Assembly: GCA_024681475.1 (NCBI GenBank)
Contig: JAILAT010000035.1
Coordinates: 1-64,000, forward strand
Origin: Bacteroidales bacterium
GTDB taxonomy: Bacteria; Bacteroidota; Bacteroidia; Bacteroidales; P3
Length of the DNA: 64,000 nt
Direction of reading: 5' to 3'
Position numbers and translations under genes: made by a program. The notes under the pieces were generated by a model. That model was not told where the DNA came from, ran no database searches, and worked only from the letters and a program-made list of their open reading frames with translations. Position 1 is the first letter of the stretch. Each line of letters opens with the position of its first letter. Shown in pieces: positions 1 through 64,000 of this stretch.

Positions 1-154
1 CTACGCCGCCATCGGCGCCTCCAGCTTCCAGGCCACCGCCACCTACAGCAGCCACGCCGCCAACCTCCTGCCCGTGCTCATCACACGCTTCCCCGCCAAC
101 GTCCGCATCAAGGAGGTACGGCCCCCGCAAGTGCAATACACCGTCATCAAATGA
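1..154 (+). CDS. C-terminal end of a YbbR-like domain protein (partial)
   Basis: Only the last 50 codons are in the window (reading frame starts at base 2, TGA at 152-154). The peptide ends in a beta-rich stretch with NVRIKEVRPPQVQYTVIK, which resembles the last strand of YbbR domains, where a V-x-Y motif is common. The stop overlaps the coaE start in an ATGA junction, so the two are translationally coupled. A YbbR-like gene directly upstream of coaE is a common arrangement in Bacteroidetes, and that context supports the call as much as the sequence does. Family function is poorly defined (CdaR-like proteins regulate a diadenylate cyclase in Firmicutes). Confidence 0.6.
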   Translation, partial: YAAIGASSFQATATYSSHAANLLPVLITRFPANVRIKEVRPPQVQYTVIK

Positions 155-762
155 ACACCCTCACCGCCCCCACCTCCTCTCGTCCGCGCATCGTCGGCCT
201 CACCGGTGGCATAGGCTCCGGCAAGACCACCGTCCTGCAGCTCTTCTCCGCACTCGGCGTCCCCTGCCTCCAGGCCGACAGGCAGGCCGCCCTCTACTAC
301 CGGCAGGACGACTTCCTCCTCGACATTCGCCGCCTCTTCGGCGACAGCGTCTTCAACGGCTCCGTCGTCGACAAGCGCGCCATAGCCAGCATCGTCTTCA
401 ACGACCCCCACATGCTCGCCCGCCTCAACGCGCTCATCCACCCCCGCGTGGCCCGCGACCTCCACCGCTGGTGCCGCCTCCAGCACGCCCCCTACGTCAT
501 CTTCGAGTCCGCCATCCTCTACGAGTCGGGCCTCCACACCGACGTCGACGCCGTCGTCGCCGTCTACCTCGACAAGGCCGAACGCCTCCGCCGCCTCCAG
601 CTACGCGACCACACCTCCCCGCACGAGCTCGAAGCACGCATGCGCAACCAGCTCAGCCCCGAAGAACTCTTGGACCGCGCCGACTACGTCATCCTCAACT
701 ACGAAGGCAACCCCCGCCAGCGACAGGTGACCACCATCCACAACCGCCTGCTGCTCCTGTAG
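151..762 (+). CDS. coaE: Dephospho-CoA kinase
   Basis: Cytosolic kinase for the last step of coenzyme A synthesis, phosphorylating the 3'-hydroxyl of dephospho-CoA with ATP. The 203-residue product has the usual length. It carries a P-loop near the N-terminus (GLTGGIGSGKTT, about residues 17-28), then the conserved LQADRQA segment, the IHPRV motif in the middle and the family's LRRLQLRD region near residue 150. The start ATG overlaps the upstream YbbR-like stop by four bases (ATGA). About twelve residues precede the P-loop segment, slightly more than in many homologues, but no closer start fits the overlap better. A spacer of 188 bases follows before the next gene. Confidence 0.96.
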   Translation: MNTLTAPTSSRPRIVGLTGGIGSGKTTVLQLFSALGVPCLQADRQAALYYRQDDFLLDIRRLFGDSVFNGSVVDKRAIASIVFNDPHMLARLNALIHPRVARDLHRWCRLQHAPYVIFESAILYESGLHTDVDAVVAVYLDKAERLRRLQLRDHTSPHELEARMRNQLSPEELLDRADYVILNYEGNPRQRQVTTIHNRLLLL

Positions 763-900
763 CACCATCACCCCGACCTCCTTTTTTCGTCTGTCCTCAA
801 TTGTCCACTCCGTTTTTCTCTCGGCGAACAGCCGGGCTGCTGCCCATCGGCTCCGCTTCTGACGTGGTGTGATATAGAAAAAATCGCACTGGGGTTACAA

Positions 901-908
901 TAAATTTG
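901..908 (+). promoter_or_regulatory. Bacteroidetes -7 box before the GH3/serine hydrolase gene
   Basis: TAAATTTG matches the Bacteroidetes -7 consensus TAnnTTTG and lies 42 bases before the ATG, in an AT-rich stretch within otherwise GC-rich DNA. No clear TTTG -33 box is found at the right distance, so this is a partial match. Confidence 0.45.
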
Positions 909-950
909 TAATATTTATGTTATGGGTGTAAAATTATTATTTTTCGCATC

Positions 951-3911
<2,961 letters not shown>

Positions 3912-3918
3912 AGAAAAC

Positions 3919-5001
3919 TCACCGCCCCACTCTGACGCGGGGGTCAAGGATGCCGTAAAGGATGTCTACGACAATATTGATCAGCACCAGAAGGATGCAG
4001 ACAAACAGCAGCACACCCATCACGACAGGAAAATCGTATTTCTCCAGGCCGTCGACGATGACAACACCCATGCCCTTCCAGTCGAAGACATACTCCACAA
4101 AGACCGCGCCGGCCAGCAGGCCTGCAAACCAGCCCGATGCCGAGGTGACAATGGGGTTGAGCGCATTGCGCAGGGCATGACGGAAGACGACACGGCGATA
4201 GGGCATCCCTTTGGCCCGGGCTGTACGGACATAATCCTGCGACAGGGCATCGAGCATCGAACTTTTGGTGAGCTGCACGAGCACCGCCAGCGGACGTATG
4301 CCGAGGGTGATGGCCGGCAGGATGAGGTTCTTCAGGTCGAGATACTCGCCGCAGCCGTAGTCATCGACGGTGAAGAGGTTGCCAAACATATTGAGATGGG
4401 TGACATTGCCTAGCACATAGGCGAAGAACCAGGCGATAAGGATGGCGGCAAAGAAGGAAGGCAACGACATCCCCATGGTCGAGAGAAAAAGCGTCAGCCG
4501 GTCGATCCAAGTATCTTTATACAAGGCACATATCACGCCAAGGATGATACCCAGCACCACAGCGATGGTCATGGCTGTGACAGCCAGCACTGCCGTCTGT
4601 GGAAAAGCAGTGGCGATGATGTCGGTCACCTTGCGTTTGCTCTGGTAGGAGCGACGCAGATATGGCGCCTTGAGCACCAGCGAATGCTCATCGCCGCGAG
4701 CCAACGTCTGGTAAGGGCTGTACTTCTCGGGAGCCAGATACCAATAGCTCTCCTCATCGCTATTGTTATGGAACGATATGGGCGACAAGTCGTTAAGATA
4801 AGCCAAATACTGTTTGGCGACAGGCTGGTCGCTGCCCAGGTCGCGACGTATCATCTCAATACTCTCGGCGTCGGCACGCTGGCCCAGCATCATGCGCGCC
4901 GGGTCGCCAGGAAGGATGTTGAACAAAAAGAACACCAGCGTCACCACGCCAAGAATGACGAGGAAACCGTAGAGAATCTTTTGTCCGATATAGCGCCACA
5001 T
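3919..5001 (-). CDS. OppB/DppB-type ABC transporter permease
   Basis: Inner-membrane permease of a peptide/nickel-type ABC importer, 360 residues with about six membrane segments. The N-terminus (ILYGFLVILGVVTLVFFL, then NILPGDPARMMLGQRA) is typical of DppB. The EAA loop that contacts the ATPase is present (DYVRTARAKGMPYRRVVFRH, about residues 265-284). Partner permease, binding protein and ATPase genes are not adjacent. It starts 18 bases after tsaB and is the last gene of a minus-strand block. A roughly 60-residue insertion after the first membrane segment (around 70-130) is larger than in E. coli DppB. The substrate cannot be inferred here. Confidence 0.88.
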   Translation of the reverse strand: MWRYIGQKILYGFLVILGVVTLVFFLFNILPGDPARMMLGQRADAESIEMIRRDLGSDQPVAKQYLAYLNDLSPISFHNNSDEESYWYLAPEKYSPYQTLARGDEHSLVLKAPYLRRSYQSKRKVTDIIATAFPQTAVLAVTAMTIAVVLGIILGVICALYKDTWIDRLTLFLSTMGMSLPSFFAAILIAWFFAYVLGNVTHLNMFGNLFTVDDYGCGEYLDLKNLILPAITLGIRPLAVLVQLTKSSMLDALSQDYVRTARAKGMPYRRVVFRHALRNALNPIVTSASGWFAGLLAGAVFVEYVFDWKGMGVVIVDGLEKYDFPVVMGVLLFVCILLVLINIVVDILYGILDPRVRVGR

Positions 5002-5019
5002 AAGGTTGGGTATTAGTGC

Positions 5020-5709
5020 TTACTGTTTTGTTCTAAGGCCATGGACTTCCGACTTTTTCGCCACGAAATCCTTGAGATAGAAGGGCTCGAAATAGGCCAC
5101 ATCTTCGGTGTCGCCAGCCTTGAGCTTCTGCTCGGCCAACAGCGACATACCCGCAGCATTGACAACAAAGGAGCTGTCGTACAATGCATTGCGGTGAGTA
5201 CCCAACAACGGCTGGGTCTTGGCAGCACCATCGCCGATGAAGACTACAGGGTGGTTGTCGAGCCACTGGTCGTAGAGGCCCGGCTCAATGATGTCGGCCG
5301 CCGTATCACGCAGCTGCGCGTCGCGGCTGAAGAGCGCCGTGTAGCATTCCAGACGGCGAGCATCAATCATAGGGCAGACAAGGCCATCATATTCAGGGTG
5401 TTGCATATAGTACCATGCCGCCATGCTTTGCAGCGTGGGCACAGCCAACAGCGGAATGTCGAGACCATAGCAGAGACCTTTGGCGCTGCTCACACCGATT
5501 CTCAGCCCCGTGTAGGACCCCGGCCCCGAAGAGACGCAGACGGCATCGGGTCGCTGGGGGCTCTCGGCAAGCAACTCTTTGACAAACACCGCCAAACGCG
5601 ACGAATGGGCGTTAGGCTCATCACTCTCACGGCTCGCCACGATGTGCCGGTCTTGCAGCATGGCCACAGAACAGACCTGTGTGGCTGTTTCCAAAAGCAG
5701 TATGGTCAT
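5020..5709 (-). CDS. tsaB: tRNA threonylcarbamoyladenosine biosynthesis protein TsaB
   Basis: Cytosolic ASKHA-fold protein that forms a heterodimer with TsaD in N6-threonylcarbamoyladenosine synthesis on ANN-decoding tRNAs. The 229-residue product opens with LLLETATQVCSVA and has VSSGPGSYTGLRIGVSSAKG around residues 60-79, both diagnostic for TsaB, followed by PLLAVPTLQSMA. It starts four bases after the upstream lipoprotein gene, so the two are probably cotranscribed. Confidence 0.95.
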   Translation of the reverse strand: MTILLLETATQVCSVAMLQDRHIVASRESDEPNAHSSRLAVFVKELLAESPQRPDAVCVSSGPGSYTGLRIGVSSAKGLCYGLDIPLLAVPTLQSMAAWYYMQHPEYDGLVCPMIDARRLECYTALFSRDAQLRDTAADIIEPGLYDQWLDNHPVVFIGDGAAKTQPLLGTHRNALYDSSFVVNAAGMSLLAEQKLKAGDTEDVAYFEPFYLKDFVAKKSEVHGLRTKQ

Positions 5710-5713
5710 CTTC

Positions 5714-6529
5714 TCAATGTTTAAACCAATAATGGTACAATGCCGACTTCTTGTTCATGTATTTCTCCAACTGGTAGCTGGGTATGCGCACCTCAATGCC
5801 TTCACCATCGTTGTAATAGCCTAGCTCATAGGGGTCGTAGTGATAGACCAGCTCGTCGGCCCGCACCTCAAAATTGCCGTTGGGCAGCATTTCCTTGATG
5901 TCCGTCACATAGTCTTCCTCATTCACCTCGGCCTTACGGCAGGCAGTCACGAAGTTCTGCTGGATGATTTCGGCAATGGCACGCTCGTTCTCCTCAGTGA
6001 AATCGAAGATATCCTCTTCCTCGAGCAGCCGACCTGTCTTGCGGTCGTAGAGCAGGAAAAACTGACCGTTCATCGGGTGGATATATCCTGTCCATTCATC
6101 TGTCGTGCAGCTATATACCACCAGCTCTTTGGCCACCAGCACCACACAGCCCTGCCATTTCATGTACCAGTCAAGGTACGTGGTGTCGAGCTCGCCATCG
6201 TGATCATTCAAAATCTTGGACAACAGAAGGTCGCAATAGTCGTGAAGCGCCTCGTCGGGCTCAGTACCCTCCACATAGTAGGGCACCAGCAAGAGATGCA
6301 TCAGACTGCTGCGCATAGTGTCGACAGCGGCACGTTCAGACTTCGAAAGGCCGTCGTCTACAGGCAGTTGCATCTTGAGAGAGAAGCAGAAATCCACCGT
6401 ATCGGGATTGGTGTCGATGGGGTTATAGTCATACTCATAGAGATGGAACATAAGCGAATGCTCCTTCTCCCTGCAGCTCACCAACAACAGGGTCGCCGCA
6501 ACAAGCATCACTGGCAATAATCGTTTCAT
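5714..6529 (-). CDS. RsiV/DUF3298-like lipoprotein
   Basis: Predicted lipoprotein of 271 residues. MKRLLPVMLVAATLLLVSC is a clear lipoprotein signal ending in a lipobox Cys. An alternative start six codons upstream (6547) gives an extended n-region. The body has a two-part layout typical of RsiV-like (DUF3298) proteins: an N-terminal half with long helices, and a C-terminal half including GQFFLLYDRKTGRLLEEEDIF and ADELVYHYDPYELGYYNDG. Some family members bind lysozyme and act as anti-sigma factors. This one lacks a cytoplasmic domain, so an anti-sigma role is unlikely. It sits between lolA-like and tsaB in one block. Confidence 0.7.
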   Translation of the reverse strand: MKRLLPVMLVAATLLLVSCREKEHSLMFHLYEYDYNPIDTNPDTVDFCFSLKMQLPVDDGLSKSERAAVDTMRSSLMHLLLVPYYVEGTEPDEALHDYCDLLLSKILNDHDGELDTTYLDWYMKWQGCVVLVAKELVVYSCTTDEWTGYIHPMNGQFFLLYDRKTGRLLEEEDIFDFTEENERAIAEIIQQNFVTACRKAEVNEEDYVTDIKEMLPNGNFEVRADELVYHYDPYELGYYNDGEGIEVRIPSYQLEKYMNKKSALYHYWFKH

Positions 6530-6568
6530 TAATAGTCTCATAATCATCTGTTTTCAAGAAAAATTTCT

Positions 6569-7222
6569 TTATCGCATATCAATCACTTCCACTTTGGGAT
6601 TGCTGGCCTTGGGGAAGACAAAGTCGCTTGCCGAAGCCTTCACGCCACTCTTGAAATTACTGACAATGAATTCAGTACACGACGAGTCGTAGTTATTCAT
6701 CACCAGTTGCTTGAGCACCCCCGTATTGGTATTCACAAGCACGCGAATCTTGTAGTAGCTTTTCGACTTCTTGGGAGTGAGATCCACCACTGCCGTGCCG
6801 TCGGTCTCCTGACGGATGTATTTGGCTTTGAAATTCTTGGAATAGTTGGCCAACACGGCACCCGGGTTCATCAGGTTGTCGTCGCCCTCTTCCATGTTGT
6901 TGATCACCACTTCGTCGACCTCCTTGTTCCAATGCCACACCGCCGCGCCGTCGGAGTAGACAACATTGTCAGCGAATGTGGCGCGGTACTTGCCTTTGCT
7001 GTAGAGCACATCGGCCTTGATGCGCGACGTCTCCTTCTTGTCCTGGTCCTTCACCACCATGGTGACGGCAAAGGAGACAGCACCTTCGTTCATCTTCTGC
7101 GCAGCCTTTTTTAGCACCTTGTCGGCATTCTGGTCCACATCGCCATTGCTGGTATGGGTGATTTGTGCCGTCGCCGTGCCTGCCAGCGCAAAGAGCATCA
7201 ACGTTGCAATGATTTTCTTCAT
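6569..7222 (-). CDS. LolA-like outer-membrane lipoprotein carrier
   Basis: Periplasmic protein of 217 residues with a signal peptide (MKKIIATLMLFALAGTATAQ). The start at 7222 is chosen because it begins this signal; an upstream in-frame extension of 18 residues has no such character. The mature part has the LolA pattern: ADKVLKKAAQKMNE, repeated beta strands (VLYSKGKYRATFADNVVYSD) and AVWHWNKEVDEVVINNM. LolA shuttles lipoproteins from the inner to the outer membrane. Bacteroidetes encode several divergent LolA-like proteins, so whether this is the main carrier is not settled by sequence. It lies 37 bases downstream of folE. Confidence 0.8.
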   Translation of the reverse strand: MKKIIATLMLFALAGTATAQITHTSNGDVDQNADKVLKKAAQKMNEGAVSFAVTMVVKDQDKKETSRIKADVLYSKGKYRATFADNVVYSDGAAVWHWNKEVDEVVINNMEEGDDNLMNPGAVLANYSKNFKAKYIRQETDGTAVVDLTPKKSKSYYKIRVLVNTNTGVLKQLVMNNYDSSCTEFIVSNFKSGVKASASDFVFPKASNPKVEVIDMR

Positions 7223-7259
7223 ATCTGCATGTTTTCGTTTACAATTCAACCGGTTGTCA

Positions 7260-7868
7260 TCAGTGCAAGTCCACACCGATGATATGCATGAACTCTTCGC
7301 GGGTCTTCGAATTGTTCAGGAAAGCCCCCGTGAAGTCCGACGTGGTGGTCACCGAGTTCTGCTTCTGCACACCGCGCATCGACATGCACATGTGCTGAGC
7401 CTCGATGACGACAGCCACTCCCAAGGGTTGCAGCACATTCTGGATGCAGTCCTTGATCTGCTTCGTGAGGCGCTCCTGCACCTGCATACGACGGGCATAG
7501 GCATCCACCACGCGAGGTATCTTACTGAGACCCACGATAGTACCATTAGGAATATAAGCCACATGTGCTTTGCCGACAAAGGGCACCAAATGATGCTCGC
7601 AGAGCGAATAGAGCTCGATGTCTTTCACCACCACCATCTGCTTGTAGTCCTCATGAAACACCGCCGAGGCTAAAATTTCTTCAGGATTGAGGTCATAACC
7701 GTTGGTAAAGAAAAGCATGGCTTTGGCGATGCGCTCGGGGCTCTTCAGCAACCCTTCACGGTTGGGATCCTCGCCCAGCAGGCGGATGATTTCCTTGTAG
7801 TGCGCCGCCATTTCGCTGACACACTTTTCGTCGTATTGGTCTATTTTCAGATAACCTTTTTCTTCCAT
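7260..7868 (-). CDS. folE: GTP cyclohydrolase I
   Basis: Zinc enzyme making 7,8-dihydroneopterin triphosphate from GTP, the entry to folate (and possibly queuosine) synthesis. The 202-residue protein carries the signature [20 protein letters not shown] with the zinc-binding Cys and His, then the second block RMQVQERLT and [10 protein letters not shown] with the second zinc Cys. The start at 7868 gives [14 protein letters not shown]; the longer open frame continues into the upstream methyltransferase gene and is not used. It follows the rlmI-like gene by 37 bases. Confidence 0.96.
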
Positions 7869-7905
7869 GGCAAGGTTTTTATCATTAGTAGTTGTTATTG
7901 TCGTT

Positions 7906-9126
7906 TTATTGCATTTTGTCGCCCACTTCCAGCAACAAGCCTTTGAGGTACTCGCCTTCGGGATGGAAGATGGAGACGGGATGGTCCACGGCATGCGGCA
8001 GCCTGCGCACCACGCGAACCTCGCGGCCGGCATTGGCTGCTGCGGTGAAAGCCATGGTCTGGAAGTCGTCGACACTGACAGCCTGCGAGCAGCTGAAAGT
8101 GAACAACATACCACCAGGACGCAGCGCTTCCATCGCCCGCTGGTTGATTTTGCGATAGCCTTTCAGGCCCCGCTGCAGAGCGTAATGGTTTTTGGCAAAG
8201 GCAGGAGGGTCCAAAACAATGATATCGAAAGTGTTGTCCACCTCATCGAGATAGCGTAGCACATCGTCGACCACACCACGGTGGGGAGCGCCGTCACCGT
8301 AATTGAGCGCCACATTGCGATCGCAAAGGGCGATGGCTTTCTTCGAGATGTCGACCGTCTCCACGTAGCTGGCGCCGCCACGCAATGCTGCCAACGAGAA
8401 GCCACCTGTGTAGCCGAAACAGTTGAGCACCCTGCGTCCTGCCGACAGCGATCCCAGCAGCTGGCGATTCTCGCGCTGGTCGACAAAGAAGCCGGTCTTC
8501 TGGCCCTCGAAAAAGTTGATTAACATCTTGTTATCAGCCTCGCATATCTCCCACTCTTCCGGTTCTTGCCCCCACAGATAGCCATCCTGCGAAGGCGTCA
8601 GGCCCTCGCGTTCGGGCAGTGTGGCCGACGACTTGTCGAAAATGGAATGCAGTGGCAGGCGGCCTTGCAGCAGACTGACAATCAATTCGCTAAAGACATG
8701 GAAAAGGCGATGCATACCCACACTGTGGGCCTGAAGCACCACCACACCGTTGTAGTAGTCCACAATGAGCCCTGGCAAGAAGTCGCCCTCGCCGTTGACC
8801 AGACGGAACACATTGGTATGTTGCAGATTATCGGCATTGAAGAGCCCCAGTCGTTCACGATAGGCCAGTGCCGACTCCAGACGTCTGCGCCAGAAGGCTT
8901 CGTCAATATTCACATCGTTGAAGCTCAGCACCTTGGCAACAATAGAGTCGGGCTGATAGTGCGCTGCCGCCAACCAGGTGCCGTCGGCAGCGACAATGTC
9001 CACCACGTCGCCCTCCTGAGGGCTGCCGACGATGCGTTTCACGGCTCCCGAGAAGAGCCACGGATGGCGCCGCATCAGCGATTTCTCTTTGCCGGCTTGA
9101 AGTATCAGTCGTACTCTATCGTTCAT
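7906..9126 (-). CDS. RlmI-like class I rRNA (cytosine) methyltransferase
   Basis: SAM-dependent methyltransferase of 406 residues. A PUA-like RNA-binding domain comes first ([20 protein letters not shown], about residues 8-27), then an EEHEE-type linker ([19 protein letters not shown]) and a Rossmann domain with [20 protein letters not shown] and [20 protein letters not shown]. coli RlmI makes m5C1962 in 23S rRNA, and this protein has the same domain order and length. The catalytic Cys in the C-terminal block (TFSCSQAV) is present. Function is by family; the exact target base is inferred. Confidence 0.9.
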
Positions 9127-9165
9127 GACATCAAACTATGGTTCAAACAACTATTTTGCTTTACT

Positions 9166-9810
9166 TCAAGCTTTCATTTTGGCGATGGTCTCGGCGGGAT
9201 TATCCGATTTGAACACCGCGTTGCCGGCCACCAGCACATCGGCGCCAGCCTCGTAAAGCAGCGGTGCGTTGTCGAGATTGACACCACCGTCCACCTCGAT
9301 GAGACACTGCGGATTCTTGCGGTCGCAGAGGGCACGCAGTTGGCGTACCTTGGCATAGGTGTTCTCAATGAATTTTTGGCCGCCGAAGCCGGGGTTGACC
9401 GACATAAGCAGCACCAGGTCACACACTTGTATGATGTCCTCGAGCAGCGAAACCGGGGTGTGCGGATTCAGCACCGTGCCGCATTGCATGCCGGCATCCT
9501 TGATGGCGTGCAAAGTGCGGTCGAGATGGGTGCAAGCCTCGTAGTGCACCGTCAGGATATCGGCGCCAGCAGCCTTGAAGTCAGCCACATAGCGACCAGG
9601 ATCCATAATCATCAGGTGCACATCCAGCGGCTTGGTGGCGTGCTTGCGAATGTGCTTGATGACAGGCTGTCCGAAAGAGATGTTCGGCACAAAAATGCCG
9701 TCCATCACGTCAACATGGAGCCAGTCGCACTGGCTGTTGTTGAGCATCTCTATGTCGCGCTGCAGGTTGCCGAAGTCGGCAGAAAGCAGCGAAGGGGAAA
9801 CTAGTTTCAT
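9166..9810 (-). CDS. rpe: Ribulose-phosphate 3-epimerase
   Basis: TIM-barrel metal enzyme interconverting ribulose-5-phosphate and xylulose-5-phosphate in the pentose phosphate pathway. The 214-residue protein has the expected length and motifs: VSPSLLSADFGNLQRDI at the N-terminus with the first catalytic Asp region, WLHVDVMDGIFVPNISFG, LDVHLMI, LLMSVNPGFGGQKFIENT and the phosphate-binding IEVDGGVNLDNAP, then ADVLVAGNAVF. It starts 21 bases after yitT's stop in the same direction. Confidence 0.97.
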   Translation of the reverse strand: MKLVSPSLLSADFGNLQRDIEMLNNSQCDWLHVDVMDGIFVPNISFGQPVIKHIRKHATKPLDVHLMIMDPGRYVADFKAAGADILTVHYEACTHLDRTLHAIKDAGMQCGTVLNPHTPVSLLEDIIQVCDLVLLMSVNPGFGGQKFIENTYAKVRQLRALCDRKNPQCLIEVDGGVNLDNAPLLYEAGADVLVAGNAVFKSDNPAETIAKMKA

Positions 9811-9831
9811 GAATTGGAATGTCTTATGTTG

Positions 9832-10728
9832 TTACATTTTAAGTTTGTCGAAGTTGCGGCCATAGACGCCCTGGGTCTTGGAAACCGAGATGAAAGCGTT
9901 GTCGTCGATGCGGTGGATGAGCTGCATGACGTTGGGCTTGTCGGTCTTGTGGACCATGACGATCAGCACCTGCTGTTGCTGGTGGCTGAAGCCGCCCTCG
10001 CCGTCGAGAAGCGTCACACCACGGCCGATCTCCTTGGTGATAGCATCGCTTATCTCTTTGTTTTTCTGCGAGAAAACAAGAATCTGGTAACTCTGTCTGT
10101 TGCCGTCGAGCACCATGTCGAGCACGTATGTCATCGTCACCATCACCACGTAGCCGAACACAACATTCTCAATCTTTCCCGACACGAAGTAGGAGCTTCC
10201 GATGATAATGATGTCAAGATACATGATAACCTTGCCCGGCGAGATGTTGTAATATTTCGAAAGGATGAGGGCGATGATGTCGGTGCCGCCGCTGTTGCCG
10301 CCCATGGCGAAAGTCAATCCGATGCCGGCGCCGCACACTGCGCCGCCGATGATGGCACACATGAAGCCCCCGAACTGGGTAACATCAAAAGGCCAGTTGG
10401 GGCGCATGCCGAAGCCCAGCACCTGCTGCCACAGGATAAAGAAGAGCGACGAGGCGATGATGCCGTAGATGGTGTTGGCGCCGAACTTGGAGCCCAGAAC
10501 CTTGAAACCGATAATCACAAGGATGGCATTGATAATCAAATTCATCACACCGATAGGCAGATGCAGACCCAACGCATAGTAGAGCACCGACGACATACCG
10601 CTGACGCCACCGCCGACAATCTTCGAGGGCAACATCAACGTGGACCATGCGAAGGTGTACGAGGCTATGCCAAAGGTTATCAGCACATAGGAGAGGATAA
10701 TTCTGGATTTCTTTTTAAAGATATGCAT
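9832..10728 (-). CDS. YitT family membrane protein (DUF161/DUF2179)
   Basis: Inner-membrane protein of 298 residues with about five hydrophobic segments in the first 200 residues (the first near ILSYVLITFGIASYTFAWS) and a soluble DUF2179 domain at the C-terminus (YQILVFSQKNKEISDAITKE, ending VSKTQGVYGRNFDKLKM). Glycine-rich motifs such as MGGNSGGTDIIALILSKYY and ICAIIGGAVCGAG-like stretches are typical of the YitT family. Its biochemical role is unknown. It lies between yggS and rpe with short spacers. Confidence 0.9.
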   Translation of the reverse strand: MHIFKKKSRIILSYVLITFGIASYTFAWSTLMLPSKIVGGGVSGMSSVLYYALGLHLPIGVMNLIINAILVIIGFKVLGSKFGANTIYGIIASSLFFILWQQVLGFGMRPNWPFDVTQFGGFMCAIIGGAVCGAGIGLTFAMGGNSGGTDIIALILSKYYNISPGKVIMYLDIIIIGSSYFVSGKIENVVFGYVVMVTMTYVLDMVLDGNRQSYQILVFSQKNKEISDAITKEIGRGVTLLDGEGGFSHQQQQVLIVMVHKTDKPNVMQLIHRIDDNAFISVSKTQGVYGRNFDKLKM

Positions 10729-10756
10729 CGTATTGTTGCTTTTAATTTGTTATGTT

Positions 10757-11440
10757 CTAATCGTTTACAGGCACGCCATATTGACGGGCGCCGAAAATGG
10801 CCGACCCCACACGCACCAGCGTGGAGCCCTCCTCGATGGCGACGGGATAGTCGCCGCTCATTCCCATGGAACGCTCACGGAACGCATCGCTGGCGGCAAA
10901 GAACTCCTGCTTCAGGGTGTCGAAAATGTCTTTCAGGTTGGCAAATTCGCGGCGCACCTGATCCATGTCGTCGGTGTTGGAAGCCATGCCCATCACGCCG
11001 ACGATGCGCACCGACTGCAGCTGCTGGTATTCAGGCGATTGCAGCAACTGGCGGGCCTCGTCGAGATTGAGGCCGAACTTGGTCTCCTCGGTGGCTATGT
11101 GGAATTGCAACAAGCAGTCGATCACACGGTTATGCTTTGCAGCCTCCTTGTTCACGGCCTGGAGCAACGCCAGCGAGTCGATGCTGTGGATGAGGCTCAC
11201 AAAGGGTGCTATGTACTTGATTTTGTTGGTCTGCAGGTGACCGATGAAGTGCCACTCGATATCCTCGGGCAGGAGTGCGTGCTTGTCGCGCATCTCAAGA
11301 GCCTTGTTCTCGCCGAAGAGGCGCTGGCCAGCGTCGTAAGCTTCGCGGAGCATCTCAACGGGCTTGGTCTTCGAGACGGCGATAAGTCTCACATTTTCAG
11401 GCAGCTGTTTTATTATCTGTTGTATATTGTCCGCTATCAT
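10757..11440 (-). CDS. YggS family PLP-binding protein
   Basis: Cytosolic pyridoxal-phosphate homeostasis protein (PLPBP/YggS family), 227 residues. The PLP-binding Lys lies in RLIAVSKTKPVEM, and the family motifs GENKALEM, WHFIGHLQTNKIK and MGMSGDYPVAIEEGSTLVRVGSAIFG are all visible. The start is set at 11440 (MIADNIQQII). The open frame extends further upstream but runs into topB on the other strand and lacks family sequence. It is the first gene of the nine-gene minus-strand block and is divergent from topB. Confidence 0.95.
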   Translation of the reverse strand: MIADNIQQIIKQLPENVRLIAVSKTKPVEMLREAYDAGQRLFGENKALEMRDKHALLPEDIEWHFIGHLQTNKIKYIAPFVSLIHSIDSLALLQAVNKEAAKHNRVIDCLLQFHIATEETKFGLNLDEARQLLQSPEYQQLQSVRIVGVMGMASNTDDMDQVRREFANLKDIFDTLKQEFFAASDAFRERSMGMSGDYPVAIEEGSTLVRVGSAIFGARQYGVPVND

Positions 11441-11552
11441 AATAATGTTATTACCTAATAACAACGACGAAGAACAAATAATATTTTCCCGACACAATAT
11501 TTTTTTTTCCTCATCGTTTAAAGCAACAGACAACGAATAAGTCAAGACAGAG

Positions 11553-13469
11553 ATGATAGTTTGCATTGCCGAGAAGCCGAGCGTGGCGCGAGACATCGCC
11601 AAGATCCTGGGAGCCAACACTTCCAAGGAGGGCTACATGGAGGGCAACGGCTACCAGGTCACCTGGACCTATGGCCATCTGTGCACCCTCAAGGAGCCTG
11701 CCGACTACAGCGTGTGGTGGAAGAACTGGGAAATGGAGCAGCTGCCCATGATTCCCGACCGTTTCGGCATCAAACTTATCAGCAACGCCACCTACGAGAA
11801 GCAATTCCACATCATCGAAAAGCTCTTTCTGGCTGCCGACAGCATCGTCAACTGTGGCGATGCCGGCCAAGAGGGCGAGCTCATCCAGCGCTGGGTGCTG
11901 CAAAAGACTGGCGCGCGCTGTCCCGTGCAGCGTCTCTGGATATCGTCGCTGACCGAGGAGTCGATCCGCGAAGGCTTCAAGAACCTCAAGCCACAGGAGG
12001 AATACCTGTCGCTCTACCAGGCAGGTCTATGCCGCGCCATCGGCGACTGGCTGTTGGGAATGAACGCAACACGACTCTACACACTGAAATACAGAACAGA
12101 ACGTGGCCAGGTGCTCAGCATTGGACGCGTGCAGACCCCCACCTTGGCGCTCATCGTCAGCCGCCAGCTGGAGATTCAGAATTTCAAGCCCGAACAATAC
12201 TGGGTGCTCTCCACCGTGTACCGCGACACCCTCTTCACACTGCAACAGAATGAGAACGAGGATGATGACAGCGACGACGGCACCGCCAAAAAGAAAGGCG
12301 CCAAAGGACGCATCACCAATGAAGAAGAGGGGCGCCGCGCCTTGCAGAGCATCGAAGGACAAGACTTTGAAATCACCGGCATCGCCAAGAAAGGGAGCGA
12401 CGAAGCGCCACCACGGCTCTTCGACCTCACCAGCCTCCAAGTGGAATGCAACAAGAAATTCAGTTTCTCGGCCGACGAGACGTTGAAATACATACAGAGC
12501 CTCTACGAAAAGAAGCTGACCACCTATCCTCGCGTCGACACCACCTATTTGAGCGACGACATCTACCCCAAATGCCCCTCCATCCTGCAGGGCCTCCTTC
12601 CCTACGCCTCGCTGACACAGCCGCTGCTGCAAAGCAAACTGCCCAAAAGCAAGAAGGTGTTCGACAGCAGCAAAGTCACCGACCACCATGCCATCATACC
12701 CACTGGCGTTAACCCGAGCAACGGCGACTTGACTCTCAACGAGAAAAAAGTCTTCGACCTGGTGGCACGCCACTTCATCGCCGTCTTCTACCCTGCATGC
12801 AAAGTGTCGACCACCACGGTGACCGGCAAGGTGCAATGCAAGCCCGAGGAGAGCAAGAAGAAAGGCGAGAAGCTTACCTTCAAAGCCAATGGAAAACAGA
12901 TACTTGCTCCTGGCTGGAGGGTCTGCTTCGGACGCTGGGTGGAAGAGAACGGCAGCTGGCATCAGGAGAAGAAAAACACCCCCATAGCCAGCGACGACGG
13001 CGAGGAGAAGAAAGAGGACGACAAAATGTTGCCAGCCTTCACCAAAGGCGAAAGCGGCCCCCACACCCCTACCCTTACGGAAAAATGGACCACGCCGCCA
13101 AAGCCCTACACCGAAGCCACCCTGCTACGCGCCATGGAGACAGCAGGCCGCTTTGTGGACAACGACGAGCTTCGCGACGCGCTGAAAGAGAACGGCATAG
13201 GCCGTCCCTCGACACGTGCTGCCATCATCGAGACCCTTTTCAAGCGTGGCTACATCCGCAAGGTGCGAAAAAGCCTTGCCGCCACCGAGACGGGAGTCAA
13301 CCTCATCGCTCTCATACAAAACGAACTGCTGAAAAGTGCCGAACTCACTGGCCAGTGGGAGAAAAAATTACGCGAGATAGAGGCACACCAATACGACCCT
13401 CAGCAGTTCCTTGCCGAGCTGAAGCAGATGGTCACCGACATCGTGTTCCAGGTGCGCGGAAATAAATGA
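11553..13469 (+). CDS. topB: DNA topoisomerase III
   Basis: Type IA topoisomerase relaxing and decatenating DNA, 638 residues. It begins with the Toprim motif MIVCIAEKPSVARDIAKILG and has the acidic DAGQEGELIQRW triad (about 108-119). The active-site Tyr is Y325 in TTYPRVDTTYL. GRPSTRAAIIETLFKRGYI is the usual late motif. There are no C-terminal zinc ribbons; the protein ends soon after the core. A charged low-complexity insert (about 240-260, rich in D, E and K) is notable. The upstream spacer of 112 bases to yggS is AT-rich. It converges on prmA with 17 bases between the stops. Confidence 0.96.
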   Translation: MIVCIAEKPSVARDIAKILGANTSKEGYMEGNGYQVTWTYGHLCTLKEPADYSVWWKNWEMEQLPMIPDRFGIKLISNATYEKQFHIIEKLFLAADSIVNCGDAGQEGELIQRWVLQKTGARCPVQRLWISSLTEESIREGFKNLKPQEEYLSLYQAGLCRAIGDWLLGMNATRLYTLKYRTERGQVLSIGRVQTPTLALIVSRQLEIQNFKPEQYWVLSTVYRDTLFTLQQNENEDDDSDDGTAKKKGAKGRITNEEEGRRALQSIEGQDFEITGIAKKGSDEAPPRLFDLTSLQVECNKKFSFSADETLKYIQSLYEKKLTTYPRVDTTYLSDDIYPKCPSILQGLLPYASLTQPLLQSKLPKSKKVFDSSKVTDHHAIIPTGVNPSNGDLTLNEKKVFDLVARHFIAVFYPACKVSTTTVTGKVQCKPEESKKKGEKLTFKANGKQILAPGWRVCFGRWVEENGSWHQEKKNTPIASDDGEEKKEDDKMLPAFTKGESGPHTPTLTEKWTTPPKPYTEATLLRAMETAGRFVDNDELRDALKENGIGRPSTRAAIIETLFKRGYIRKVRKSLAATETGVNLIALIQNELLKSAELTGQWEKKLREIEAHQYDPQQFLAELKQMVTDIVFQVRGNK

Positions 13470-13486
13470 AAACCTTATCCTACCGT

Positions 13487-14329
13487 TCAGCCGCGAAATT
13501 CTATCGCGGCCCAGTTGTCGCGCGATTGCTGACTCATTAACCTCATGCCCATAGGCTCTGCAGCAGCGACAAGTGCGGAGATGTCTTCGACATAGAAACC
13601 GCTGAGCAGCAGCGTGCCGCCCGACCTCAACACCTCGCGGTAGGTAGCCATATCGTGGAGCAGGATATTGCGGTTGATGTTGGCCAAAATAATGTCGTAG
13701 GGTTCGCCTCCGTCGAGCAGCGTGGCATCGCCCAAGGAAACATTGATGTCTACATTATTCAGACGAATGTTTTCCAACGCATTACGGTATGCCCACTCGT
13801 CGATGTCGATAGCGTCGACGGGAACTGCACCTCGCAGGGCGGCGAAAATGGCCAATATGGCCGTCCCACAGCCCATGTCGAGCAGGCGCTTACCTGCAAT
13901 ATCCATACCATTCAAGTAACTGAGCATGAGATATGTAGTAGGATGGTTGGCAGAGCCGAACGACATCTTGGCGTCGATGACGATATCGTAGGGCAGATCG
14001 TCGCGGCGTGGGTGGTGAGGAGCACGCACCTGACAGAAATCGCCCACCACAACAGGCCGTCGGTCACGCTCCCAGGCGGCATTATAGTTGATGTCGGGCA
14101 TGGCCTCCACATGATAATCCACCCGAAGCGCGGGGTCCATGGCGCGCACTTCGTCGAGAGCCTGCTGCAGAAAAGCGCTGTCGTAGAGGTGCGTAGGCAC
14201 AAAAGCATTGAGGCCCTCGTCGGTCTCCTCGAAGCTGTCATAAGGGCCCTCATCGCCAAGGGCATAAAGTAGGATGTCGCGATACGGCTCTGTAGCAGAA
14301 AGGGTTATGGATACCTGTGTATATTGCAT
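13487..14329 (-). CDS. prmA: Ribosomal protein L11 methyltransferase
   Basis: SAM-dependent lysine methyltransferase acting on ribosomal protein L11, 280 residues. The N-terminal substrate-binding part (QVSITLSATEPYRDILLYAL) leads to the catalytic Rossmann domain with AKMSFGSANHPTTYLMLSYL (the family's FGTGxHxTT equivalent), RLLDMGCGTAILAIFAALRG and a post-I acidic AIDIDEWAYRNALENI. DIILANINRNILL matches the family's substrate-proximal loop. It is the last of five minus-strand genes from ruvC, 36 bases after truA. Confidence 0.92.
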   Translation of the reverse strand: MQYTQVSITLSATEPYRDILLYALGDEGPYDSFEETDEGLNAFVPTHLYDSAFLQQALDEVRAMDPALRVDYHVEAMPDINYNAAWERDRRPVVVGDFCQVRAPHHPRRDDLPYDIVIDAKMSFGSANHPTTYLMLSYLNGMDIAGKRLLDMGCGTAILAIFAALRGAVPVDAIDIDEWAYRNALENIRLNNVDINVSLGDATLLDGGEPYDIILANINRNILLHDMATYREVLRSGGTLLLSGFYVEDISALVAAAEPMGMRLMSQQSRDNWAAIEFRG

Positions 14330-14365
14330 GGTGCTATTAATTAGATAATAATCAGAAGGTTCCGA

Positions 14366-15166
14366 CTATTCACTTTCCTTCGTATTATTGTTTTTGGGGT
14401 TGTCTTTCTTCTCCTCTTCAACGTTCCACTGCTGCCAAGGGTATTCCACATGGGTCAGGAACAGGCCTTGCGGCGGCATGGAGACTCCGGCGGCACGACG
14501 GTCCTTGCGCTCGACGATGGCACGGAGTCCATCGAGCGAGAGTTTGCCACGCCCCACATCGAGCAGGGTGCCTGTCACGCTGCGCACCATGTTGCGCAAA
14601 AAGCGGTTTGCCGTGATGGTAAACACCAGCTCGTCGCCCTCAATGTCCCAGTGTGCCTCGCTGAGATGGCAGATATTGGTCTTGGTGTCGGTGTGCACCT
14701 TGGCAAAGGAGGTGAAATCCTCATATTCCATCAACACCTTGGCGCCCAGGTTCATAGCTTCGACATCAGGATTGAAATAGATGCGACTGTAGAGTCCTTG
14801 GCGGAACGGCAGCCTCTTGTTGGAGACATGATACTGATAGGTGCGTGCGGTGGCCGAGAAACGGGCATGGAAGTCGGAAGGCACAGCACGCAAGTCGAAA
14901 ATGGCGATATCGGGAGGCAGATAGCTGTTGAGTTTGAAAACCAGGTTGTCGGGCAGCGCCTCCTCGAGGTCAAAGTGGGCATAGAAGTCGGAGGCATGCA
15001 CCCCCGTATCAGTACGGCCACAGCCGACAATGGCTATAGGTCTGCGCACCAGCGTGCTCAGCGCCTGCTCCAAGGTCTGCTGCACTGTGGGCAACTCGGG
15101 CTGCGTCTGCCAGCCACAGTAGTTGGCGCCATGGTATGCCAGATGTATTGCGTAGCGTGTCATCAT
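14366..15166 (-). CDS. truA: tRNA pseudouridine(38-40) synthase
   Basis: Converts U38-U40 of tRNA anticodon arms to pseudouridine. The 266-residue enzyme has the TruA start YAIHLAYHGANYCGWQTQP, catalytic Asp in VGCGRTDTGVHASDFYAHFD, and the late block FRNMVRSVTGT-type (here RFLRNMVRSVTGTLLDVGRG) with APPQGLFL-type SMPPQGLFLTHVEYP. Two adjacent Met codons (15166 and 15163) are equally possible starts. A charged C-terminal tail (about 20 residues, EEEKKDNPKNN) is added compared with E. coli. Confidence 0.96.
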   Translation of the reverse strand: MMTRYAIHLAYHGANYCGWQTQPELPTVQQTLEQALSTLVRRPIAIVGCGRTDTGVHASDFYAHFDLEEALPDNLVFKLNSYLPPDIAIFDLRAVPSDFHARFSATARTYQYHVSNKRLPFRQGLYSRIYFNPDVEAMNLGAKVLMEYEDFTSFAKVHTDTKTNICHLSEAHWDIEGDELVFTITANRFLRNMVRSVTGTLLDVGRGKLSLDGLRAIVERKDRRAAGVSMPPQGLFLTHVEYPWQQWNVEEEKKDNPKNNNTKESE

Positions 15167-15196
15167 TCAAAACAGTATCATCGCCAGCCAGTCAGG

Positions 15197-16453
15197 TTAC
15201 TCCGAATAGTTATCCTCCACCGCCGGGATGGGCAGCACCAGTTTCCGCAGCTCTTCGACGACCAGCATCTGATAGGCGTTCTGCGACGTATCGGAGAAGA
15301 GTTCCTTATTGGTATTGTAATTCTCTTGCTGATAGGTCGTTGCACGGTCGAACAGGGTATTGGAGACATCCACTTTGAGGTCGTGGAGCGTCAGTTTTCC
15401 TTCCTCGTAGCGGGCACGGGCCTTGTCGGAGAGATAGGGAGACACCTTGTTGAAGTATTGGGGCTCCAGCTGGTGGCTCACTGTATCGTAGTGCTTGTCG
15501 AGCTCGGGCAGGTTCACCCAGTTGGTGATGGTGGTTTCCATCAGCTTCACCTGGGTGTGCTTCTTGTCGGTGTAGTAGCCCAGATATGCATGGCATGGCT
15601 CCACGAAGATGATGGGCGAAAGCCCCACCTTGCGCATGATGGAGGAGAAAAAGACGCAAGCATCGATACAGTTGGCCTGTCGGTTGCGATACACTTCGTC
15701 GAAAAATCTGATATACTGCGAGTTGGCCTTGCGTGAGGAGTTGGAGGTGCAGCTGATGGAGGAATAGGTGATGCCACGGTTGAGTGCGTAGAACCAGATG
15801 GCGCGCATCTGGTGCTCAACGGTAGTGGCATTCTTGGTACCGTTAAAGGTGTTGACGACACCCTGGTCGAGCATCTCGCCGAGCATGTTGTCGATCATCG
15901 GATGGTCTTCATTGACATAGGCTGCGAAAAGCCAGCGATAGTCGCGGTAATGGTTGCCGGCGCCGATGATGGAGAGCAGGCACTCGTTCACCGAGCGATA
16001 GTTCAGGCGGATGTTCTTCACGTCGACCTCCTCGTCGTTGATGAAGCAGGTGAAAGTCATGTCGATAGTGCCCTGACGGCGCAGCTTGTAGAGCGTCTCA
16101 TATTTCCATTTGATGACGGGGTTAAAAGTGTATGTGACACCTTTCTTGGGCAAGGTTTCTTGGGTGATGCTCACATAGTTGAGCGCGGTGGAGTCGATAA
16201 CGACGCGGAGCACCGCGTTGTTGCTCGGCGCCGTGACGCTGACCGAGAAGAGCTGCGGGATGTCGCTGTTCTGGTAGTTGGCCATAGCCAGCACCAGCGA
16301 TGTGTAGAGCACATTGTCGAAGTCGGCGTCATAGCTGGCGTTGAAGGCCACCGTGGCGGGATCGATGGTATGCTTGCTTTGCGGTGTCAGGCAGGCCGCG
16401 AAAAAGAGGCCTGCGGTGCAGAGTAACAATTGTGCTATTCGTCTCATTTTCAT
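15197..16453 (-). CDS. Transglutaminase-like lipoprotein
   Basis: Predicted lipoprotein of 418 residues: RRIAQLLLCTAGLFFAAC is a signal with lipobox Cys. The N-terminal half has beta-rich sequence of unknown family. The second half has a transglutaminase/protease-like core: RQANCIDACVFFSSIMRKVG supplies a candidate catalytic Cys, and about 25 residues on PCHAYLGYY supplies a His, followed by acidic residues. A direct role in crosslinking or proteolysis is inferred from this layout only. It starts six bases after the NSS transporter gene, so they are likely coexpressed. The start may be 16453 or the Met two codons later. Confidence 0.65.
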   Translation of the reverse strand: MKMRRIAQLLLCTAGLFFAACLTPQSKHTIDPATVAFNASYDADFDNVLYTSLVLAMANYQNSDIPQLFSVSVTAPSNNAVLRVVIDSTALNYVSITQETLPKKGVTYTFNPVIKWKYETLYKLRRQGTIDMTFTCFINDEEVDVKNIRLNYRSVNECLLSIIGAGNHYRDYRWLFAAYVNEDHPMIDNMLGEMLDQGVVNTFNGTKNATTVEHQMRAIWFYALNRGITYSSISCTSNSSRKANSQYIRFFDEVYRNRQANCIDACVFFSSIMRKVGLSPIIFVEPCHAYLGYYTDKKHTQVKLMETTITNWVNLPELDKHYDTVSHQLEPQYFNKVSPYLSDKARARYEEGKLTLHDLKVDVSNTLFDRATTYQQENYNTNKELFSDTSQNAYQMLVVEELRKLVLPIPAVEDNYSE

Positions 16454-16459
16454 GAAGAA

Positions 16460-17818
16460 TTATTTGATGTAGCCCATCATTCCCAGTATCAGCACCAGCA
16501 GCAGCGCCACGGGTGCCACCCAGCGCACCAGGACTTTGTAGTACACACCGAACCAGCCTATCTTCAGCTTGCCGTGGTTCGAAAGCTCGTCGACGATGTC
16601 CTCTTTCTTCATGAACCATCCGAAGAATAGCACCGTCAGCAGGGCACACACGGGCGGCAGCACGGTGGCTGTCAGGTAGTCCATCCAGTCAAAGAAGGTC
16701 CTGTCGGCGGCAGTCTCAGGAGTCTCGCCAGTGAACGTGATGGCCACGGCGGCAGCCAGCGCACCTTCCAGCACGGCCACCAGCACGGCGGCAGGCACAC
16801 GTTTCATGCCACAGTCGCAGAGGAATGCCGTCAGGGTCTCGTGTAGCGAGATGGCCGACGTCAGCGCCGCCAGCGACAGCAGCAGGAAGAACAGCATCGC
16901 AAAGAGCCGCGTACCAAAGCCGAACGAGTGGAACACCTCAGGCAGCACCACATAGACCAGGCCGGCACCCTTGTCGGGCTCGAGCCCGCACGAGAAGACG
17001 GCCGGGAAGATGGCTATGCCGGCCAGCACGGCGATGGCCACATCGCACACAGTAATCCATACGCATGACTTCAATATATTATCTTTTTCAGGTATATACG
17101 ATCCATACACCACCATCGTGCCCATGCCCACCGAGAGCGAGAAGAGCGACTGTCCCAGCGCCGCCAGCACTCCCTGGGGACCCAGCTTGCCGAAATCGGG
17201 ATGGAACAGATAGTCCAATCCCTTGATGGCACCCGGCAGCGTCAGCGACCGCACACACAGCACCAACACCAGCACCAGCAGCAGGGGCATCAACAGCTTC
17301 GAGATGCTCTCTATGCCGTTCTTCACCCCACAGAGGATCACAACAAGACCCAACAGCAGGAATATCAGCATGAAAATCACCGGCCTCATCGAGTCGGCGG
17401 CAAAGCCTGTGAAGTGGGTATCGAAGCCTCCGCTGTCGCCAAACAGGCTACCCGTCAGCGACTCCCAGAAGTAGTTCAACGTCCATCCCGAGATGACAAG
17501 GTAGATGCTGAGTATCATAAAGCAGGTGACGATGCCCACCACGCCTATCAGCTTCCACCCGTTTCCGCCGCCGCGCAACGCGGGATAAGCCTTCACCGGC
17601 GCCCGACGCGTACGACGGCCTATACTGAACTCGCACATCAGCAGCGTCATGCCGATAAAGAAGACGAAGATCAGATACACCAGCAGGAAAGCCCCGCCGC
17701 CATACTGGCCACAGATGTAGGGAAAACGCCAGATGTTGCCCAAGCCCACGGCAGAACCTGCTGCTGCCATCACCACTCCGAAGGAGTTGCTGAAACCATT
17801 GTGTTGTGCTTTAGCCAT
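16460..17818 (-). CDS. Sodium-dependent NSS/SLC6-type transporter
   Basis: Inner-membrane symporter of 452 residues with about 11-12 membrane helices. The diagnostic first helix AAAGSAVGLGNIWRFPYICG, followed by GGGAFLLVYLI, matches LeuT-fold neurotransmitter:sodium symporters. LSVGMGTMVVYGSYIPEKDN in helix 6-7 carries sodium- and substrate-site residues. Known bacterial members import amino acids such as leucine, tryptophan or tyrosine; the substrate here is not evident. It is preceded by ruvC (40 bases) and followed closely by the transglutaminase-like gene. Confidence 0.94.
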   Translation of the reverse strand: MAKAQHNGFSNSFGVVMAAAGSAVGLGNIWRFPYICGQYGGGAFLLVYLIFVFFIGMTLLMCEFSIGRRTRRAPVKAYPALRGGGNGWKLIGVVGIVTCFMILSIYLVISGWTLNYFWESLTGSLFGDSGGFDTHFTGFAADSMRPVIFMLIFLLLGLVVILCGVKNGIESISKLLMPLLLVLVLVLCVRSLTLPGAIKGLDYLFHPDFGKLGPQGVLAALGQSLFSLSVGMGTMVVYGSYIPEKDNILKSCVWITVCDVAIAVLAGIAIFPAVFSCGLEPDKGAGLVYVVLPEVFHSFGFGTRLFAMLFFLLLSLAALTSAISLHETLTAFLCDCGMKRVPAAVLVAVLEGALAAAVAITFTGETPETAADRTFFDWMDYLTATVLPPVCALLTVLFFGWFMKKEDIVDELSNHGKLKIGWFGVYYKVLVRWVAPVALLLVLILGMMGYIK

Positions 17819-17858
17819 AAATCGAAATATTATCTATATTATTCTATTTTTCAAATCA

Positions 17859-18467
17859 TTATCTCACCACTTGGTCGGGATTGCTATCCACGAAGGCGGC
17901 CCATGCCTTGCGCGCCGGCGTCCTCCGTCGCGGCTTCTTGGCCTTCAGCTCGCTGCGCAGCTCCGCCAGAGGCCCCATGCGCTCCACATAGCAGGTGTAG
18001 GCCACAGCCAGCGCGTCGGTGGCATCCAGATACTGCGGTTCGCCAGGAAAACTGAGCACCCTGCGCAACATCTCGGCCACCTGCTCCTTGCCAGCATTGC
18101 CATTGCCTGTCACTGTCTGCTTGATGGTGGCAGGCTCATACTCAGTGAACGAAAGGTCACGGCTCATGGCAGCGGCGATGGCCACACCCTGCGCACGCCC
18201 CAACTTCAGCATCGACTGCACGTTCTTGCCATAAAAGGGCGCCTCGATGGCCAGATGGTCGGGATGGAAAGTGTCGATAATGCGTACCGTGGAGTCGAAA
18301 ATCTTCCGTATGCGAAGGTTGTAATCGGCTATCTTTTTCAAGTACAGCACATCCATCACAACCACGCGCGGCTTGTTGTCCACCACCTCCAAGATGCTGT
18401 AGCCCAATATCTGCGTGCCGGGGTCTATGCCCAAAATAACTTTCTCTATGCCAGCGGTCTCGCTCAT
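17859..18467 (-). CDS. ruvC: Crossover junction endodeoxyribonuclease RuvC
   Basis: Holliday-junction resolvase of 202 residues. The catalytic acidic residues are visible: Asp15 in ILGIDPGTQILGY, Glu in LAIEAPFYGKNVQS, and the Asp pair in YLDATDALAVAYT. The start at 18467 (MSETAGIEK) is chosen because it begins the family homology; the open frame continues 48 codons upstream through a promoter-like AT-rich stretch. The C-terminus has a short basic extension (KKPRRRTPARK). ruvA and ruvB are not adjacent. Confidence 0.96.
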   Translation of the reverse strand: MSETAGIEKVILGIDPGTQILGYSILEVVDNKPRVVVMDVLYLKKIADYNLRIRKIFDSTVRIIDTFHPDHLAIEAPFYGKNVQSMLKLGRAQGVAIAAAMSRDLSFTEYEPATIKQTVTGNGNAGKEQVAEMLRRVLSFPGEPQYLDATDALAVAYTCYVERMGPLAELRSELKAKKPRRRTPARKAWAAFVDSNPDQVVR

Positions 18468-18490
18468 CGTCACACATAGTAAATGATTTG

Positions 18491-18498
18491 CAAAAATA
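18491..18498 (-). promoter_or_regulatory. -7 box for ruvC
   Basis: On the minus strand this reads TATTTTTG, a perfect TAnnTTTG match 24 bases before the ruvC ATG. No convincing TTTG -33 box at 19-20 bases. It forms the left half of a divergent pair with 18551-18558. Confidence 0.5.
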
Positions 18499-18550
18499 CG
18501 AAAAAAAATGGCAACCGAAGAAAAAAAACAAGCATTTTGAAAAAAAGTCG

Positions 18551-18558
18551 TATCTTTG
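18551..18558 (+). promoter_or_regulatory. -7 box for kce
   Basis: TATCTTTG matches TAnnTTTG, about 97 bases before the kce ATG, leaving an untranslated leader of roughly 85-90 bases. Nothing resembling a known riboswitch was seen in the leader. Confidence 0.5.
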
Positions 18559-18654
18559 CAAGTTGCCACCATGGGGCCGTCACCTCGGTAGCGGCTCACT
18601 ATCAGTGGCATATAGTTATTATTTATGGATTAATCAATATTTAAAATATTCAAC

Positions 18655-19485
18655 ATGGAAAAACTGATCATCACCGCCGCCATCTGCGGCGCAGAAGTCA
18701 CCAAAGAGCAAAACCCCAATGTTCCTTACACCGTTGAGGAAATCGTCCGCGAGGCCAAGTCGGCTGTCGACGCCGGCGCCGCCATCGTCCACCTCCATGT
18801 CCGCGAGGACGACGGCACGCCCACCCAGAGCCACGTGCGTTTTCAGGAGTGCACCGAAGCCATCCTCAAAGCGTGCCCCAATGTCATCCTGATCCCCTCC
18901 ACGGGCGGCGCAGTAGGCATGACACCCGACGAGCGTCTGGACTCCACCAACACCACGCCGGTGCCCGAAATGGCTACCCTCGACTGCGGCACCTGCAACT
19001 TCGGCGACGACATTTTCGACAACACGATGCCTACGATGCGTGCCTTCGGCAAACGCATGATCGAGAAGGGCATCAAGCCTGAATACGAATGCTTTGAGAT
19101 GGGCCATCTCGACACCATCCTCACCATGGCCCGCAAGGGCGAGGTGCCTGGCACCCCCATGCAGTTCAACTTTGTGCTGGGCGTTCCTGGCTGCACCCCC
19201 GCCACTGTCGACAACTTGTGCTGGCTGGTGAAGAACATCCCCGCAGGCAGCACCTGGACGGCTACAGGCATCGGCCGTCACGCTTTCACGCTGGCGGCAC
19301 CGGCCATCGTCATGGGCGGCAATGTGCGCGTAGGCTTCGAGGACAACCTCTACCTCGAGCGCGGCGTGCTCGCCAAAAGCAACGGTGAGCTGGTCGACAA
19401 GGTGGTGCGCATGGCCAAACTCCTTGGCCGCCAAGTGGCTACCAGCGACGAGGCCCGCGAGATTCTCAGCCTGAAGAAAAGATAA
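18655..19485 (+). CDS. kce: 3-keto-5-aminohexanoate cleavage enzyme family (BKACE/DUF849)
   Basis: Zinc TIM-barrel enzyme of 276 residues. Family members condense a beta-keto acid with acetyl-CoA; Kce itself turns 3-keto-5-aminohexanoate plus acetyl-CoA into acetoacetate and 3-aminobutyryl-CoA in lysine fermentation. Visible residues: the zinc pair H46 and H48 in AAIVHLHVRED, the LIPSTGG loop, CFEMGHLDTI, and E229 in VRVGFEDNLYL, close to the expected Glu. The N-terminus LIITAAICGAEVTKE is family-typical. The usual partners (kamA, kamD/E, kdd, kal) are absent nearby, so lysine fermentation is inferred and another BKACE substrate is possible. Confidence 0.82.
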   Translation: MEKLIITAAICGAEVTKEQNPNVPYTVEEIVREAKSAVDAGAAIVHLHVREDDGTPTQSHVRFQECTEAILKACPNVILIPSTGGAVGMTPDERLDSTNTTPVPEMATLDCGTCNFGDDIFDNTMPTMRAFGKRMIEKGIKPEYECFEMGHLDTILTMARKGEVPGTPMQFNFVLGVPGCTPATVDNLCWLVKNIPAGSTWTATGIGRHAFTLAAPAIVMGGNVRVGFEDNLYLERGVLAKSNGELVDKVVRMAKLLGRQVATSDEAREILSLKKR

Positions 19486-19521
19486 TTATTCACCCACGGT
19501 TTCATAGATACACTATCACCC

Positions 19522-21582
19522 ATGAAAAAAACATTTGTATTCACCATGGCTCTGATCCTCGCCTTCTCGGCCCTGGCACAGATCGAGCCTGTCAACAAGG
19601 AGTTGCGTCTGCAATCGATCCTTCAGACCTTCCAACAACGCGACGTCGCCAACCGCAAAGTGCATGCCGACTACCCTGTGGCACCTGCACCCAAAGATGC
19701 CGACAGTCCTAAGGGCGGCCTCGACTTGCCTGCAAACAACTGGTTCCCGGGCGAGTGGGAGGAGGTCAAGGCCATCGCCGTGACCTGCTACTACGACTAC
19801 TTGGTTCCCGGCCACGAGAACGACAACTACTGGTATGCCGACCCCATCGTGAGCGGCTATGCCGACTACTACCACTATAGCGGTGGCTGGCAGAGACAGG
19901 GCGGCGGCCCCTATGTCGCCTCTCCGGCGCTCAACTCGGCATCGTATGGCGAGTTTGTCAATGTCTTCCTCTACCTGATGGATGCCATCCAGCTCGGCGG
20001 CGCCGAGGCATGGGTCCGCATCGAGAACGCCAGCGACAGCACCCTCATCAAGAACAAGCTGACAAGCATGAACCTCCGCACCAACAAGCTGAAATGGATT
20101 ATCGGCACCGGCAACTCATTCTGGTTCCGCGACTGCGGCCCCATAGCATTCTACTATGGCGATGAGGACAACGTGGGCATGGTCGACTTCGGCTACTACA
20201 CCGGCCGTGCGCTCGACGACTCGCTGCCCTCACTGATTGAGGAGCAGATGGGCATTCCCAACTACATCACGATGGTGAAGTGGGAAGGCGGCAACTGCCT
20301 CGTCGACGGCGCTGGCATGGTGATCAGCAGCGACGCCATCTACAGCGGCAACATGAGCGGCCAAGGCCAATACACCTGGGACGGCGTGAACCCCAGCAGT
20401 ATCCATGTCACCAGCAAGCCCGCCCTCAACCAGCAGAAGGTAAAAGACTCCCTGGCACACATCATGGGTCCCCGCGGCTGCCACATCATCCCTGCTTTCC
20501 ACTATGACGGCGGCACCGGCCACATCGACCTCTACGCCGACATGATCGACGAGAACGAGTTCGTTTTCAGCCAGTTCCCCGAAGCCTACAGCAACTGGGT
20601 CGACTACAAGACTGCCGCCAAGAACATCGACAGCCTCTGCAGCTGGACGAGTGTGTTCGGCAACAAGTTCAAATGCCACTACATCCCCTTCCCCTGCACC
20701 GACAACGGCGGCACCTTCGCCAGCCAGACATCGTACAACCAGAGCTACACGCGCACCTATAGCAACCACACCTTCGTGAACAATGTGCTGATTCAGCCCG
20801 TCTTCTCCACCGTCAGCAACGGCCAGCCCACCGCCCAGTGGGACCGCGACCGCTTCGAGGCTGTGAAACGCGCCTATCCCGGCTACACCGTCTACCCCAT
20901 CAACGTGAAGTCGTTCGACGGCTCTGGCGGCGCTATCCACTGCATCACCAAGCAGATCCCCGCCGACAACCCGGTGCGCATCCTGCATCCCTCCATCACC
21001 GGCAACACGCTCATGACCTATGCCAACACCAACGCCCCCATCACGGCTAAAATCCACAACAAGAGCGGTATCGCAAGCGCCAAGGTTGTCTACCGCGTCA
21101 ACGGCGGCAACTGGAATGAGGCCGCACTGACCCCCGGCGCCGACGACGAGTTCTCGGGCAGCATCCCCACTACATCGTTCACCACTTCGGGCGGCAGCAA
21201 CAAGGTGGAATACTACATCAGCGCCACCAGCAACAACGGCAAGACGATCACCAAGCCCATACCCGCATCCCAGGGCGGCTACTACACCTTCTACGTGGGC
21301 TCCCAGCCTGTGGGCATCGAGAATGCTGAGCAGCAGCATTTCGGCCAGTTCTTCCCCAACCCCGCCGACGGCAGGGCCAACGTCGAAATCAGCCTCGCCG
21401 AGGGCAGCCACTACGATGTGACCATCGTCGACCAGCTGGGTCGTGTGGCACACCGTTCCACTCTCGACGCACAGGGCGACATCGTCTACTCCATCGACAC
21501 CCACAAACTTGCCAGCGGTGTCTACAACGTAGTCTTCTCCAACGGCAACGAGCGCATCGTGCGCCGCATCGTCGTGAAATAA
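19522..21582 (+). CDS. Exported Porphyromonas-type peptidylarginine deiminase homologue with T9SS type-A domain
   Basis: Secreted enzyme of 686 residues. Order: signal peptide (1-19), a propeptide-like stretch, a pentein-fold deiminase domain (about 70-490), an Ig-like domain (about 505-600) and a T9SS type-A sorting domain (about 615-686, with FPNPADGRANVEISLAEG and LASGVYNVVF). Candidate catalytic residues in order are D204 (FWFRDCGP), H334-x-D336 (TGHIDLYAD) and C474 (GGAIHCITKQ), the Asp/His/Asp/Cys set of PPAD and agmatine deiminases. The domain order copies P. gingivalis PPAD. Substrate could be peptidyl-arginine, free arginine or agmatine; the loop GYYTGRALDD, which lies where PPAD places substrate-carboxylate arginines, has one Arg, so specificity is uncertain. 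It follows kce by 36 bases. Confidence 0.85.
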   Translation: MKKTFVFTMALILAFSALAQIEPVNKELRLQSILQTFQQRDVANRKVHADYPVAPAPKDADSPKGGLDLPANNWFPGEWEEVKAIAVTCYYDYLVPGHENDNYWYADPIVSGYADYYHYSGGWQRQGGGPYVASPALNSASYGEFVNVFLYLMDAIQLGGAEAWVRIENASDSTLIKNKLTSMNLRTNKLKWIIGTGNSFWFRDCGPIAFYYGDEDNVGMVDFGYYTGRALDDSLPSLIEEQMGIPNYITMVKWEGGNCLVDGAGMVISSDAIYSGNMSGQGQYTWDGVNPSSIHVTSKPALNQQKVKDSLAHIMGPRGCHIIPAFHYDGGTGHIDLYADMIDENEFVFSQFPEAYSNWVDYKTAAKNIDSLCSWTSVFGNKFKCHYIPFPCTDNGGTFASQTSYNQSYTRTYSNHTFVNNVLIQPVFSTVSNGQPTAQWDRDRFEAVKRAYPGYTVYPINVKSFDGSGGAIHCITKQIPADNPVRILHPSITGNTLMTYANTNAPITAKIHNKSGIASAKVVYRVNGGNWNEAALTPGADDEFSGSIPTTSFTTSGGSNKVEYYISATSNNGKTITKPIPASQGGYYTFYVGSQPVGIENAEQQHFGQFFPNPADGRANVEISLAEGSHYDVTIVDQLGRVAHRSTLDAQGDIVYSIDTHKLASGVYNVVFSNGNERIVRRIVVK

Positions 21583-21600
21583 AGGGACTCCACGAAAGCA

Positions 21601-22209
21601 ATGTACGTTGACTTTCACACTCATAGACCAACAGCGGAGGGTGTCGTCACCCCCCGCTGTTTTGGTATTCACCCCTGGGATATCGACTCCGAGCAGTCCT
21701 CCGACTACGACGCTTTCCGCCGTCGCCATCTGGAGCGTTTCAACGCTGCCGAGATGATTGGTGAATGCGGACTCGACAGGCTCTATCCCACCGACTACGG
21801 GCGCCAAAAGGAACTCTTCGCCTGGCAGGCCATGCTGGCCGACGAGCTGGGCAAGCCCATGGTGGTGCACTGTGTGCGTGCCATGGACGATGTCGTGGCG
21901 CTGCGCAAGAAGTTGCGCAGCACACCCTGGTTCATCCACGGCTTCATTGGCGGCATCGAGCAGGCGCAACAGCTGCACCACGCCGGCATCGGCATCTCCT
22001 TGGGCGCCGCCATTCTCGACAAGCGTCACCACAAGCTCCGCAACTGTCTGGCGCAGACCTCCTTGCCCTTCTTTTTGGAGACCGACGACAGCAGCTGCAC
22101 CATCGAGACCATCTACGACGAGGCGGCGGCGCTACGTCACGAAGAGAAAGAAATGCTCGCCGAAACAATAAAACAACGCTACATGACGTTATTTCAAAAA
22201 AACATCTAG
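21601..22209 (+). CDS. TatD family metal-dependent hydrolase
   Basis: Metallohydrolase of 202 residues, short for the family (usually about 260). The metal-ligand set is readable: HxH at FHTHRP (H6, H8), GECGLD with the bridging Glu, MVVHCVRA, WFIHGFIGG and ETDDS. TatD proteins act as 3'-5' DNA/RNA exonucleases in DNA repair; many homologues are uncharacterised. The shortness comes from reduced loops between the ligands, not from a frameshift. It starts 18 bases after the deiminase gene and is followed at 20 bases by trmH. Confidence 0.88.
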   Translation: MYVDFHTHRPTAEGVVTPRCFGIHPWDIDSEQSSDYDAFRRRHLERFNAAEMIGECGLDRLYPTDYGRQKELFAWQAMLADELGKPMVVHCVRAMDDVVALRKKLRSTPWFIHGFIGGIEQAQQLHHAGIGISLGAAILDKRHHKLRNCLAQTSLPFFLETDDSSCTIETIYDEAAALRHEEKEMLAETIKQRYMTLFQKNI

Positions 22210-22229
22210 CATCCTCCAAAAAGACCATC

Positions 22230-22943
22230 ATGCCTGAAAGACATCTCAATACCCCCGGACCGTTCGACGGCCTCACTTTCGAAGAGAAGCAAGCCCTCTA
22301 CGACACCCTCAGCGAGCTCTATTCCGACAACAAGCGCCAGCTCTTCGACCGTCTGGTGCTGAACCGCACACGCCACTTCGCCGTCGTGCTCGAAGAGATA
22401 TTCCAGAGCCACAACGCCAGCGCCGTGCTGCGCAGCTGCGACTGCTTCGGCGTGCAGGATGTCCATGTCATCGAGGAGCGCAACCGCTATCAGCCCAACC
22501 CCGAGGTGGCCATGGGCTCCAACAAGTGGGTCGACTGGTACAAGCACCCCAGCATCACCGACGCCTACGACCACCTGCACCGCCATGGCTATCAAGTCAT
22601 TGCCACACTGCCCCACGAGAAAGACACCCTCATCGGCGACCTCGACATCAGCCGCCCCACAGCCCTCGTCTTCGGCACCGAGCTCACTGGCCTCTCCGAC
22701 GAGGCCATTGCCCACGCCGACGGCTACGTCAAGATACCCATGTACGGCTTCACCGAGAGCTTCAACATCAGCGTCTGCGCCGCGCTGAGCCTCTTCAGCC
22801 TCACGGAGCGGATGCGCAAAGACCCCGCCATCCATTGGCAGCTGAGCCCCGAAGAGCAGACCACGCTGAAACTCTACTGGAGCCTGCAGGTCATCAAAGA
22901 CGGCGAGCGAGTGCTGCAAGAAATCATGGACAGAAGAAGATAG
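22230..22943 (+). CDS. trmH: TrmH-like tRNA (Gm18) 2'-O-methyltransferase
   Basis: SPOUT methyltransferase of 237 residues. The N-terminal helical part (RLVLNRTRHFAVVLEEIFQS) precedes HNASAVLRSCDCFGVQDVHV, the knot motifs ALVFGTELTGLSDEA and IPMYGFTESFNISVCAALSL, where the Glu, Asn and Ser match the family's catalytic and SAM-binding loop. Start is ATG 22230 (MPERHLN); the longer open frame overlaps tatD and is out of character. TrmH methylates G18 in the D-loop of tRNAs. It is the last gene before the accessory island. Confidence 0.93.
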   Translation: MPERHLNTPGPFDGLTFEEKQALYDTLSELYSDNKRQLFDRLVLNRTRHFAVVLEEIFQSHNASAVLRSCDCFGVQDVHVIEERNRYQPNPEVAMGSNKWVDWYKHPSITDAYDHLHRHGYQVIATLPHEKDTLIGDLDISRPTALVFGTELTGLSDEAIAHADGYVKIPMYGFTESFNISVCAALSLFSLTERMRKDPAIHWQLSPEEQTTLKLYWSLQVIKDGERVLQEIMDRRR

Positions 22944-22952
22944 TTATTCCTA

Positions 22953-23006
22953 AGTTGCGGCGGATTGCAATTCCGCCGCAACTACCGAACATTCGAACCG
23001 ACAAGG
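22953..23006 (+). repeat. Palindromic dispersed element, copy 1
   Basis: A 31-base palindrome with 12-base arms (AGTTGCGGCGGA / TCCGCCGCAACT) around TTGCAAT, followed by a 23-base tail beginning ACCGAACATTCG. Copy 3 (28266-28319) is its reverse complement, identical over the palindrome and at 21 of 23 tail bases. It lies just after trmH and could also act as a terminator. Confidence 0.85.
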
Positions 23007-23032
23007 GAATTAAGGCAATAGTATAACCGGAT

Positions 23033-23356
23033 CTAGTCTAAATACCAGTGAAATACAGGATCAAAAACAAAAAATAAGATCCACCAAAGAAACGCTATTA
23101 TAAAATGTTTCCGGCGGCTCTTAAAAAATGACCAACTAGGCTTGACAAGTGACATAACAATAAAAAACAACATAAGAGGGATATGTAAACAAAGGTTGTC
23201 ATGTGGATCATATGTAATATCATAAAAAGTCTTGGTAATATCCCAATTTCCACTATGTTCACTATACTTATACAAAAACCAATAGGTATATATAATCAAG
23301 TAATTTAGTATAAGTGGTAGATACACCATTAGAAATGTTGTGATTTTTTGTCTCAT
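23033..23356 (-). CDS. Small membrane protein downstream of Rhs tip (putative immunity protein)
   Basis: No family recognised. The 107-residue product has three likely membrane helices (FLMVYLPLILNYLIIYTYW near the start, IPLMLFFIVMSLV in the middle, FIIAFLWWILFFVF near the end) and a basic loop (FFKSRRKHF). It starts two bases after the Rhs-tip stop in the same direction, and both are AT-rich compared with the surroundings. A small gene tightly coupled behind an Rhs C-terminal toxin often encodes the immunity protein, and a membrane-embedded one would fit a toxin acting at the inner membrane. That role is inference from position. Confidence 0.55.
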   Translation of the reverse strand: MRQKITTFLMVYLPLILNYLIIYTYWFLYKYSEHSGNWDITKTFYDITYDPHDNLCLHIPLMLFFIVMSLVKPSWSFFKSRRKHFIIAFLWWILFFVFDPVFHWYLD

Positions 23357-23358
23357 GG

Positions 23359-24237
23359 CTAATTGCTTCTGTTAAATAAGGCATCCCAATCTCTGTCAGA
23401 TTCTTTTTTTATCCTTTTAGAGAAACCGACTGTGTGAATATTAATGAAATCTGCCTTAAGATAGTCATGCCAAAAATCGCCATTCCACCCACCTTTGAAA
23501 GGAATAAAAGATGCGCCCAACGACTTTTTTTTCGAAGAGACAATTCTTCTGTAAATAATTTGATTAGTTATACGAACTTTTAGACCGTCTGGCATTTTGA
23601 AAACTTTGCCTTTTTTTATATGAGGAGCGGCAATACCATCGGTTGATGCATACAGATCCGTGTGAGGTGGAATTGGATATGCATTTGAGGTGAAATATCC
23701 GGGGTTCATGTCAACATCACCTTTTACTCCCTCTGGCTTATAATAGATGGTATAGTCGCTCTCATTCGACACAGTGGGAATAAGTCTTTCTCCTCCGTTA
23801 TTGACTACAGTCTTCCAATCCTTGTCTGAGATACGAATCCCTTCACCATATTTGCTAAGATAGTGACCTTCCTGTTCCGCCAGGTCATGACTCATTCCCT
23901 GCTGAAATTTGCTTTTGTCCATAACAATAGCTTCCCCTCCATAGCCTTCATCGTCAGTGCCAAGCAGTTTCCCTTCTGTGCTAAAAATTGGATTCACCTC
24001 TTCCCCGTCCGGATCCACCAGCTTCAGCGGGTTCCAGGCGCAGTAGGCGTAGGGACTTATTGAGGGGTATTTGTCGGCCATGGGGTCGACGCTGAGCCAG
24101 AGAGTCGTGAGGGTGTTTTCGAGGTATCTTGCACCGAAGTAACTGTACCCTGTTTCGAGGTCTAACTCCTTGCCCGTGAAGTCCATCTGCCAGAAATGGC
24201 CGTTTTTGTGGTTGTATGTCACGCCCGTCGTCGTCAT
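23359..24237 (-). CDS. Orphan Rhs-core tip with unknown C-terminal domain
   Basis: 292-residue protein made of the last part of an Rhs-associated core (TGKELDLETGYSYFGARYLE, LWLSVDPMADKYPSISPYAY, CAWNPLKLVDPDGEE, about residues 21-85) followed by about 210 residues of unrecognised sequence. There are no YD repeats and no signal peptide. Start 24237 (MTTTGVTYNHKNG) is preferred; an upstream in-frame Met at 24282 is possible. DNA turns AT-rich just after the VDPDG codons, as when a toxin tip is swapped onto a conserved core. The C-terminal half has YTIYYKPEG, MPDGLKVRITNQIIYRR and a WHDYLKADFINIHT stretch. It resembles the polymorphic-toxin layout, but truncation leaves doubt about delivery. 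Confidence 0.7.
   Translation of the reverse strand: MTTTGVTYNHKNGHFWQMDFTGKELDLETGYSYFGARYLENTLTTLWLSVDPMADKYPSISPYAYCAWNPLKLVDPDGEEVNPIFSTEGKLLGTDDEGYGGEAIVMDKSKFQQGMSHDLAEQEGHYLSKYGEGIRISDKDWKTVVNNGGERLIPTVSNESDYTIYYKPEGVKGDVDMNPGYFTSNAYPIPPHTDLYASTDGIAAPHIKKGKVFKMPDGLKVRITNQIIYRRIVSSKKKSLGASFIPFKGGWNGDFWHDYLKADFINIHTVGFSKRIKKESDRDWDALFNRSN
24009..24180 (-). repeat. Inverted Rhs-core repeat, left copy
   Basis: The 172 bases coding the Rhs core on the minus strand match 26590-26761 on the plus strand at roughly 86-87 % by hand count, with two exact runs of about 25 bases. Similarity ends at the VDP(D/N)G codons, where the two tips diverge completely. Confidence 0.8.
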
Positions 24238-24366
24238 TTTACATCTTCGTTGCCCTGTTGATATGATAACGACAAAAACCACGTTCTAGTATGTTCCGTC
24301 GCTGCATTTTGTTCTTGAAACCAAGATGTCCCAGTCTCAGTCATCTGAATCCGGGATTGAAAATCC

Positions 24367-25149
24367 CTATACTTCATTGCGGCGGATTGCAAATCCGCCG
24401 CAACTAAAACCAAGGAACATCCGCGCCGTCATGGGGCTGCGGCGCTGGAACAGCCCTGTCAGTGTGTCGCGGCCTAAACCTGTCACACGGTGGTGGTACA
24501 GACCGCTGTCGGCATAGTGCCACACATGGCGACCGCTGCCGTCAAGGTAGTCTACAGGCCCCAGTGTGATTCCGTAGCGCAGTGCCAGGGCACTCTGCAC
24601 CTTGCGCAGCGCAGCAGTGCCCATACGTCCTTCATAGTATAGCACCTCGGCGATTTTCACCGCTCCATCACCTCCAAGCGTCAGCCGCACATGGCTGCCG
24701 AGGCTGTCGCCAGAAGTCAGCGATGACACTGACTGCCGAAGCGTGCTGATGGCTGGAGTGCCCTCCGTTTGCGATGCATAGCGCACCGAGGTGCTGTCCA
24801 TCAGCATCCGCTCGGTGGTCAGCCCCCGTGTGGAACCGTCACCATAGTCAAGCCGCCACAGCATGGCCTCACTGTCGGCCAGCGCTTTGTATACTATTAT
24901 AAGTGTGTAGTCCTCGTCATAGGGCACGCTGTCGAAGACTTTCGTCTCTCCGGCCATCAGTGTGGCGGGATTGTAGTTCAGGACCTCTGAGCCTGCCTGA
25001 CAAGGAGCGCTTCGCCAATGGAACGCCGGCGTGGGCATACTCCCTGAAGAGTATGGAACAGTCATGCCTCCATTCTGCCCTTGGGCAGCAAAACGACAAA
25101 ACAGCATAACAGCGACGACAATAAAGCTTTTCTGTATCAATGTTTTCAT
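24367..25149 (-). pseudogene. Truncated T9SS-type surface protein, 3' end replaced by palindromic element
   Basis: Signal peptide MKTLIQKSFIVVAVMLFCRF (start 25149) is followed by about 225 residues with motifs seen in N-terminal parts of large Bacteroidetes surface proteins (YNPATLMAGETKVF, LALRYGITLGPVDYLDGSGR, HVWHYADSGLYHHRVTGLGR). The frame then runs into the palindromic element, which supplies the last codons (SCGGFAIRRNEV) and the stop. No sorting domain remains. A perfect promoter still precedes it (25204-25234). The remaining 260 residues may still be made and exported to the periplasm, but secretion by T9SS would need the lost C-terminus. Confidence 0.7.
24377..24403 (+). repeat. 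Palindromic dispersed element, copy 2
   Basis: TTGCGGCGGATTGCAAATCC continuing to GCCGCAA: the same palindrome as 22953 with one centre base changed. A diverged tail containing GAACATCCGCGCCG follows at 24415-24428. It lies inside the 3' end of the truncated surface-protein gene. Just before it, 24353-24367 holds a second small palindrome, GGGATT-GAA-AATCCC. Confidence 0.8.
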
Positions 25150-25203
25150 TTCCAATCGTTTATTCCTATTTCCTATCATAATAAACATCTCTAATAACAA
25201 TTG

Positions 25204-25234
25204 CAAAGATACAAACATTATTCTATTCTGCAAA
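25204..25234 (-). promoter_or_regulatory. Perfect Bacteroidetes promoter for the truncated surface-protein gene
   Basis: On the minus strand TTTG (25234-25231), 19 bases, then TATCTTTG (25211-25204). This matches TTTG-N19-TAnnTTTG exactly and lies 55 bases before the ATG at 25149. Confidence 0.75.
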
Positions 25235-25325
25235 TTATATTTGCATTTTTTCTCCCTAATAAATTAAAGTATATAGAATAAATTGCACTGTTGCACAGAC
25301 CCGCGGGGATCCATGGTTCGGATCT

Positions 25326-26321
25326 TCATTGTTCCAACCGCGGCAGCTTCTTCACCGCCTTGGCCATGGTGCTGTTCATCAGGTCTGCATACACCTGTGT
25401 GGTGCCGATGTCCGAATGGCACATCAGCTGCTGCACCGTGAATATCGGCACCTCCTTGGTCAACAGCAGCACACAGAATGTGTGGCGCGCTATGTGGAAA
25501 GTCACCGGCTTCTTGATTTTCGCCTCTTTGCACCACTTCCGCAACGTCGCATTGACATAAGGGTTCGTCACCTTGTCGAACACGTGCTCACCCTTGCGCT
25601 CCATCCCATGCAACAGGGCCTCCGCGTCGGCGCACAGGGGAAGTCTCTCGTGGGTGTCTGTCTTCTGCTGGTGGAACTCCAACTGCAGATGTTTGCCGTT
25701 ACGTTTCACATCCTTCCACCGCAGGCCGAGCACATCGCCGAAACGCAGCCCCGTCAAGCATGAGAACAGGAACATCGACATGATGTTGCCGTACTCTTCT
25801 GGCAGCGGGTGCCGCATCATCCTCTTCAGCTCCGCCTCCGTCAGGAAGCACTTCTTCGTCTGCACCTTCTTGGGCCGCTTCACACGTTGCAGCACCCTGT
25901 CGTCGAACAGACCGTTCCTGTAAGCGTCGTGAAGCACACAGGTAAGTTTCTGAAAATGCAGCCGCACGGTGCCCTGCCCCAAACCCCGTGAATGCAGATA
26001 TGCCACAAAACCCTCTAGATACTCTGTGTTCACCCGCTCCAGCAAGCAGTCGCCGTAGGCCTCCAGATAGTTGCACATCAGCTTGTAAGTCCCTTTGGTG
26101 CTCTCCTTCACCGTGCTGCGTTCCATATATCGGCGCGCATATTCCAGCAGCCCCACCATGGAACGCTCCTCCGCAGCCCTGCAGTCCAACTGAGCCTCAT
26201 AGCAGAACCTTCTGCCTGTACCTGCATCATCGGAATTCAGCGAAATCCGCAACTCGCCACTGGCCGAATAGCCGATGGACGCCACGGAAAAGGGAAAATT
26301 TGATTCGATAATAACATTCAT
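25326..26321 (-). CDS. Tyrosine recombinase / integrase
   Basis: Site-specific recombinase of 331 residues. An N-terminal arm-type region and a SAM-like core-binding domain (about 75-175: YARRYMERSTVKESTKGTYK) precede the catalytic domain. Catalytic set: Arg in CLTGLRFGDVLGL, Lys in QQKTDTHERLPL, HxxR in FHIARHTF, His in LMCHSDIGTT and the nucleophile Tyr in TQVYADLMN. All are intact, so it should be active. It lies between the two inverted Rhs-tip cassettes. Its codon use is GC-rich like the chromosome, unlike the toxin tips. It could be the island's integrase or a local invertase; no attachment sites were confirmed. Confidence 0.92.
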   Translation of the reverse strand: MNVIIESNFPFSVASIGYSASGELRISLNSDDAGTGRRFCYEAQLDCRAAEERSMVGLLEYARRYMERSTVKESTKGTYKLMCNYLEAYGDCLLERVNTEYLEGFVAYLHSRGLGQGTVRLHFQKLTCVLHDAYRNGLFDDRVLQRVKRPKKVQTKKCFLTEAELKRMMRHPLPEEYGNIMSMFLFSCLTGLRFGDVLGLRWKDVKRNGKHLQLEFHQQKTDTHERLPLCADAEALLHGMERKGEHVFDKVTNPYVNATLRKWCKEAKIKKPVTFHIARHTFCVLLLTKEVPIFTVQQLMCHSDIGTTQVYADLMNSTMAKAVKKLPRLEQ

Positions 26322-26403
26322 ATTTCCAGTTATTTAAACAATAAATAATAATCCATTATGGACCATAAAGATACTTTTTTACCGGCAATTCACCAAAAAA
26401 AAG

Positions 26404-26411
26404 TATTTTTG
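26404..26411 (+). promoter_or_regulatory. -7 box for the right Rhs-tip cassette
   Basis: TATTTTTG matches TAnnTTTG and ends 19 bases before the ATG at 26431. No TTTG -33 box at the right distance. It suggests the right-hand cassette is transcribed from its own start rather than as part of a longer rhs gene. Confidence 0.5.
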
Positions 26412-26430
26412 CATCACAAACAGAGAAAAG

Positions 26431-27441
26431 ATGCCCACCCAGAAACACGCTCCCAACACCGGCAAAACGAGGCTGACAATCCCCGTCTCGGCATCTCTTT
26501 TTTGCACCTTTTCTTCAAAAAAGACGAATCCGGCATTTTTTCAAACCCCTTGCCAGACAATCACTTTCAGCCATTCATGCTCCTACTCTTTCACGGGCAA
26601 GGAGTTAGACCCCGAAACAGGCTACAGCTACTTCGGCGCCCGATACCTGGACCACACCCCGCTGACCCTCTGGCTCAGCGTCGACCCCATGGCTGACAAA
26701 TACCCCTCCATCAGCCCCTACGCCTACTGCGCCTGGAACCCTTTGAAACTGGTGGACCCGAACGGAAGAGAGCTAGTTTCGAATGATGACATTATCATTA
26801 AAGGGAAAAACAATTCCAGTTTGACCATTGTGACTTCTGCAGTCAATCTAACAATACATACTGACAAGGATTTTCATGGCAACCATGTAGTTGATGCCGG
26901 TTCGGCAAAGATTGCAATAGGATATGAGGTTGGTGTGGATGGAGCAGGTTCTGCTGTATTTCAAACTTCGGGAAAAGCATATATGCAAAGTGTCATGTTC
27001 TTCGGGGGCAAATATGATGGCTATTGGTATGATTATCTGGGCGGTGAGGCGCAACTGAATATTTCCAACATCGCAGAAGGAACTGTTGGGATACATAAGA
27101 ATTGGTTTATAGGGGTTTATACTGGAAAAGCAAAGGAGTTTAATCCGAAATCTTTCGCAGGAAGATACTATGGTGTTGATGTTGGTGCCTCCAGTAATTT
27201 ACTATTAGCAGGGCTCTCAATAGACGGGTCGTGGGCTCGTTCAATGAAAAAGGATTGGAATATTATAGCTTTGGGAGCATCATTTGTAGTTGGTCCCCAA
27301 ATAGATTTAGGAACAGAGCTTGTGGGGGTATATGGAGGGTCTAATCTTGGTGGAACAGTGTTAGTTACCCCAGAAATAGAAACCAAGGAACGCAAAATAT
27401 GGGATAGGGTAGGCAATTTTCTATTTCATAAACCTAACTAA
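26431..27441 (+). CDS. Orphan Rhs-core tip with glycine-rich beta-type C-terminal domain
   Basis: 336 residues. The first 50 residues (MPTQKHAPNTGKTRL...) have low complexity and match nothing known. Residues about 53-113 are the Rhs core (TGKELDPETGYSYFGARYLD, LWLSVDPMADKYPSISPYAY, CAWNPLKLVDPNGRE). The remaining roughly 220 residues form an AT-rich module dominated by alternating strand-like segments and glycine (IAIGYEVGVDGAGSAVFQTS, NISNIAEGTVGIHKNW, YYGVDVGASSNLLLAGLSID, LGTELVGVYGGSNLGGT). I do not recognise it; a beta-barrel or beta-sandwich toxin is possible. YD repeats and export signal are missing. The next gene follows after 10 bases. Confidence 0.7.
   Translation: MPTQKHAPNTGKTRLTIPVSASLFCTFSSKKTNPAFFQTPCQTITFSHSCSYSFTGKELDPETGYSYFGARYLDHTPLTLWLSVDPMADKYPSISPYAYCAWNPLKLVDPNGRELVSNDDIIIKGKNNSSLTIVTSAVNLTIHTDKDFHGNHVVDAGSAKIAIGYEVGVDGAGSAVFQTSGKAYMQSVMFFGGKYDGYWYDYLGGEAQLNISNIAEGTVGIHKNWFIGVYTGKAKEFNPKSFAGRYYGVDVGASSNLLLAGLSIDGSWARSMKKDWNIIALGASFVVGPQIDLGTELVGVYGGSNLGGTVLVTPEIETKERKIWDRVGNFLFHKPN
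26590..26761 (+). repeat. Inverted Rhs-core repeat, right copy
   Basis: Plus-strand partner of 24009-24180. Together they form a pair of 172-base inverted repeats about 2.4 kb apart, enclosing the truncated surface-protein gene, the integrase and the first bases of both cassettes. Confidence 0.8.
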
Positions 27442-27451
27442 TCTCTATCTA

Positions 27452-27952
27452 ATGGAATCCAGAAACAATAAATCTATTAACAAGAAGAGGTTTTTATTCA
27501 TCTTCTTCACAGCCTATTTCTCTTTGGCTATTATTGGTTTTATATTGACCGTAAGAAGTTCAATCAAAGAAATAAAACAACGTGCAAACCAAATAGAAAC
27601 CTTATATGGAGACATCTCTTTTTCGGGCGAGGTGATTGACTATCATCCCATTAAACACAGCATAGATCCACCAGGGGCCATTATGTGCATAAAAATTGAT
27701 TCCAGTACAGTGGATTCTTTTTATCATTATGACAGATATACCGCATTGAAGATAGATAATGGCATAGCAACATTGCCTTTAGGCCAGTATGATGTAGAAT
27801 ACAAAGAAGTAGTGTATGTCCACATCAACGAGGCTGGCTCTCATAAAATGTTGTTCATCATTGATGAGAATGACACCATCACCGAGGATTTGTATTACAC
27901 AAGCTCTTATATGTACGAAAGAGATCTTAAGATTTGCGATACCTGTTCATGA
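27452..27952 (+). CDS. Membrane-anchored protein downstream of Rhs tip (putative immunity partner)
   Basis: No family recognised. 166 residues with one membrane helix near the N-terminus (FLFIFFTAYFSLAIIGFILT, about residues 14-33) after a basic start, so probably an N-in inner-membrane anchor with a periplasmic domain. The domain is beta-rich (GDISFSGEVIDYHPIKHSID, ATLPLGQYDVEYKEVVYVHI) and ends with CDTC. It lies 10 bases behind the right Rhs tip and shares its AT-rich composition, as an immunity gene would. The role is inferred from position only. Confidence 0.55.
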   Translation: MESRNNKSINKKRFLFIFFTAYFSLAIIGFILTVRSSIKEIKQRANQIETLYGDISFSGEVIDYHPIKHSIDPPGAIMCIKIDSSTVDSFYHYDRYTALKIDNGIATLPLGQYDVEYKEVVYVHINEAGSHKMLFIIDENDTITEDLYYTSSYMYERDLKICDTCS

Positions 27953-28265
27953 GGATACAAAATTATTCCCCGAGTGGAGTGCAAATAATCAGGTTGTATC
28001 TTAGTACAGCTCCGACGCATCTTAAAAATCAGGATATGATATCCGAGAAACAATGAAGGAAGGCAAAAGGCAATAATAATAGTTCATTGCACAACGGTGT
28101 TGCACTGGGTAGTCGAATCTACAAATACAACAAAAGAAAGACAAAAGCAATATACAAGCATTTCTTACGTTATAGTAATAAATTCATCGTTTTGCAGACA
28201 ATTTGGAACATATCAGCACCTCAATTCTCATTTTTCGGAAATACCGAAAATGGTTGTTTTGTATA
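27953..28265 (+). other. Non-coding stretch behind the right Rhs cassette
   Basis: AT-rich spacer of about 310 bases. I see no convincing gene. The short open frames here lack start context and family sequence. It may be the remnant of further tip/immunity modules. Confidence 0.5.
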
Positions 28266-28319
28266 CCTTGTCGGTGCGGATGTTCGGTAGTTGCGGCGGA
28301 ATTGCAATCCGCCGCAACT
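28266..28319 (-). repeat. Palindromic dispersed element, copy 3
   Basis: Reverse complement of copy 1 at 22953-23006: the 31-base palindrome is identical and the 23-base tail differs at two positions. Copies 1 and 3 thus sit at the two edges of the Rhs island in opposite orientation. Confidence 0.85.
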
Positions 28320-28341
28320 GCAACGACAGAAGAAAAAAAAT

Positions 28342-28372
28342 TTTGTCACATCAAAATAAATGTGTACATTTG
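28342..28372 (+). promoter_or_regulatory. Perfect Bacteroidetes promoter for the PepSY-like gene
   Basis: TTTG (28342-28345), 19 bases, TACATTTG (28365-28372), an exact consensus match 43 bases before the ATG at 28416. Confidence 0.75.
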
Positions 28373-28415
28373 TTGCCTGTAAACCAATCGTAAAATAACA
28401 TTAAACATTTTGATA

Positions 28416-28889
28416 ATGAAAAAGATACTCCTCATTCTAACCTTCGCACTCACGTGCAATGTGGCTCTTTTTGCCCAGAATGGCAAAGCCGTCAACGAGA
28501 AAGACGTCCCTGAGCGTTATGTCAAAGACTTCCAACGCCAGCAGGCCGAAGTCAAAAATGTCAAGTGGGAAATCATCGACTCCATGGTCTACGATGCCCG
28601 TTTCGTCAACGACAACGGTACAGAGACAGCCATCCGTTTCTCCCCCAAAGGCAGCGAAACACGCTGGTACATTGAGCCGAAGTACTTTCCCCACGCCATC
28701 GTTGACAATATCGCCGCCCAGCACCCTGGCTACAAAATCAAAGACCTCTACCTGCTCAACATCAAGAACAAATCCACCTATCAGGTTCTCATAGGCCAGC
28801 GCAAAGGTCTCTTCACCAAGAAGTGGAAACACATGCGCTATATGAACTACGAGATTGACGGAAAATTCATCGACGAGATAGAGCTTTAA
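28416..28889 (+). CDS. PepSY-like periplasmic protein
   Basis: Exported protein of 157 residues: signal peptide MKKILLILTFALTCNVALFA, then two repeats of the PepSY-like (DUF2874-type) pattern. Repeat one runs from KDVPERYVKDFQRQQAEVKN to the VYDARFVNDNGTETAIRFSP strand pair; repeat two from YFPHAIVDNIAAQHPGYKIK to KSTYQVLIGQRKGLF. Proteins of this type are common in Bacteroidetes, often near two-component systems, with unknown function. ATG 28416 is preferred to the TTG two codons upstream. It stands alone, closed by a strong terminator. Confidence 0.8.
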   Translation: MKKILLILTFALTCNVALFAQNGKAVNEKDVPERYVKDFQRQQAEVKNVKWEIIDSMVYDARFVNDNGTETAIRFSPKGSETRWYIEPKYFPHAIVDNIAAQHPGYKIKDLYLLNIKNKSTYQVLIGQRKGLFTKKWKHMRYMNYEIDGKFIDEIEL

Positions 28890-28910
28890 ACCGACTTGAA
28901 CACCCAAAAG

Positions 28911-28944
28911 GAAGGCCTCGCACAAACATGTGCGAGGCCTTCCT
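28911..28944. terminator. Bidirectional intrinsic terminator
   Basis: Perfect 14-base stem (GGAAGGCCTCGCAC / GTGCGAGGCCTTCC) with loop AAACAT, preceded by AAAA and followed by TTTT. It lies between the convergent PepSY-like gene and the TerB/DnaJ gene and can serve both. Confidence 0.9.
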
Positions 28945-28970
28945 TTTCAGTGACCATCCATACAGGTTAT

Positions 28971-29774
28971 CTACTTCATCCCTCTACGCTGTTTTATCGC
29001 TTCATACGCGGCGTTGATTTCACGGAACTGGGCTTCGGCATTCTTGCGCACCTCCTCGCTCATGTTCGCCACTTTGTCGGGATGATACTTCATCGCGTAG
29101 CGGCGATAGGCTTTCTTCACCTCTTCGTCAGTGGCGGTGGACTGCAAGCCCAACACCTGATAGGGGTCTTTGCCGCGCGGATAGCTGCTGCCGGTTTGAG
29201 CACCGCCTGTGTCGTATTGCTGACGGAAATGACGAGCATGGATGGACATCAAGTCCTGCATATTGATACCCAGACGCATGGCTATGTGGCGCAGCGTCTT
29301 CTGCTCTATAGGCGACAGATAGCCGTCGGCATTAGCCAAACCATAGAGGAAGTCGACCATGTGGTAGCGCGTGGTGTAGTCGGTGTTGTATTTGATCTGC
29401 TGGCACAGCTCCGTCAGCGGGACACGATGAGGGTCCAAGTCGCGCAGCTTGAGCAGCAGCTCTTTGGCTTGCTCCTCGCCATAGTTGCTGACCAAGAAGC
29501 GTTTCACATAGTTCAGTTCCGATTTCTTCACCACATCGTCCGACTTCATCACGGCTGCCATCAGAGCCAGCAGCGCGAAGTTGATGTCGCCCTGCGTACC
29601 GGTATTGCTGTAGCGTCCTCGCGACGTGGTGAAGATATTTTCGTCTCCTGCGCCCAGCTGCTTGTCAGCTGTCAGCGCATCGATACCGGTGCCGATAAAA
29701 TAGCCTACCAATCCTCCCAACGGGCCTCCGAAAGCCCATCCAAGACCGGTGATAATCCATTTACCTAATCCCAT
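28971..29774 (-). CDS. TerB/DnaJ-domain co-chaperone (DjlA-like)
   Basis: 267 residues. The N-terminus has a glycine-rich hydrophobic segment (WIITGLGWAFGGPLGGLVGY) like the DjlA membrane anchor. A TerB domain follows (about 60-170: FALLALMAAVMKSDDVVKKS, LYGLANADGYLSPIEQKTL), then a J domain at the C-terminus (about 200-265) with the HPD tripeptide in RYAMKYHPDKVANMSEE. It should stimulate DnaK ATPase at the membrane. It starts five bases after the AsmA-like gene and is transcribed with it. Confidence 0.9.
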   Translation of the reverse strand: MGLGKWIITGLGWAFGGPLGGLVGYFIGTGIDALTADKQLGAGDENIFTTSRGRYSNTGTQGDINFALLALMAAVMKSDDVVKKSELNYVKRFLVSNYGEEQAKELLLKLRDLDPHRVPLTELCQQIKYNTDYTTRYHMVDFLYGLANADGYLSPIEQKTLRHIAMRLGINMQDLMSIHARHFRQQYDTGGAQTGSSYPRGKDPYQVLGLQSTATDEEVKKAYRRYAMKYHPDKVANMSEEVRKNAEAQFREINAAYEAIKQRRGMK

Positions 29775-29779
29775 AGTTG

Positions 29780-32062
29780 TTATTCTATAGTATTGTTATT
29801 GTCACTTTTCTCATCTTCTATCAGCTCCGAGGTAATGGAGTAGCCTGACGGCGATGTGCCTTCCTCCAGTTCACCGAAGCGTATCTGGTTGCCATGGACG
29901 CCCATTTGGTACACAAAGTAGCGCAGCAGATAGGCGTTGCGGGCCTGTGTCTGTTGACGCAGTTGCTGTTTCGAAGTCTCCAGCGGATAGAGACGTTCGG
30001 ACACTTTCTGCAGGTTCTTGTCGTTCACCTTGTCTCCTCCATTGCGGCTCTGCAGATAGTCCTGGAAACCGTCGGATTTCAGCGTAATGGCGTTGATGTT
30101 GACGTAGTCAATCTGTTCCAGATGTTCTGCGCTCTTGTCGCTATGCTGCTCGAGATAGAAATCGCGTTTCAGGTCGAAGAGGCTCTGCGCGTGAGCCTCG
30201 GCGGCGATGTCCATCTGCGGCGTCAGTGTCAGCACAATCTGCTCGTCCATCAAGAGGAACGACGCCACTTTTGACAGTTTGTCGTACTGCTCGGAGGTGA
30301 AATCGCCCGTCAGCGGGTCGCAGTCGAAAAAGTCCAGACTGGCGTCGCCGTCCGACATCCAGCGTATCGGCGACGAGGCCACTTTCACCAGCAAGTTGCC
30401 CAGCGTCTTCCATACTATCTTCATGTACGAGAACTCCGGCGAGTCGATGTTGCCGGCCACAGGCACTGCAATATCCACCTTGTTGTCCTTATCTTTCAGC
30501 ACATAGAGCGCGGCCTTCAGCGGCACGTTCACCTGCGGGTCGACATCATTGCGCTTCTTGCCCACAGTGGGGTTGTAGAGATCCAACTTGTTGTTGCCCT
30601 TCAGGTTACTGTTGCGTATGGTGTTCTCGCTGGCAAAGGAGAATGTGCCGTCGGTGAAAGGATGCCCCAGGTAGGCCACGGAATAGGGCGACAGGTCGCG
30701 CATCTGCAAGTTTTTGATGTTCAGCGAGAGACGCTGGAACTCCTTCCAGTCGCTCAGGTTGCCGCGCCAGTGCACCGACAGTTGGCCGCCATGCGGGAGC
30801 GCGGCGCGAATCTGCGCATTGTTCTCACCACTCATTGTCACATTCTCCGCACTGATATTCAAGTCGGTGACGGGGAACGAGAAGAGGTCAGGCAAAGTGT
30901 GGTCGTTGTAAGTATACTGGCCGCCATTGATGGAGAAGTCACCCACCGTCATGCGGAAAGGCTTGGATTGCTTGGTTTCCGTGCTGTCGACTGCGGCCTT
31001 CTCCTCAATCACAAGTTCTTCTTCTTCAGGCTTTTGCGAATCATGATGTATCATCAGGCGCGAATAGTTGTTGCCGTCGGCATAGCGGTCGAACTGTCCT
31101 GTCAGCCCCGCAAACTCCACCCTGTTGAAGTCATATCTGTTTTCGTCGATGTTGATATTTTTCACGTCGACCTGCAGCGACTGGAACGAAGCAATAAGAT
31201 TGTCATCCAAGTCGGTGGCTTTCAAGTCATTCAGCGTCAGCGTTCCGGAGATATCCATCTTCAATATCTCGCTCAGGTTACCCTTGGCAGTCAGGTTGGT
31301 GGTGAGCGCGCCTTCGAGCATATTAATACGCATCACGTCAGTAAGATAGGCCTTGGCATGGGTCACCGACACATTGTTTAGCGCCAGCAGTAGGTCGAAA
31401 TCGTTGTTGTCCATATTCAGTGATGCCTCGGTGTGCAGGCTGCCGCCATTGGCCAACTGGAGGTCGAGACCGGCATCGGTGTTGCTGCGGCCGTCGAAAT
31501 AGACGCCAGGGATTATCAAATTCAGGTTGCGCACATCCCATTCGCTGCCCATTTTGCGGTCGGTATAGTATATGTCGCCCTCGGAGAGCCGTATATTGTA
31601 GAAGCCTAGTTTCCAGCTCGATTCGCTGTCGTCATCTTCCTCTTCCTCGTCGTCGTCCGAAGCAAAATGGTCGATGATGCTGTTGAAGTTGAACTTGCTG
31701 CCGTTCTGGATGATAGACACGCGGAGACCCGCCAAGATGAGATGCTTCACATAGAGCTCCTGTCCCAGCAGCTTGTGGAGTTTCACCTTCACATCGAGCG
31801 TGTCGAAGGTGACGAACGACGTGGTGTCGTCGTCCTCATAGATGGTGAAGTCATAAATGCGCACCCGACCACCGAGCACGTTGATTCTCAGCTTCTCCAC
31901 ATTCATCTCGCGACCCACCAGCTGCTTTCCATGACTATTCACGTAGCCTTTCGCCACCGGCGGGAGCAGCATCAGCACAAGAGCCAGCAGCAACACCAGC
32001 GAGGCAATGACGATGAGCAATATTTTAACCCATTTCTTCTGTTTGAGGGCTTGTATCTTCAT
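29780..32062 (-). CDS. AsmA-like/DUF748 envelope protein
   Basis: 760-residue protein anchored by one N-terminal helix (ILLIVIASLVLLLALVLMLL, about 14-33), with the rest periplasmic and strand-rich. The opening after the helix (PPVAKGYVNSHGKQLVGREM, then NVEKLRINVLGGRVRIYDFT) is typical of AsmA/DUF748 proteins, which resemble bridge-like lipid transporters. An acidic low-complexity stretch (ASDDDEEEEDDDSESS, about 135-150) interrupts it. Known family members influence outer-membrane lipid balance; this one's role is inferred. It forms a two-gene unit with the TerB/DnaJ gene. Confidence 0.82.
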   Translation of the reverse strand: MKIQALKQKKWVKILLIVIASLVLLLALVLMLLPPVAKGYVNSHGKQLVGREMNVEKLRINVLGGRVRIYDFTIYEDDDTTSFVTFDTLDVKVKLHKLLGQELYVKHLILAGLRVSIIQNGSKFNFNSIIDHFASDDDEEEEDDDSESSWKLGFYNIRLSEGDIYYTDRKMGSEWDVRNLNLIIPGVYFDGRSNTDAGLDLQLANGGSLHTEASLNMDNNDFDLLLALNNVSVTHAKAYLTDVMRINMLEGALTTNLTAKGNLSEILKMDISGTLTLNDLKATDLDDNLIASFQSLQVDVKNINIDENRYDFNRVEFAGLTGQFDRYADGNNYSRLMIHHDSQKPEEEELVIEEKAAVDSTETKQSKPFRMTVGDFSINGGQYTYNDHTLPDLFSFPVTDLNISAENVTMSGENNAQIRAALPHGGQLSVHWRGNLSDWKEFQRLSLNIKNLQMRDLSPYSVAYLGHPFTDGTFSFASENTIRNSNLKGNNKLDLYNPTVGKKRNDVDPQVNVPLKAALYVLKDKDNKVDIAVPVAGNIDSPEFSYMKIVWKTLGNLLVKVASSPIRWMSDGDASLDFFDCDPLTGDFTSEQYDKLSKVASFLLMDEQIVLTLTPQMDIAAEAHAQSLFDLKRDFYLEQHSDKSAEHLEQIDYVNINAITLKSDGFQDYLQSRNGGDKVNDKNLQKVSERLYPLETSKQQLRQQTQARNAYLLRYFVYQMGVHGNQIRFGELEEGTSPSGYSITSELIEDEKSDNNNTIE

Positions 32063-32128
32063 TTTGCAATCCTATTTATTATCAAGCGTATACTATTCAC
32101 ATTGTCTGCAACACGTCAAAACAATTTG

Positions 32129-32136
32129 CAAAGATA
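32129..32136 (-). promoter_or_regulatory. -7 box for the AsmA-like/djlA-like operon
   Basis: Minus-strand TATCTTTG, matching TAnnTTTG, 67 bases before the ATG at 32062. No clear -33 box. Confidence 0.5.
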
Positions 32137-32176
32137 CACAAAAAACTTTGTTCCGAGATATTTTTTGTAAAAATAT

Positions 32177-32207
32177 TTTGCCCTGCCAAGAAAAAGGTGT
32201 ATTTTTG
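32177..32207 (+). promoter_or_regulatory. Perfect Bacteroidetes promoter for ispD-nif3
   Basis: TTTG (32177-32180), 19 bases, TATTTTTG (32200-32207), 72 bases before the ispD ATG. Divergent from the minus-strand -7 box at 32129-32136. Confidence 0.75.
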
Positions 32208-32279
32208 CAAATTGAAACAATTGTCCTTCGGCCGCTCTACAGCGGCGAGAAGCGGCACTTAAACGACTGAAAACGAAAC

Positions 32280-32969
32280 ATGATTGCAGTAATTTTGGCC
32301 GGAGGCACCGGTAGCCGCATGCAGAGCAGCCTGCCCAAACAGTTCCTTCCCCTCGGCGACGGCCTCACCGTGCTGGAACACAGCGTCGAGGCTTTCGCAC
32401 AAAACGCGCATGTCGAAGAGATATGTCTCGTCGTGCACCCCGACTGGATGGACTACGCGCGCAAACTGCAAGGCATCGCCACTTTGGGCCAACGCCTCAG
32501 CATGGTCGCAGGCGGCAAAGAACGTTGGGAGTCGTCGACCAACGCCATCAGACACTATGTGGGCCACGCCGACGACCGCACCGTGCTGCTCATCCACGAC
32601 GCGGCGCGTCCCTTTGTCTGTCAGCGCATCATCGACGACATCCATGCCGCCATGGAGGCTCCCGACGGACCGCACTACGATGCCGTGGCTGTGGGCGTGC
32701 CTTCCACCGACACCGTCTGGCAGATAGACCCTGACGCGATGACTGTCAGCCAGATACCTGTGCGTGCCACCATGTGGCGCGCCCAGACACCCCAGGCCTT
32801 CCGCTTCGGCACGCTGCGCGAAGCCTACCGTCAGGCGCTGCTAGACCCTGCCTTCACCGCCACCGACGACTGCGGCGTGCTGATGCGCTACAGCCCCAGC
32901 ACACCCATCCATATCGTGCCCGGCGACGAAGCCAACAAGAAGATCACCTTCCAAAGCGATATACAATGA
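32280..32969 (+). CDS. ispD: 2-C-methyl-D-erythritol 4-phosphate cytidylyltransferase
   Basis: Third enzyme of the MEP isoprenoid pathway, transferring CMP to methylerythritol phosphate. 229 residues with the nucleotide-binding AVILAGGTGSRMQSSLPKQF at the N-terminus, the LLIHDAARPFV motif around 101-111, VPSTDTVW and the late TDDCGVLMRY and IHIVPGDEANKKIT motifs. The stop overlaps the nif3 start by four bases (ATGA), so translation is coupled. Confidence 0.96.
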   Translation: MIAVILAGGTGSRMQSSLPKQFLPLGDGLTVLEHSVEAFAQNAHVEEICLVVHPDWMDYARKLQGIATLGQRLSMVAGGKERWESSTNAIRHYVGHADDRTVLLIHDAARPFVCQRIIDDIHAAMEAPDGPHYDAVAVGVPSTDTVWQIDPDAMTVSQIPVRATMWRAQTPQAFRFGTLREAYRQALLDPAFTATDDCGVLMRYSPSTPIHIVPGDEANKKITFQSDIQ

Positions 32970-34060
32970 AAATCAGAGAAGTAACCGACTATCTCAACAG
33001 CCGTTTCCTGCCCTCCTATCAGGAGTCCTACGACAACGCCGGCCTGCTGCTGGGCGATGTGGACCAGGAAGTAAGCTCCGTGCTGGTCACCATCGACGTC
33101 ACCCCTGCTGTGGTCGACGAAGCCGTCGAAAGACGCTGCAACCTCATCGTCAGCCATCATCCTCTCATCTTTGGCGGACTGAAACGCATCACACCTGACA
33201 ATGCCACTGGCGACATGGTGATGAGACTAATAACCAACAAGATAGCGGTATATGCGGCGCACACCAATCTTGACAACCTGGACTGGGGTGTCAATGCGGC
33301 GTTGGCCAGACATCTAGGCCTGGAGCATTGCCGCATACTGCGTCCCATGGAGGGAGTGCTGCGCAAGCTGGTGACCTATGTCCCCACGGCGCAGGCCGAC
33401 GCAGTGCGCACCGCGCTGTTCAATGCCGGCGCAGGATGCATAGGAGCCTATGACTGTTGTAGTTACAACAACGATGGATTCGGCACCTTCCGCGCCAACG
33501 AAGGGTGCAACCCCTTCTGCGGCAACATCGGAGAGCTACACCGCGAGGAAGAGACAAGGATAGAGGTCATCTACGAGAAACGCCTGGAACGCAAGCTGAT
33601 AGCCCAACTGATAAAAGCGCATCCCTATGAAGAGCCCGCCTACGACTGTATGCCGCTAGCCAACGCCTACGCCAGAGTGGGCGCCGGAATGATAGGCACC
33701 CTGGCGCACCCCGTTGACACACGGACTTTTCTGGAAAGCGTCAAAGAGCGTTTGGGGCTGCCCACGGTGCGCTGCTCGGAGCTGTGCAAAGAGCAGGTGG
33801 GCCGTGTGGCCATCTGCGGCGGCGCCGGCAGTTTCCTCATAGGCGACGCCAAGGCTCACGGCGCCGACATCTACCTCACCGCCGACCTGAAATACCATGA
33901 TTTCCAACAGGCTGAGGAGAGCATCGTGCTGGCCGACATCGGCCATTACCACAGCGAACAATACGCCAAAGAAATTTTTTATGATGTCATATCAGAAAAA
34001 TTTAGTACCTTTGCGTGCCTAAAAGCCGAAAGCGACAAGGGGTATATCCGTTATATATAA
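32966..34060 (+). CDS. Nif3-like dinuclear metal centre protein (YqfO type)
   Basis: 364 residues: the Nif3/YbgI fold split by a central insert, as in YqfO proteins. Metal ligands are visible in IVSHHPLIFGGLK and YAAHTNLDNL at the front and HYHSEQYAKE near the end. The inserted PII/CutA-like domain (about 125-235) includes KLVTYVPTAQADAVRTALFN and KAHPYEEPAYDC. The family acts as a possible GTP cyclohydrolase/phosphohydrolase homologue; the true reaction is unsettled. In Bacteroidetes it commonly precedes a zinc-ribbon coiled-coil gene, as here. The promoter of that gene lies inside this gene's 3' end. Confidence 0.93.
   Translation: MKIREVTDYLNSRFLPSYQESYDNAGLLLGDVDQEVSSVLVTIDVTPAVVDEAVERRCNLIVSHHPLIFGGLKRITPDNATGDMVMRLITNKIAVYAAHTNLDNLDWGVNAALARHLGLEHCRILRPMEGVLRKLVTYVPTAQADAVRTALFNAGAGCIGAYDCCSYNNDGFGTFRANEGCNPFCGNIGELHREEETRIEVIYEKRLERKLIAQLIKAHPYEEPAYDCMPLANAYARVGAGMIGTLAHPVDTRTFLESVKERLGLPTVRCSELCKEQVGRVAICGGAGSFLIGDAKAHGADIYLTADLKYHDFQQAEESIVLADIGHYHSEQYAKEIFYDVISEKFSTFACLKAESDKGYIRYI
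34006..34013 (+). promoter_or_regulatory. -7 box inside nif3 for the zinc-ribbon gene
   Basis: TACCTTTG matches TAnnTTTG within the last 18 codons of nif3, about 120 bases before the next ATG. The leader would be about 110 bases and shows no known motif. Confidence 0.5.
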
Positions 34061-34132
34061 ATGATATACAGCACCTTGTCCGCATTCTGCTGTTGGCCAA
34101 TTATTAATGATAATTATAAAAAAACAATAAAA

Positions 34133-34966
34133 ATGGCTAAAAAAGTAACATCCAAGACCGAAATGACACAAGAAAAACCGGTGGTCGACACACTTCGCAA
34201 CCAGGAAGTGGACGATGCCGTCGAGAAACGATTGATAGCCCTCTACACCTTGCAGAGTGTCGATTCGGAGATTGACAAAATCAAGATCATCCGAGGTGAA
34301 TTGCCTCAAGCCATCGAAGACCTCGAAGACGAAATCGCCGGTCTCGAAACCCGTATCAGCAACTTCAACAACGAGATTGCCGAGACCAACCAAAAGATAG
34401 CCAGCGAGAACAACACCAAGGCCGAGTATACCGAATTGCTGAAGAAACAACAGAAAGAGCAGGACAATGTGCGCAACAACCGCCAGTATGAATCCATCAA
34501 CAGAGAGGTGGAATACAGCGAGCTTCAGATCCAGCTCTGCGAGCGTCACATCAAAGAGTTCAACGCCCGCATCAGCGAGCTGAAACAGCGCATCGAGGCC
34601 TCCAATCTGCTGCTCACCAACCGCAAGAACGAGCTGGAAGTGAAGAAAAACGAGCTGGACGACATCATCAAGGAGACCGAAAAGGACGAGGAGCGTCTGC
34701 TTGCCAAATCGGCCGAACAGGCCCAGTATATCGAGGATCGCTACCTGACGGCCTACAAGCGTATCCGCACCGCCGCCCGCAACGGTCTGGCAGTGGTGAC
34801 CATCGACCGCGACGCTTGCGGCGGCTGCTTCAGCAAGATACCGCCCCAGCGACAGACCGAAATCAAGATGCACCGCAAAGTGATTGTCTGCGAGCATTGT
34901 GGCCGTATACTGGTGGACGACTCCATCGCCTCGGTGGCTCGCGAAAGCATCGCCAAGAAAGACTGA
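34133..34966 (+). CDS. Coiled-coil protein with C4 zinc ribbon (CT398/CdsZ type)
   Basis: 277 residues. Residues about 40-205 form a long antiparallel coiled coil (YTLQSVDSEIDKIKIIRGEL through KNELDDIIKETEKDEERLL), with the family's NNRQYESINREVEYSEL loop. A C4 zinc ribbon closes the protein: CGGCFSKIPP and CEHCGRILVDD. Start 34133 (MAKKVTSKTE) is chosen over an upstream in-frame Met whose leader is AT-rich and unlike the protein. Relatives are proposed to bind nucleic acid or sigma-54/secretion components; no role is established here. Confidence 0.88.
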   Translation: MAKKVTSKTEMTQEKPVVDTLRNQEVDDAVEKRLIALYTLQSVDSEIDKIKIIRGELPQAIEDLEDEIAGLETRISNFNNEIAETNQKIASENNTKAEYTELLKKQQKEQDNVRNNRQYESINREVEYSELQIQLCERHIKEFNARISELKQRIEASNLLLTNRKNELEVKKNELDDIIKETEKDEERLLAKSAEQAQYIEDRYLTAYKRIRTAARNGLAVVTIDRDACGGCFSKIPPQRQTEIKMHRKVIVCEHCGRILVDDSIASVARESIAKKD

Positions 34967-35049
34967 AGAGAAAATGGTGACCGGTGACACGAGCACTATC
35001 TCTCCGCCACTCACAGGTCACAAATAAACTAACATAAAAGACTGGAATA

Positions 35050-36543
35050 ATGATACATTATATCACTCCCGAAACGCCGCTGACCATAGCTCGCGTGAAA
35101 GAAATCATCGACAACAAGATGACACTGGCCCTCTCCGAGGAGGCCACACGCCGCATCGAAAAATGCCGCAACTACCTGAACAAGAAGATGGAGACCCAGA
35201 AGGTGCCCATCTACGGTGTCACCACAGGCTTCGGCAGCCTCTGCAACATCTCCATCAGCAAGGAGCAGCTCAGCCAGCTGCAGAAGAATCTGGTGATGAG
35301 CCACGCCTGCGGCGTGGGCGACGAAGTCCCCCAAGAGGTGGTACGCCTGATGCTGATGCTGAAAGTGCAAAACTTCTGCTTCGGCTACAGCGGCGCCCAG
35401 CTGCAGACGGTGCAACGTTTGATTGACTGCTTCAACGACGACGTGCTCCCCATCGTTTATCAGCAGGGCAGCCTCGGCGCAAGCGGCGACCTTTGCCCGT
35501 TGGCCAACATGTGCCTGCCCACCATTCTGGGCATGGGCGAGGTGTACTGGCACGGCCGTCGTTGCGATGTCAGCGAGGTGTATGCCGCCAAGGGTTGGCA
35601 ACCCATCGAACTGCAAAGCAAAGAGGGTCTGGCACTGCTCAACGGCACACAGTTCATGAGCAGCTACGGCGTGTGGAGCGTGTTGAAAGCCCAGCGTCTG
35701 AGCAAGCAGGCCGACATGATTCTGGCTCTGAGTCTCGACGCTTTCGACGGCCGCATCGAGCCTTTCTTCGAGGAACTGCACAGAGTGCGTCCCCACAAAG
35801 GCCAGCTGCAGACCGCCGAGGCAGTGCGTCGCTACACCGAAGGCAGCGAGCTGATAACCAGACATAAAGAGCACGTACAAGACCCCTATAGCTTCCGTTG
35901 CGCTCCTCAGGTGCATGGCGCCGCAAAAGACACCATCGCCTACGTGGCCAGTGTGATTGAGACGGAAATCAACTCGACGACAGACAACCCCATCGTGCTG
36001 CCCGACGAGGATATGGTCATCAGTGGCGGCCACTTCCACGGCGAGCCCATGGCCATGGTGCTGGACTTCTTGGCCATCGCCACCGCCGAGCTGGGAAGCA
36101 TCAGCGAGCGCCGCACCTACCAGCTCATCGACGCCAAGCGCGGTCTGCCGAGTTTCCTGGTTGCCAAACCGGGATTGAACAGCGGTTTCATGATTCCCCA
36201 GTACACCGCCGCCGCCATCGTGAGCCAGACGAAACAGCTCTGCACACCTTGCAGCATCGACAGCATCCCGTCGAGCCAGAACCAGGAAGACCTGGTGAGC
36301 ATGGGCGGCAACGCTGCCACAAAGTGCTACCGCGTGATGGAGAACGTGGAGCGCGTGCTGGCCATCGAGCTGTTCAACGCCGCACAGGCACTGGACTTCC
36401 GCCGTCCGCTGAAATCGTCGCCCTTCATCGAGAAGTTGGTGGCCGATTTCCGCAAGAAGGTCAACTTCATCGACATCGACGAGGTGATGTACAAACACAT
36501 CCACGCCAGCGTCGACTTCCTGCGCACCATGCAGGTTGACTGA
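35050..36543 (+). CDS. hutH: Histidine/aromatic amino acid ammonia-lyase
   Basis: MIO-dependent lyase of 497 residues. The prosthetic-group triad Ala144-Ser145-Gly146 lies in GSLGASGDLCPLANM. The inner-loop Tyr is in IYGVTTGFGSLCNI. LVMSHACGVGDEV keeps the His at the position that favours histidine or tyrosine over phenylalanine in this family. QEDLVSMGGNAATK and the IPSSQNQEDLVS region are typical of HutH. The rest of a hut operon (hutU, hutI, ftcD/hutG) is absent nearby, so histidine catabolism is assumed rather than shown. A strong terminator follows. Confidence 0.88.
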   Translation: MIHYITPETPLTIARVKEIIDNKMTLALSEEATRRIEKCRNYLNKKMETQKVPIYGVTTGFGSLCNISISKEQLSQLQKNLVMSHACGVGDEVPQEVVRLMLMLKVQNFCFGYSGAQLQTVQRLIDCFNDDVLPIVYQQGSLGASGDLCPLANMCLPTILGMGEVYWHGRRCDVSEVYAAKGWQPIELQSKEGLALLNGTQFMSSYGVWSVLKAQRLSKQADMILALSLDAFDGRIEPFFEELHRVRPHKGQLQTAEAVRRYTEGSELITRHKEHVQDPYSFRCAPQVHGAAKDTIAYVASVIETEINSTTDNPIVLPDEDMVISGGHFHGEPMAMVLDFLAIATAELGSISERRTYQLIDAKRGLPSFLVAKPGLNSGFMIPQYTAAAIVSQTKQLCTPCSIDSIPSSQNQEDLVSMGGNAATKCYRVMENVERVLAIELFNAAQALDFRRPLKSSPFIEKLVADFRKKVNFIDIDEVMYKHIHASVDFLRTMQVD

Positions 36544-36572
36544 GCCAACACTTGAATTCCGACAGATAAGAG

Positions 36573-36603
36573 GGAGGGGAATGTAATGTTTTCCTCCTTT
36601 TTT
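36573..36603 (+). terminator. Intrinsic terminator after hutH
   Basis: Stem GGAGGGGAA / TTTTCCTCC (two G-T wobbles), a 7-base loop and then six T residues, starting 30 bases after the hutH stop. Confidence 0.75.
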
Positions 36604-36635
36604 GCAAAGATAGCCACACAGCGGCAACAGAGATT

Positions 36636-38423
36636 ATGGCACATTTCCTACCCATCACACTGGAAGAGGTGAAACGGCTTGGCTGGGAGACGGTGGATAT
36701 CGTCATCGTTTCCGGCGATGCCTACATCGACCACCCTTCCTTCGGCACTGCGGTCATCGGCCGCACGCTGGAGGCGGCAGGATACCGTGTGGCCATCATC
36801 GCCCAGCCCAACTGGCGCGACGACTTGCGCGACTTCCGAAAATACGGTGCTCCGCGGCTGTTCTTTGGAGTCACCTCGGGTGTGATGGATTCGATGGTGA
36901 ACCACTACACGGCGGCGCGCCGTCTGCGCCACGACGATGCCTATACCCCTGGCGGCGTGGCGGGCTTCCGCCCCGATTACGCCACATACGTCTACACGCA
37001 GACGCTCAAGAAGATATACCCCGAGACGCCTGTCATCATCGGCGGCATCGAAGCCTCGATGCGGCGACTGGCCCACTACGACTATTGGTCGGACACGCTG
37101 AAGCCCTCCATCCTTGCCGAGACACCTGCCGACTTGCTCGTCTACGGCATGGCGGAGAAGACGTTCCTGAAGATAGCGCATCTCCTCGACGAGGGCGCGC
37201 CCCTCGAAGCGTTGCGCCAGCTGCCCCAAACAGGCTACTGCACCGACGGTCAGGTGCCCGAGACCGGGGACTGGGAGACAATGATGCTCAACAGCTACGA
37301 ACAGTGCCAAGCCTCCAAGCGCAAGCAGGCGGAGAACTTTCGCATCATCGAACTGGAAAGCAACAAGATAGAGTCGGCCCGACTGGTCCAGGAACATGAC
37401 GCCCGCCGCGTGGTCATCAATCCTCCCGAGCCACCCATGACGACGGAAGAGATCGACGCCTCGTTCGACTTGCCCTATCTGCGTCAACCGCATCCGAAAT
37501 ACAAAAAGCGTGGCCCTATCCCCGCTTTTGAGATGATCAAGAACTCGGTGTGCATCCACCGCGGATGTTTCGGGGGCTGCTCGTTCTGCACCATCTCGGC
37601 GCACCAAGGCAAGCAGATAGCCTCACGCAGCGAACGCTCCATCATGGAAGAGATAAGGCAGCTGACACAGCAGCCCGACTTCCACGGAGTCATCACCGAC
37701 CTCGGCGGCCCTTCGGCCAACATGTACGGCATGGGCGGCAAGAACAAGGAGCTGTGTCGCAAATGTGGACGCTACTCATGCATACAGCCCACACGCTGCA
37801 AGAATCTTGACGACGACCACAGTCCGTTGTTGGCATTGTATCGCCGTGCCGCCAAAATACCGAGCATCAAGCACCTATACATTGGCAGCGGCATCCGGTG
37901 CGACCTCTTCTCCGAAAGCAATGGAGGCTGGGAATACTTCGAAGAGGTGGTAAAACATCATGTCAGCGGCCGCCTGAAAGTGGCTCCAGAGCATACCAGT
38001 CCACGGGTGCTGGACTTGATGAGGAAGCCCCATTTCGAACTATTCGAAGAGACCAAGCGGCGTTTCGACAAGATATGCCAAGGAGCAGGATTGCGCTATC
38101 AGCTAGTGCCATACTTCATCAGTTCGCACCCTGGCTGCCGACTGGAGGACATGGCCGAGCTGGCGGTGAAAATGAAACGCATGGGCTACCGCTTGGAGCA
38201 GATTCAAGACTTCACCCCTACCCCCATGACACTGAGCACGGAGATGTACTACACAGGCATCGACCCCACGACGATGGCACCCATCTACGTGGCACGCAAA
38301 CCCGAGCAGAAACGCGAACAGCGACAGATGTTCTTCTTCTACAAGAAGGAGCTACGCAACGAGATACGACAAGCGTTGCTCAATACGCACAACGGCAAAT
38401 ATATCAAAGAATTAGGATTGTAA
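36636..38423 (+). CDS. YgiQ family radical SAM protein
   Basis: 595 residues. An N-terminal cobalamin-binding-like domain (VKRLGWETVDIVIVSGDAYI, then HPSFGTAVIGRTLEAAGYRV) precedes the radical SAM core with the [4Fe-4S] Cys triad in CFGGCSFCTISAHQG. IGSGIRCDL and VAPEHTSPRVLDLM are family motifs, as is the C-terminal QDFTPTPMTLSTEMYYTG. The Cys-rich CRKCGRYSC after the core may hold another cluster. Its reaction is unknown. It converges on the T9SS type-B gene with only a few bases between the stops. Confidence 0.93.
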   Translation: MAHFLPITLEEVKRLGWETVDIVIVSGDAYIDHPSFGTAVIGRTLEAAGYRVAIIAQPNWRDDLRDFRKYGAPRLFFGVTSGVMDSMVNHYTAARRLRHDDAYTPGGVAGFRPDYATYVYTQTLKKIYPETPVIIGGIEASMRRLAHYDYWSDTLKPSILAETPADLLVYGMAEKTFLKIAHLLDEGAPLEALRQLPQTGYCTDGQVPETGDWETMMLNSYEQCQASKRKQAENFRIIELESNKIESARLVQEHDARRVVINPPEPPMTTEEIDASFDLPYLRQPHPKYKKRGPIPAFEMIKNSVCIHRGCFGGCSFCTISAHQGKQIASRSERSIMEEIRQLTQQPDFHGVITDLGGPSANMYGMGGKNKELCRKCGRYSCIQPTRCKNLDDDHSPLLALYRRAAKIPSIKHLYIGSGIRCDLFSESNGGWEYFEEVVKHHVSGRLKVAPEHTSPRVLDLMRKPHFELFEETKRRFDKICQGAGLRYQLVPYFISSHPGCRLEDMAELAVKMKRMGYRLEQIQDFTPTPMTLSTEMYYTGIDPTTMAPIYVARKPEQKREQRQMFFFYKKELRNEIRQALLNTHNGKYIKELGL

Positions 38424-38430
38424 ACGCGCA

Positions 38431-41400
38431 CTAGCGGCGCACTTCGACAACGCCCTGGTGGTTGACCTCGTGGTCGAGAGAGCGCGCAAAGAAACGGAAG
38501 AAATAGGTGCCATCGGGCGAATGCGTGGCGTTGGGGTCCCAGAAATCCTCCTGCGAGCGAATGTTGTCTTTCCTGTAAATCAGTTTTCCCCAGCGGTCAT
38601 AGACCCACAGGGATGTACTTTCAAACAATTGGGCTTTCAGCAGATTGACGATAACAAAGCGGTCATTGTAGCCGTCGTCGTTGGGCGTCACCAGATTGGG
38701 GAATTGCAAGAAGACAACATAGAGGTCGAGCGCGTAGCTGCTGTCGCAGCCGTTCTGGTCAATATAGGTCAGCGTGTAGAAGCCCGTCGTGTTCTCGACG
38801 AAGCCATAATTGTCGTAGGTGTCGCCCAACAGAATCTGCGCGTCGATGGTATCGTTGAATAGCGCATGACGTACGAAGCTGAGATTCAGCAGGCTGTCGC
38901 AGCCATCCTGCGTCTGGTAGGCATGGGTGTAGAACCCCGTGGTGTCAACGGCGAACTCGCTGTCCGTATAGCCCTCGTCACAAGTCGACACAAAAAGGGT
39001 ATCACTGTAGACGGAATGGATGGTGAGGTCGAGGGTGACAACAGAGTCGCACTGCTGTTGTGTGAGCAGATGCAAGGTATAGACTCCCGACGTTGTCGTG
39101 GAAATATTAAACTGCGAATAATCAACTAATTGAGTATCGCCGGCACAATAGACAGCAACAATCGTGTCGTCGTATACTGGCAGCAAGTTGATGTGATGAA
39201 GTAGCGTATCGGAGCAATGCAGATGGTTGACAATGAGCATAAAAGCAGTATCGCTGTTTACCGTCACGATGCGCTGGGCCGTGGTGGTGCTGTCGTCCCA
39301 CATCATATCGGCGCCGTAGCTGGACATCTGTACCGATGCGGTGAGCGGCACCATTTCGCCTGGGCACACCAGCGTATCGCCCAGAATGGCGCTGTTGGTG
39401 ACGAAGTCCACATCGAGCTCCACAGTGGCACTATCCACACACAACGAGCCACTGAGGGCGCAGGAAAGTACGATGATATACAGTTGATTTTCATTCAACT
39501 GCACACTTACCTGATTGCCGTATAGCGTATCGTCGTTGACATACCAGATAACAGTCTCGATTGTCTGGGTGACATATTTGCTCCAGGCGCTGTCAATCTG
39601 TATCTCGCTGCGATTGGTGAGTAGCAGGGTGTTCGCACAAGTATCTATATCATATCCGATTGCCACAATCAGTTTGGGGATAATGGCGATAGAGTTGATT
39701 GTAAAATTGCACTCGGGCTTGCCGATGAACGAGGCACGGCAATGGTAGATGGTGGAGTCGGCAGGTACAACAATCTCATTATCAGTGGAGATAACCGTAG
39801 TGTCTTCGCCGTGTGTCCAGGCATATTCGAAGCCCAGTGGAGCTCGCAGCCGCACGGAGTCGTAGTGGTCACAGATGTTGACGAGGTCAATATGCTTCCT
39901 GTCGCAATGGATAGTGAAATAGGCGTAGCCGAAATGGCCACCATCGGCACAGTCCTTGGTGGTGAATCGTATCTTGATGTTCTGACCGTGATAGGGGGCG
40001 ATATCGATACCCACCGTGGTCCAGTCGCGCCAGATGACGTTGGTGCCCGACACGGTGTTCCATCCCAAGCTGCCGGCAGCATAGAAATCGGCATAGCAGC
40101 ATGTTGTGTCGATAGGCACGCCCGTCTCGTCGAGTATTTCCATGGTGAAATGCGGCTGGTTCTCGGCCGTATGGTTCGGGTTTTGCATCACCACGGCATA
40201 GCGTAGCACAAGCATATCGTTGATGTTGCTGTCGACCTGATAGTCGTAGGTAACCATCTCTGCCTGAGCCATCCCGTTGTCATCGCCGAGGCGCAACGAC
40301 ACCTCCTCGCCAGGAGGCACACAGCGCAAAGCAAAACCCGTATTGGCATCGCGCAACGAGGTGTCGACTATCGGTGTGTGGCGCCCCTGCAGAACTGAGA
40401 CAAACTGTCCTGGGTTGTCGTAGCTGCCAAAAGCGAACTGGATGGAGGGATTGTCGTAGATGTTGACAAAATCGATGCAGTTGTCCAACGTGGTATAATA
40501 ATTGGCAGTCTTGAAGTCGCACGACAAATCGCCGTTGGAGCATATCACCCACAGCATGAACGAGTAGCGCGTATAGGGCAACAGCCCCTCCACTGTGTAC
40601 GAAAGGGAATCGTAGGGCAGCGTGTCAACCAGGATGTAGTTCATCTGTGAACCGACAGGCCTATAATACAACAGATAGCGCGCACCTGAGTCGGGCACCC
40701 CGTTCCAGCCCAAGGTGATGCTATGGCTGGTGGCATCAAGTTTGTTGATGCTGGCCACACTCTGGTGGCATCCACCCATAGGCAGATGGAAAGCAATCAG
40801 GTCGCAAGCTTCCTGGCAATCGCCGTTGATGTTCACAGCATGGGCGTCGCAGGGAAAATCGTAGGGTATGGTCAACGACGTGGCAGAAGGGGGCAACACC
40901 GTGTCGAAACCCATCCATGGATCCCACAGATGCCACATAGTGGTGGCCGTCCCCGTCCATTGCAGGAGGACACTGTCCTGCAGAGCAGTCACCTGAATCC
41001 AGCTGGGTATGACGCAGGGACACTCCAGCGTAATTGTGGGCCTAGCCACACTGGCCCATTGTGGAGCACAGCCCGTCATGTCGCCACTCGTCAGACGGTA
41101 TACGACAACCCATCCCCAGGGAATGTTGCCAATCACTGTGTAAGGTGAAAAGAGAATTAGCGACGTATAGGTACCTGTGTCAAAAAATGTTTCCGGATTC
41201 GGAGCCAACGAGTCTGGAAAAATGGCGTAATCGAAGTGCCACACCACAGAGGTGTCCCAGTCGTCCCACGAAAATCGCAACGTGTTGCTGTCAAGCGTCT
41301 CATAGCCCACATTACTGAGTTGGACGCCATCATACTCGCACAACTCCACCTCGAAGCCTGCGGTGGGATAATCGTCGTCGGCTGTAAACACAAGGGTCAC

Positions 41401-41823
41401 GCTATTCATAAAGCTGTAGGTCACACTTGTCGTAGGAGACGAGTGATATTGTCCCAGCACTCCCTGCATAGGGCCGTCGTAGACTGTCAGACAAGCATTA
41501 CCTTGCGAATGAGCCAGCTGGCTATTGACCGTTACGCGATAGCGGCCAGCCGGATTGGTTGTATGGAAAGTATAAGTGGCGTTACAGTAAGAAGAATGGG
41601 GACCGTTGGGGCCACCGTCGTCATACACCAGCGCATAGCTCATCGTCGTATCGCCAGTGCCTACCGCCGGCATAACAACAGTCTGAGCGCCGACGCACCA
41701 CGAAATCATCAGCATGAAAAGCGACACACAGCAGCGAAGAGAGCCCCTCTTCCCTGCCCTGCGGGCCAGCCCAAGCAATGCAGAGCCCGCTCTCGAGCCA
41801 TTGTCATCACGCTGCTTTTTCAT
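38431..41823 (-). CDS. Giant exported protein with T9SS type-B (gliding-motility) sorting domain
   Basis: 1130 residues. An extended n-region (about 28 residues, rich in R and K) precedes a hydrophobic signal (CCVSLFMLMISWCVGAQ). Then come a CUB-like region with GPHSSYCNATYTF and NSVTLVFTADDDYPTAGFEV, fibronectin-III-like repeats (LGWNGVPDSGARYLLYYRPV), a MAM/adhesin-like region (TVGIDIAPYHGQNIKIRFTT), a chain of repeats with YxTxHxxQDGCDSLL, and finally LVTPNDDGYNDRFVIVNLL with WVYDRWGKLIYRK, the type-B domain. It is probably displayed on the cell surface for adhesion or polymer binding. The long n-region suggests a later start is possible. Confidence 0.85.
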   Translation of the reverse strand: MKKQRDDNGSRAGSALLGLARRAGKRGSLRCCVSLFMLMISWCVGAQTVVMPAVGTGDTTMSYALVYDDGGPNGPHSSYCNATYTFHTTNPAGRYRVTVNSQLAHSQGNACLTVYDGPMQGVLGQYHSSPTTSVTYSFMNSVTLVFTADDDYPTAGFEVELCEYDGVQLSNVGYETLDSNTLRFSWDDWDTSVVWHFDYAIFPDSLAPNPETFFDTGTYTSLILFSPYTVIGNIPWGWVVVYRLTSGDMTGCAPQWASVARPTITLECPCVIPSWIQVTALQDSVLLQWTGTATTMWHLWDPWMGFDTVLPPSATSLTIPYDFPCDAHAVNINGDCQEACDLIAFHLPMGGCHQSVASINKLDATSHSITLGWNGVPDSGARYLLYYRPVGSQMNYILVDTLPYDSLSYTVEGLLPYTRYSFMLWVICSNGDLSCDFKTANYYTTLDNCIDFVNIYDNPSIQFAFGSYDNPGQFVSVLQGRHTPIVDTSLRDANTGFALRCVPPGEEVSLRLGDDNGMAQAEMVTYDYQVDSNINDMLVLRYAVVMQNPNHTAENQPHFTMEILDETGVPIDTTCCYADFYAAGSLGWNTVSGTNVIWRDWTTVGIDIAPYHGQNIKIRFTTKDCADGGHFGYAYFTIHCDRKHIDLVNICDHYDSVRLRAPLGFEYAWTHGEDTTVISTDNEIVVPADSTIYHCRASFIGKPECNFTINSIAIIPKLIVAIGYDIDTCANTLLLTNRSEIQIDSAWSKYVTQTIETVIWYVNDDTLYGNQVSVQLNENQLYIIVLSCALSGSLCVDSATVELDVDFVTNSAILGDTLVCPGEMVPLTASVQMSSYGADMMWDDSTTTAQRIVTVNSDTAFMLIVNHLHCSDTLLHHINLLPVYDDTIVAVYCAGDTQLVDYSQFNISTTTSGVYTLHLLTQQQCDSVVTLDLTIHSVYSDTLFVSTCDEGYTDSEFAVDTTGFYTHAYQTQDGCDSLLNLSFVRHALFNDTIDAQILLGDTYDNYGFVENTTGFYTLTYIDQNGCDSSYALDLYVVFLQFPNLVTPNDDGYNDRFVIVNLLKAQLFESTSLWVYDRWGKLIYRKDNIRSQEDFWDPNATHSPDGTYFFRFFARSLDHEVNHQGVVEVRR

Positions 41824-41838
41824 GTTTTATATAAAAAG

Positions 41839-41871
41839 GGAGCGACAGGACATACTTTACCCTGTCGCTCC
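41839..41871 (-). terminator. Intrinsic terminator after pgk
   Basis: Perfect 11-base stem GGAGCGACAGG / CCTGTCGCTCC with an 11-base loop; on the minus strand it is followed by a T run. It separates pgk from the downstream T9SS type-B gene. Confidence 0.8.
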
Positions 41872-41885
41872 ATAATATGGTGGTC

Positions 41886-43082
41886 TTAGTCCTGGATGGC
41901 CTTGATGCCGGGCAGCACTTTGCCTTCGAGGTATTCGAGCATGGCGCCGCCACCAGTGGAGACATAGCTCATCTGGTCGGCGAGTTTCATCTGCTTGACA
42001 GCAGCCACGCTGTCGCCACCGCCTACGGCAGCGAAGCAGCCCTGCTTGCAGGAGTCGGCAACGCTTTGTGCGATGTCGCGGGTACCTTTGGCGAAGGTGT
42101 CGAGCTCGAAGACGCCGGCAGGACCGTTCCAGAGGATGGTCTTGCTGGCCATGATGATGTCGCGGATGGCCTTGCAGCTCTCGGGGCCGCAGTCCATGCT
42201 CTCCCAGCCGTCGGGAACCTCGCCGCTGGGGACAATCTGGGTGTTGGCATCGTTGCCGAACTTGTCGCCAATGACACTGTCGACGGGCAGGTAATATTTC
42301 ACGCCCTTCTCGTCCATGCGGCGCATCAGCTCGCGGGCCAGGTCAAGCTTGTCGTCCTCGCAGATGCTGTTGCCGATTTTGCCGCCGAGGGCTTTGGTGA
42401 AGGTGTAGCGCATACCGCCGATGATAATCATGTTGTCGACCTTGTCGAGCAGGTTTTCAAGGATACCTATCTTGCTGCTCACCTTGCTGCCGCCGATGAT
42501 GGCGGTGAAGGGACGCGGCGGATTCTGCATCAGCTTCTCCAGGTTGCGCACCTCGTTCTCCATGAGGAATCCGAAGTATTTGTCGTTGGGGAAGAATTTG
42601 GCGATGACAGCCGTGGAGCTGTGCTCGCGGTGTGCGGCGCCGAAGGCGTCGTTGATATAGCAGTCGCCCAATGCGGCCAGCTGGCGGGCGAGGTCTTCGC
42701 CGCCCTTGGTCTCTTCGGGATAGAAGCGGATGTTCTCGAGGAGCATCACTTCGCCACCCTTCAGCTCTTTGGCCATGGCCTCAGGCTTGCCGCTACCCAG
42801 CAGTTCCTGGGTGAACTTCACGGGACGGCCAGTGAGTTCTTCGAGGTGTTTTGCCACCGGCTCGAGGGTGAGCTCGGGCTCGAAGCCGCCTTTCTTGGGA
42901 CGGCCGAAGTGGGCCATGATGATGATGGCGGCGCCATCGGCCAGCAGTTTGTTGATGGTGGGCATCGACTCACGCATACGGGTGTCGTCGGTGATATTCT
43001 TGTTGTCGTCGACAGGAACATTGAAGTCGACGCGCAGAAGGACCTTGCGGTCTTTGAAACTGACGTTGCTTATTGATTTCAT
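41886..43082 (-). CDS. pgk: Phosphoglycerate kinase
   Basis: Glycolytic enzyme of 398 residues, making ATP and 3-phosphoglycerate from 1,3-bisphosphoglycerate. The N-domain has KVLLRVDFNVPVDDNKNITD and AHFGRPKKGGFEPELTLEPV. The hinge and C-domain carry FTAIIGGSKVSSKIGILENL, MIIIGGMRYTF and the nucleotide motifs LWNGPAGVFE and VGGGDSVAAVKQ, ending with FVSTGGGA-type SYVSTGGGAMLEYLEGKVLP. It lies 27 bases after atpB and shows no promoter of its own, so it may be transcribed with it. Confidence 0.98.
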   Translation of the reverse strand: MKSISNVSFKDRKVLLRVDFNVPVDDNKNITDDTRMRESMPTINKLLADGAAIIIMAHFGRPKKGGFEPELTLEPVAKHLEELTGRPVKFTQELLGSGKPEAMAKELKGGEVMLLENIRFYPEETKGGEDLARQLAALGDCYINDAFGAAHREHSSTAVIAKFFPNDKYFGFLMENEVRNLEKLMQNPPRPFTAIIGGSKVSSKIGILENLLDKVDNMIIIGGMRYTFTKALGGKIGNSICEDDKLDLARELMRRMDEKGVKYYLPVDSVIGDKFGNDANTQIVPSGEVPDGWESMDCGPESCKAIRDIIMASKTILWNGPAGVFELDTFAKGTRDIAQSVADSCKQGCFAAVGGGDSVAAVKQMKLADQMSYVSTGGGAMLEYLEGKVLPGIKAIQD

Positions 43083-43109
43083 GGTAGTTTGAATTATTGG
43101 GTTAATACT

Positions 43110-44312
43110 TTATTCCTTGCTATTGGCTTCGGCTTCCTCTTCGGGTTTCTCGACGGCCATGCCGATGTAGAGAGCCGTCAGCATGGTAAAGACGAAGGCC
43201 TGGATGTAGGCCACCAAGCACTCCAGCACGCTGATGAAGACGGCGAAGAGGACCGAGAACACCGACACCGTGCCGCCGACAGCGGTACCGAAGGAGTTGG
43301 AGAGGATGAAGATGATGACGATGAAGCCGAGAATAATGATGTGGCCGGCTGTCATGTTGGCAAACAGTCGGAGCATCAGCACGACAGGCTTGATGAATAC
43401 GCCGCTGAGCTCCACGATGGGCATCAGGGGGAATATCTTCAGCCATGCAGGCACGCCAGGGGTGTTGAAGATGTCTTTCCAGTAGTGCTTGTTGCCGCTG
43501 AGGTTGACTATGACGAAGGTGATGAAGGCCAGGATGGCCGTCACGGCGATGTTGCCCGTAATGTTGGCGCCGGCCGGGAAGATAGGTATGAGCCCCAAAA
43601 TGTTACAGAAGAAAATAAAGAAGAAAAGGGTGAGCAGATAGGGCAGGAAACGGTTCGTGTTGTGTCCCAGGATGGGCTCGACGATGCCGTCGCGCACATG
43701 GAGTATCAGTATCTCCATCAGGGTCTGCACACCGTGAGGCGCCTGGTTGCCACGTTTTTTGTACTGGCGTGCCGTATAGAGCACCAAGGCGATGAGCAAG
43801 GTCACGGCCACAAGGATGGCAAAAGCGGTCTTGGTGATGGAGATGTCGATGGGTTTCACCGGCTTGCCTTTCTCGTCGAGCAGCTGCTGATGGGTGTCGG
43901 GGTCGACACAGATGATCTCTTCTTTGGAGATGCCGGGAGTCTTGTAGGCGTCGGCCAGGATGACAACTTCGGGGTTTTCCTCGATGGTGCCGCCCACCAA
44001 AGCGTAGGTGTGCTTCTTGCCCGTCACAGCGGCGTGGCCGTGATGGAACTTCTTCGACGAGAAGATCTCCACCGCGCCATCGTCGATAAGGATGATGGGC
44101 AGATCGACAGCCACCACATGCTCTTTGCCGTCCTTGGAACAGTAGTCGAAGAGATGCCAGATGTGCGAATCGGTGACGTGGCCAACGATGACGGCGCCAG
44201 GATTGATATCTTTGGCGGGTTCGTCCGTGTAGGAGCCCGAAGAACATCCTACCATTGCAAATGCAAAGAGAGGAAGTATCAGTAACAATAGCTTAAATTT
44301 AGTCATTTTCAA
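43110..44312 (-). CDS. atpB: ATP synthase F0 subunit a with lipoprotein-like signal
   Basis: Membrane subunit forming the proton channel with the c-ring, 400 residues. The conserved helix has the essential Arg in KPVVLMLRLFANMTAGHI. GLIPIFPAGANITGNIAVTA and FVFTMLTALYIGMAVE are typical. The N-terminal 150 residues are a Bacteroidetes-type extension that begins with a signal (FKLLLLILPLFAFAMVGCSS) carrying a lipobox-like VGC. Other ATP synthase genes (atpE, F, H, A, G, D, C) are absent; pgk follows by 27 bases. This is a detached a subunit. A perfect promoter precedes it. Confidence 0.95.
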   Translation of the reverse strand: MKMTKFKLLLLILPLFAFAMVGCSSGSYTDEPAKDINPGAVIVGHVTDSHIWHLFDYCSKDGKEHVVAVDLPIILIDDGAVEIFSSKKFHHGHAAVTGKKHTYALVGGTIEENPEVVILADAYKTPGISKEEIICVDPDTHQQLLDEKGKPVKPIDISITKTAFAILVAVTLLIALVLYTARQYKKRGNQAPHGVQTLMEILILHVRDGIVEPILGHNTNRFLPYLLTLFFFIFFCNILGLIPIFPAGANITGNIAVTAILAFITFVIVNLSGNKHYWKDIFNTPGVPAWLKIFPLMPIVELSGVFIKPVVLMLRLFANMTAGHIIILGFIVIIFILSNSFGTAVGGTVSVFSVLFAVFISVLECLVAYIQAFVFTMLTALYIGMAVEKPEEEAEANSKE

Positions 44313-44348
44313 CTATTTATTTCTTTATTATTATTTTCAAAAAGTAAA

Positions 44349-44379
44349 CAAAAATACAACTTTTTTTTGAAACAACAAA
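44349..44379 (-). promoter_or_regulatory. Perfect Bacteroidetes promoter for atpB(-pgk)
   Basis: Minus strand: TTTG (44379-44376), 19 bases, TATTTTTG (44356-44349), 37 bases before the atpB ATG. Confidence 0.78.
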
Positions 44380-44518
44380 AAAAATGTCGCAGAAATGTCA
44401 AATTCCAGATTCCCGTGCACACAGTGGGTCTTTTACAACAACGGGCATGCCTCTCACAACCAAGAGACAAATTGTTTTTTTCAGCCTTATGAAGGCACTT
44501 TTTGAGCTGGCAAATTTC

Positions 44519-44770
44519 CTATTTTTCGGAATGCACCGAGCACTCGTTGAAGATGTCAATCTGTATGGAGTCGAAGATATCCAACTGGTTCTTGGGGCTT
44601 TTGCCCTCTTCGACGGGCAGGTCGTGCAGCGCGCTATGCAGCAGGCGTTTGGCTGCCAATGGACGGACGACATCATGCTGCTGGGCATAGCGTGTAAGCT
44701 TCTCATAGTCCCGTTCCGAGAGAGTGACGGTGATTTTGGTCGACTTCTTGGTCTGTTTTTTCTGTGCCAT
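44519..44770 (-). CDS. Small ribbon-helix-helix-like protein
   Basis: 83 residues. A Lys-rich start is followed by TKITVTLSERDYEKLTRYAQ, the strand-turn-helix pattern of ribbon-helix-helix (CopG/Arc-type) proteins, then a second helix LAAKRLLHSALHDLPVEE and an acidic tail. No partner toxin is adjacent; atpB lies 206 bases downstream on the same strand. It may be a DNA-binding regulator. A -7 box lies at 44794-44801. Confidence 0.68.
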   Translation of the reverse strand: MAQKKQTKKSTKITVTLSERDYEKLTRYAQQHDVVRPLAAKRLLHSALHDLPVEEGKSPKNQLDIFDSIQIDIFNECSVHSEK

Positions 44771-44793
44771 ATTTTATGGTCTGAAATTTTTTG

Positions 44794-44801
44794 CAAAGTT
44801 A
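44794..44801 (-). promoter_or_regulatory. -7 box for the ribbon-helix-helix gene
   Basis: Minus-strand TAACTTTG matches TAnnTTTG, 24 bases before the ATG at 44770. No -33 match. Confidence 0.5.
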
Positions 44802-44880
44802 GCAACAAATTGTCGTTCACCGCACTCCGCGTGCAGTGAATTAATAACAGCCTCCTGTTGAAAGCGTTCGCCACAGCACA

Positions 44881-44941
44881 GCGGAGGGCATCTCGTTGTG
44901 AGATGCCCTCCGCTTGGGTAAGCCCTTGCCGATGCAAGGGC
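44881..44941 (-). terminator. Two tandem hairpins after the DUF2723 gene
   Basis: First stem 44881-44913: GCGGAGGGCATCTC / GAGATGCCCTCCGC, loop GTTGT. Second stem 44922-44941: GCCCTTGC / GCAAGGGC with loop CGAT. They lie 31-92 bases after the stop. Neither has a long T run, so strength is unclear. Confidence 0.6.
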
Positions 44942-44972
44942 GATAGTGTTATCTGCCTCAGTGGCAAGCAGT

Positions 44973-47900
44973 TTACTGCATTCTCGACAGCACCTTGGTG
45001 ACTGCGGCATCGGCTGTTGCCAAGCGCTGGATATTGGCTTGGTCGGCAGCCTGGAAGGCCTTCTCGCCCTCGTCGGTGAGCACCGACTCGGGACGTCCGG
45101 TGAAACTCTGGCGCAGGCCTGCCAATTCGGACAAGAAGTAGTCGTTCAGCTGCTTCATAGGACTCACATTCTGACCCTTTTCGCCCTTGAACTGATCCAG
45201 ATAAGCGTTGTGCTTGCTGTAGTAGTCGACAATGTCGCACCACACACGGTAGGCGTTCACCTGGTCGCCCAAGTTGGCATAGATCAGCACCATATTGATG
45301 GCAAAGCGGTCGTTGTAGAAGCGTGTGCTGGGGAAGTATTTTTCCGCCATGGCGACAAGCTTTTTGGCTGCGAGGGTATCGCCCTCCTCCAGTTTCTGCG
45401 AAGCCACCAGCACAAAGGTCTGGCGCTGCACCTGACCCATGTTCTCGCTAATGGGGTCGATATAGATGTTTTTGTTCAGGTTGCCCCAAAGCAGCGTGTC
45501 GCGGGTGCCGTCAGCGTTGACAGCGCCGTTGAGGAAATAGTCGGCAGTACGGTCGGTGTAGACGAACTGGCGACGCGTCTGCACGGGATACGGCACCAGC
45601 TTGTAGAGCATACCGTCGTTCACCGAATACTCATTGACCACGGGGAAGATGTTCTCAATGTAACCGGGGTTCATGATGAATACGGAACGCTCGAAGCGGT
45701 TGGTGCCGAGGAAGTCAAGCATCATCATCTCTTGGCGCATCAGGTATCCACGCGGCACATTGAGGTCGAAGTTGATGACATCGGGTATCGCCTCGGCCTC
45801 CTCGGCAGTGATGACACCTTTCTCAACGAGGACAGGCTTGTTGAGGGTGATTTTGAACTTGTTGGTAGGAATGAGCACCACGCTGTCGGCATTACGCTCG
45901 GCCTGGACATATTTCTTGCGGTCGTTGCGGACTTTCTCCAGGGCTTCTGTCACCTCCATGCGTTTGCCGTTGGGGTTGAACTGGAACACCTCATGGCCCA
46001 GACCATACATATCCTTCGGCAACGTAAAGCTCAATGCCTCAGACTCGTAGAGCGTATTGTAGAGCTGTTCCACATACCAGTGCATACCCGAGAGGGTGTA
46101 GTTGAGTATACGCACATCGGTGCGATAATGCTCGACCTCCTGGACATACCACAGGGGGAATGTGTCGTTGTCGCCGAAGGTGATGACCACTCCGTTCTCG
46201 TCGGCAAGGCCGAGATAGTTCTTGGCGAAATCGCGTGCCGCCGTCTTCTGCGAGCGGTCGTGGTCGTCCCAGTTCTCAGCGCAGAGAATGGCCGGCACAC
46301 CCATGCAGACGATGAACATCAGCGGCAGGACAATACCCTTGGGCAGCTTCAACATATTGACTATCAAATTGCACAGACAGACTATCAGTCCGACGCCACC
46401 CATCATCACCAGCACGAACCAGGCGCCGCCGAAGAGCAGAGTGGCAAGACCGCCTACAACGAGCAGAGCGCCAGAGCCTATCAGGAGGGGCATCAACTCC
46501 TTGAACTTCACCTTGCGGGTGCTCCAGTCGTAGATGGCATAGAGACCCAGTCCAATCCAAATGCAGAAGAAGTAGAAGGAGCCGACGAAAGCATAGTCAC
46601 GCTCACGAGGCTGCATAGGCGGCATGTTGAGGTAGATGGCGATGGCGAGACCTGTCATGAAGAACATGATGAAGGTGACGAAAGCATCCTTGGGACGGCG
46701 CACACAGTGGTAGAGCAGTCCGATGAGACCGAGCAGCAGCGGCAGCATGTAATACTTGTTGCGAGCCTTGTTCTGTGCCAAGTCGACAGGCAGGTTGTCC
46801 TGCGGACCCAAACGCTTGGCATCCACGAACTTGATGCCGCTAATCCAGTTGCCATTCAGGTAGTCGATGGTGGCATAGTGGGCACCCGCCTGGGTGACGT
46901 TGTCATTGAAATGATGACCCTGGATGTCGTTCTGGCGACCAGCGAAGTTCCACATGAAGTAGCGCCAATACATCCAGTTCAGCTGATAGCGGTGGAAGAA
47001 GACGCTGTTCTGCATAGCCGAAGGCTTCTCGCCGGCCAACGGACGGCCAGCCCAATATTCGTAGTAGAGCGGATGCTTGCGCGAGTTGTCGGGGCTCCAC
47101 ATGCGCGGCAATACACCCATGTGGTTCTTTTTGTACTTGTATTTCTGCTCATACGAGGCCACCTTGTAGTAGTCGCGGCCCTTGGCATCCTTCGAGCGTA
47201 TATATTTGGCGTAGCCCGTCTCCACACCGTTGGGGTTGCCGGCCGTGTAGTAGGCGCCATACAGGAAAGGAGTCTGGCCATACTGTTCGCGACCCAGGTA
47301 GGCGCGCATAGCCACAGCATCCTTCGGGGCGTTCTCGTTGAGCGGCGTGTTGGTATTGGCACGGATAATGAGCACGAAGAAAGTGCTGTAGCCAATAATG
47401 AGCATCACCATACCCAGAATGGAGGCGTTGACAACGGGACGGTTCTTGCCAAGGATGATGACGATGCCCACCCCTATCATAGCCAACAGCACGAAGATGA
47501 AGCCGAAGGAGAAATTGCCCGAGCCCATCTTGACGATGGTGAAGGTCAGGCAGATGACAGCCAAAATAGCGATATTGACAATGAGGAAGATAGACTTTCT
47601 TCCAGGCTTGTTCATCCAGTTCCACAGATGGTTGTTCAGCAGACCCCACAGCACGAAGACTGAGATGAGGATGAAATAGAAGAAGGTGCCGAAGTTGAAG
47701 CCAAAGTGCAGCTTGTTGACAAAGAAGACATCAAAGTCGGACGACAAGTTGACGATACCCGGGATGATGATCCACAGCACGATGGCCAGCAGCACCACCG
47801 AGATGGCGCCGCTGAGCAGGAAGCCCAGAATGCCGGTTTTCTTCCACTTCTTGAAATAGACCACATAGACGATGGCGGGGATTGTCAAGAGGTTCAACAG

Positions 47901-48482
47901 GTGGACGCCAATGGCCAGACCCACCAAGAAGCAGATGAGTATCAGCCAACGCAAGGCATACTTGTCGTCGGCCTGCTCCTCCCATTTCAGGATGGCCCAG
48001 AACACCACCGCCGTGAAAAACGACGACATGGCATAGACCTCACCCTCGACAGCCGAGAACCAATAGGTATCGGTGAACGTGTAGGCCAGAGCGCCCACGA
48101 CGCCGGAGGCGAAGACAGCCCACACCTTGCTGTTTTTCAGCGACAAATCTTCGGGGTTCACCATCTTCTTCGCCAGCATGGTGATGGTCCAGTAGAGGAA
48201 CATGATGCCCAGTCCGCTGCAGATGGCCGACATGCAGTTCACTGCAAACGCGGCATACTCCGACGAGGTCATCATGGAGAAGAGGCGACCGATGAGTTGG
48301 AAGGTAGGTGCTCCTGGAGGGTGACCCACTTGTAGCGTGTTTGCCGTGGCGATGTATTCGCCACAATCCCACCACGAGGCGGTGGCTTCGGCGGTCAGAA
48401 TGTACACCATACAGGCGATGATACCAATGAACAGGCCTATAAGGTTGTCCGCCAGATGATACAATTTCAGTTTTTTATCCAT
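44973..48482 (-). CDS. DUF2723 (TMEM260-like) O-mannosyltransferase-type membrane protein
   Basis: 1169 residues. The N-terminal half holds ten or more membrane helices, beginning LADNLIGLFIGIIACMVYIL. The family-defining segment TASWWDCGEYIATANTLQVG, followed by HPPGAPTFQLIGRLFSM, carries the catalytic-loop Asp/Glu of GT-C glycosyltransferases. The C-terminal half is soluble, with tetratricopeptide-like helices near the end (KKLVAMAEKYFPSTRFYNDR). The human relative TMEM260 is a protein O-mannosyltransferase, and in Bacteroidetes the family is tied to protein O-glycosylation. The exact acceptor is inferred. It follows arcA by 30 bases. Confidence 0.9.
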   Translation of the reverse strand: MDKKLKLYHLADNLIGLFIGIIACMVYILTAEATASWWDCGEYIATANTLQVGHPPGAPTFQLIGRLFSMMTSSEYAAFAVNCMSAICSGLGIMFLYWTITMLAKKMVNPEDLSLKNSKVWAVFASGVVGALAYTFTDTYWFSAVEGEVYAMSSFFTAVVFWAILKWEEQADDKYALRWLILICFLVGLAIGVHLLNLLTIPAIVYVVYFKKWKKTGILGFLLSGAISVVLLAIVLWIIIPGIVNLSSDFDVFFVNKLHFGFNFGTFFYFILISVFVLWGLLNNHLWNWMNKPGRKSIFLIVNIAILAVICLTFTIVKMGSGNFSFGFIFVLLAMIGVGIVIILGKNRPVVNASILGMVMLIIGYSTFFVLIIRANTNTPLNENAPKDAVAMRAYLGREQYGQTPFLYGAYYTAGNPNGVETGYAKYIRSKDAKGRDYYKVASYEQKYKYKKNHMGVLPRMWSPDNSRKHPLYYEYWAGRPLAGEKPSAMQNSVFFHRYQLNWMYWRYFMWNFAGRQNDIQGHHFNDNVTQAGAHYATIDYLNGNWISGIKFVDAKRLGPQDNLPVDLAQNKARNKYYMLPLLLGLIGLLYHCVRRPKDAFVTFIMFFMTGLAIAIYLNMPPMQPRERDYAFVGSFYFFCIWIGLGLYAIYDWSTRKVKFKELMPLLIGSGALLVVGGLATLLFGGAWFVLVMMGGVGLIVCLCNLIVNMLKLPKGIVLPLMFIVCMGVPAILCAENWDDHDRSQKTAARDFAKNYLGLADENGVVITFGDNDTFPLWYVQEVEHYRTDVRILNYTLSGMHWYVEQLYNTLYESEALSFTLPKDMYGLGHEVFQFNPNGKRMEVTEALEKVRNDRKKYVQAERNADSVVLIPTNKFKITLNKPVLVEKGVITAEEAEAIPDVINFDLNVPRGYLMRQEMMMLDFLGTNRFERSVFIMNPGYIENIFPVVNEYSVNDGMLYKLVPYPVQTRRQFVYTDRTADYFLNGAVNADGTRDTLLWGNLNKNIYIDPISENMGQVQRQTFVLVASQKLEEGDTLAAKKLVAMAEKYFPSTRFYNDRFAINMVLIYANLGDQVNAYRVWCDIVDYYSKHNAYLDQFKGEKGQNVSPMKQLNDYFLSELAGLRQSFTGRPESVLTDEGEKAFQAADQANIQRLATADAAVTKVLSRMQ

Positions 48483-48512
48483 AAATGTAAGATTAGATTT
48501 TCATGTCAGTCA

Positions 48513-49799
48513 CTAAAAAGCTTCGTCTCGACAGATGGGCATCGTCATGCATCGTGCGCCGCCGCCGCCGCGGGGCAGCTCGCTGGCGGCGAAAGTCACC
48601 ACACAGCGCTCGTAATCGTCGATGCTCACCTTGCCGGCAGCCACCTCCTCGGCCTTCAGCACAGCGAAGCCGGCCTTGTCCATGGCGTCGATGGTGTGGC
48701 TGTTGCGACGGTAGCCTATCACCTTGCCGGGAGCCAACGAGAAGAAGTTGGCGCCGCTGTGCCACTGCTCGCGCTGCTGCATCCACTCGTCGCTGCCGCC
48801 GCAGAACACGGGTTCCATCTCCATGCCTACGCATTTCAGCGCTTCGAGGATGTTGGCGCAGTCGTGGTAACGCACGGTGCCGTGGTCCATCTCAATCCAG
48901 GTGGTAGCCTTGCCGGCAAACTCGCCGGTCTTGTGAAGCATGGGCTCGTACATCATGCAGCGGTTACGGTCCAAGAAGGTGTAGACCATATCCAGATGGA
49001 TGAACGATTCCGGCGTGTGCGGCAGCTGCTGGACGATGATATTGAAGCGGCCATCCGTCTCGCCATCAGCGTTTTGGCGCCCGTTCTTGAAGTTTTCCAC
49101 CAGGTAGCGGATGCCGTCGGCGTTGGTGCGGATGCCCTCGCCGATGCACAGCAAGTCGCGGCGTCCGATGTGCACGTCGCCGCCTTCGGTGCGGGCGTTG
49201 TTGTTCCAACGCTGCGCGTTGAGGGTCTCGCAGCCGAAGAAATGCTCAAAGATGGCCTCGTAGATGATGTTCTCGCGCATACGCACATCGAACGACATGG
49301 AGTTGACCAGCACACGGTCGAACACCGACGACGAAGCGTCGCGGGTGAAGAACAGATTGTACAGCGGACGCAGCACATAGCGGCGTGCGGCATAGCGGTC
49401 GGGGTCCTTGCCTTTGCGGTAAGCGAAGCCCTCGATGAGTTCGGCGGCGAGGGTGCGGCTGTCGTGCTGCATCAGCTCATCGACCAGATACTCAGCCAGT
49501 TCGTTCTTGCAGCTCTTGCTGACAATCTCGTAGCGTACCGTCTGGTCGTCGAGCAGCTGCTCGAGCACATCCTGCACGTAAAACACCTTGGCCACGCGCT
49601 CGAAGACACCCGAGAAGTGCCTATATTCCTCATCGACAATGCGTTTGTTGAGTATATCGCTGTACAGGGCCTCGGTGGCATTACTGGGCGTCATGCGCTC
49701 AATCTCCACGCCGGGACGGTGCAGCAGCACAGCTCGCAAACGTCCTATTTCGGACGAGACGTTGACTCTAATATTATTATTTTTATTATTTGAAACCAT
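48513..49799 (-). CDS. arcA: Arginine deiminase
   Basis: 428 residues. Hydrolyses free arginine to citrulline and ammonia. Motifs in order: LRAVLLHRPGVEIERMTPSN, LFFTRDASSSV (substrate Asp), ARTEGGDVHIG (the ExGD motif), FIHLDMVYTFLD (catalytic His/Asp) and the nucleophile Cys417 in GGGGARCMTMP. Full length and complete catalytic set. Ornithine carbamoyltransferase (arcB), carbamate kinase (arcC) and an antiporter (arcD) are not adjacent. It lies upstream of DUF2723 on the same strand. Confidence 0.94.
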   Translation of the reverse strand: MVSNNKNNNIRVNVSSEIGRLRAVLLHRPGVEIERMTPSNATEALYSDILNKRIVDEEYRHFSGVFERVAKVFYVQDVLEQLLDDQTVRYEIVSKSCKNELAEYLVDELMQHDSRTLAAELIEGFAYRKGKDPDRYAARRYVLRPLYNLFFTRDASSSVFDRVLVNSMSFDVRMRENIIYEAIFEHFFGCETLNAQRWNNNARTEGGDVHIGRRDLLCIGEGIRTNADGIRYLVENFKNGRQNADGETDGRFNIIVQQLPHTPESFIHLDMVYTFLDRNRCMMYEPMLHKTGEFAGKATTWIEMDHGTVRYHDCANILEALKCVGMEMEPVFCGGSDEWMQQREQWHSGANFFSLAPGKVIGYRRNSHTIDAMDKAGFAVLKAEEVAAGKVSIDDYERCVVTFAASELPRGGGGARCMTMPICRDEAF

Positions 49800-49874
49800 A
49801 AACTATGCATTAATAATACGTACCGCCCTAGCATCCAAGACGCTACAGCGTTTTGAGATGCCAGTGCCGAAATG

Positions 49875-49882
49875 CAAATATA
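49875..49882 (-). promoter_or_regulatory. -7 box for arcA
   Basis: Minus-strand TATATTTG, a TAnnTTTG match 76 bases before the arcA ATG; no -33 match. The rest of this 183-base spacer is featureless. Confidence 0.5.
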
Positions 49883-49982
49883 CACAAAAATCCGAAAACA
49901 ATGAAGAAAAAGGCGTTTTTTTTTGCCAGAAAAAGCATAAACGCCGGCCGAACCCTTCAGGCTCTAGGGGCACACCCCTGCC

Positions 49983-50669
49983 CTACTCTTTCGCGTCGTG
50001 TGTCTGGTAGAGCAGCAAGGCGCCGGGGCTTTCCAGCACCACCTCGAAGCGCTCGCCAAGGGCCTCGTTGAGCGACCCTTCCCACCAGGAATGCAGGCAG
50101 CGGTGCTCTATGGGGTAGCGCAAGCCACTGACAGACAATATTATCCGTGGATCAAGGCAGAAGAGCGACACCTGTTGTCTGGTGAAGGAGCCGAAGCAAT
50201 AGCGTGCCTCTCCGTCGGACAGCAGCGGCAGGAAGCGGCCATAGTCGGTGAGCATCGTCACTTTCAGCGGTGCGCCGCCGGCAGTGGTCATGCGGGCATA
50301 TTCTGCCAAAAGGCTAACATTGCCCAGAGTATGGTCCTCGCGGAGCCCCGTGGCACCCAGGATGACGACCTCCTCGACACCCAGCGTCATGGCGTAGCGC
50401 ACCGACTTGGTCAGGTCGTTGCATTCCTGGTCGGTGTATCCCTCCACAAAGTGCAACTCGGCCCAGGGTGTCGTGCGGCGCTCAGCGAGCGAGTCGCCAT
50501 CGCCGACCACATGGACCTGGGGTTTATTGCTTTGTCCCAACAAATTGCTATCCAGAAGTTTGAGATAGGCCCCATCGCAGCACACTATCAGCGGGGCGCT
50601 TTTCAGGATTTGCAGCAATTCGGCACGGGAAGGGAACTGGCCGTTGGCCAAGATACAAGCTTGCTTCAT
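49983..50669 (-). CDS. thiN: Thiamine pyrophosphokinase
   Basis: 228 residues. Transfers pyrophosphate from ATP to thiamine, giving TPP. The N-terminal domain has LIVCCDGAYLKLLD and HVVGDGDSLAERR, the DGD motif of thiamine pyrophosphokinases, then DQECNDLTKSVRYAM and ILGATGLREDHTLGNVSLL. Start 50669 (MKQACILANGQFPS) overlaps the upstream pnuC-type gene by four bases (ATGA). It is the third gene of the TPP-riboswitch operon, which supports its role. Confidence 0.93.
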   Translation of the reverse strand: MKQACILANGQFPSRAELLQILKSAPLIVCCDGAYLKLLDSNLLGQSNKPQVHVVGDGDSLAERRTTPWAELHFVEGYTDQECNDLTKSVRYAMTLGVEEVVILGATGLREDHTLGNVSLLAEYARMTTAGGAPLKVTMLTDYGRFLPLLSDGEARYCFGSFTRQQVSLFCLDPRIILSVSGLRYPIEHRCLHSWWEGSLNEALGERFEVVLESPGALLLYQTHDAKE

Positions 50670-51295
50670 GACTTTTTCTCCTTTCTTTGTTCCAGTGCTT
50701 TGCGGCGCCACGAGAGAATGCCAAGCACACAAAAGACCTCATAGACAACGTATAACATCGCCGAGGCGTAGTTGCCGCTCATCCAGAACAACACCACCAT
50801 GATGGGCTCCACCAACATCCAGCATACCCACTGCTGCCAATATTTCTGCGCCAGCATCCACATGCCCACGATGCACAGCGCCGACGAGAAGCCGTCGAGC
50901 CACGACGAAAGGTTGATGTCGATGCCCTCGTGACCCTCGTTCAGCAGACGCAGCAGCCACCACAGCGCCACAGTGAGGACTGCCGTGACAGCCACCAGCA
51001 CAGGCACTTGCCACAGCGGACACGACCCGAAGGGGCGCTCCTCCTTGGTGCGGCTCTGCACGATACCTTTCCACACCAGAATGCCGTAGATGGACATCAG
51101 GAAATTGTAGATGCATATGGAGCCGTTGGCATAGAATCCGACACTGAAATCGATGACAATATAGAATGCCGACATCAGCAGACACAAAGGCCAAAACCAC
51201 CGGCTTGCCCTATATTCAGCAACGATATAGAACAAGCCGATGACGGCACCAATAATGTCGATGACATACAATTGGTAGTTGAACAGCGTTATCAT
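50666..51295 (-). CDS. PnuC-family vitamin transporter, probably thiamine (PnuT)
   Basis: Inner-membrane protein of 209 residues with about seven helices. IIGAVIGLFYIVAEYRASRW at the front and SIYGILVWKGIV are family patterns. WLDGFSSALCIVGMWMLAQK and NYASAMLYVVYEVFCVLGI lie in the second half. PnuC proteins take up nicotinamide riboside, riboflavin or thiamine by facilitated diffusion with trapping by phosphorylation. The TPP riboswitch and the adjacent thiN indicate thiamine here. Its start abuts the TonB receptor stop and its stop overlaps thiN. Confidence 0.9.
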   Translation of the reverse strand: MITLFNYQLYVIDIIGAVIGLFYIVAEYRASRWFWPLCLLMSAFYIVIDFSVGFYANGSICIYNFLMSIYGILVWKGIVQSRTKEERPFGSCPLWQVPVLVAVTAVLTVALWWLLRLLNEGHEGIDINLSSWLDGFSSALCIVGMWMLAQKYWQQWVCWMLVEPIMVVLFWMSGNYASAMLYVVYEVFCVLGILSWRRKALEQRKEKKS

Positions 51296-53536
51296 TTAGA
51301 AACGGTATATCAAACGGGCCATGAAGTTGCGGCCGGGCTGTTGCAGGAAGCCCTGCGAATGGTTGTAGTTGGCGGCGTTGGCCGTGTCGTCCCAACCTTC
51401 CCAGTCGCCTACCCAGGCGCTGAGACGGTAGTTGTGGTCGAGCAGATTGTTGACAAGCAGCTGAGCCTCAATCTCGTTGCTGCCTTTCAGGCGCCAGGTG
51501 TAGCCCGCCTTGATGTTAAGCAGGAAATAGGGGTCGATGGCATAGACTTCGCGGCTGGTGTTGTCGCCATACTGCTTGCCGACATATTTTCCAACAAGCT
51601 GCAGTTTAAGGTCTTTCAGCGGCGTGATGGTGGCAATGGCGGCACCGATGATCGACGGCGAGAGCGACAGGTCGGTGCTCTCGGTGTAGGTCTCATAAGC
51701 GAGTGCCCCTTCTGCAAAATCCGTGTAGGTGTAATCGATTATCTTGTTGGTGCTCAACGTCAAGTTGGCATCAATCCGGGCCCATTCGGTCAACTTCACG
51801 CCACCCATGGTCTCCAGACCGATGCGATAGCTCTTGTCCACATTCTCCATCAGGGCGTAGCCGCTGCTGCTGAGGTCACCCGACGGCGTCAGCTGGTCTT
51901 TGTAGAGCATGGCGTAACCGTTGACGCTCAGGTTCCAACGGCTTTTCTGTATCTGGTAGCCCAGCTCGATGTCGAGCATGTGCTCGGCCTTGATGGTGTC
52001 ACCGTTGCCGATGGCGTCCTTGATGTCGGCGCGGCGCGGCTCACGGTTGGAGATGCCGGCCACCAGATAGGTGCGCTGGTTGTCGTTGATGCGGTAGTTG
52101 AGACCCACTTTGGGGTTGAAGAAGAGATAGTTCTCGTTGAAATCCATGGCAAACAGGTCGTCGGCAGAACCTTCCAACTTGTAATTGACCACGCGCAGCT
52201 GCATATCGGCATAGCCGTTGAACGACTCGCTGAAATCGTAAGTGCCTTTGGCATAGAGGGAATTGTCAATCTTGTCGCCATTGTTGCGATACCATTCCAC
52301 TGGGCTGCCGATGTTGGTGTCGCGGCACCATTCGACAGTGCCGAAATGGGCTCCGTCATAATAGAGGAAGTTGTCGCCGAATGTAAGCGTGGAACGCTGG
52401 CCGTTGCGACGGACATTTACATTGGCAATGTAGGCGTTGTTGTCCATGCTCTTCTTGGTGATGAAGTCGCTACGACCGGCAAACGAGAAGCCGTATTTCG
52501 AGTATTTCTTGTCTTCCTTGTACTGTTCGTAGAAGCCGTCGCCGTGAGTGAAATCGAGGGCGCCATTGATGCTCCATGTATCGTTAAAAAGATGGGATAC
52601 ATACAATTGGTAGTGCTGCTGCCAGTAGTTGTCGGTCTCGTTGGGATAATAGCACGTTTGGCCGTCGAAGTGGAACATGCCGGCATCGTTGTAGGTGGGG
52701 TCGGCATCAAGGTCCTCTGCCGAGGCACCATTCCATGTGATGCCCGAACGCTGCTGTCCTACGATGGTCAGCAGCTTGACGATGGTGTTTTCACCATACC
52801 AAGACAAATTGCCGAAGAAGGAACGCTGTTCTGTCTGTCCGCCACGCAGATAGCCATCGCTGTTCAAGCCACTGGCAGCGACATCCAGCGCAAGGCCGCT
52901 GGCGGTGATGCCCGTACCAGCTGTGACGCTGTACTGGCGTGTCGACCAGCTGCCCAGGCCGAAGTCCACCACGCCGTAAGGATTGCCGGATGCATTGAGT
53001 GTCTGCATGTTGATGGCAGCGCCGAAGGCAGGGCTGCCGCCTGTCGAGGCACCCACGCCACGCTGTATCTGCAAACTCTGCGCCATGCCGCCCAAATTGG
53101 GGATATTATACCAGAACACCTCCTGGCTTTCGGCATCGTTCAAGGTTATACCATTGATATTCACATTTATGCGACTAGCATCGACACCACGGATGCGAAT
53201 CGATGTGGCACCCACCGAGCCGTTCTCGCCTGAGGCCACCACCGAAGGCTGTGTCTCCAGCATGAAGGGCAACGCCACATTGCCGCGGGCATCTTGCAGC
53301 TCACTTTTCGTTACAGTGCTGGTGGTCAACGGGGTCTTGTTGTCGGCACGCGTGTTACTGATAATCACCTTTTCCAGGCGCTGCACGCGCACGGTGTCGG
53401 TGTTCTGTTTGGTCGGTGTCTGACCAAAAACTGTGTTGCTGGCTGCTCCGAGCAGCAACGTCGTGCAGAGCACTTTGCTCCACACCTCGGCACATCGCTT
53501 CGTACGACGGGCCGTCGTCATGTTGTGTTTAATCAT
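51296..53536 (-). CDS. TonB-dependent receptor, probably for thiamine
   Basis: Outer-membrane receptor of 746 residues. A signal peptide ends near TVFGQ (about residue 39). A TonB-box-like stretch (DTVRVQRLEKVIIS) leads to the plug domain with LPFMLETQPSVVASGENG, SIRIRGVDASRINVNINGI and GMAQSLQIQRGVG. The 22-stranded barrel follows, ending in GFLQQPGRNFMARLIYRF with the C-terminal Phe. It is the first gene behind a TPP riboswitch, with pnuC-type and thiN genes downstream, so thiamine or its phosphates are the likely cargo. Confidence 0.92.
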   Translation of the reverse strand: MIKHNMTTARRTKRCAEVWSKVLCTTLLLGAASNTVFGQTPTKQNTDTVRVQRLEKVIISNTRADNKTPLTTSTVTKSELQDARGNVALPFMLETQPSVVASGENGSVGATSIRIRGVDASRINVNINGITLNDAESQEVFWYNIPNLGGMAQSLQIQRGVGASTGGSPAFGAAINMQTLNASGNPYGVVDFGLGSWSTRQYSVTAGTGITASGLALDVAASGLNSDGYLRGGQTEQRSFFGNLSWYGENTIVKLLTIVGQQRSGITWNGASAEDLDADPTYNDAGMFHFDGQTCYYPNETDNYWQQHYQLYVSHLFNDTWSINGALDFTHGDGFYEQYKEDKKYSKYGFSFAGRSDFITKKSMDNNAYIANVNVRRNGQRSTLTFGDNFLYYDGAHFGTVEWCRDTNIGSPVEWYRNNGDKIDNSLYAKGTYDFSESFNGYADMQLRVVNYKLEGSADDLFAMDFNENYLFFNPKVGLNYRINDNQRTYLVAGISNREPRRADIKDAIGNGDTIKAEHMLDIELGYQIQKSRWNLSVNGYAMLYKDQLTPSGDLSSSGYALMENVDKSYRIGLETMGGVKLTEWARIDANLTLSTNKIIDYTYTDFAEGALAYETYTESTDLSLSPSIIGAAIATITPLKDLKLQLVGKYVGKQYGDNTSREVYAIDPYFLLNIKAGYTWRLKGSNEIEAQLLVNNLLDHNYRLSAWVGDWEGWDDTANAANYNHSQGFLQQPGRNFMARLIYRF

Positions 53537-53545
53537 AAATGTTTT

Positions 53546-53620
53546 CCTCCGCCGGTATTATCCGGATCAGGTTCAAAGGGTATGTTCTCAGCCCCTGTTC
53601 AGGTTGGGCACCCCCTTTTG
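53546..53620 (-). promoter_or_regulatory. TPP riboswitch
   Basis: On the minus strand GGGGGTGCCC, CTGAGA, ACCCTTTGAACCTGATC, then GGATAATACCGGCG follow in order, which is the THI-box consensus. The 3' end runs straight into a Shine-Dalgarno-like GGAGG nine bases before the ATG, so control is probably of translation initiation, TPP binding sequestering the site. No T run follows that would suggest transcription termination. Confidence 0.93.
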
Positions 53621-54020
53621 GTTAATAAATAGGTTAACTAACTATTCTTCACCTCGTTGTCTGCTGTTGCAGACCTCCTTGGCGAGCCATGCTGCAAGCC
53701 GTGTAAGCGCTGTGTTGCCGCCTCGTCGTGGAGCGTTCCGGCCTCGCCGCCCGAAGGCATCGGCAAGTCCAAAATCGTTTGCAAAAGTACGAAGAAAAAA
53801 CGTAATGGCACATGGTGGAGCCATATTTTTTATGAATTAGATTTCAACCGTCCGCGTATCAGGCACACAAAAACACTGACAGACAGCACGTTCCGTCTCG
53901 CACTGCAAGACACGTGGGGCATCTCTCCTGCCATGCAATGGCCACAAAACACAATCCGGGCAGCGCCGTTTTGGTGCTGCCCGGAGATGTCTTTTTCCAA
54001 AAATCGAGGCTCGGGGAGAG
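53621..54020 (-). other. Leader and spacer upstream of the thiamine operon
   Basis: About 400 bases with no gene. It contains a -7 box TACTTTTG on the minus strand at 53789-53782 (no clear -33), a small hairpin at 53659-53674 (GTCTGC-TGTT-GCAGAC) in the leader, and the terminator hairpin at 53955-53985. The rest is unremarkable. Confidence 0.5.
53955..53985 (-). terminator. Hairpin after the 54021 gene
   Basis: Stem TCCGGGCAGC / GCTGCCCGGA, extended inside by GCC/GGT around TTTT-containing loop. On the minus strand it comes about 35 bases after the stop and is followed by a moderately T-rich stretch. Confidence 0.65.
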
Positions 54021-54674
54021 CTAGTAATCGTAGATGATGCGACGGAGCTCGTAGAGATCGTCGTTCGAGAAGAATTTTTTGCGAAGATAGCGGGCCTTGA
54101 CGACTACCAAGGTGCGCTCCTCGCTGCCGAAATAGGTATCGGAGCCGAAATCCACAAAGTGCAGCATGTTGTTGTCGCTGGTGAGATAGAAAGCGAGGGC
54201 GTCGTTGGCGAATTCGCGGTTGCGGGCGCCATTCTTGGCGGTAAAAATCACATCGTTGCCCTCGGCGCGCCAGTCGCTTATCTCCTTGATAAGGTAAGGG
54301 TTGCCCTGGGCGGAAAAGCCCTCTTCGCCCGAGAAGACCACCGAGGTCTCACGCCTGTCGAGGTCGTAGCAGTAGCAGGAGGGGAAGCGTGTCTTTTCTA
54401 TATAATAAAGACGATGGTTGACGGAGTCGATGCGACGCAGCACCACCTCCTTGTCGGAAGGCAACGAGGCGATAAAGAACTCTGCCTCATCGAGATAGTA
54501 GCCCACCTCTTCGGCACCGCTGTCGTCGTTCGAGGTCGCCGACACCGTCAGTTGCTCGTGGTGGCTGCGGTCTCTCGACGTTGTGCCACCAAGGAAGAAG
54601 GCTACAACCAGCGCCACCAAGGCCAGCGCCGCGACGGCCAGCACCACTTTCCAGTTGATTTGTTTCGCTTCCAT
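54021..54674 (-). CDS. Membrane-anchored protein of unknown function
   Basis: 217 residues, family not recognised. One membrane helix near the start (WKVVLAVAALALVALVVAFFLG, about 8-29) followed by a Ser/Asp-rich linker. The remaining domain is strand-rich and reads like a beta-propeller or WD-type fragment (SVNHRLYYIEKTRFPSCYCY, RETSVVFSGEEGFSAQGNPY, DVIFTAKNGARNREFANDAL), with an acidic C-terminal YELRRIIYDY. It starts 32 bases after the S41 protease stop on the same strand, so the two are likely coexpressed. Confidence 0.6.
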   Translation of the reverse strand: MEAKQINWKVVLAVAALALVALVVAFFLGGTTSRDRSHHEQLTVSATSNDDSGAEEVGYYLDEAEFFIASLPSDKEVVLRRIDSVNHRLYYIEKTRFPSCYCYDLDRRETSVVFSGEEGFSAQGNPYLIKEISDWRAEGNDVIFTAKNGARNREFANDALAFYLTSDNNMLHFVDFGSDTYFGSEERTLVVVKARYLRKKFFSNDDLYELRRIIYDY

Positions 54675-54706
54675 GTGTTTTTCGTTTATTTATTACGCCG
54701 TTGGCG

Positions 54707-56509
54707 CTATTGCTTGATTTCCTTCACGGTCTGTATGGCGCGCTGCAGCCCCTCATCGTCGTCCTTCATGACGCGATAGTAGAACTCGATGCCGTAGAGG
54801 TTGCGTGCGATGAGCGACTTGATGAGATAGCCCATGTATACATCGCTGTGCTCGTTGATGCGCGCGCTGCGCTGGTCCTCGCTCTTGGCCTTGTCGTGCA
54901 GTGCTTCGGCAAACTGCGGGTCGGCGAGCAGCGCGGCCAGATAGTGTTCGTAGCTGTCGGCATGGATGACGTGGGCGGTGTCGGCCACGGTTTTCTTGGC
55001 CTGCTCGCCGAGCCACGAGGCCACCCATTCTCCCTTCACGTCGCTGCGGGCGATGTCCTTGGTGCTGGCGAAAGCGGCGAACTCCTTGGCGACAGCCAAC
55101 GAGTCGTAGTTTTGCAGGAAGAGGTCGAAAGTGGCGAAACTGGAGTCGGAGCGGTGCGCATCGGCCCAGTTGAGGGCAAAGGTGTTGAAGGCGCCGCTGG
55201 AGCGCAGCGAGAGGAAATAGTCCGACAGGCGCAGAGTGTCCATAGGCACAAAGACGTCGGGCATGATGCCGCCGCCGCCATAAACCACGCGGCCGCTCTT
55301 GGTGTAGAACTTCAGCGAGTCGGGGAAATTGATGGAGTCGGCATTGATCAGCTCGTTATGCAGGTAGCGGTTCTGAAGATCCTTGTTGTAGGCGGCGGTA
55401 CCGTCGTCGTAGGGTTTCTGGATGCAGCGGCCCGAAGGGGTGTAGTAGCGCGCCGTGGTGAGACGTATCTGTGCGCCGTCGTAGATTGGGAACATACGCT
55501 GCACCAATCCTTTACCGAATGTGCGGCGCCCCACCAGCGTGGCGCGGTCCCAGTCCTGCACGGCACCCGAGACAATCTCGGAGGCCGAAGCCGAATATTC
55601 GTCGACCAGCACCACCAGGGGCCCCGAGGTGAAGCTGCCGCCACGGTTGGAGCGGTAGTTCTGGCGCGGCGACTTGTCGCCTTCGGTGTATACGATGAGG
55701 CGGCCCGCATCGAGAAACTCGTTGGCGATGCCAAAGGCGATGTCGAGGTATCCGCCGCTGTTGCCACGCAGGTCAAAGACGAGGCGTTTCATGCCCTTCT
55801 TTTTCAGGGCGCTGATAGCCTCGCGCACTTCGCGGTGCGAGGTGCGTGCAAAACGCGTAAGGCGCAGATAGCCCACTTCATCGTCGAGCATAAAGTAGGT
55901 GTCGACCGAATAGATGGGCACCTTGTCGCGCACGATGTCGAACACCAGCGGATTGCTGAGTCCGGCGCGCTTCACGGTGAGCTTCACATGGGTGCCCTTC
56001 TTGCCACGCAGATGGTTGAATACGAACGTATTGTTGACACCCTTGTAGGTGGCCGTCGTGTCGTCGACCATCAGCAGTTTGTCGCCAATCTGCAGGCCCA
56101 CCTTCTCGGAGGGGCCGCCGACGATGACGTCGGTCACCGAGATGGTGTCGTCGACAATCTGGAACGAGATGCCCACGCCCTCGAAGTTGCCCTGCAGGCC
56201 CTCGTTGGTGCGCTCCACATCCTTGGCGGCGATGTAGGTGCTGTGGGGGTCGAGCTCGGCGAGCATCGACGAGACTGCTTTCTCGGTAATCTTCAAGTAG
56301 TTGGGGGTCTCGACATAGTAGTCGTTGATATAGCCGCACACCTCCTCGACGCGATAGAACTCCGAGGTGTCCTTCTTGGCGGCTTTGGTGTCGGTCTGTT
56401 CTACCGTGGCCTTGTTTTTTTTCGTCTTCGATTTCTTCTTCTCGTTCTGGGCTTGCAGCGAGCTGATTGTCAGCGCAAAAATGGCGAATATTACGATAGC
56501 TCTTTTCAT
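54707..56509 (-). CDS. S41 family C-terminal processing peptidase
   Basis: 600 residues. Signal peptide (MKRAIVIFAIFALTISSLQA) then a Lys-rich linker, a PDZ domain (about 95-180: VGISFQIVDDTISVTDVIVG, GPSEKVGLQIGDKLLMVDD) and the S41 core: DLRGNSGGYLDIAFGIANEF, catalytic Ser in VLVDEYSASASEIVSGA and Lys in RRTFGKGLVQRMF. A helical C-terminal part follows. Start 56509 is chosen at the signal. Tail-specific proteases trim envelope proteins. It is divergent from sppA. Confidence 0.93.
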   Translation of the reverse strand: MKRAIVIFAIFALTISSLQAQNEKKKSKTKKNKATVEQTDTKAAKKDTSEFYRVEEVCGYINDYYVETPNYLKITEKAVSSMLAELDPHSTYIAAKDVERTNEGLQGNFEGVGISFQIVDDTISVTDVIVGGPSEKVGLQIGDKLLMVDDTTATYKGVNNTFVFNHLRGKKGTHVKLTVKRAGLSNPLVFDIVRDKVPIYSVDTYFMLDDEVGYLRLTRFARTSHREVREAISALKKKGMKRLVFDLRGNSGGYLDIAFGIANEFLDAGRLIVYTEGDKSPRQNYRSNRGGSFTSGPLVVLVDEYSASASEIVSGAVQDWDRATLVGRRTFGKGLVQRMFPIYDGAQIRLTTARYYTPSGRCIQKPYDDGTAAYNKDLQNRYLHNELINADSINFPDSLKFYTKSGRVVYGGGGIMPDVFVPMDTLRLSDYFLSLRSSGAFNTFALNWADAHRSDSSFATFDLFLQNYDSLAVAKEFAAFASTKDIARSDVKGEWVASWLGEQAKKTVADTAHVIHADSYEHYLAALLADPQFAEALHDKAKSEDQRSARINEHSDVYMGYLIKSLIARNLYGIEFYYRVMKDDDEGLQRAIQTVKEIKQ

Positions 56510-56627
56510 TCCGAATCTGTTTTTTTTCACATTGTAACGACAAAAAAGAAATAATATTTTGTCATCCAAAAAATAAAATCGCGGTATCGTCGTTACTAAA
56601 TGGTATTTCATATTAAAAAGAACAAAA

Positions 56628-58553
56628 ATGAGCAACAAACCGATTGCCGCCACAGGCAAAAAGAAGAAATTCCCCTTCGGCAAAATAATGCTGGCCTCCG
56701 GCCTGGGGACCCTTATCGTATTTATCATTGTGGGCTTGTTCAAGTTTGGAGCCTTTGCCGCCATGCTAGGCCTCCTTGCCGCCGCCGGCACTGAGGAAGG
56801 CAGCACCGTCACCCCGCTGCGACACGACACCTTCCTGAAGATAGACCTCACCGAGGTGCTGCCCGAACGGTCGCCCTCGAAGCTCACCAGCCTGATGAAC
56901 AACGGCAACGAGATGGGCTTTGCCGACCTAGGCCGTGCTATTCGCGCCGCCGCCGACAACGACAAGGTGCAGGGCCTCTACCTCTACATGGGCAGCAGCT
57001 ATGGATACTCGTGGGGCATGAGCACCGAGCTCCGCCAGATGCTGGCAGAGTTCCGCGAGAGCGGCAAACCCATATATGTCTATGCCGACGCCTATAGCCA
57101 GAAAGGCTATTTTGTGGCCTCGGTGGCCGACAGCATCTACATGCACCCCGCTGGCATCATGGAGTTTGTGGGCATCGGCGCCGAAGCCATGTACTACAAG
57201 GAGCTCATCGACAAGCTGGGTGTCAACGTCACCCTGCTGCGTCCCAAAAGCAACAGCTACAAGAGCGCCGGCGAGACCTACACCACCAACAAGATGAGCG
57301 ACGCCAACCGCGAGCAGGTACGCGCATACATCTACAGTTTGTGGGACTATGCCACCCAGGAGATGGCCGCCAGCCGCAACATATCGGTCGACGGACTCAA
57401 CGACATTGCCGACCACCTTTCGGCATTCCTGCCTAACGGCGCGCTGGAGCACGGCCTCGTAGACCGTCTCTGTTTCGAGGCCGACGTAAAAAAGGTCATC
57501 ATGGACAAATACGGCATCGAGAAAATGGTGAACATCAAGGATTTCTCCTACAGCGCTCCCAAAGTCAAAGACAACGGCAACCAGATTGCCGTCATCTACG
57601 CCCAGGGCGACGTGGTTCAGGGCACCGGCTTCAACCAGGCCGTGTGGTCCGACAAAATCACCAAGGCTCTCGACGAGGCGGCTGCCGACGATAAGATCAA
57701 GGCCATCGTGCTGCGCGTCAACTCGCCCGGTGGCGCCGTCACCGCTTCGGAAATCATGACCAACGCCGTCGTCCGCGCCAAAGAGCACAAGCCCATTGTC
57801 GTCTCCATGAGCGACGTGGCGGCATCGGCAGGCTACGAGATTTCCTGCAACGCCGACATCATCGTGGCGCAGCCCACCACCGTCACCGGCTCCATCGGCG
57901 TCTTCGGCGTTGTCCCTGAAATAGGCAACACCATACGCCGCTATCTGGGCATCACCACCGACACCGTGAAGACCAACGCCAACTCCACCTCGCTGAGCAT
58001 CATGCGTCCCATGAGCGCCGAGATGATGGAGACCATGCAGCAGAACATCGAAGACTTCTACGTGACCTTCGTGACGCGCGTGGCCAACGGTCGTGGACTG
58101 GACTACGACTTTGTGGACAGCATCGCCCGCGGACGCGTCTGGACAGGTGCCGAAGCCCTCAAGCTGGGTCTGGTCGACACCCTCGGAGGTCTGGACCTGG
58201 CCATCCGCCTGGCTGCCGACCTCGCCGAGGTGGAGAGCTATAAAGTGATTGACTATCCGGCCCATAAGTCGGCATTCGAGGAACTGACGGAGCTTTCCAG
58301 CAACAGCGGAACAGCCAGCTACAGCACCCGTTACACCACCTCGGCCAACGCCCCCGCCGCCAATGGTCGCATGCCCGAAGGCTTCAGCCAGCTGTCTCCG
58401 CAGCAGCAGGCTGCCATAGGTGCCATACTGTTGCCTCGTCGCCAGGGCGACGGTGTGTGGAGCAGGGCCAACGCCATCGAGGACATCGTCATGCGCCTCT
58501 GCGAGCAACGCGAGATGCAGGCCCGTGTGGAGTTCCTGCTCGTCGAGGACTAA
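56628..58553 (+). CDS. sppA: Signal peptide peptidase SppA (long form)
   Basis: 641 residues with an N-terminal anchor helix (IMLASGLGTLIVFIIVGLFK, about 20-39). Two tandem peptidase halves follow. The catalytic Lys is K212 in SNSYKSAGETYT of the N-half; the Ser is S400 in MSDVAASAGYEISC of the C-half, matching the Ser-Lys dyad of E. coli SppA 67K. LRVNSPGGAVTASEIM is also conserved. It degrades cleaved signal peptides in the inner membrane. The next gene starts nine bases on. Confidence 0.93.
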   Translation: MSNKPIAATGKKKKFPFGKIMLASGLGTLIVFIIVGLFKFGAFAAMLGLLAAAGTEEGSTVTPLRHDTFLKIDLTEVLPERSPSKLTSLMNNGNEMGFADLGRAIRAAADNDKVQGLYLYMGSSYGYSWGMSTELRQMLAEFRESGKPIYVYADAYSQKGYFVASVADSIYMHPAGIMEFVGIGAEAMYYKELIDKLGVNVTLLRPKSNSYKSAGETYTTNKMSDANREQVRAYIYSLWDYATQEMAASRNISVDGLNDIADHLSAFLPNGALEHGLVDRLCFEADVKKVIMDKYGIEKMVNIKDFSYSAPKVKDNGNQIAVIYAQGDVVQGTGFNQAVWSDKITKALDEAAADDKIKAIVLRVNSPGGAVTASEIMTNAVVRAKEHKPIVVSMSDVAASAGYEISCNADIIVAQPTTVTGSIGVFGVVPEIGNTIRRYLGITTDTVKTNANSTSLSIMRPMSAEMMETMQQNIEDFYVTFVTRVANGRGLDYDFVDSIARGRVWTGAEALKLGLVDTLGGLDLAIRLAADLAEVESYKVIDYPAHKSAFEELTELSSNSGTASYSTRYTTSANAPAANGRMPEGFSQLSPQQQAAIGAILLPRRQGDGVWSRANAIEDIVMRLCEQREMQARVEFLLVED

Positions 58554-58562
58554 TGTAATCCA

Positions 58563-59312
58563 ATGGACATCAAAAAACGCATAGTACTCTTCACGCTGCT
58601 GACCGTCGCCTCTTTGGGCCTGAAAGCCCAGGAGGTGGACCTCAACAGTTTCACTTCCGGCATCGAGACATATCTGCGTGTCTACGAAGCCCACTGGGTA
58701 TGCACTGGCGACACGCTTGTGCAGTATCCCACCGACGACGGCGGCTACTACTACGAAATCGACGGATTCTGGATGGGATGCTGCGAAGTCACCCAGGACG
58801 GCTGGGAGTATCTCATGGGCTACAACCCCTCGGAGGTGAAAGGGCCCCTGCTGCCCGTCACCAACGTAAGCCGCGAGGAGGTGGACGCCTTCATGGAGAA
58901 GTTCACCAAACTCACCGGCTTGCAGTGGCGCCTGCCGACACGCGAAGAGTGGCTGCTGGCCTACCATGGCGGCATCTACTCCGAAGGCTACGCCTATGCC
59001 GGCAGCGACAACCCCGATTTTGTGGGCTGGACAGCCGGCAACAGTGGCGGGACGCTGCATCCCGTTGAGCGCCTTGTGGCCAACGAAGTGATGCTGAACG
59101 ACATGCTGGGCAATGTGGCGGAGATGGTCACCGACGGCGACAGCCTGCTCTACATGGGCGGCAGCTACCTCACCCCCACCCCACCCAATTGCCTGAAGAA
59201 AAACAGCATACGTCCCACACGAGTAGAAGAAGACACCGCCTATCCGCCTCACGCCGCAGGTTTCCGTGTGGTGTGCCGCATCGCCCACTCCTTCAAGGAC
59301 ACGGGGCTATAG
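58563..59312 (+). CDS. SUMF1/formylglycine-generating-enzyme-like exported protein
   Basis: 249 residues with a signal peptide (about 1-20, ending LKAQ). The mature part has FWMGCCEVTQDGWEYLMGYN, VTNVSREEVDAFMEKF, LQWRLPTREEWLLAYHGG, MLNDMLGNVAEMVTDG, GGSYLTP and AAGFRVVCRI, the landmarks of FGE-sulfatase/SUMF1-type domains. It is somewhat short, and the paired catalytic Cys of true formylglycine enzymes are not evident, so it may be a non-catalytic relative such as those in gliding or effector complexes. It follows sppA closely and is probably coexpressed. Confidence 0.8.
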   Translation: MDIKKRIVLFTLLTVASLGLKAQEVDLNSFTSGIETYLRVYEAHWVCTGDTLVQYPTDDGGYYYEIDGFWMGCCEVTQDGWEYLMGYNPSEVKGPLLPVTNVSREEVDAFMEKFTKLTGLQWRLPTREEWLLAYHGGIYSEGYAYAGSDNPDFVGWTAGNSGGTLHPVERLVANEVMLNDMLGNVAEMVTDGDSLLYMGGSYLTPTPPNCLKKNSIRPTRVEEDTAYPPHAAGFRVVCRIAHSFKDTGL

Positions 59313-59360
59313 GGCTGTGAAAAGAGAATAGTGATTTATTGCTTAACGAAGAACCATACA

Positions 59361-60233
59361 ATGATGAACAAAGTAAAAATAGGAATCGTGCAACAGGCCT
59401 GCGGGGCCGACAAGGAGCAGAACATCGCCCGCTACACCGAGCGTGTGCGCCAGCTGGCCGCCGACGGTGCCCAGATCATCTGCCTGCAGGAGCTTTTCGC
59501 GTCGCTCTACTTCTGCGACACCGAGGACTACCACAACTTCCGCTATGCCGAAGCCATCCCCGACGGCCCCACAACACAGCATTTCATGCAACTGGCCAAG
59601 GAGTTGGGCGTGGTCATCATCTGTTCGCTGTTCGAGAAACGCGCCGAAGGGCTGTACCACAACACCACTGCCGTCATCGATGCCGACGGAAGCTATCTGG
59701 GCAAATACCGCAAGATGCACATCCCCGACGACCCTGGCTACTATGAGAAGTTCTACTTCACGCCCGGCGACCTGGGCTACAAGGTGTTCCACACGCGCTA
59801 TGCCCGCATCGGCGTGTTGATATGCTGGGATCAGTGGTACCCCGAAGCGGCACGCATCACCGCCTTGAAGGGCGCCGAGATACTATTCTTCCCCACGGCC
59901 ATCGGCTGGGCGTTGAGCCAGGACGATGCCACCAACGACGAGCAGTATCAGGCATGGCAGACCATCCAGCGCAGCCACGCCGTGGCCAACGGCATCCCCG
60001 TGGTCAGCGTGAACCGCACAGGCCGCGAAGGCGAGATGCAGTTTTGGGGCGGCTCGTTCGTCACCAACGCCTTCGGCCGCGTGCTCTGGCAGGCGCCCCA
60101 TCTGGAGGAATGCACACACATCGAGGAACTTGACCTCAGCGATAGCGACAAATACCGTCGCCACTGGCCCTACCTGCGCGACCGGCGCATCGACAGCTAC
60201 GCCCCTATCACGAAACGATATCTGGACGAATAG
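59361..60233 (+). CDS. aguB: N-carbamoylputrescine amidohydrolase
   Basis: Nitrilase-superfamily enzyme of 290 residues converting N-carbamoylputrescine to putrescine, CO2 and ammonia. The catalytic triad is visible: Glu in ICLQELFASLYFC, Lys in GKYRKMHIPDDPGY and Cys155 in GVLICWDQWYPEAA. The EKFYFTPGD and VNRTGREG motifs fit AguB rather than other nitrilases. Two Met codons (59361, 59364) start the protein; the upstream open frame is unlike the family. Its partner AguA is encoded 225 bases downstream, with the repeat element between them. Confidence 0.95.
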   Translation: MMNKVKIGIVQQACGADKEQNIARYTERVRQLAADGAQIICLQELFASLYFCDTEDYHNFRYAEAIPDGPTTQHFMQLAKELGVVIICSLFEKRAEGLYHNTTAVIDADGSYLGKYRKMHIPDDPGYYEKFYFTPGDLGYKVFHTRYARIGVLICWDQWYPEAARITALKGAEILFFPTAIGWALSQDDATNDEQYQAWQTIQRSHAVANGIPVVSVNRTGREGEMQFWGGSFVTNAFGRVLWQAPHLEECTHIEELDLSDSDKYRRHWPYLRDRRIDSYAPITKRYLDE

Positions 60234-60277
60234 TGCCCAGTGACCAGTGAATAGTGATAAGTAAATAGTAAAAGAAA

Positions 60278-60416
60278 TCCGCGCCAAGGCGCGAATAATT
60301 TATCAGATCTATAGATTTCAGCCGCGCAGCGGCTAGGAGAACCACGCCGAAGGCGCGCGAAGCAAAAAATCAACAAGATCGACCATATCTCGCGAGGCGC
60401 CAAGCCGAGCAGGAGA
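60278..60416 (+). repeat. Mosaic of GNA-loop mini-hairpins, element A
   Basis: One about 139-base unit in the aguB-aguA spacer. In order: CGCGCC-AA-GGCGCG (60280-60293); the AT-rich linker ataatttatcagatctat (60294-60311, continuing agattt); GCCGC-GCA-GCGGC (60321-60333); taggagaa linker; CGCC-GAA-GGCG (60345-60355); GCGAAGC (60357-60363); linker atcaacaagatcgacc; and a degenerate GGCGCCAAGCC followed by GAGCAGGAG. The second copy, in 62850-63100, keeps linkers but changes stems and loop centre. Confidence 0.8.
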
Positions 60417-60457
60417 AAAAAGCAATCGAGATTTAAAGACATAACCGACACAACACC

Positions 60458-61498
60458 ATGATAATCAACCCATCACCCAAGGAACAAGGCTACTACCTCC
60501 CTGCCGAATGGGAGAAACACGAAGCCACATGGCTCAGCTACCCCCACAACGAAGACTCCTGGCCGGGCAAGATAGAGACCATCTTCCCTGCCTACCACCT
60601 CTTCATCAAGACCTTGACAGAGGTTGAAACCGTCCACATCAACGTGCTGGACCAAGCCATGGAAGACCGTGTGCGGCAGGCGCTTCACGACGCCGGCGCC
60701 TTCATGGTCAACATCGAGTTCCACCAGTTCCCCACCAACGACGCTTGGTGTCGCGACCACGGCCCCGCGTTCCTGCTCAACCGCAAGAACAACCACCGCG
60801 CCTTGGTGAACTGGAACCACAATGCATGGGGAGGCAAATACCCCTATGAGCTGGACACCCAGATTCCTGCGCACATCGCAAAATACTTGGGTATGACCAT
60901 GTTCGAGCCCCACATCGTCATGGAAGGTGGCTCGATAGATGTCAACGGCTGTGGCGACCTGCTGACCACCACGTCGTGCCTGCTCAACCCCAACCGCAAT
61001 CCCAGCCTCACACAAGAGCAGATTGAAGAGCACCTGCGCGCCTACTATGGTGTGGACAACATCATCTGGCTGGGCGACGGCATTGTGGGCGACGACACCG
61101 ACGGACATGTCGACGACCTGTCGCGCTTTGCCGACACCGACCTGATTGTCACCGCCGTGGAAGAAGACCCCAACGACGAGAACTACGTCCCGCTGCAGGA
61201 GAACCTGCAACGGCTGAAACGCTGCCGCCTGGCCAACGGCAAGCAGCCCGACATTGCCGAGCTGCCCATGCCCTCGCCAGTGATATGGGAAGGCCAGCGG
61301 CTGCCCGCCAGCTATGCCAATTTCTACATCTGCAACGGTCTGGTCATCTTCCCCACCTACAAGTGCGACAACGACACCCGCGCCGCCTACGTGCTGGAGG
61401 AGTGTTTTCCCACACACGAAATCGTCGGTATCGACAGCACCGACATCATCTGGGGTCTCGGCAGCTTCCACTGCCTGAGCCAGCAGATGCCAGAATGA
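60458..61498 (+). CDS. aguA: Agmatine deiminase
   Basis: 346-residue pentein enzyme converting agmatine to N-carbamoylputrescine. Residues in order: DAWCRDHGPAFLLN (substrate Asp), MEGGSIDVNGCGDLLTT, HVDDLSRF (catalytic His/Asp), and nucleophile Cys339 in LGSFHCLSQQMPE, which ends the protein. With AguB upstream this completes the agmatine-to-putrescine route; the arginine decarboxylase that would feed it is not in the window. There is no signal peptide, so it is cytosolic, unlike the exported homologue at 19522. Confidence 0.96.
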   Translation: MIINPSPKEQGYYLPAEWEKHEATWLSYPHNEDSWPGKIETIFPAYHLFIKTLTEVETVHINVLDQAMEDRVRQALHDAGAFMVNIEFHQFPTNDAWCRDHGPAFLLNRKNNHRALVNWNHNAWGGKYPYELDTQIPAHIAKYLGMTMFEPHIVMEGGSIDVNGCGDLLTTTSCLLNPNRNPSLTQEQIEEHLRAYYGVDNIIWLGDGIVGDDTDGHVDDLSRFADTDLIVTAVEEDPNDENYVPLQENLQRLKRCRLANGKQPDIAELPMPSPVIWEGQRLPASYANFYICNGLVIFPTYKCDNDTRAAYVLEECFPTHEIVGIDSTDIIWGLGSFHCLSQQMPE

Positions 61499-61584
61499 AA
61501 CGAACCTGAAATCCAGTCACATGAGCAAAGAGATACAATAACAAGTAGAAAGAACATCATTTTTTGAGACAATCCAACAAGTAA

Positions 61585-61604
61585 CCCCACACTCGAGTGT
61601 GGGG
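61585..61604. terminator. 20-base perfect palindrome after aguA
   Basis: CCCCACACTCGAGTGTGGGG, self-complementary without a loop, followed by TTTATTTATT. It lies 86 bases after the aguA stop and could terminate transcription. A sister palindrome is at 61805-61824. Confidence 0.6.
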
Positions 61605-61643
61605 TTTATTTATTCCGATGACGTTTCCATGAATATCTCGGCG

Positions 61644-61785
61644 AGACTCCCATGAGAACCTTACAAACCTAGGCTCGGAGATTCCTATATGAACCCTACA
61701 AACTTAGGCCCGGAGATTCCTATGAGAGCCTTACAAACCCAGGCTCGGCGAGATTCCTATGAGAGCCTTACAAACCTAGGCTCGG
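61644..61785 (+). repeat. Four 35-base tandem repeats
   Basis: Units at 61644-61678, 61679-61713, 61714-61748 and 61751-61785 (two extra bases before the last). Consensus begins AGATTCCTATGAGAGCCTTA and ends CAAACCTAGGCTCGG. Each unit has internal complementarity, GAGCC...GGCTC. Units 3 and 4 differ at one base; units 1 and 2 are more diverged. No spacers, so not a CRISPR array. Confidence 0.88.
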
Positions 61786-61804
61786 AGAGCCTAACTCTCT
61801 ATAA

Positions 61805-61824
61805 CCCCACACTGCAGTGTGGGG
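61805..61824. repeat. Sister palindrome right of the tandem repeats
   Basis: CCCCACACTGCAGTGTGGGG. It differs from 61585-61604 only in the central CGAG/GCAG bases and, like it, is preceded by TAA. The two palindromes bracket the 35-base tandem array. Confidence 0.8.
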
Positions 61825-61843
61825 CATTCTACGAGAGAAGAAA

Positions 61844-61862
61844 CGCGTGTCGGAGACACGCG
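61844..61862. terminator. Hairpin with GGA triloop near the SIMPL stop
   Basis: CGCGTGTC-GGA-GACACGCG, an 8-base perfect stem with a three-base loop, flanked by GAGAG and CTCTC that can extend it. On the minus strand it comes about 75 bases after the SIMPL stop. The rest of 61499-61936 is made of the repeats listed here and holds no gene. Confidence 0.6.
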
Positions 61863-61936
61863 CTCTCCGATGGCAGCAAAGGGGCAAACACCCATGTTAT
61901 GATCCTGTATCAAAGTCTCGCCGGTGTCGCCAGACA

Positions 61937-62647
61937 TTAGTCCAAATAATACGTCACATAGGTGACCACGCGGATGCGTTTGATGTTGGGGGTCTGTGCG
62001 TCGCGGTCTTCGATGGAGAAGAGGCCCTGGCTGGCGGTCTTGATTTTGCCCAGTTTGCTCTTGGAGTTCTTGGCAAACTGTTCGCCGGCGGTATGGGCGT
62101 TGACGATAGCCTCGTCGATCATCTCGGGCTTGATGTCGTTGAGAGCGGTGAATTCAAAGGAGATAGGGTTGCTCCATCCGTCGCCCGAGGAAATAGCGAT
62201 GCCCATCTCTATCAGCTTAGAAAGCTTGGTCTGCAGCGCCACCACATTGTCCACCTTGTCGGTATAGATGTTGACGGTGGAGGACATGACATAGCGGTGG
62301 GTGTGCTTGGTGTAGTAGTCGCTCATCTCGTAGTCCGTCACCTTGGGTGTTGTGATATTGATGTCAGCATCTTCAAATCCATTCTCTTTCAGGAAGTTGA
62401 CAATAACCTGATTTTTTTTGTTCACCTCATTGTAGAGAGTCACGAGGTCGTCGCCGGCCACCTTGTACGTCAGCGGGTAGTTGGCGTGGTCGGCAGGATA
62501 TTCGCGCTCGCAGAGGCCGCGGACCTCAACGGTGCGGTCGTAAGACTTCAGTTTGCCTACAGCCAGCAGCATAAAGAGGCCAAAGACACATACGGCAGCC
62601 AGCATCCAGATGCCCATGATGAGATTGTTTTTGAAAACTGTTTTCAT
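61937..62647 (-). CDS. SIMPL (DUF541) domain protein
   Basis: 236 residues with an N-terminal hydrophobic segment (IMGIWMLAAVCVFGLFMLLA, about 10-29) acting as anchor or signal. The body fits SIMPL proteins: TVEVRGLCEREYPADHANYP, LYNEVNKKNQVIVNFLKENG, ADINITTPKVTDYE, and a conserved C-terminal stretch beginning PNIKRIRVVTYVTYYL. Related proteins are periplasmic and linked to oxidative stress (YggE). No partner genes are adjacent; repeat-rich spacers flank it on both sides. Confidence 0.88.
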   Translation of the reverse strand: MKTVFKNNLIMGIWMLAAVCVFGLFMLLAVGKLKSYDRTVEVRGLCEREYPADHANYPLTYKVAGDDLVTLYNEVNKKNQVIVNFLKENGFEDADINITTPKVTDYEMSDYYTKHTHRYVMSSTVNIYTDKVDNVVALQTKLSKLIEMGIAISSGDGWSNPISFEFTALNDIKPEMIDEAIVNAHTAGEQFAKNSKSKLGKIKTASQGLFSIEDRDAQTPNIKRIRVVTYVTYYLD

Positions 62648-62849
62648 GATTGCAATAATTTTTTGTTGTTTTTTCTATTTAACGGAGACGAACTGCAATT
62701 ATTGCCCTGACGGGGAAAAAAGCATCGCGAAAGATGCGGGACGACGAAAACACACGAAAAAGACATTTCGCTCCATTTTGCGTTTTTCGTGCTTTTCGCA
62801 ACAATTACGATTTGAATAAAATTCACAATATCAACAAGTTATCTGCCCG

Positions 62850-63100
62850 AAAGCCAAGCAGGAGAATCCCGCCGCAGGCGCGCGAAGCAAACAATCAACA
62901 AGATCAACCGGATCTCGCAAGGCCGCAGGCCGAGCAGGAGAAAAATTTACGAGATATCAACCCGAATAGCAAGGCCTAAAAAAAGCCTGCAAGGCCGAAG
63001 GCCGAGCAGGACAATCCCGCCGCAGGCGGAAATAATTTATGAGATTTATAGATTTCTGCCGCGAAGCGGCAAGGAGAATAACGCCGCAGGCGTGCGAAGC
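62850..63100 (+). repeat. Mosaic of GNA-loop mini-hairpins, element B
   Basis: Hairpins: CGCC-GCA-GGCG (62870-62880), GCGAAGC (62882-62888), GGCC-GCA-GGCC (62921-62931), AGGC...GCCT (62972-62988), GGCC-GAA-GGCC (62993-63003), CCGCC-GCA-GGCGG (63017-63029), GCCGC-GAA-GCGGC (63058-63070), CGCC-GCA-GGCG (63082-63092) and GCGAAGC (63094-63100). The linkers match element A in permuted order: the second half of the unit comes first (62869-62945), then the first half (63013-63105). GAGCAGGA followed by CCCGCCGCAGGCG recurs twice. No gene found in 62648-63248. Confidence 0.82.
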
Positions 63101-63115
63101 GAAAAAGGAAAAAGG

Positions 63116-63173
63116 AACACGAATCACACCAATCCACGCCAATCATCCGTGACATTCGTGCAATTCGTGTCCG
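63116..63173. repeat. ATTCGTG/CACGAAT short repeats
   Basis: ACACGAATCACACC on the left and the direct pair CATTCGTGCAATTCGTGTCC on the right form an inverted repeat of about 10 bases with a 35-base loop. Adjoins the right end of element B. Confidence 0.55.
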
Positions 63174-63248
63174 TTGTATAGCCTAAGGCGCCGCGGCCAG
63201 CGTCAGCCCATGGATGCCCAATCTCTGGCTATACCGATGCAAAAGGAG

Positions 63249-64000
63249 CTATCTCGCAATCAGCTTCTTGTATGTCGTGCCGGCGCCCGTTGCGATGCGG
63301 ACGATGTAGATGCCTGCAGGCAGGGTGCTGATGTCGAGCGTGGCCGAGAGGCCGTCGACGCGCTTACGCAGCAGCCTGCGCCCGTCGAGGCTGAAGAGCT
63401 CCACCTCGCCGATGCTGAACGACGAGGCCACCGTCACGCTGCCGCTGGCGGGGTTGGGCATCAGGTAGGTGTAGAAGTCCACGGTGCCCTCGATACCGAT
63501 GGGGTCCTCGGGGTCGTCGGCATCCTCGGGGACGAAGAAGCGCAGGCTGTCGCTCCATTCGCTGACGCTTGCGCTGTCGCACACCGAGCGCACCCAGGCG
63601 GTGTACCATGTCCCCCTCTCGAGGCCCGTCACCGTGGCGATGCGGGTGCTCCACTGCGTGATGCTGCCGTCGTCAGGCGCGCAGCTGTCGGGGCACAGCG
63701 ACAGCTCCCAGAGCTGCGCGTTGTATCCGCCTTCCCACGCCAGCGTCGCCGTGTCCTCGCTCTGGTACGCCAACATCAGGTCGTGCGACAGCTGGCAGGC
63801 CAGCCCCGTCGAGGTGTCGATAATCGGGAAGAGGTACATATAATGGGTCCATGGGGGAACACTTTGCGTTACAGGATCGATACCGCTGTTGCTGGTTGTG
63901 TGTAATGTATGCCAGTTGGTGTCGGTAATTTCATAGCGATCATCGTAATTTTGGCTGTCGAACCAATGCAATTTGCGTTTGTAGTGGTTCGGCTTGGGCC
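63249..64000 (-). CDS. C-terminal part of a T9SS type-A surface protein (partial)
   Basis: The gene enters from beyond the window edge; 250 codons are visible. A fibronectin-III-like domain is near the end (ATVTGLERGTWYTAWVRSVC) preceded by strand-rich sequence (TATLAWEGGYNAQLWELSLC). After an acidic linker (EDADDPEDPIG) comes the type-A sorting domain with YLMPNPASGSVTVASSFSIG, VELFSLDGRRLLRKRV and LPAGIYIVRIATG, ending KKLIAR. It should be exported and either released or attached to the cell surface. The front part, which would show the function, is outside the window. Confidence 0.85.
   Translation of the reverse strand, partial: PKPNHYKRKLHWFDSQNYDDRYEITDTNWHTLHTTSNSGIDPVTQSVPPWTHYMYLFPIIDTSTGLACQLSHDLMLAYQSEDTATLAWEGGYNAQLWELSLCPDSCAPDDGSITQWSTRIATVTGLERGTWYTAWVRSVCDSASVSEWSDSLRFFVPEDADDPEDPIGIEGTVDFYTYLMPNPASGSVTVASSFSIGEVELFSLDGRRLLRKRVDGLSATLDISTLPAGIYIVRIATGAGTTYKKLIAR

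Follow-up and report, generated by a model that had tools for sequence, protein, structure and literature searches.

The window, by which we mean the whole 64,000-nucleotide stretch of Bacteroidales DNA that was analyzed, contains two outward-pointing cassettes that flank a single intact tyrosine recombinase. Cassette A (23359 to 24282, minus strand) consists of an Rhs core and a tip, and cassette B (26431 to 27441, plus strand) of a leader peptide, an Rhs core, and a tip. Both ORFs match the TIGR03696 Rhs_assc_core model, with 47.5 and 51 bits, respectively (cut-off, 32.5); in a Pfam search, no family matched either of them. Each is followed downstream by a small protein in which hydrophobic segments were judged by eye. 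The putative immunity protein of cassette A is a small membrane protein (23033 to 23356, minus strand; no Pfam match), and that of cassette B (27452 to 27952, plus strand) has an N-terminal hydrophobic segment and a sole, sub-threshold Pfam match (Anoctamin, E 0.021). Each window gene joins an Rhs-associated core to a variable tip and has a partner gene beside it, and so qualifies as an Rhs core-tip cassette. The cores form inverted repeats (23998 to 24180 and 26590 to 26772) that are 86% complementary over 183 nt. The original prediction had described this arrangement, with a hand count of 86 to 87% for the cores and a membrane protein behind each cassette, and the analysis confirms it. The tip of cassette A is 51% identical to one tip of the C4 array. 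Core B shares 93% identity with a core of the C4 array, and this similarity begins exactly at the predicted recombination site; the leaders are different.

The recombinase (25326 to 26321, minus strand; 331 amino acids) matches Phage_integrase and Phage_int_SAM_5. R193, K220, H276, R279, H302, and Y311, which we take to be the catalytic residues of the tyrosine recombinase family, are invariant in an alignment of 11 sequences. The Phage_integrase domain together with the invariant R, K, H-x-x-R, H, and Y places the enzyme among tyrosine recombinases; with 69.8 bits against the integron integrase model TIGR02249 (cut-off, 265), it falls outside the integron type. It had been foreseen that the integrase might turn out to match that of a phage or an ICE. 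In 311 phage and 292 plasmid records, every match is below 60% identity, and IMG/VR gave one weak match. Between the integrase and cassette B lies a constant leader, L1 (26322 to 26586, plus strand), and the distance from the integrase start to the first base of the F codon of the core is 269 bp. L1 carries a candidate promoter element of the TAnnTTTG type, TATTTTTG (26404 to 26411, plus strand), which faces cassette B; the consensus is that given in PMC4747536. The L1 alignment also revealed a conserved inverted motif, CTTTTCTTCAAAAAAG (26508 to 26523, plus strand), a possible accessory binding site.

On the other side of the integrase lies the truncated gene that had been noticed from the start (24367 to 25233, minus strand). 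It matches residues 4 to 230 of a 451-amino-acid relative in G017, at 42% identity, and is therefore the N-terminal part of a T9SS-type protein; the relative has a weak T9SS-type sorting tail. There is no full-length SpvB/Rhs gene beside the window integrase. Indeed, an SpvB-end query found no match in the window genome (G000, an 87% complete assembly) and was positive in 6/6 control genomes. Since the SpvB part is missing from this assembly and only half of the T9SS gene is left, the window copy is probably a remnant. It should still be able to flip, because the integrase and two inverted sites remain.

The island itself is bracketed by 54-nt inverted repeats with 96% identity, a feature absent from the original prediction and located by inverted-repeat analysis. 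These form the 3′-end elements of cassette A (22953 to 23006, minus strand) and cassette B (28266 to 28319, plus strand) and contain a 27-bp palindrome, at 22955 to 22981 and 28291 to 28317, respectively. Another palindromic element sits in the leader of cassette A (24377 to 24403, minus strand), as in the C4 array. The exact form of the palindrome, TTGCGGCGGATTTGCAATCCGCCGCAA, occurs seven times in the window genome, every time at cassettes, and for this reason we first read it as the recombination site. This candidate was rejected: the palindrome is absent from the integrase loci of 10 relatives (L046 to L055) with up to six mismatches allowed, and its copies in G005, G027, G028, and G035 sit in stretches that have no Rhs core. 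It may be a terminator or a hitchhiker.

We then considered the integrase clade in the same family, comparing single assemblies, of which the named ones are mostly metagenome assembled. Rhs cores are present at 32 of 35 clade loci, compared to 0 of 20 loci of distant tyrosine recombinases. We selected the 35 loci for the identity of their integrase, complete or fragmentary, to that of the window; a few small fragments in G151 and G154 are not among them. A second control set of 48 loci (L163 to L210) had cores in L164, L179, L184, L192, and L204. Two of these, L164 and L179, are clade members, and L180, which has no core match, is also a fragment of the clade; once clade members are removed, a core lies in the stretch at 3/45 distant recombinases. 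Complete loci share one order: an outward cassette array, then the integrase, the T9SS-type protein, and an SpvB/Rhs protein of about 3,000 amino acids with core and tip, then further cassettes. The integrase is partial at 20 of the 35 loci, and three more loci lie at contig edges. Setting those three aside, the SpvB gene accompanies a full-length integrase in 8/12 loci and a partial one in 0/20 (Fisher P of about 5e-5). Up to six tandem cores stand on one side (L089). For 19 first cassettes, the distance from integrase to site is 268 to 272 bp in 10, 250 to 258 in 4, 216 to 227 in 4, and 353 in 1. The clade loci and the C4 array together yield 73 tips, which sort into 52 families, and 6 of the 16 families with several members have them on YD-linked cores as well as on cassettes.

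On the comparison of these sequences, exchange maps to a short site at the 5′ end of the core rather than to the core in its full length. The site reads TCTTT-CAC[C/G]GG[C/G]-AA[A/G]GA, or TCTTT-CACSGGS-AARGA in degenerate code, and has two arms of 5 bp that enclose a 7-bp spacer. The cross-assembly definition predicts site A in the window at 24167 to 24183 (minus strand; GACTT-CACGGGC-AAGGA), where the arms are short and only partially symmetric, and site B at 26587 to 26603 (plus strand; TCTTT-CACGGGC-AAGGA). All seven sites found in the window genome read TTCACGGGCAA. We scored within-genome pairs of cores that share a residue for use of the identical codon. Across all 76 cores, the codon is the same in 132/132 pairs at codon 1 (F), 144/151 at codon 2 (T or S), 139/166 at G3, 123/166 at K4, and 69/163 at codon 10. 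At the third base of codon 2, which is the central base of the site, 158/166 pairs agree, and 16/17 genomes are uniform. The 63 cores of 59 amino acids, a set that drops 13 cores of 58 amino acids (9 from G097, 2 from G075, and 2 from G014) whose first codons the 76-core repeat covers, gave 112/112 at codon 1 and 121/121 at codon 2, with 56/125 and 48/123 at columns 10 and 26 (mostly Thr). In this set, the T codon is uniform in 14/14 genomes versus 53/231 pooled at the other four-fold columns (P of about 4e-9). The collection motif begins with the site codons, so cores that lack them, such as the partial cores seen in tblastn maps, are uncounted. Exceptions at the locked base are the YD-linked core of G097, which has C where the other eight have G (58-amino-acid cores, outside the 63-core counts), and the core of the second integrase locus of G075 (cut by the contig end, outside the collection), which has C where the two collected cores have G. 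On these bases, the G075 exception is locus specific rather than genome specific. Upstream of the site, we found no YD-like match at 55 of the 58 sites labeled, by our own assignment, as not YD linked, and 18/18 YD-linked contexts match another YD-linked context. Hairpins with a stem of at least 7 lie upstream of 10/39 array sites versus 0/37 first or YD-linked sites. Judged solely by assembly comparison, one fixed short crossover site is common to all partners, with exceptions in G097, G075, and G014.

Near-identical leaders run into different cores, and the shared block stops 13 to 25 bp past the site. This was seen within G141, between G075 and G141 (two cases), between G028 and G144, within G104, and between G017 and G027; in the pair G014/G097, the identity of L1 stops 16 bp before the site. 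These switch points at the site led us to reject the whole core as the recombination site. In G104, cassette ends of 202 bp that are 95.5% identical stand on both sides of one locus. Orthologous placement was readable in six pairs, of which five have the same orientation. In the sixth, G028 and G144, which are two species, the integrase block is inverted relative to the shared flank; the marker on the far side is the leader and core of one cassette only (118 amino acids, 81%). A seventh pair, G027/G112, has flank genes in common, and in the two genomes the locus adjoins opposite ends of this flank. We looked in G028/G144 for the tip exchange that a single clean inversion predicts and did not find it. 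Since the two species carry non-orthologous tips, one has to suppose that turnover followed.

Four observations are carried by the data: the linkage, the fixed site, the switch points, and the one inverted orthologous pair. The island is, in our view, likely a decayed version of a conserved system for switching tips, in which the integrase flips its own segment between arrays of tips at the short site at the core start, and possibly moves cassettes as well. In complete copies, the segment from L1 through the integrase and the T9SS-type protein to the core start of the SpvB/Rhs protein lies between two outward arrays, each cassette of which supplies a core, a tip, and a partner gene. The integrase, presumably the agent of recombination, would act on the site in the first codons of the cores. 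With two inverted sites, the segment would flip, joining the delivery protein to a tip of the other array and placing the former tip downstream of the L1 promoter. Cassettes could also be excised or inserted through direct sites in the same array. The segment expected to flip in complete relatives carries the full-length SpvB/Rhs gene along with the integrase, so its orientation would determine the tip that the delivery protein bears. We infer that the tips are toxins, that the partners are immunity proteins, and that switching occurs within populations. A fuller version, to which we give somewhat less than even chances, is a dedicated polymorphic-toxin system: one recombinase, inside the segment it moves, would invert the SpvB/Rhs gene between the arrays and capture or lose tip-partner cassettes through a 17-bp site in the core codons, whose locus-specific central spacer base would make only matching cassettes usable. 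The idea that recombination in the cores inverts the middle is supported for the family, from clade linkage, fixed breakpoints, and one inverted orthologous pair, with the short 5′ site in place of the 172-base core. A switch over the expressed tip and partner also fits the family, as the choice of tip fused to SpvB/Rhs, but not the window. There, neither the SpvB/Rhs gene nor the end of the T9SS gene is left; the segment could flip, but the delivery protein would no longer be re-armed, and with the SpvB part absent from the assembly, an inversion would only exchange leaders.

Could the tips be exchanged by RecA-type homologous recombination between the cores, with the integrase an old neighbor? 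The cores are about 180 bp long and often 75 to 95% identical within a genome, and homologous exchange is the model published for Salmonella and other enterobacterial rhs loci (PMC3967940 and PMC2935791). We regard this as improbable here: leader-side breakpoints fall 13 to 25 bp past one codon (16 bp before in one pair) rather than being spread through the core, the locking of synonymous sites is concentrated at the core 5′ end, and the full-length integrase is retained where the SpvB gene is. In addition, 55/58 non-YD sites have no YD-like sequence upstream, unlike the variable-length core fragments described by Jackson et al. (PMC2935791). That nothing switches, in the window or elsewhere, and displaced tips simply pile up is less probable still. 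The missing SpvB part, the truncated T9SS gene, and the frequently partial clade integrases would fit such a graveyard, but against it stand an intact integrase in the window, the conservation of L1 with its promoter element, constraint on the site at the nucleotide level, and the existence of complete loci. For this window alone, switching has likely lost its purpose.

An integron-like action is a better competitor, though on balance unlikely. Cassettes, from one site to the next, would leave as circles and be integrated either at L1 or downstream of the YD region, with inversion as a by-product. This would account for the six tandem cores in L089, the constant leader with a promoter element towards the first cassette, the near-fixed distance from integrase to site, the matching cassette ends on both sides of the G104 locus, and the restriction of hairpins to array sites. 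However, the hairpins may instead be terminators, the integrase reaches 69.8 bits where the integron cut-off is 265, and neither an excision circle nor a strain-level gain of a single cassette was seen among the single assemblies compared. Inversion at the short site remains our preferred reading.

How Rhs tips are exchanged has been debated ever since displaced tips in arrays first came to light. The model in the literature requires homologous recombination and an unexplained circle (PMC2935791). Searches of the open-licence literature turned up no recombinase dedicated to Rhs tips. In uncultured gut Bacteroidales, a recombinase lodged among spare toxin ends appears, from comparative sequence evidence, to swap tips at one fixed short site. 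The integrase clade, the fixed site, and the complete loci now make the question of tip exchange testable. If this is true, some gut Bacteroidales hold a switchable stock of tips for a large delivery protein.

In the R64 shufflon, the tyrosine recombinase Rci acts on short inverted sites within coding sequence to place alternative C-terminal tips on the constant N-terminal part of PilV. The present loci share with it the type of recombinase, the placement of short inverted sites within genes, and alternative tips on one constant part, a likeness drawn from descriptions of the two systems. Here, however, the segment that would flip holds the constant gene and the recombinase, and the tips stand outside it beside their partner genes. 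Integrons likewise have an integrase divergent from the first cassette, a constant leader with a promoter element, and tandem cassettes. In contrast to them, our integrase scores outside the integron family, arrays occur on both sides, and the cassettes are 3′ ends of genes; as for attC, what was seen are the hairpins at 10/39 array sites and the palindrome in the window genome, with no attC identified among them. Inversions by Bacteroides tyrosine recombinases, namely, the Tsr0667 SusC/SusD shufflon and Tsr19, diversify the surface and involve TAnnTTTG promoters (PMC4747536). Those are also Bacteroidales recombinases with such promoters, but, compared by description, they switch promoters or SusC/D cassettes, whereas here SpvB/Rhs tips would be switched. 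A further related case is that of the enterobacterial rhs loci, where a full-length gene is accompanied by an array of core-tip and immunity fragments (PMC2935791 and PMC3967940). The two share the full-length gene and the array of core-tip and partner fragments; there, these sources describe homologous recombination and core fragments of variable length, whereas here the cassettes are accompanied by an integrase clade and have a fixed junction.

The anatomy of the original prediction held up. In the window, two Rhs core-tip genes that lack YD repeats face outward, and a small protein with hydrophobic segments is encoded after each. Between them lie an intact tyrosine recombinase and a gene that is truncated. 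The latter corresponds to the N-terminal part of a ~450-aa protein of complete relatives. We call each core with its variable tip and partner gene a cassette (A, minus strand; B, plus strand). The window cores form 183-nt inverted repeats with 86% complementarity. A further pair of inverted repeats, of 54 nt, encloses the island (22953-28319), which is low in GC at both ends. Inside each 54-nt repeat is a 27-bp palindrome (22955-22981 and 28291-28317), with a third in the leader of cassette A (24377-24403). The same genome (G000) has a second Rhs locus, an array of five tandem cores on one strand (L008, contig C4, 30289-37330); it includes a cassette with a Toxin-JAB1 tip, and a search of the genome found no close integrase relative there. 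In this genome, the palindromic element is nearly restricted to the cassette ends of the two loci: of 12 matches, one, 33 bp long at C4:7369, falls outside them. Flanked by GCGGATGTTC, the element is almost wholly confined to Rhs cassette ends in the window genome; four relatives have palindrome copies in stretches without an Rhs core.

To place the integrase, we searched it against 190 genomes of the same family. The resulting clade set comprised 35 loci in 27 genomes, the window included, and 20 loci of distant tyrosine recombinases served as controls. Rhs cores were found in 32 of the 35 clade loci versus none of the 20 controls, and a core or SpvB gene in 33 of the 35. The three coreless loci are L135, with a 39-aa fragment, and L090 and L127, with the integrase near a contig end. 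With three contig-edge loci set aside, an SpvB gene accompanied 8 of the 12 full-length integrases and none of the 20 partial ones. Clade members (at least 46% identity) come from uncultured Bacteroidales or Bacteroidetes assemblies, whose record titles mostly name ruminants or rumen projects; no close integrase relatives were found in the phages and plasmids searched. In a second set of distant recombinases, 3 of 45 lay in a stretch that contained a core. Three Prevotella-type or Bacteroidales genomes (L184, L192, and L204) have Rhs cores within ~10 kb of a distant tyrosine recombinase (26-27%), by chance or as a parallel system. In G094, a C-terminal integrase fragment directly follows a core, in the expected tip position (L097, 9606-10175). 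Both integrase copies of G141 (L100, 9040-13221) are cut after ~135 residues; one is followed by an ATPase-like gene, and the other by a short ORF whose start is similar.

We collected 76 cores from 22 genomes (39 from arrays, 19 from first cassettes, which adjoin an integrase, and 18 linked to YD repeats). Their common sequence always starts at the codons F-T-G-K-E, which the collecting motif itself requires. We then scored within-genome core pairs with the same residue for use of the same codon. Across all 76 cores, codons agreed in 132/132 pairs at codon 1, 144/151 at codon 2, 139/166 at codon 3, 123/166 at codon 4, and 69/163 at codon 10. When the count is limited to the 63 cores that are 59 aa long, codon 2 agreed in 121/121 pairs and was uniform in 14/14 genomes, versus 53/231 when the remaining four-fold columns are pooled (P ≈ 4 × 10−9). 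Some species have C as its third base and others have G, and this is therefore not simple codon preference. Among the 17 genomes with at least two collected cores, 16 show no variation at that base; the exception is G097, whose YD-linked core accounts for all 7 mismatched pairs at codon 2. The consensus in first cassettes, TCTTT-CACSGGS-AARGA, has two short inverted arms and a 7-bp spacer with the locked base at its center, which, from general knowledge of these enzymes, we take to suit a tyrosine-recombinase core site. The two integrase loci of G075 (L087 and L141, 65% and 52% to the window) differ at this base: two collected cores have G, and a third, at the other locus and cut by the contig end, has C. 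This suggests that the spacer base may be specific to the locus. Several cassettes have a short insertion (.PRKG.R.PLN..) in the first core codons that splits the site (L130, 635-1603; L102, 13253-14221; L138, 13340-14293; L100, 6368-6712).

Sequence identity breaks at or near this site. G141 carries the leader and integrase start twice. The two copies do not differ over 500 bp or more ahead of the site and then run into distinct cores, with the first mismatch at base nine counted from the beginning of the F codon. The G075 leader is 99% identical to that of G141 and is joined to a third core; over 118 bases, this core shares 78% and 56% identity with the two G141 cores. The G028 and G144 leaders are near-identical up to TTTCACGGGCAAAGA, beyond which the cores differ. 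Identity blocks end 13 bp (G104) and 25 bp (G017/G027) past the site, and in G014/G097 16 bp before it. Viewed from the core side, window core B shares 93% identity with a C4-array core, beginning at the first F-codon base, and their leaders differ. A YD-like match upstream was absent at 55 of the 58 sites without a YD-linked label. In enterobacteria, according to Jackson et al. 2009 (PMC2935791), core fragments vary in length and are attributed to homologous recombination; the fixed end of the cores here is the opposite.

Among 19 first cassettes, the integrase start codon lies 268 to 272 bp from the site in 10, 250 to 258 bp in 4, 216 to 227 bp in 4, and 353 bp in 1. TAnnTTTG, the Bacteroides −7 consensus according to PMC4747536, faces the cassette in 20/20 leaders, counted without a background control, and lies 184 to 189 bp before the site in 10 of 20. 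The putative promoter element of this type in the window is at 26404-26411 (TATTTTTG).

Comparison of G028 and G144 revealed a rearrangement. Their common flank (G028:5085-10738 versus G144:6255-36, pieces 74 to 90% identical) matches on the minus strand, as does the far-side marker, a common cassette (118 aa, 81%) that carries an idiosyncratic insertion. The middle block of first core, leader, and integrase start matches at 92% on the plus strand; the block is therefore inverted relative to the collinear markers on either side of it. The far-side marker consists of a single leader and core only, tips are not common to the two loci, and neither stretch has an SpvB match. Five other orthologous pairs (G014/G075, G027/G100, G120/G144, G111/G120, and G094/G131) have the same orientation in maps read by eye, a count that leaves out G027/G112.

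The complete loci (G134, G104, G100, and G075) share one plan: a divergent cassette array, the integrase, the ~450-aa protein, and a ~3,000-aa protein ending in core and tip, followed by a partner gene and further cassettes. The ~450-aa protein has a weak T9SS sorting tail (Por_Secre_tail, 24.3 bits, under the cutoff of 27; one protein tested). The ~3,000-aa protein has a lipoprotein-like start, judged by eye, and in G134 contains SpvB, FG-GAP, and RHS-repeat domains. In G014 and G075 (L134 and L141), the locus adjoins genes resembling the T9SS genes gldL, gldM, and gldN. Among 16 multi-member tip families, 6 have both YD-linked and cassette members, across species. Among eight tips from relatives or the C4 array scanned with Pfam, three matched Toxin-JAB1 and one Peptidase_M91, both of them toxin-related families; neither window tip matched a Pfam family.

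The simplest account of the system would be that the integrase recombines the sites at the core starts. Inverted sites on either side of the integrase would flip the segment carrying it and the SpvB/Rhs gene. The flip would fuse the delivery protein to a tip from the other array, and the leader promoter would then drive the displaced core-tip and partner gene; between direct sites of one array, cassettes could be lost or gained. The switch originally predicted is supported in part, at the level of the family. In the window, inversion of 24184-26586 would exchange L1, the leader between integrase and site B, with the leader of cassette A. It would not re-create a delivery gene: an SpvB-end query, positive in 6/6 control genomes, gave 0 matches in the window genome (assembly of 2.38 Mb, 87% complete, with the window as contig C25). 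We therefore read the window as a probable remnant, with an integrase that may be active.

In the open-licence papers searched, we found no report of a recombinase serving Rhs tips. The system has some features in common with integrons; membership in that class was rejected on the integrase score. By description, it would work much like a shufflon.
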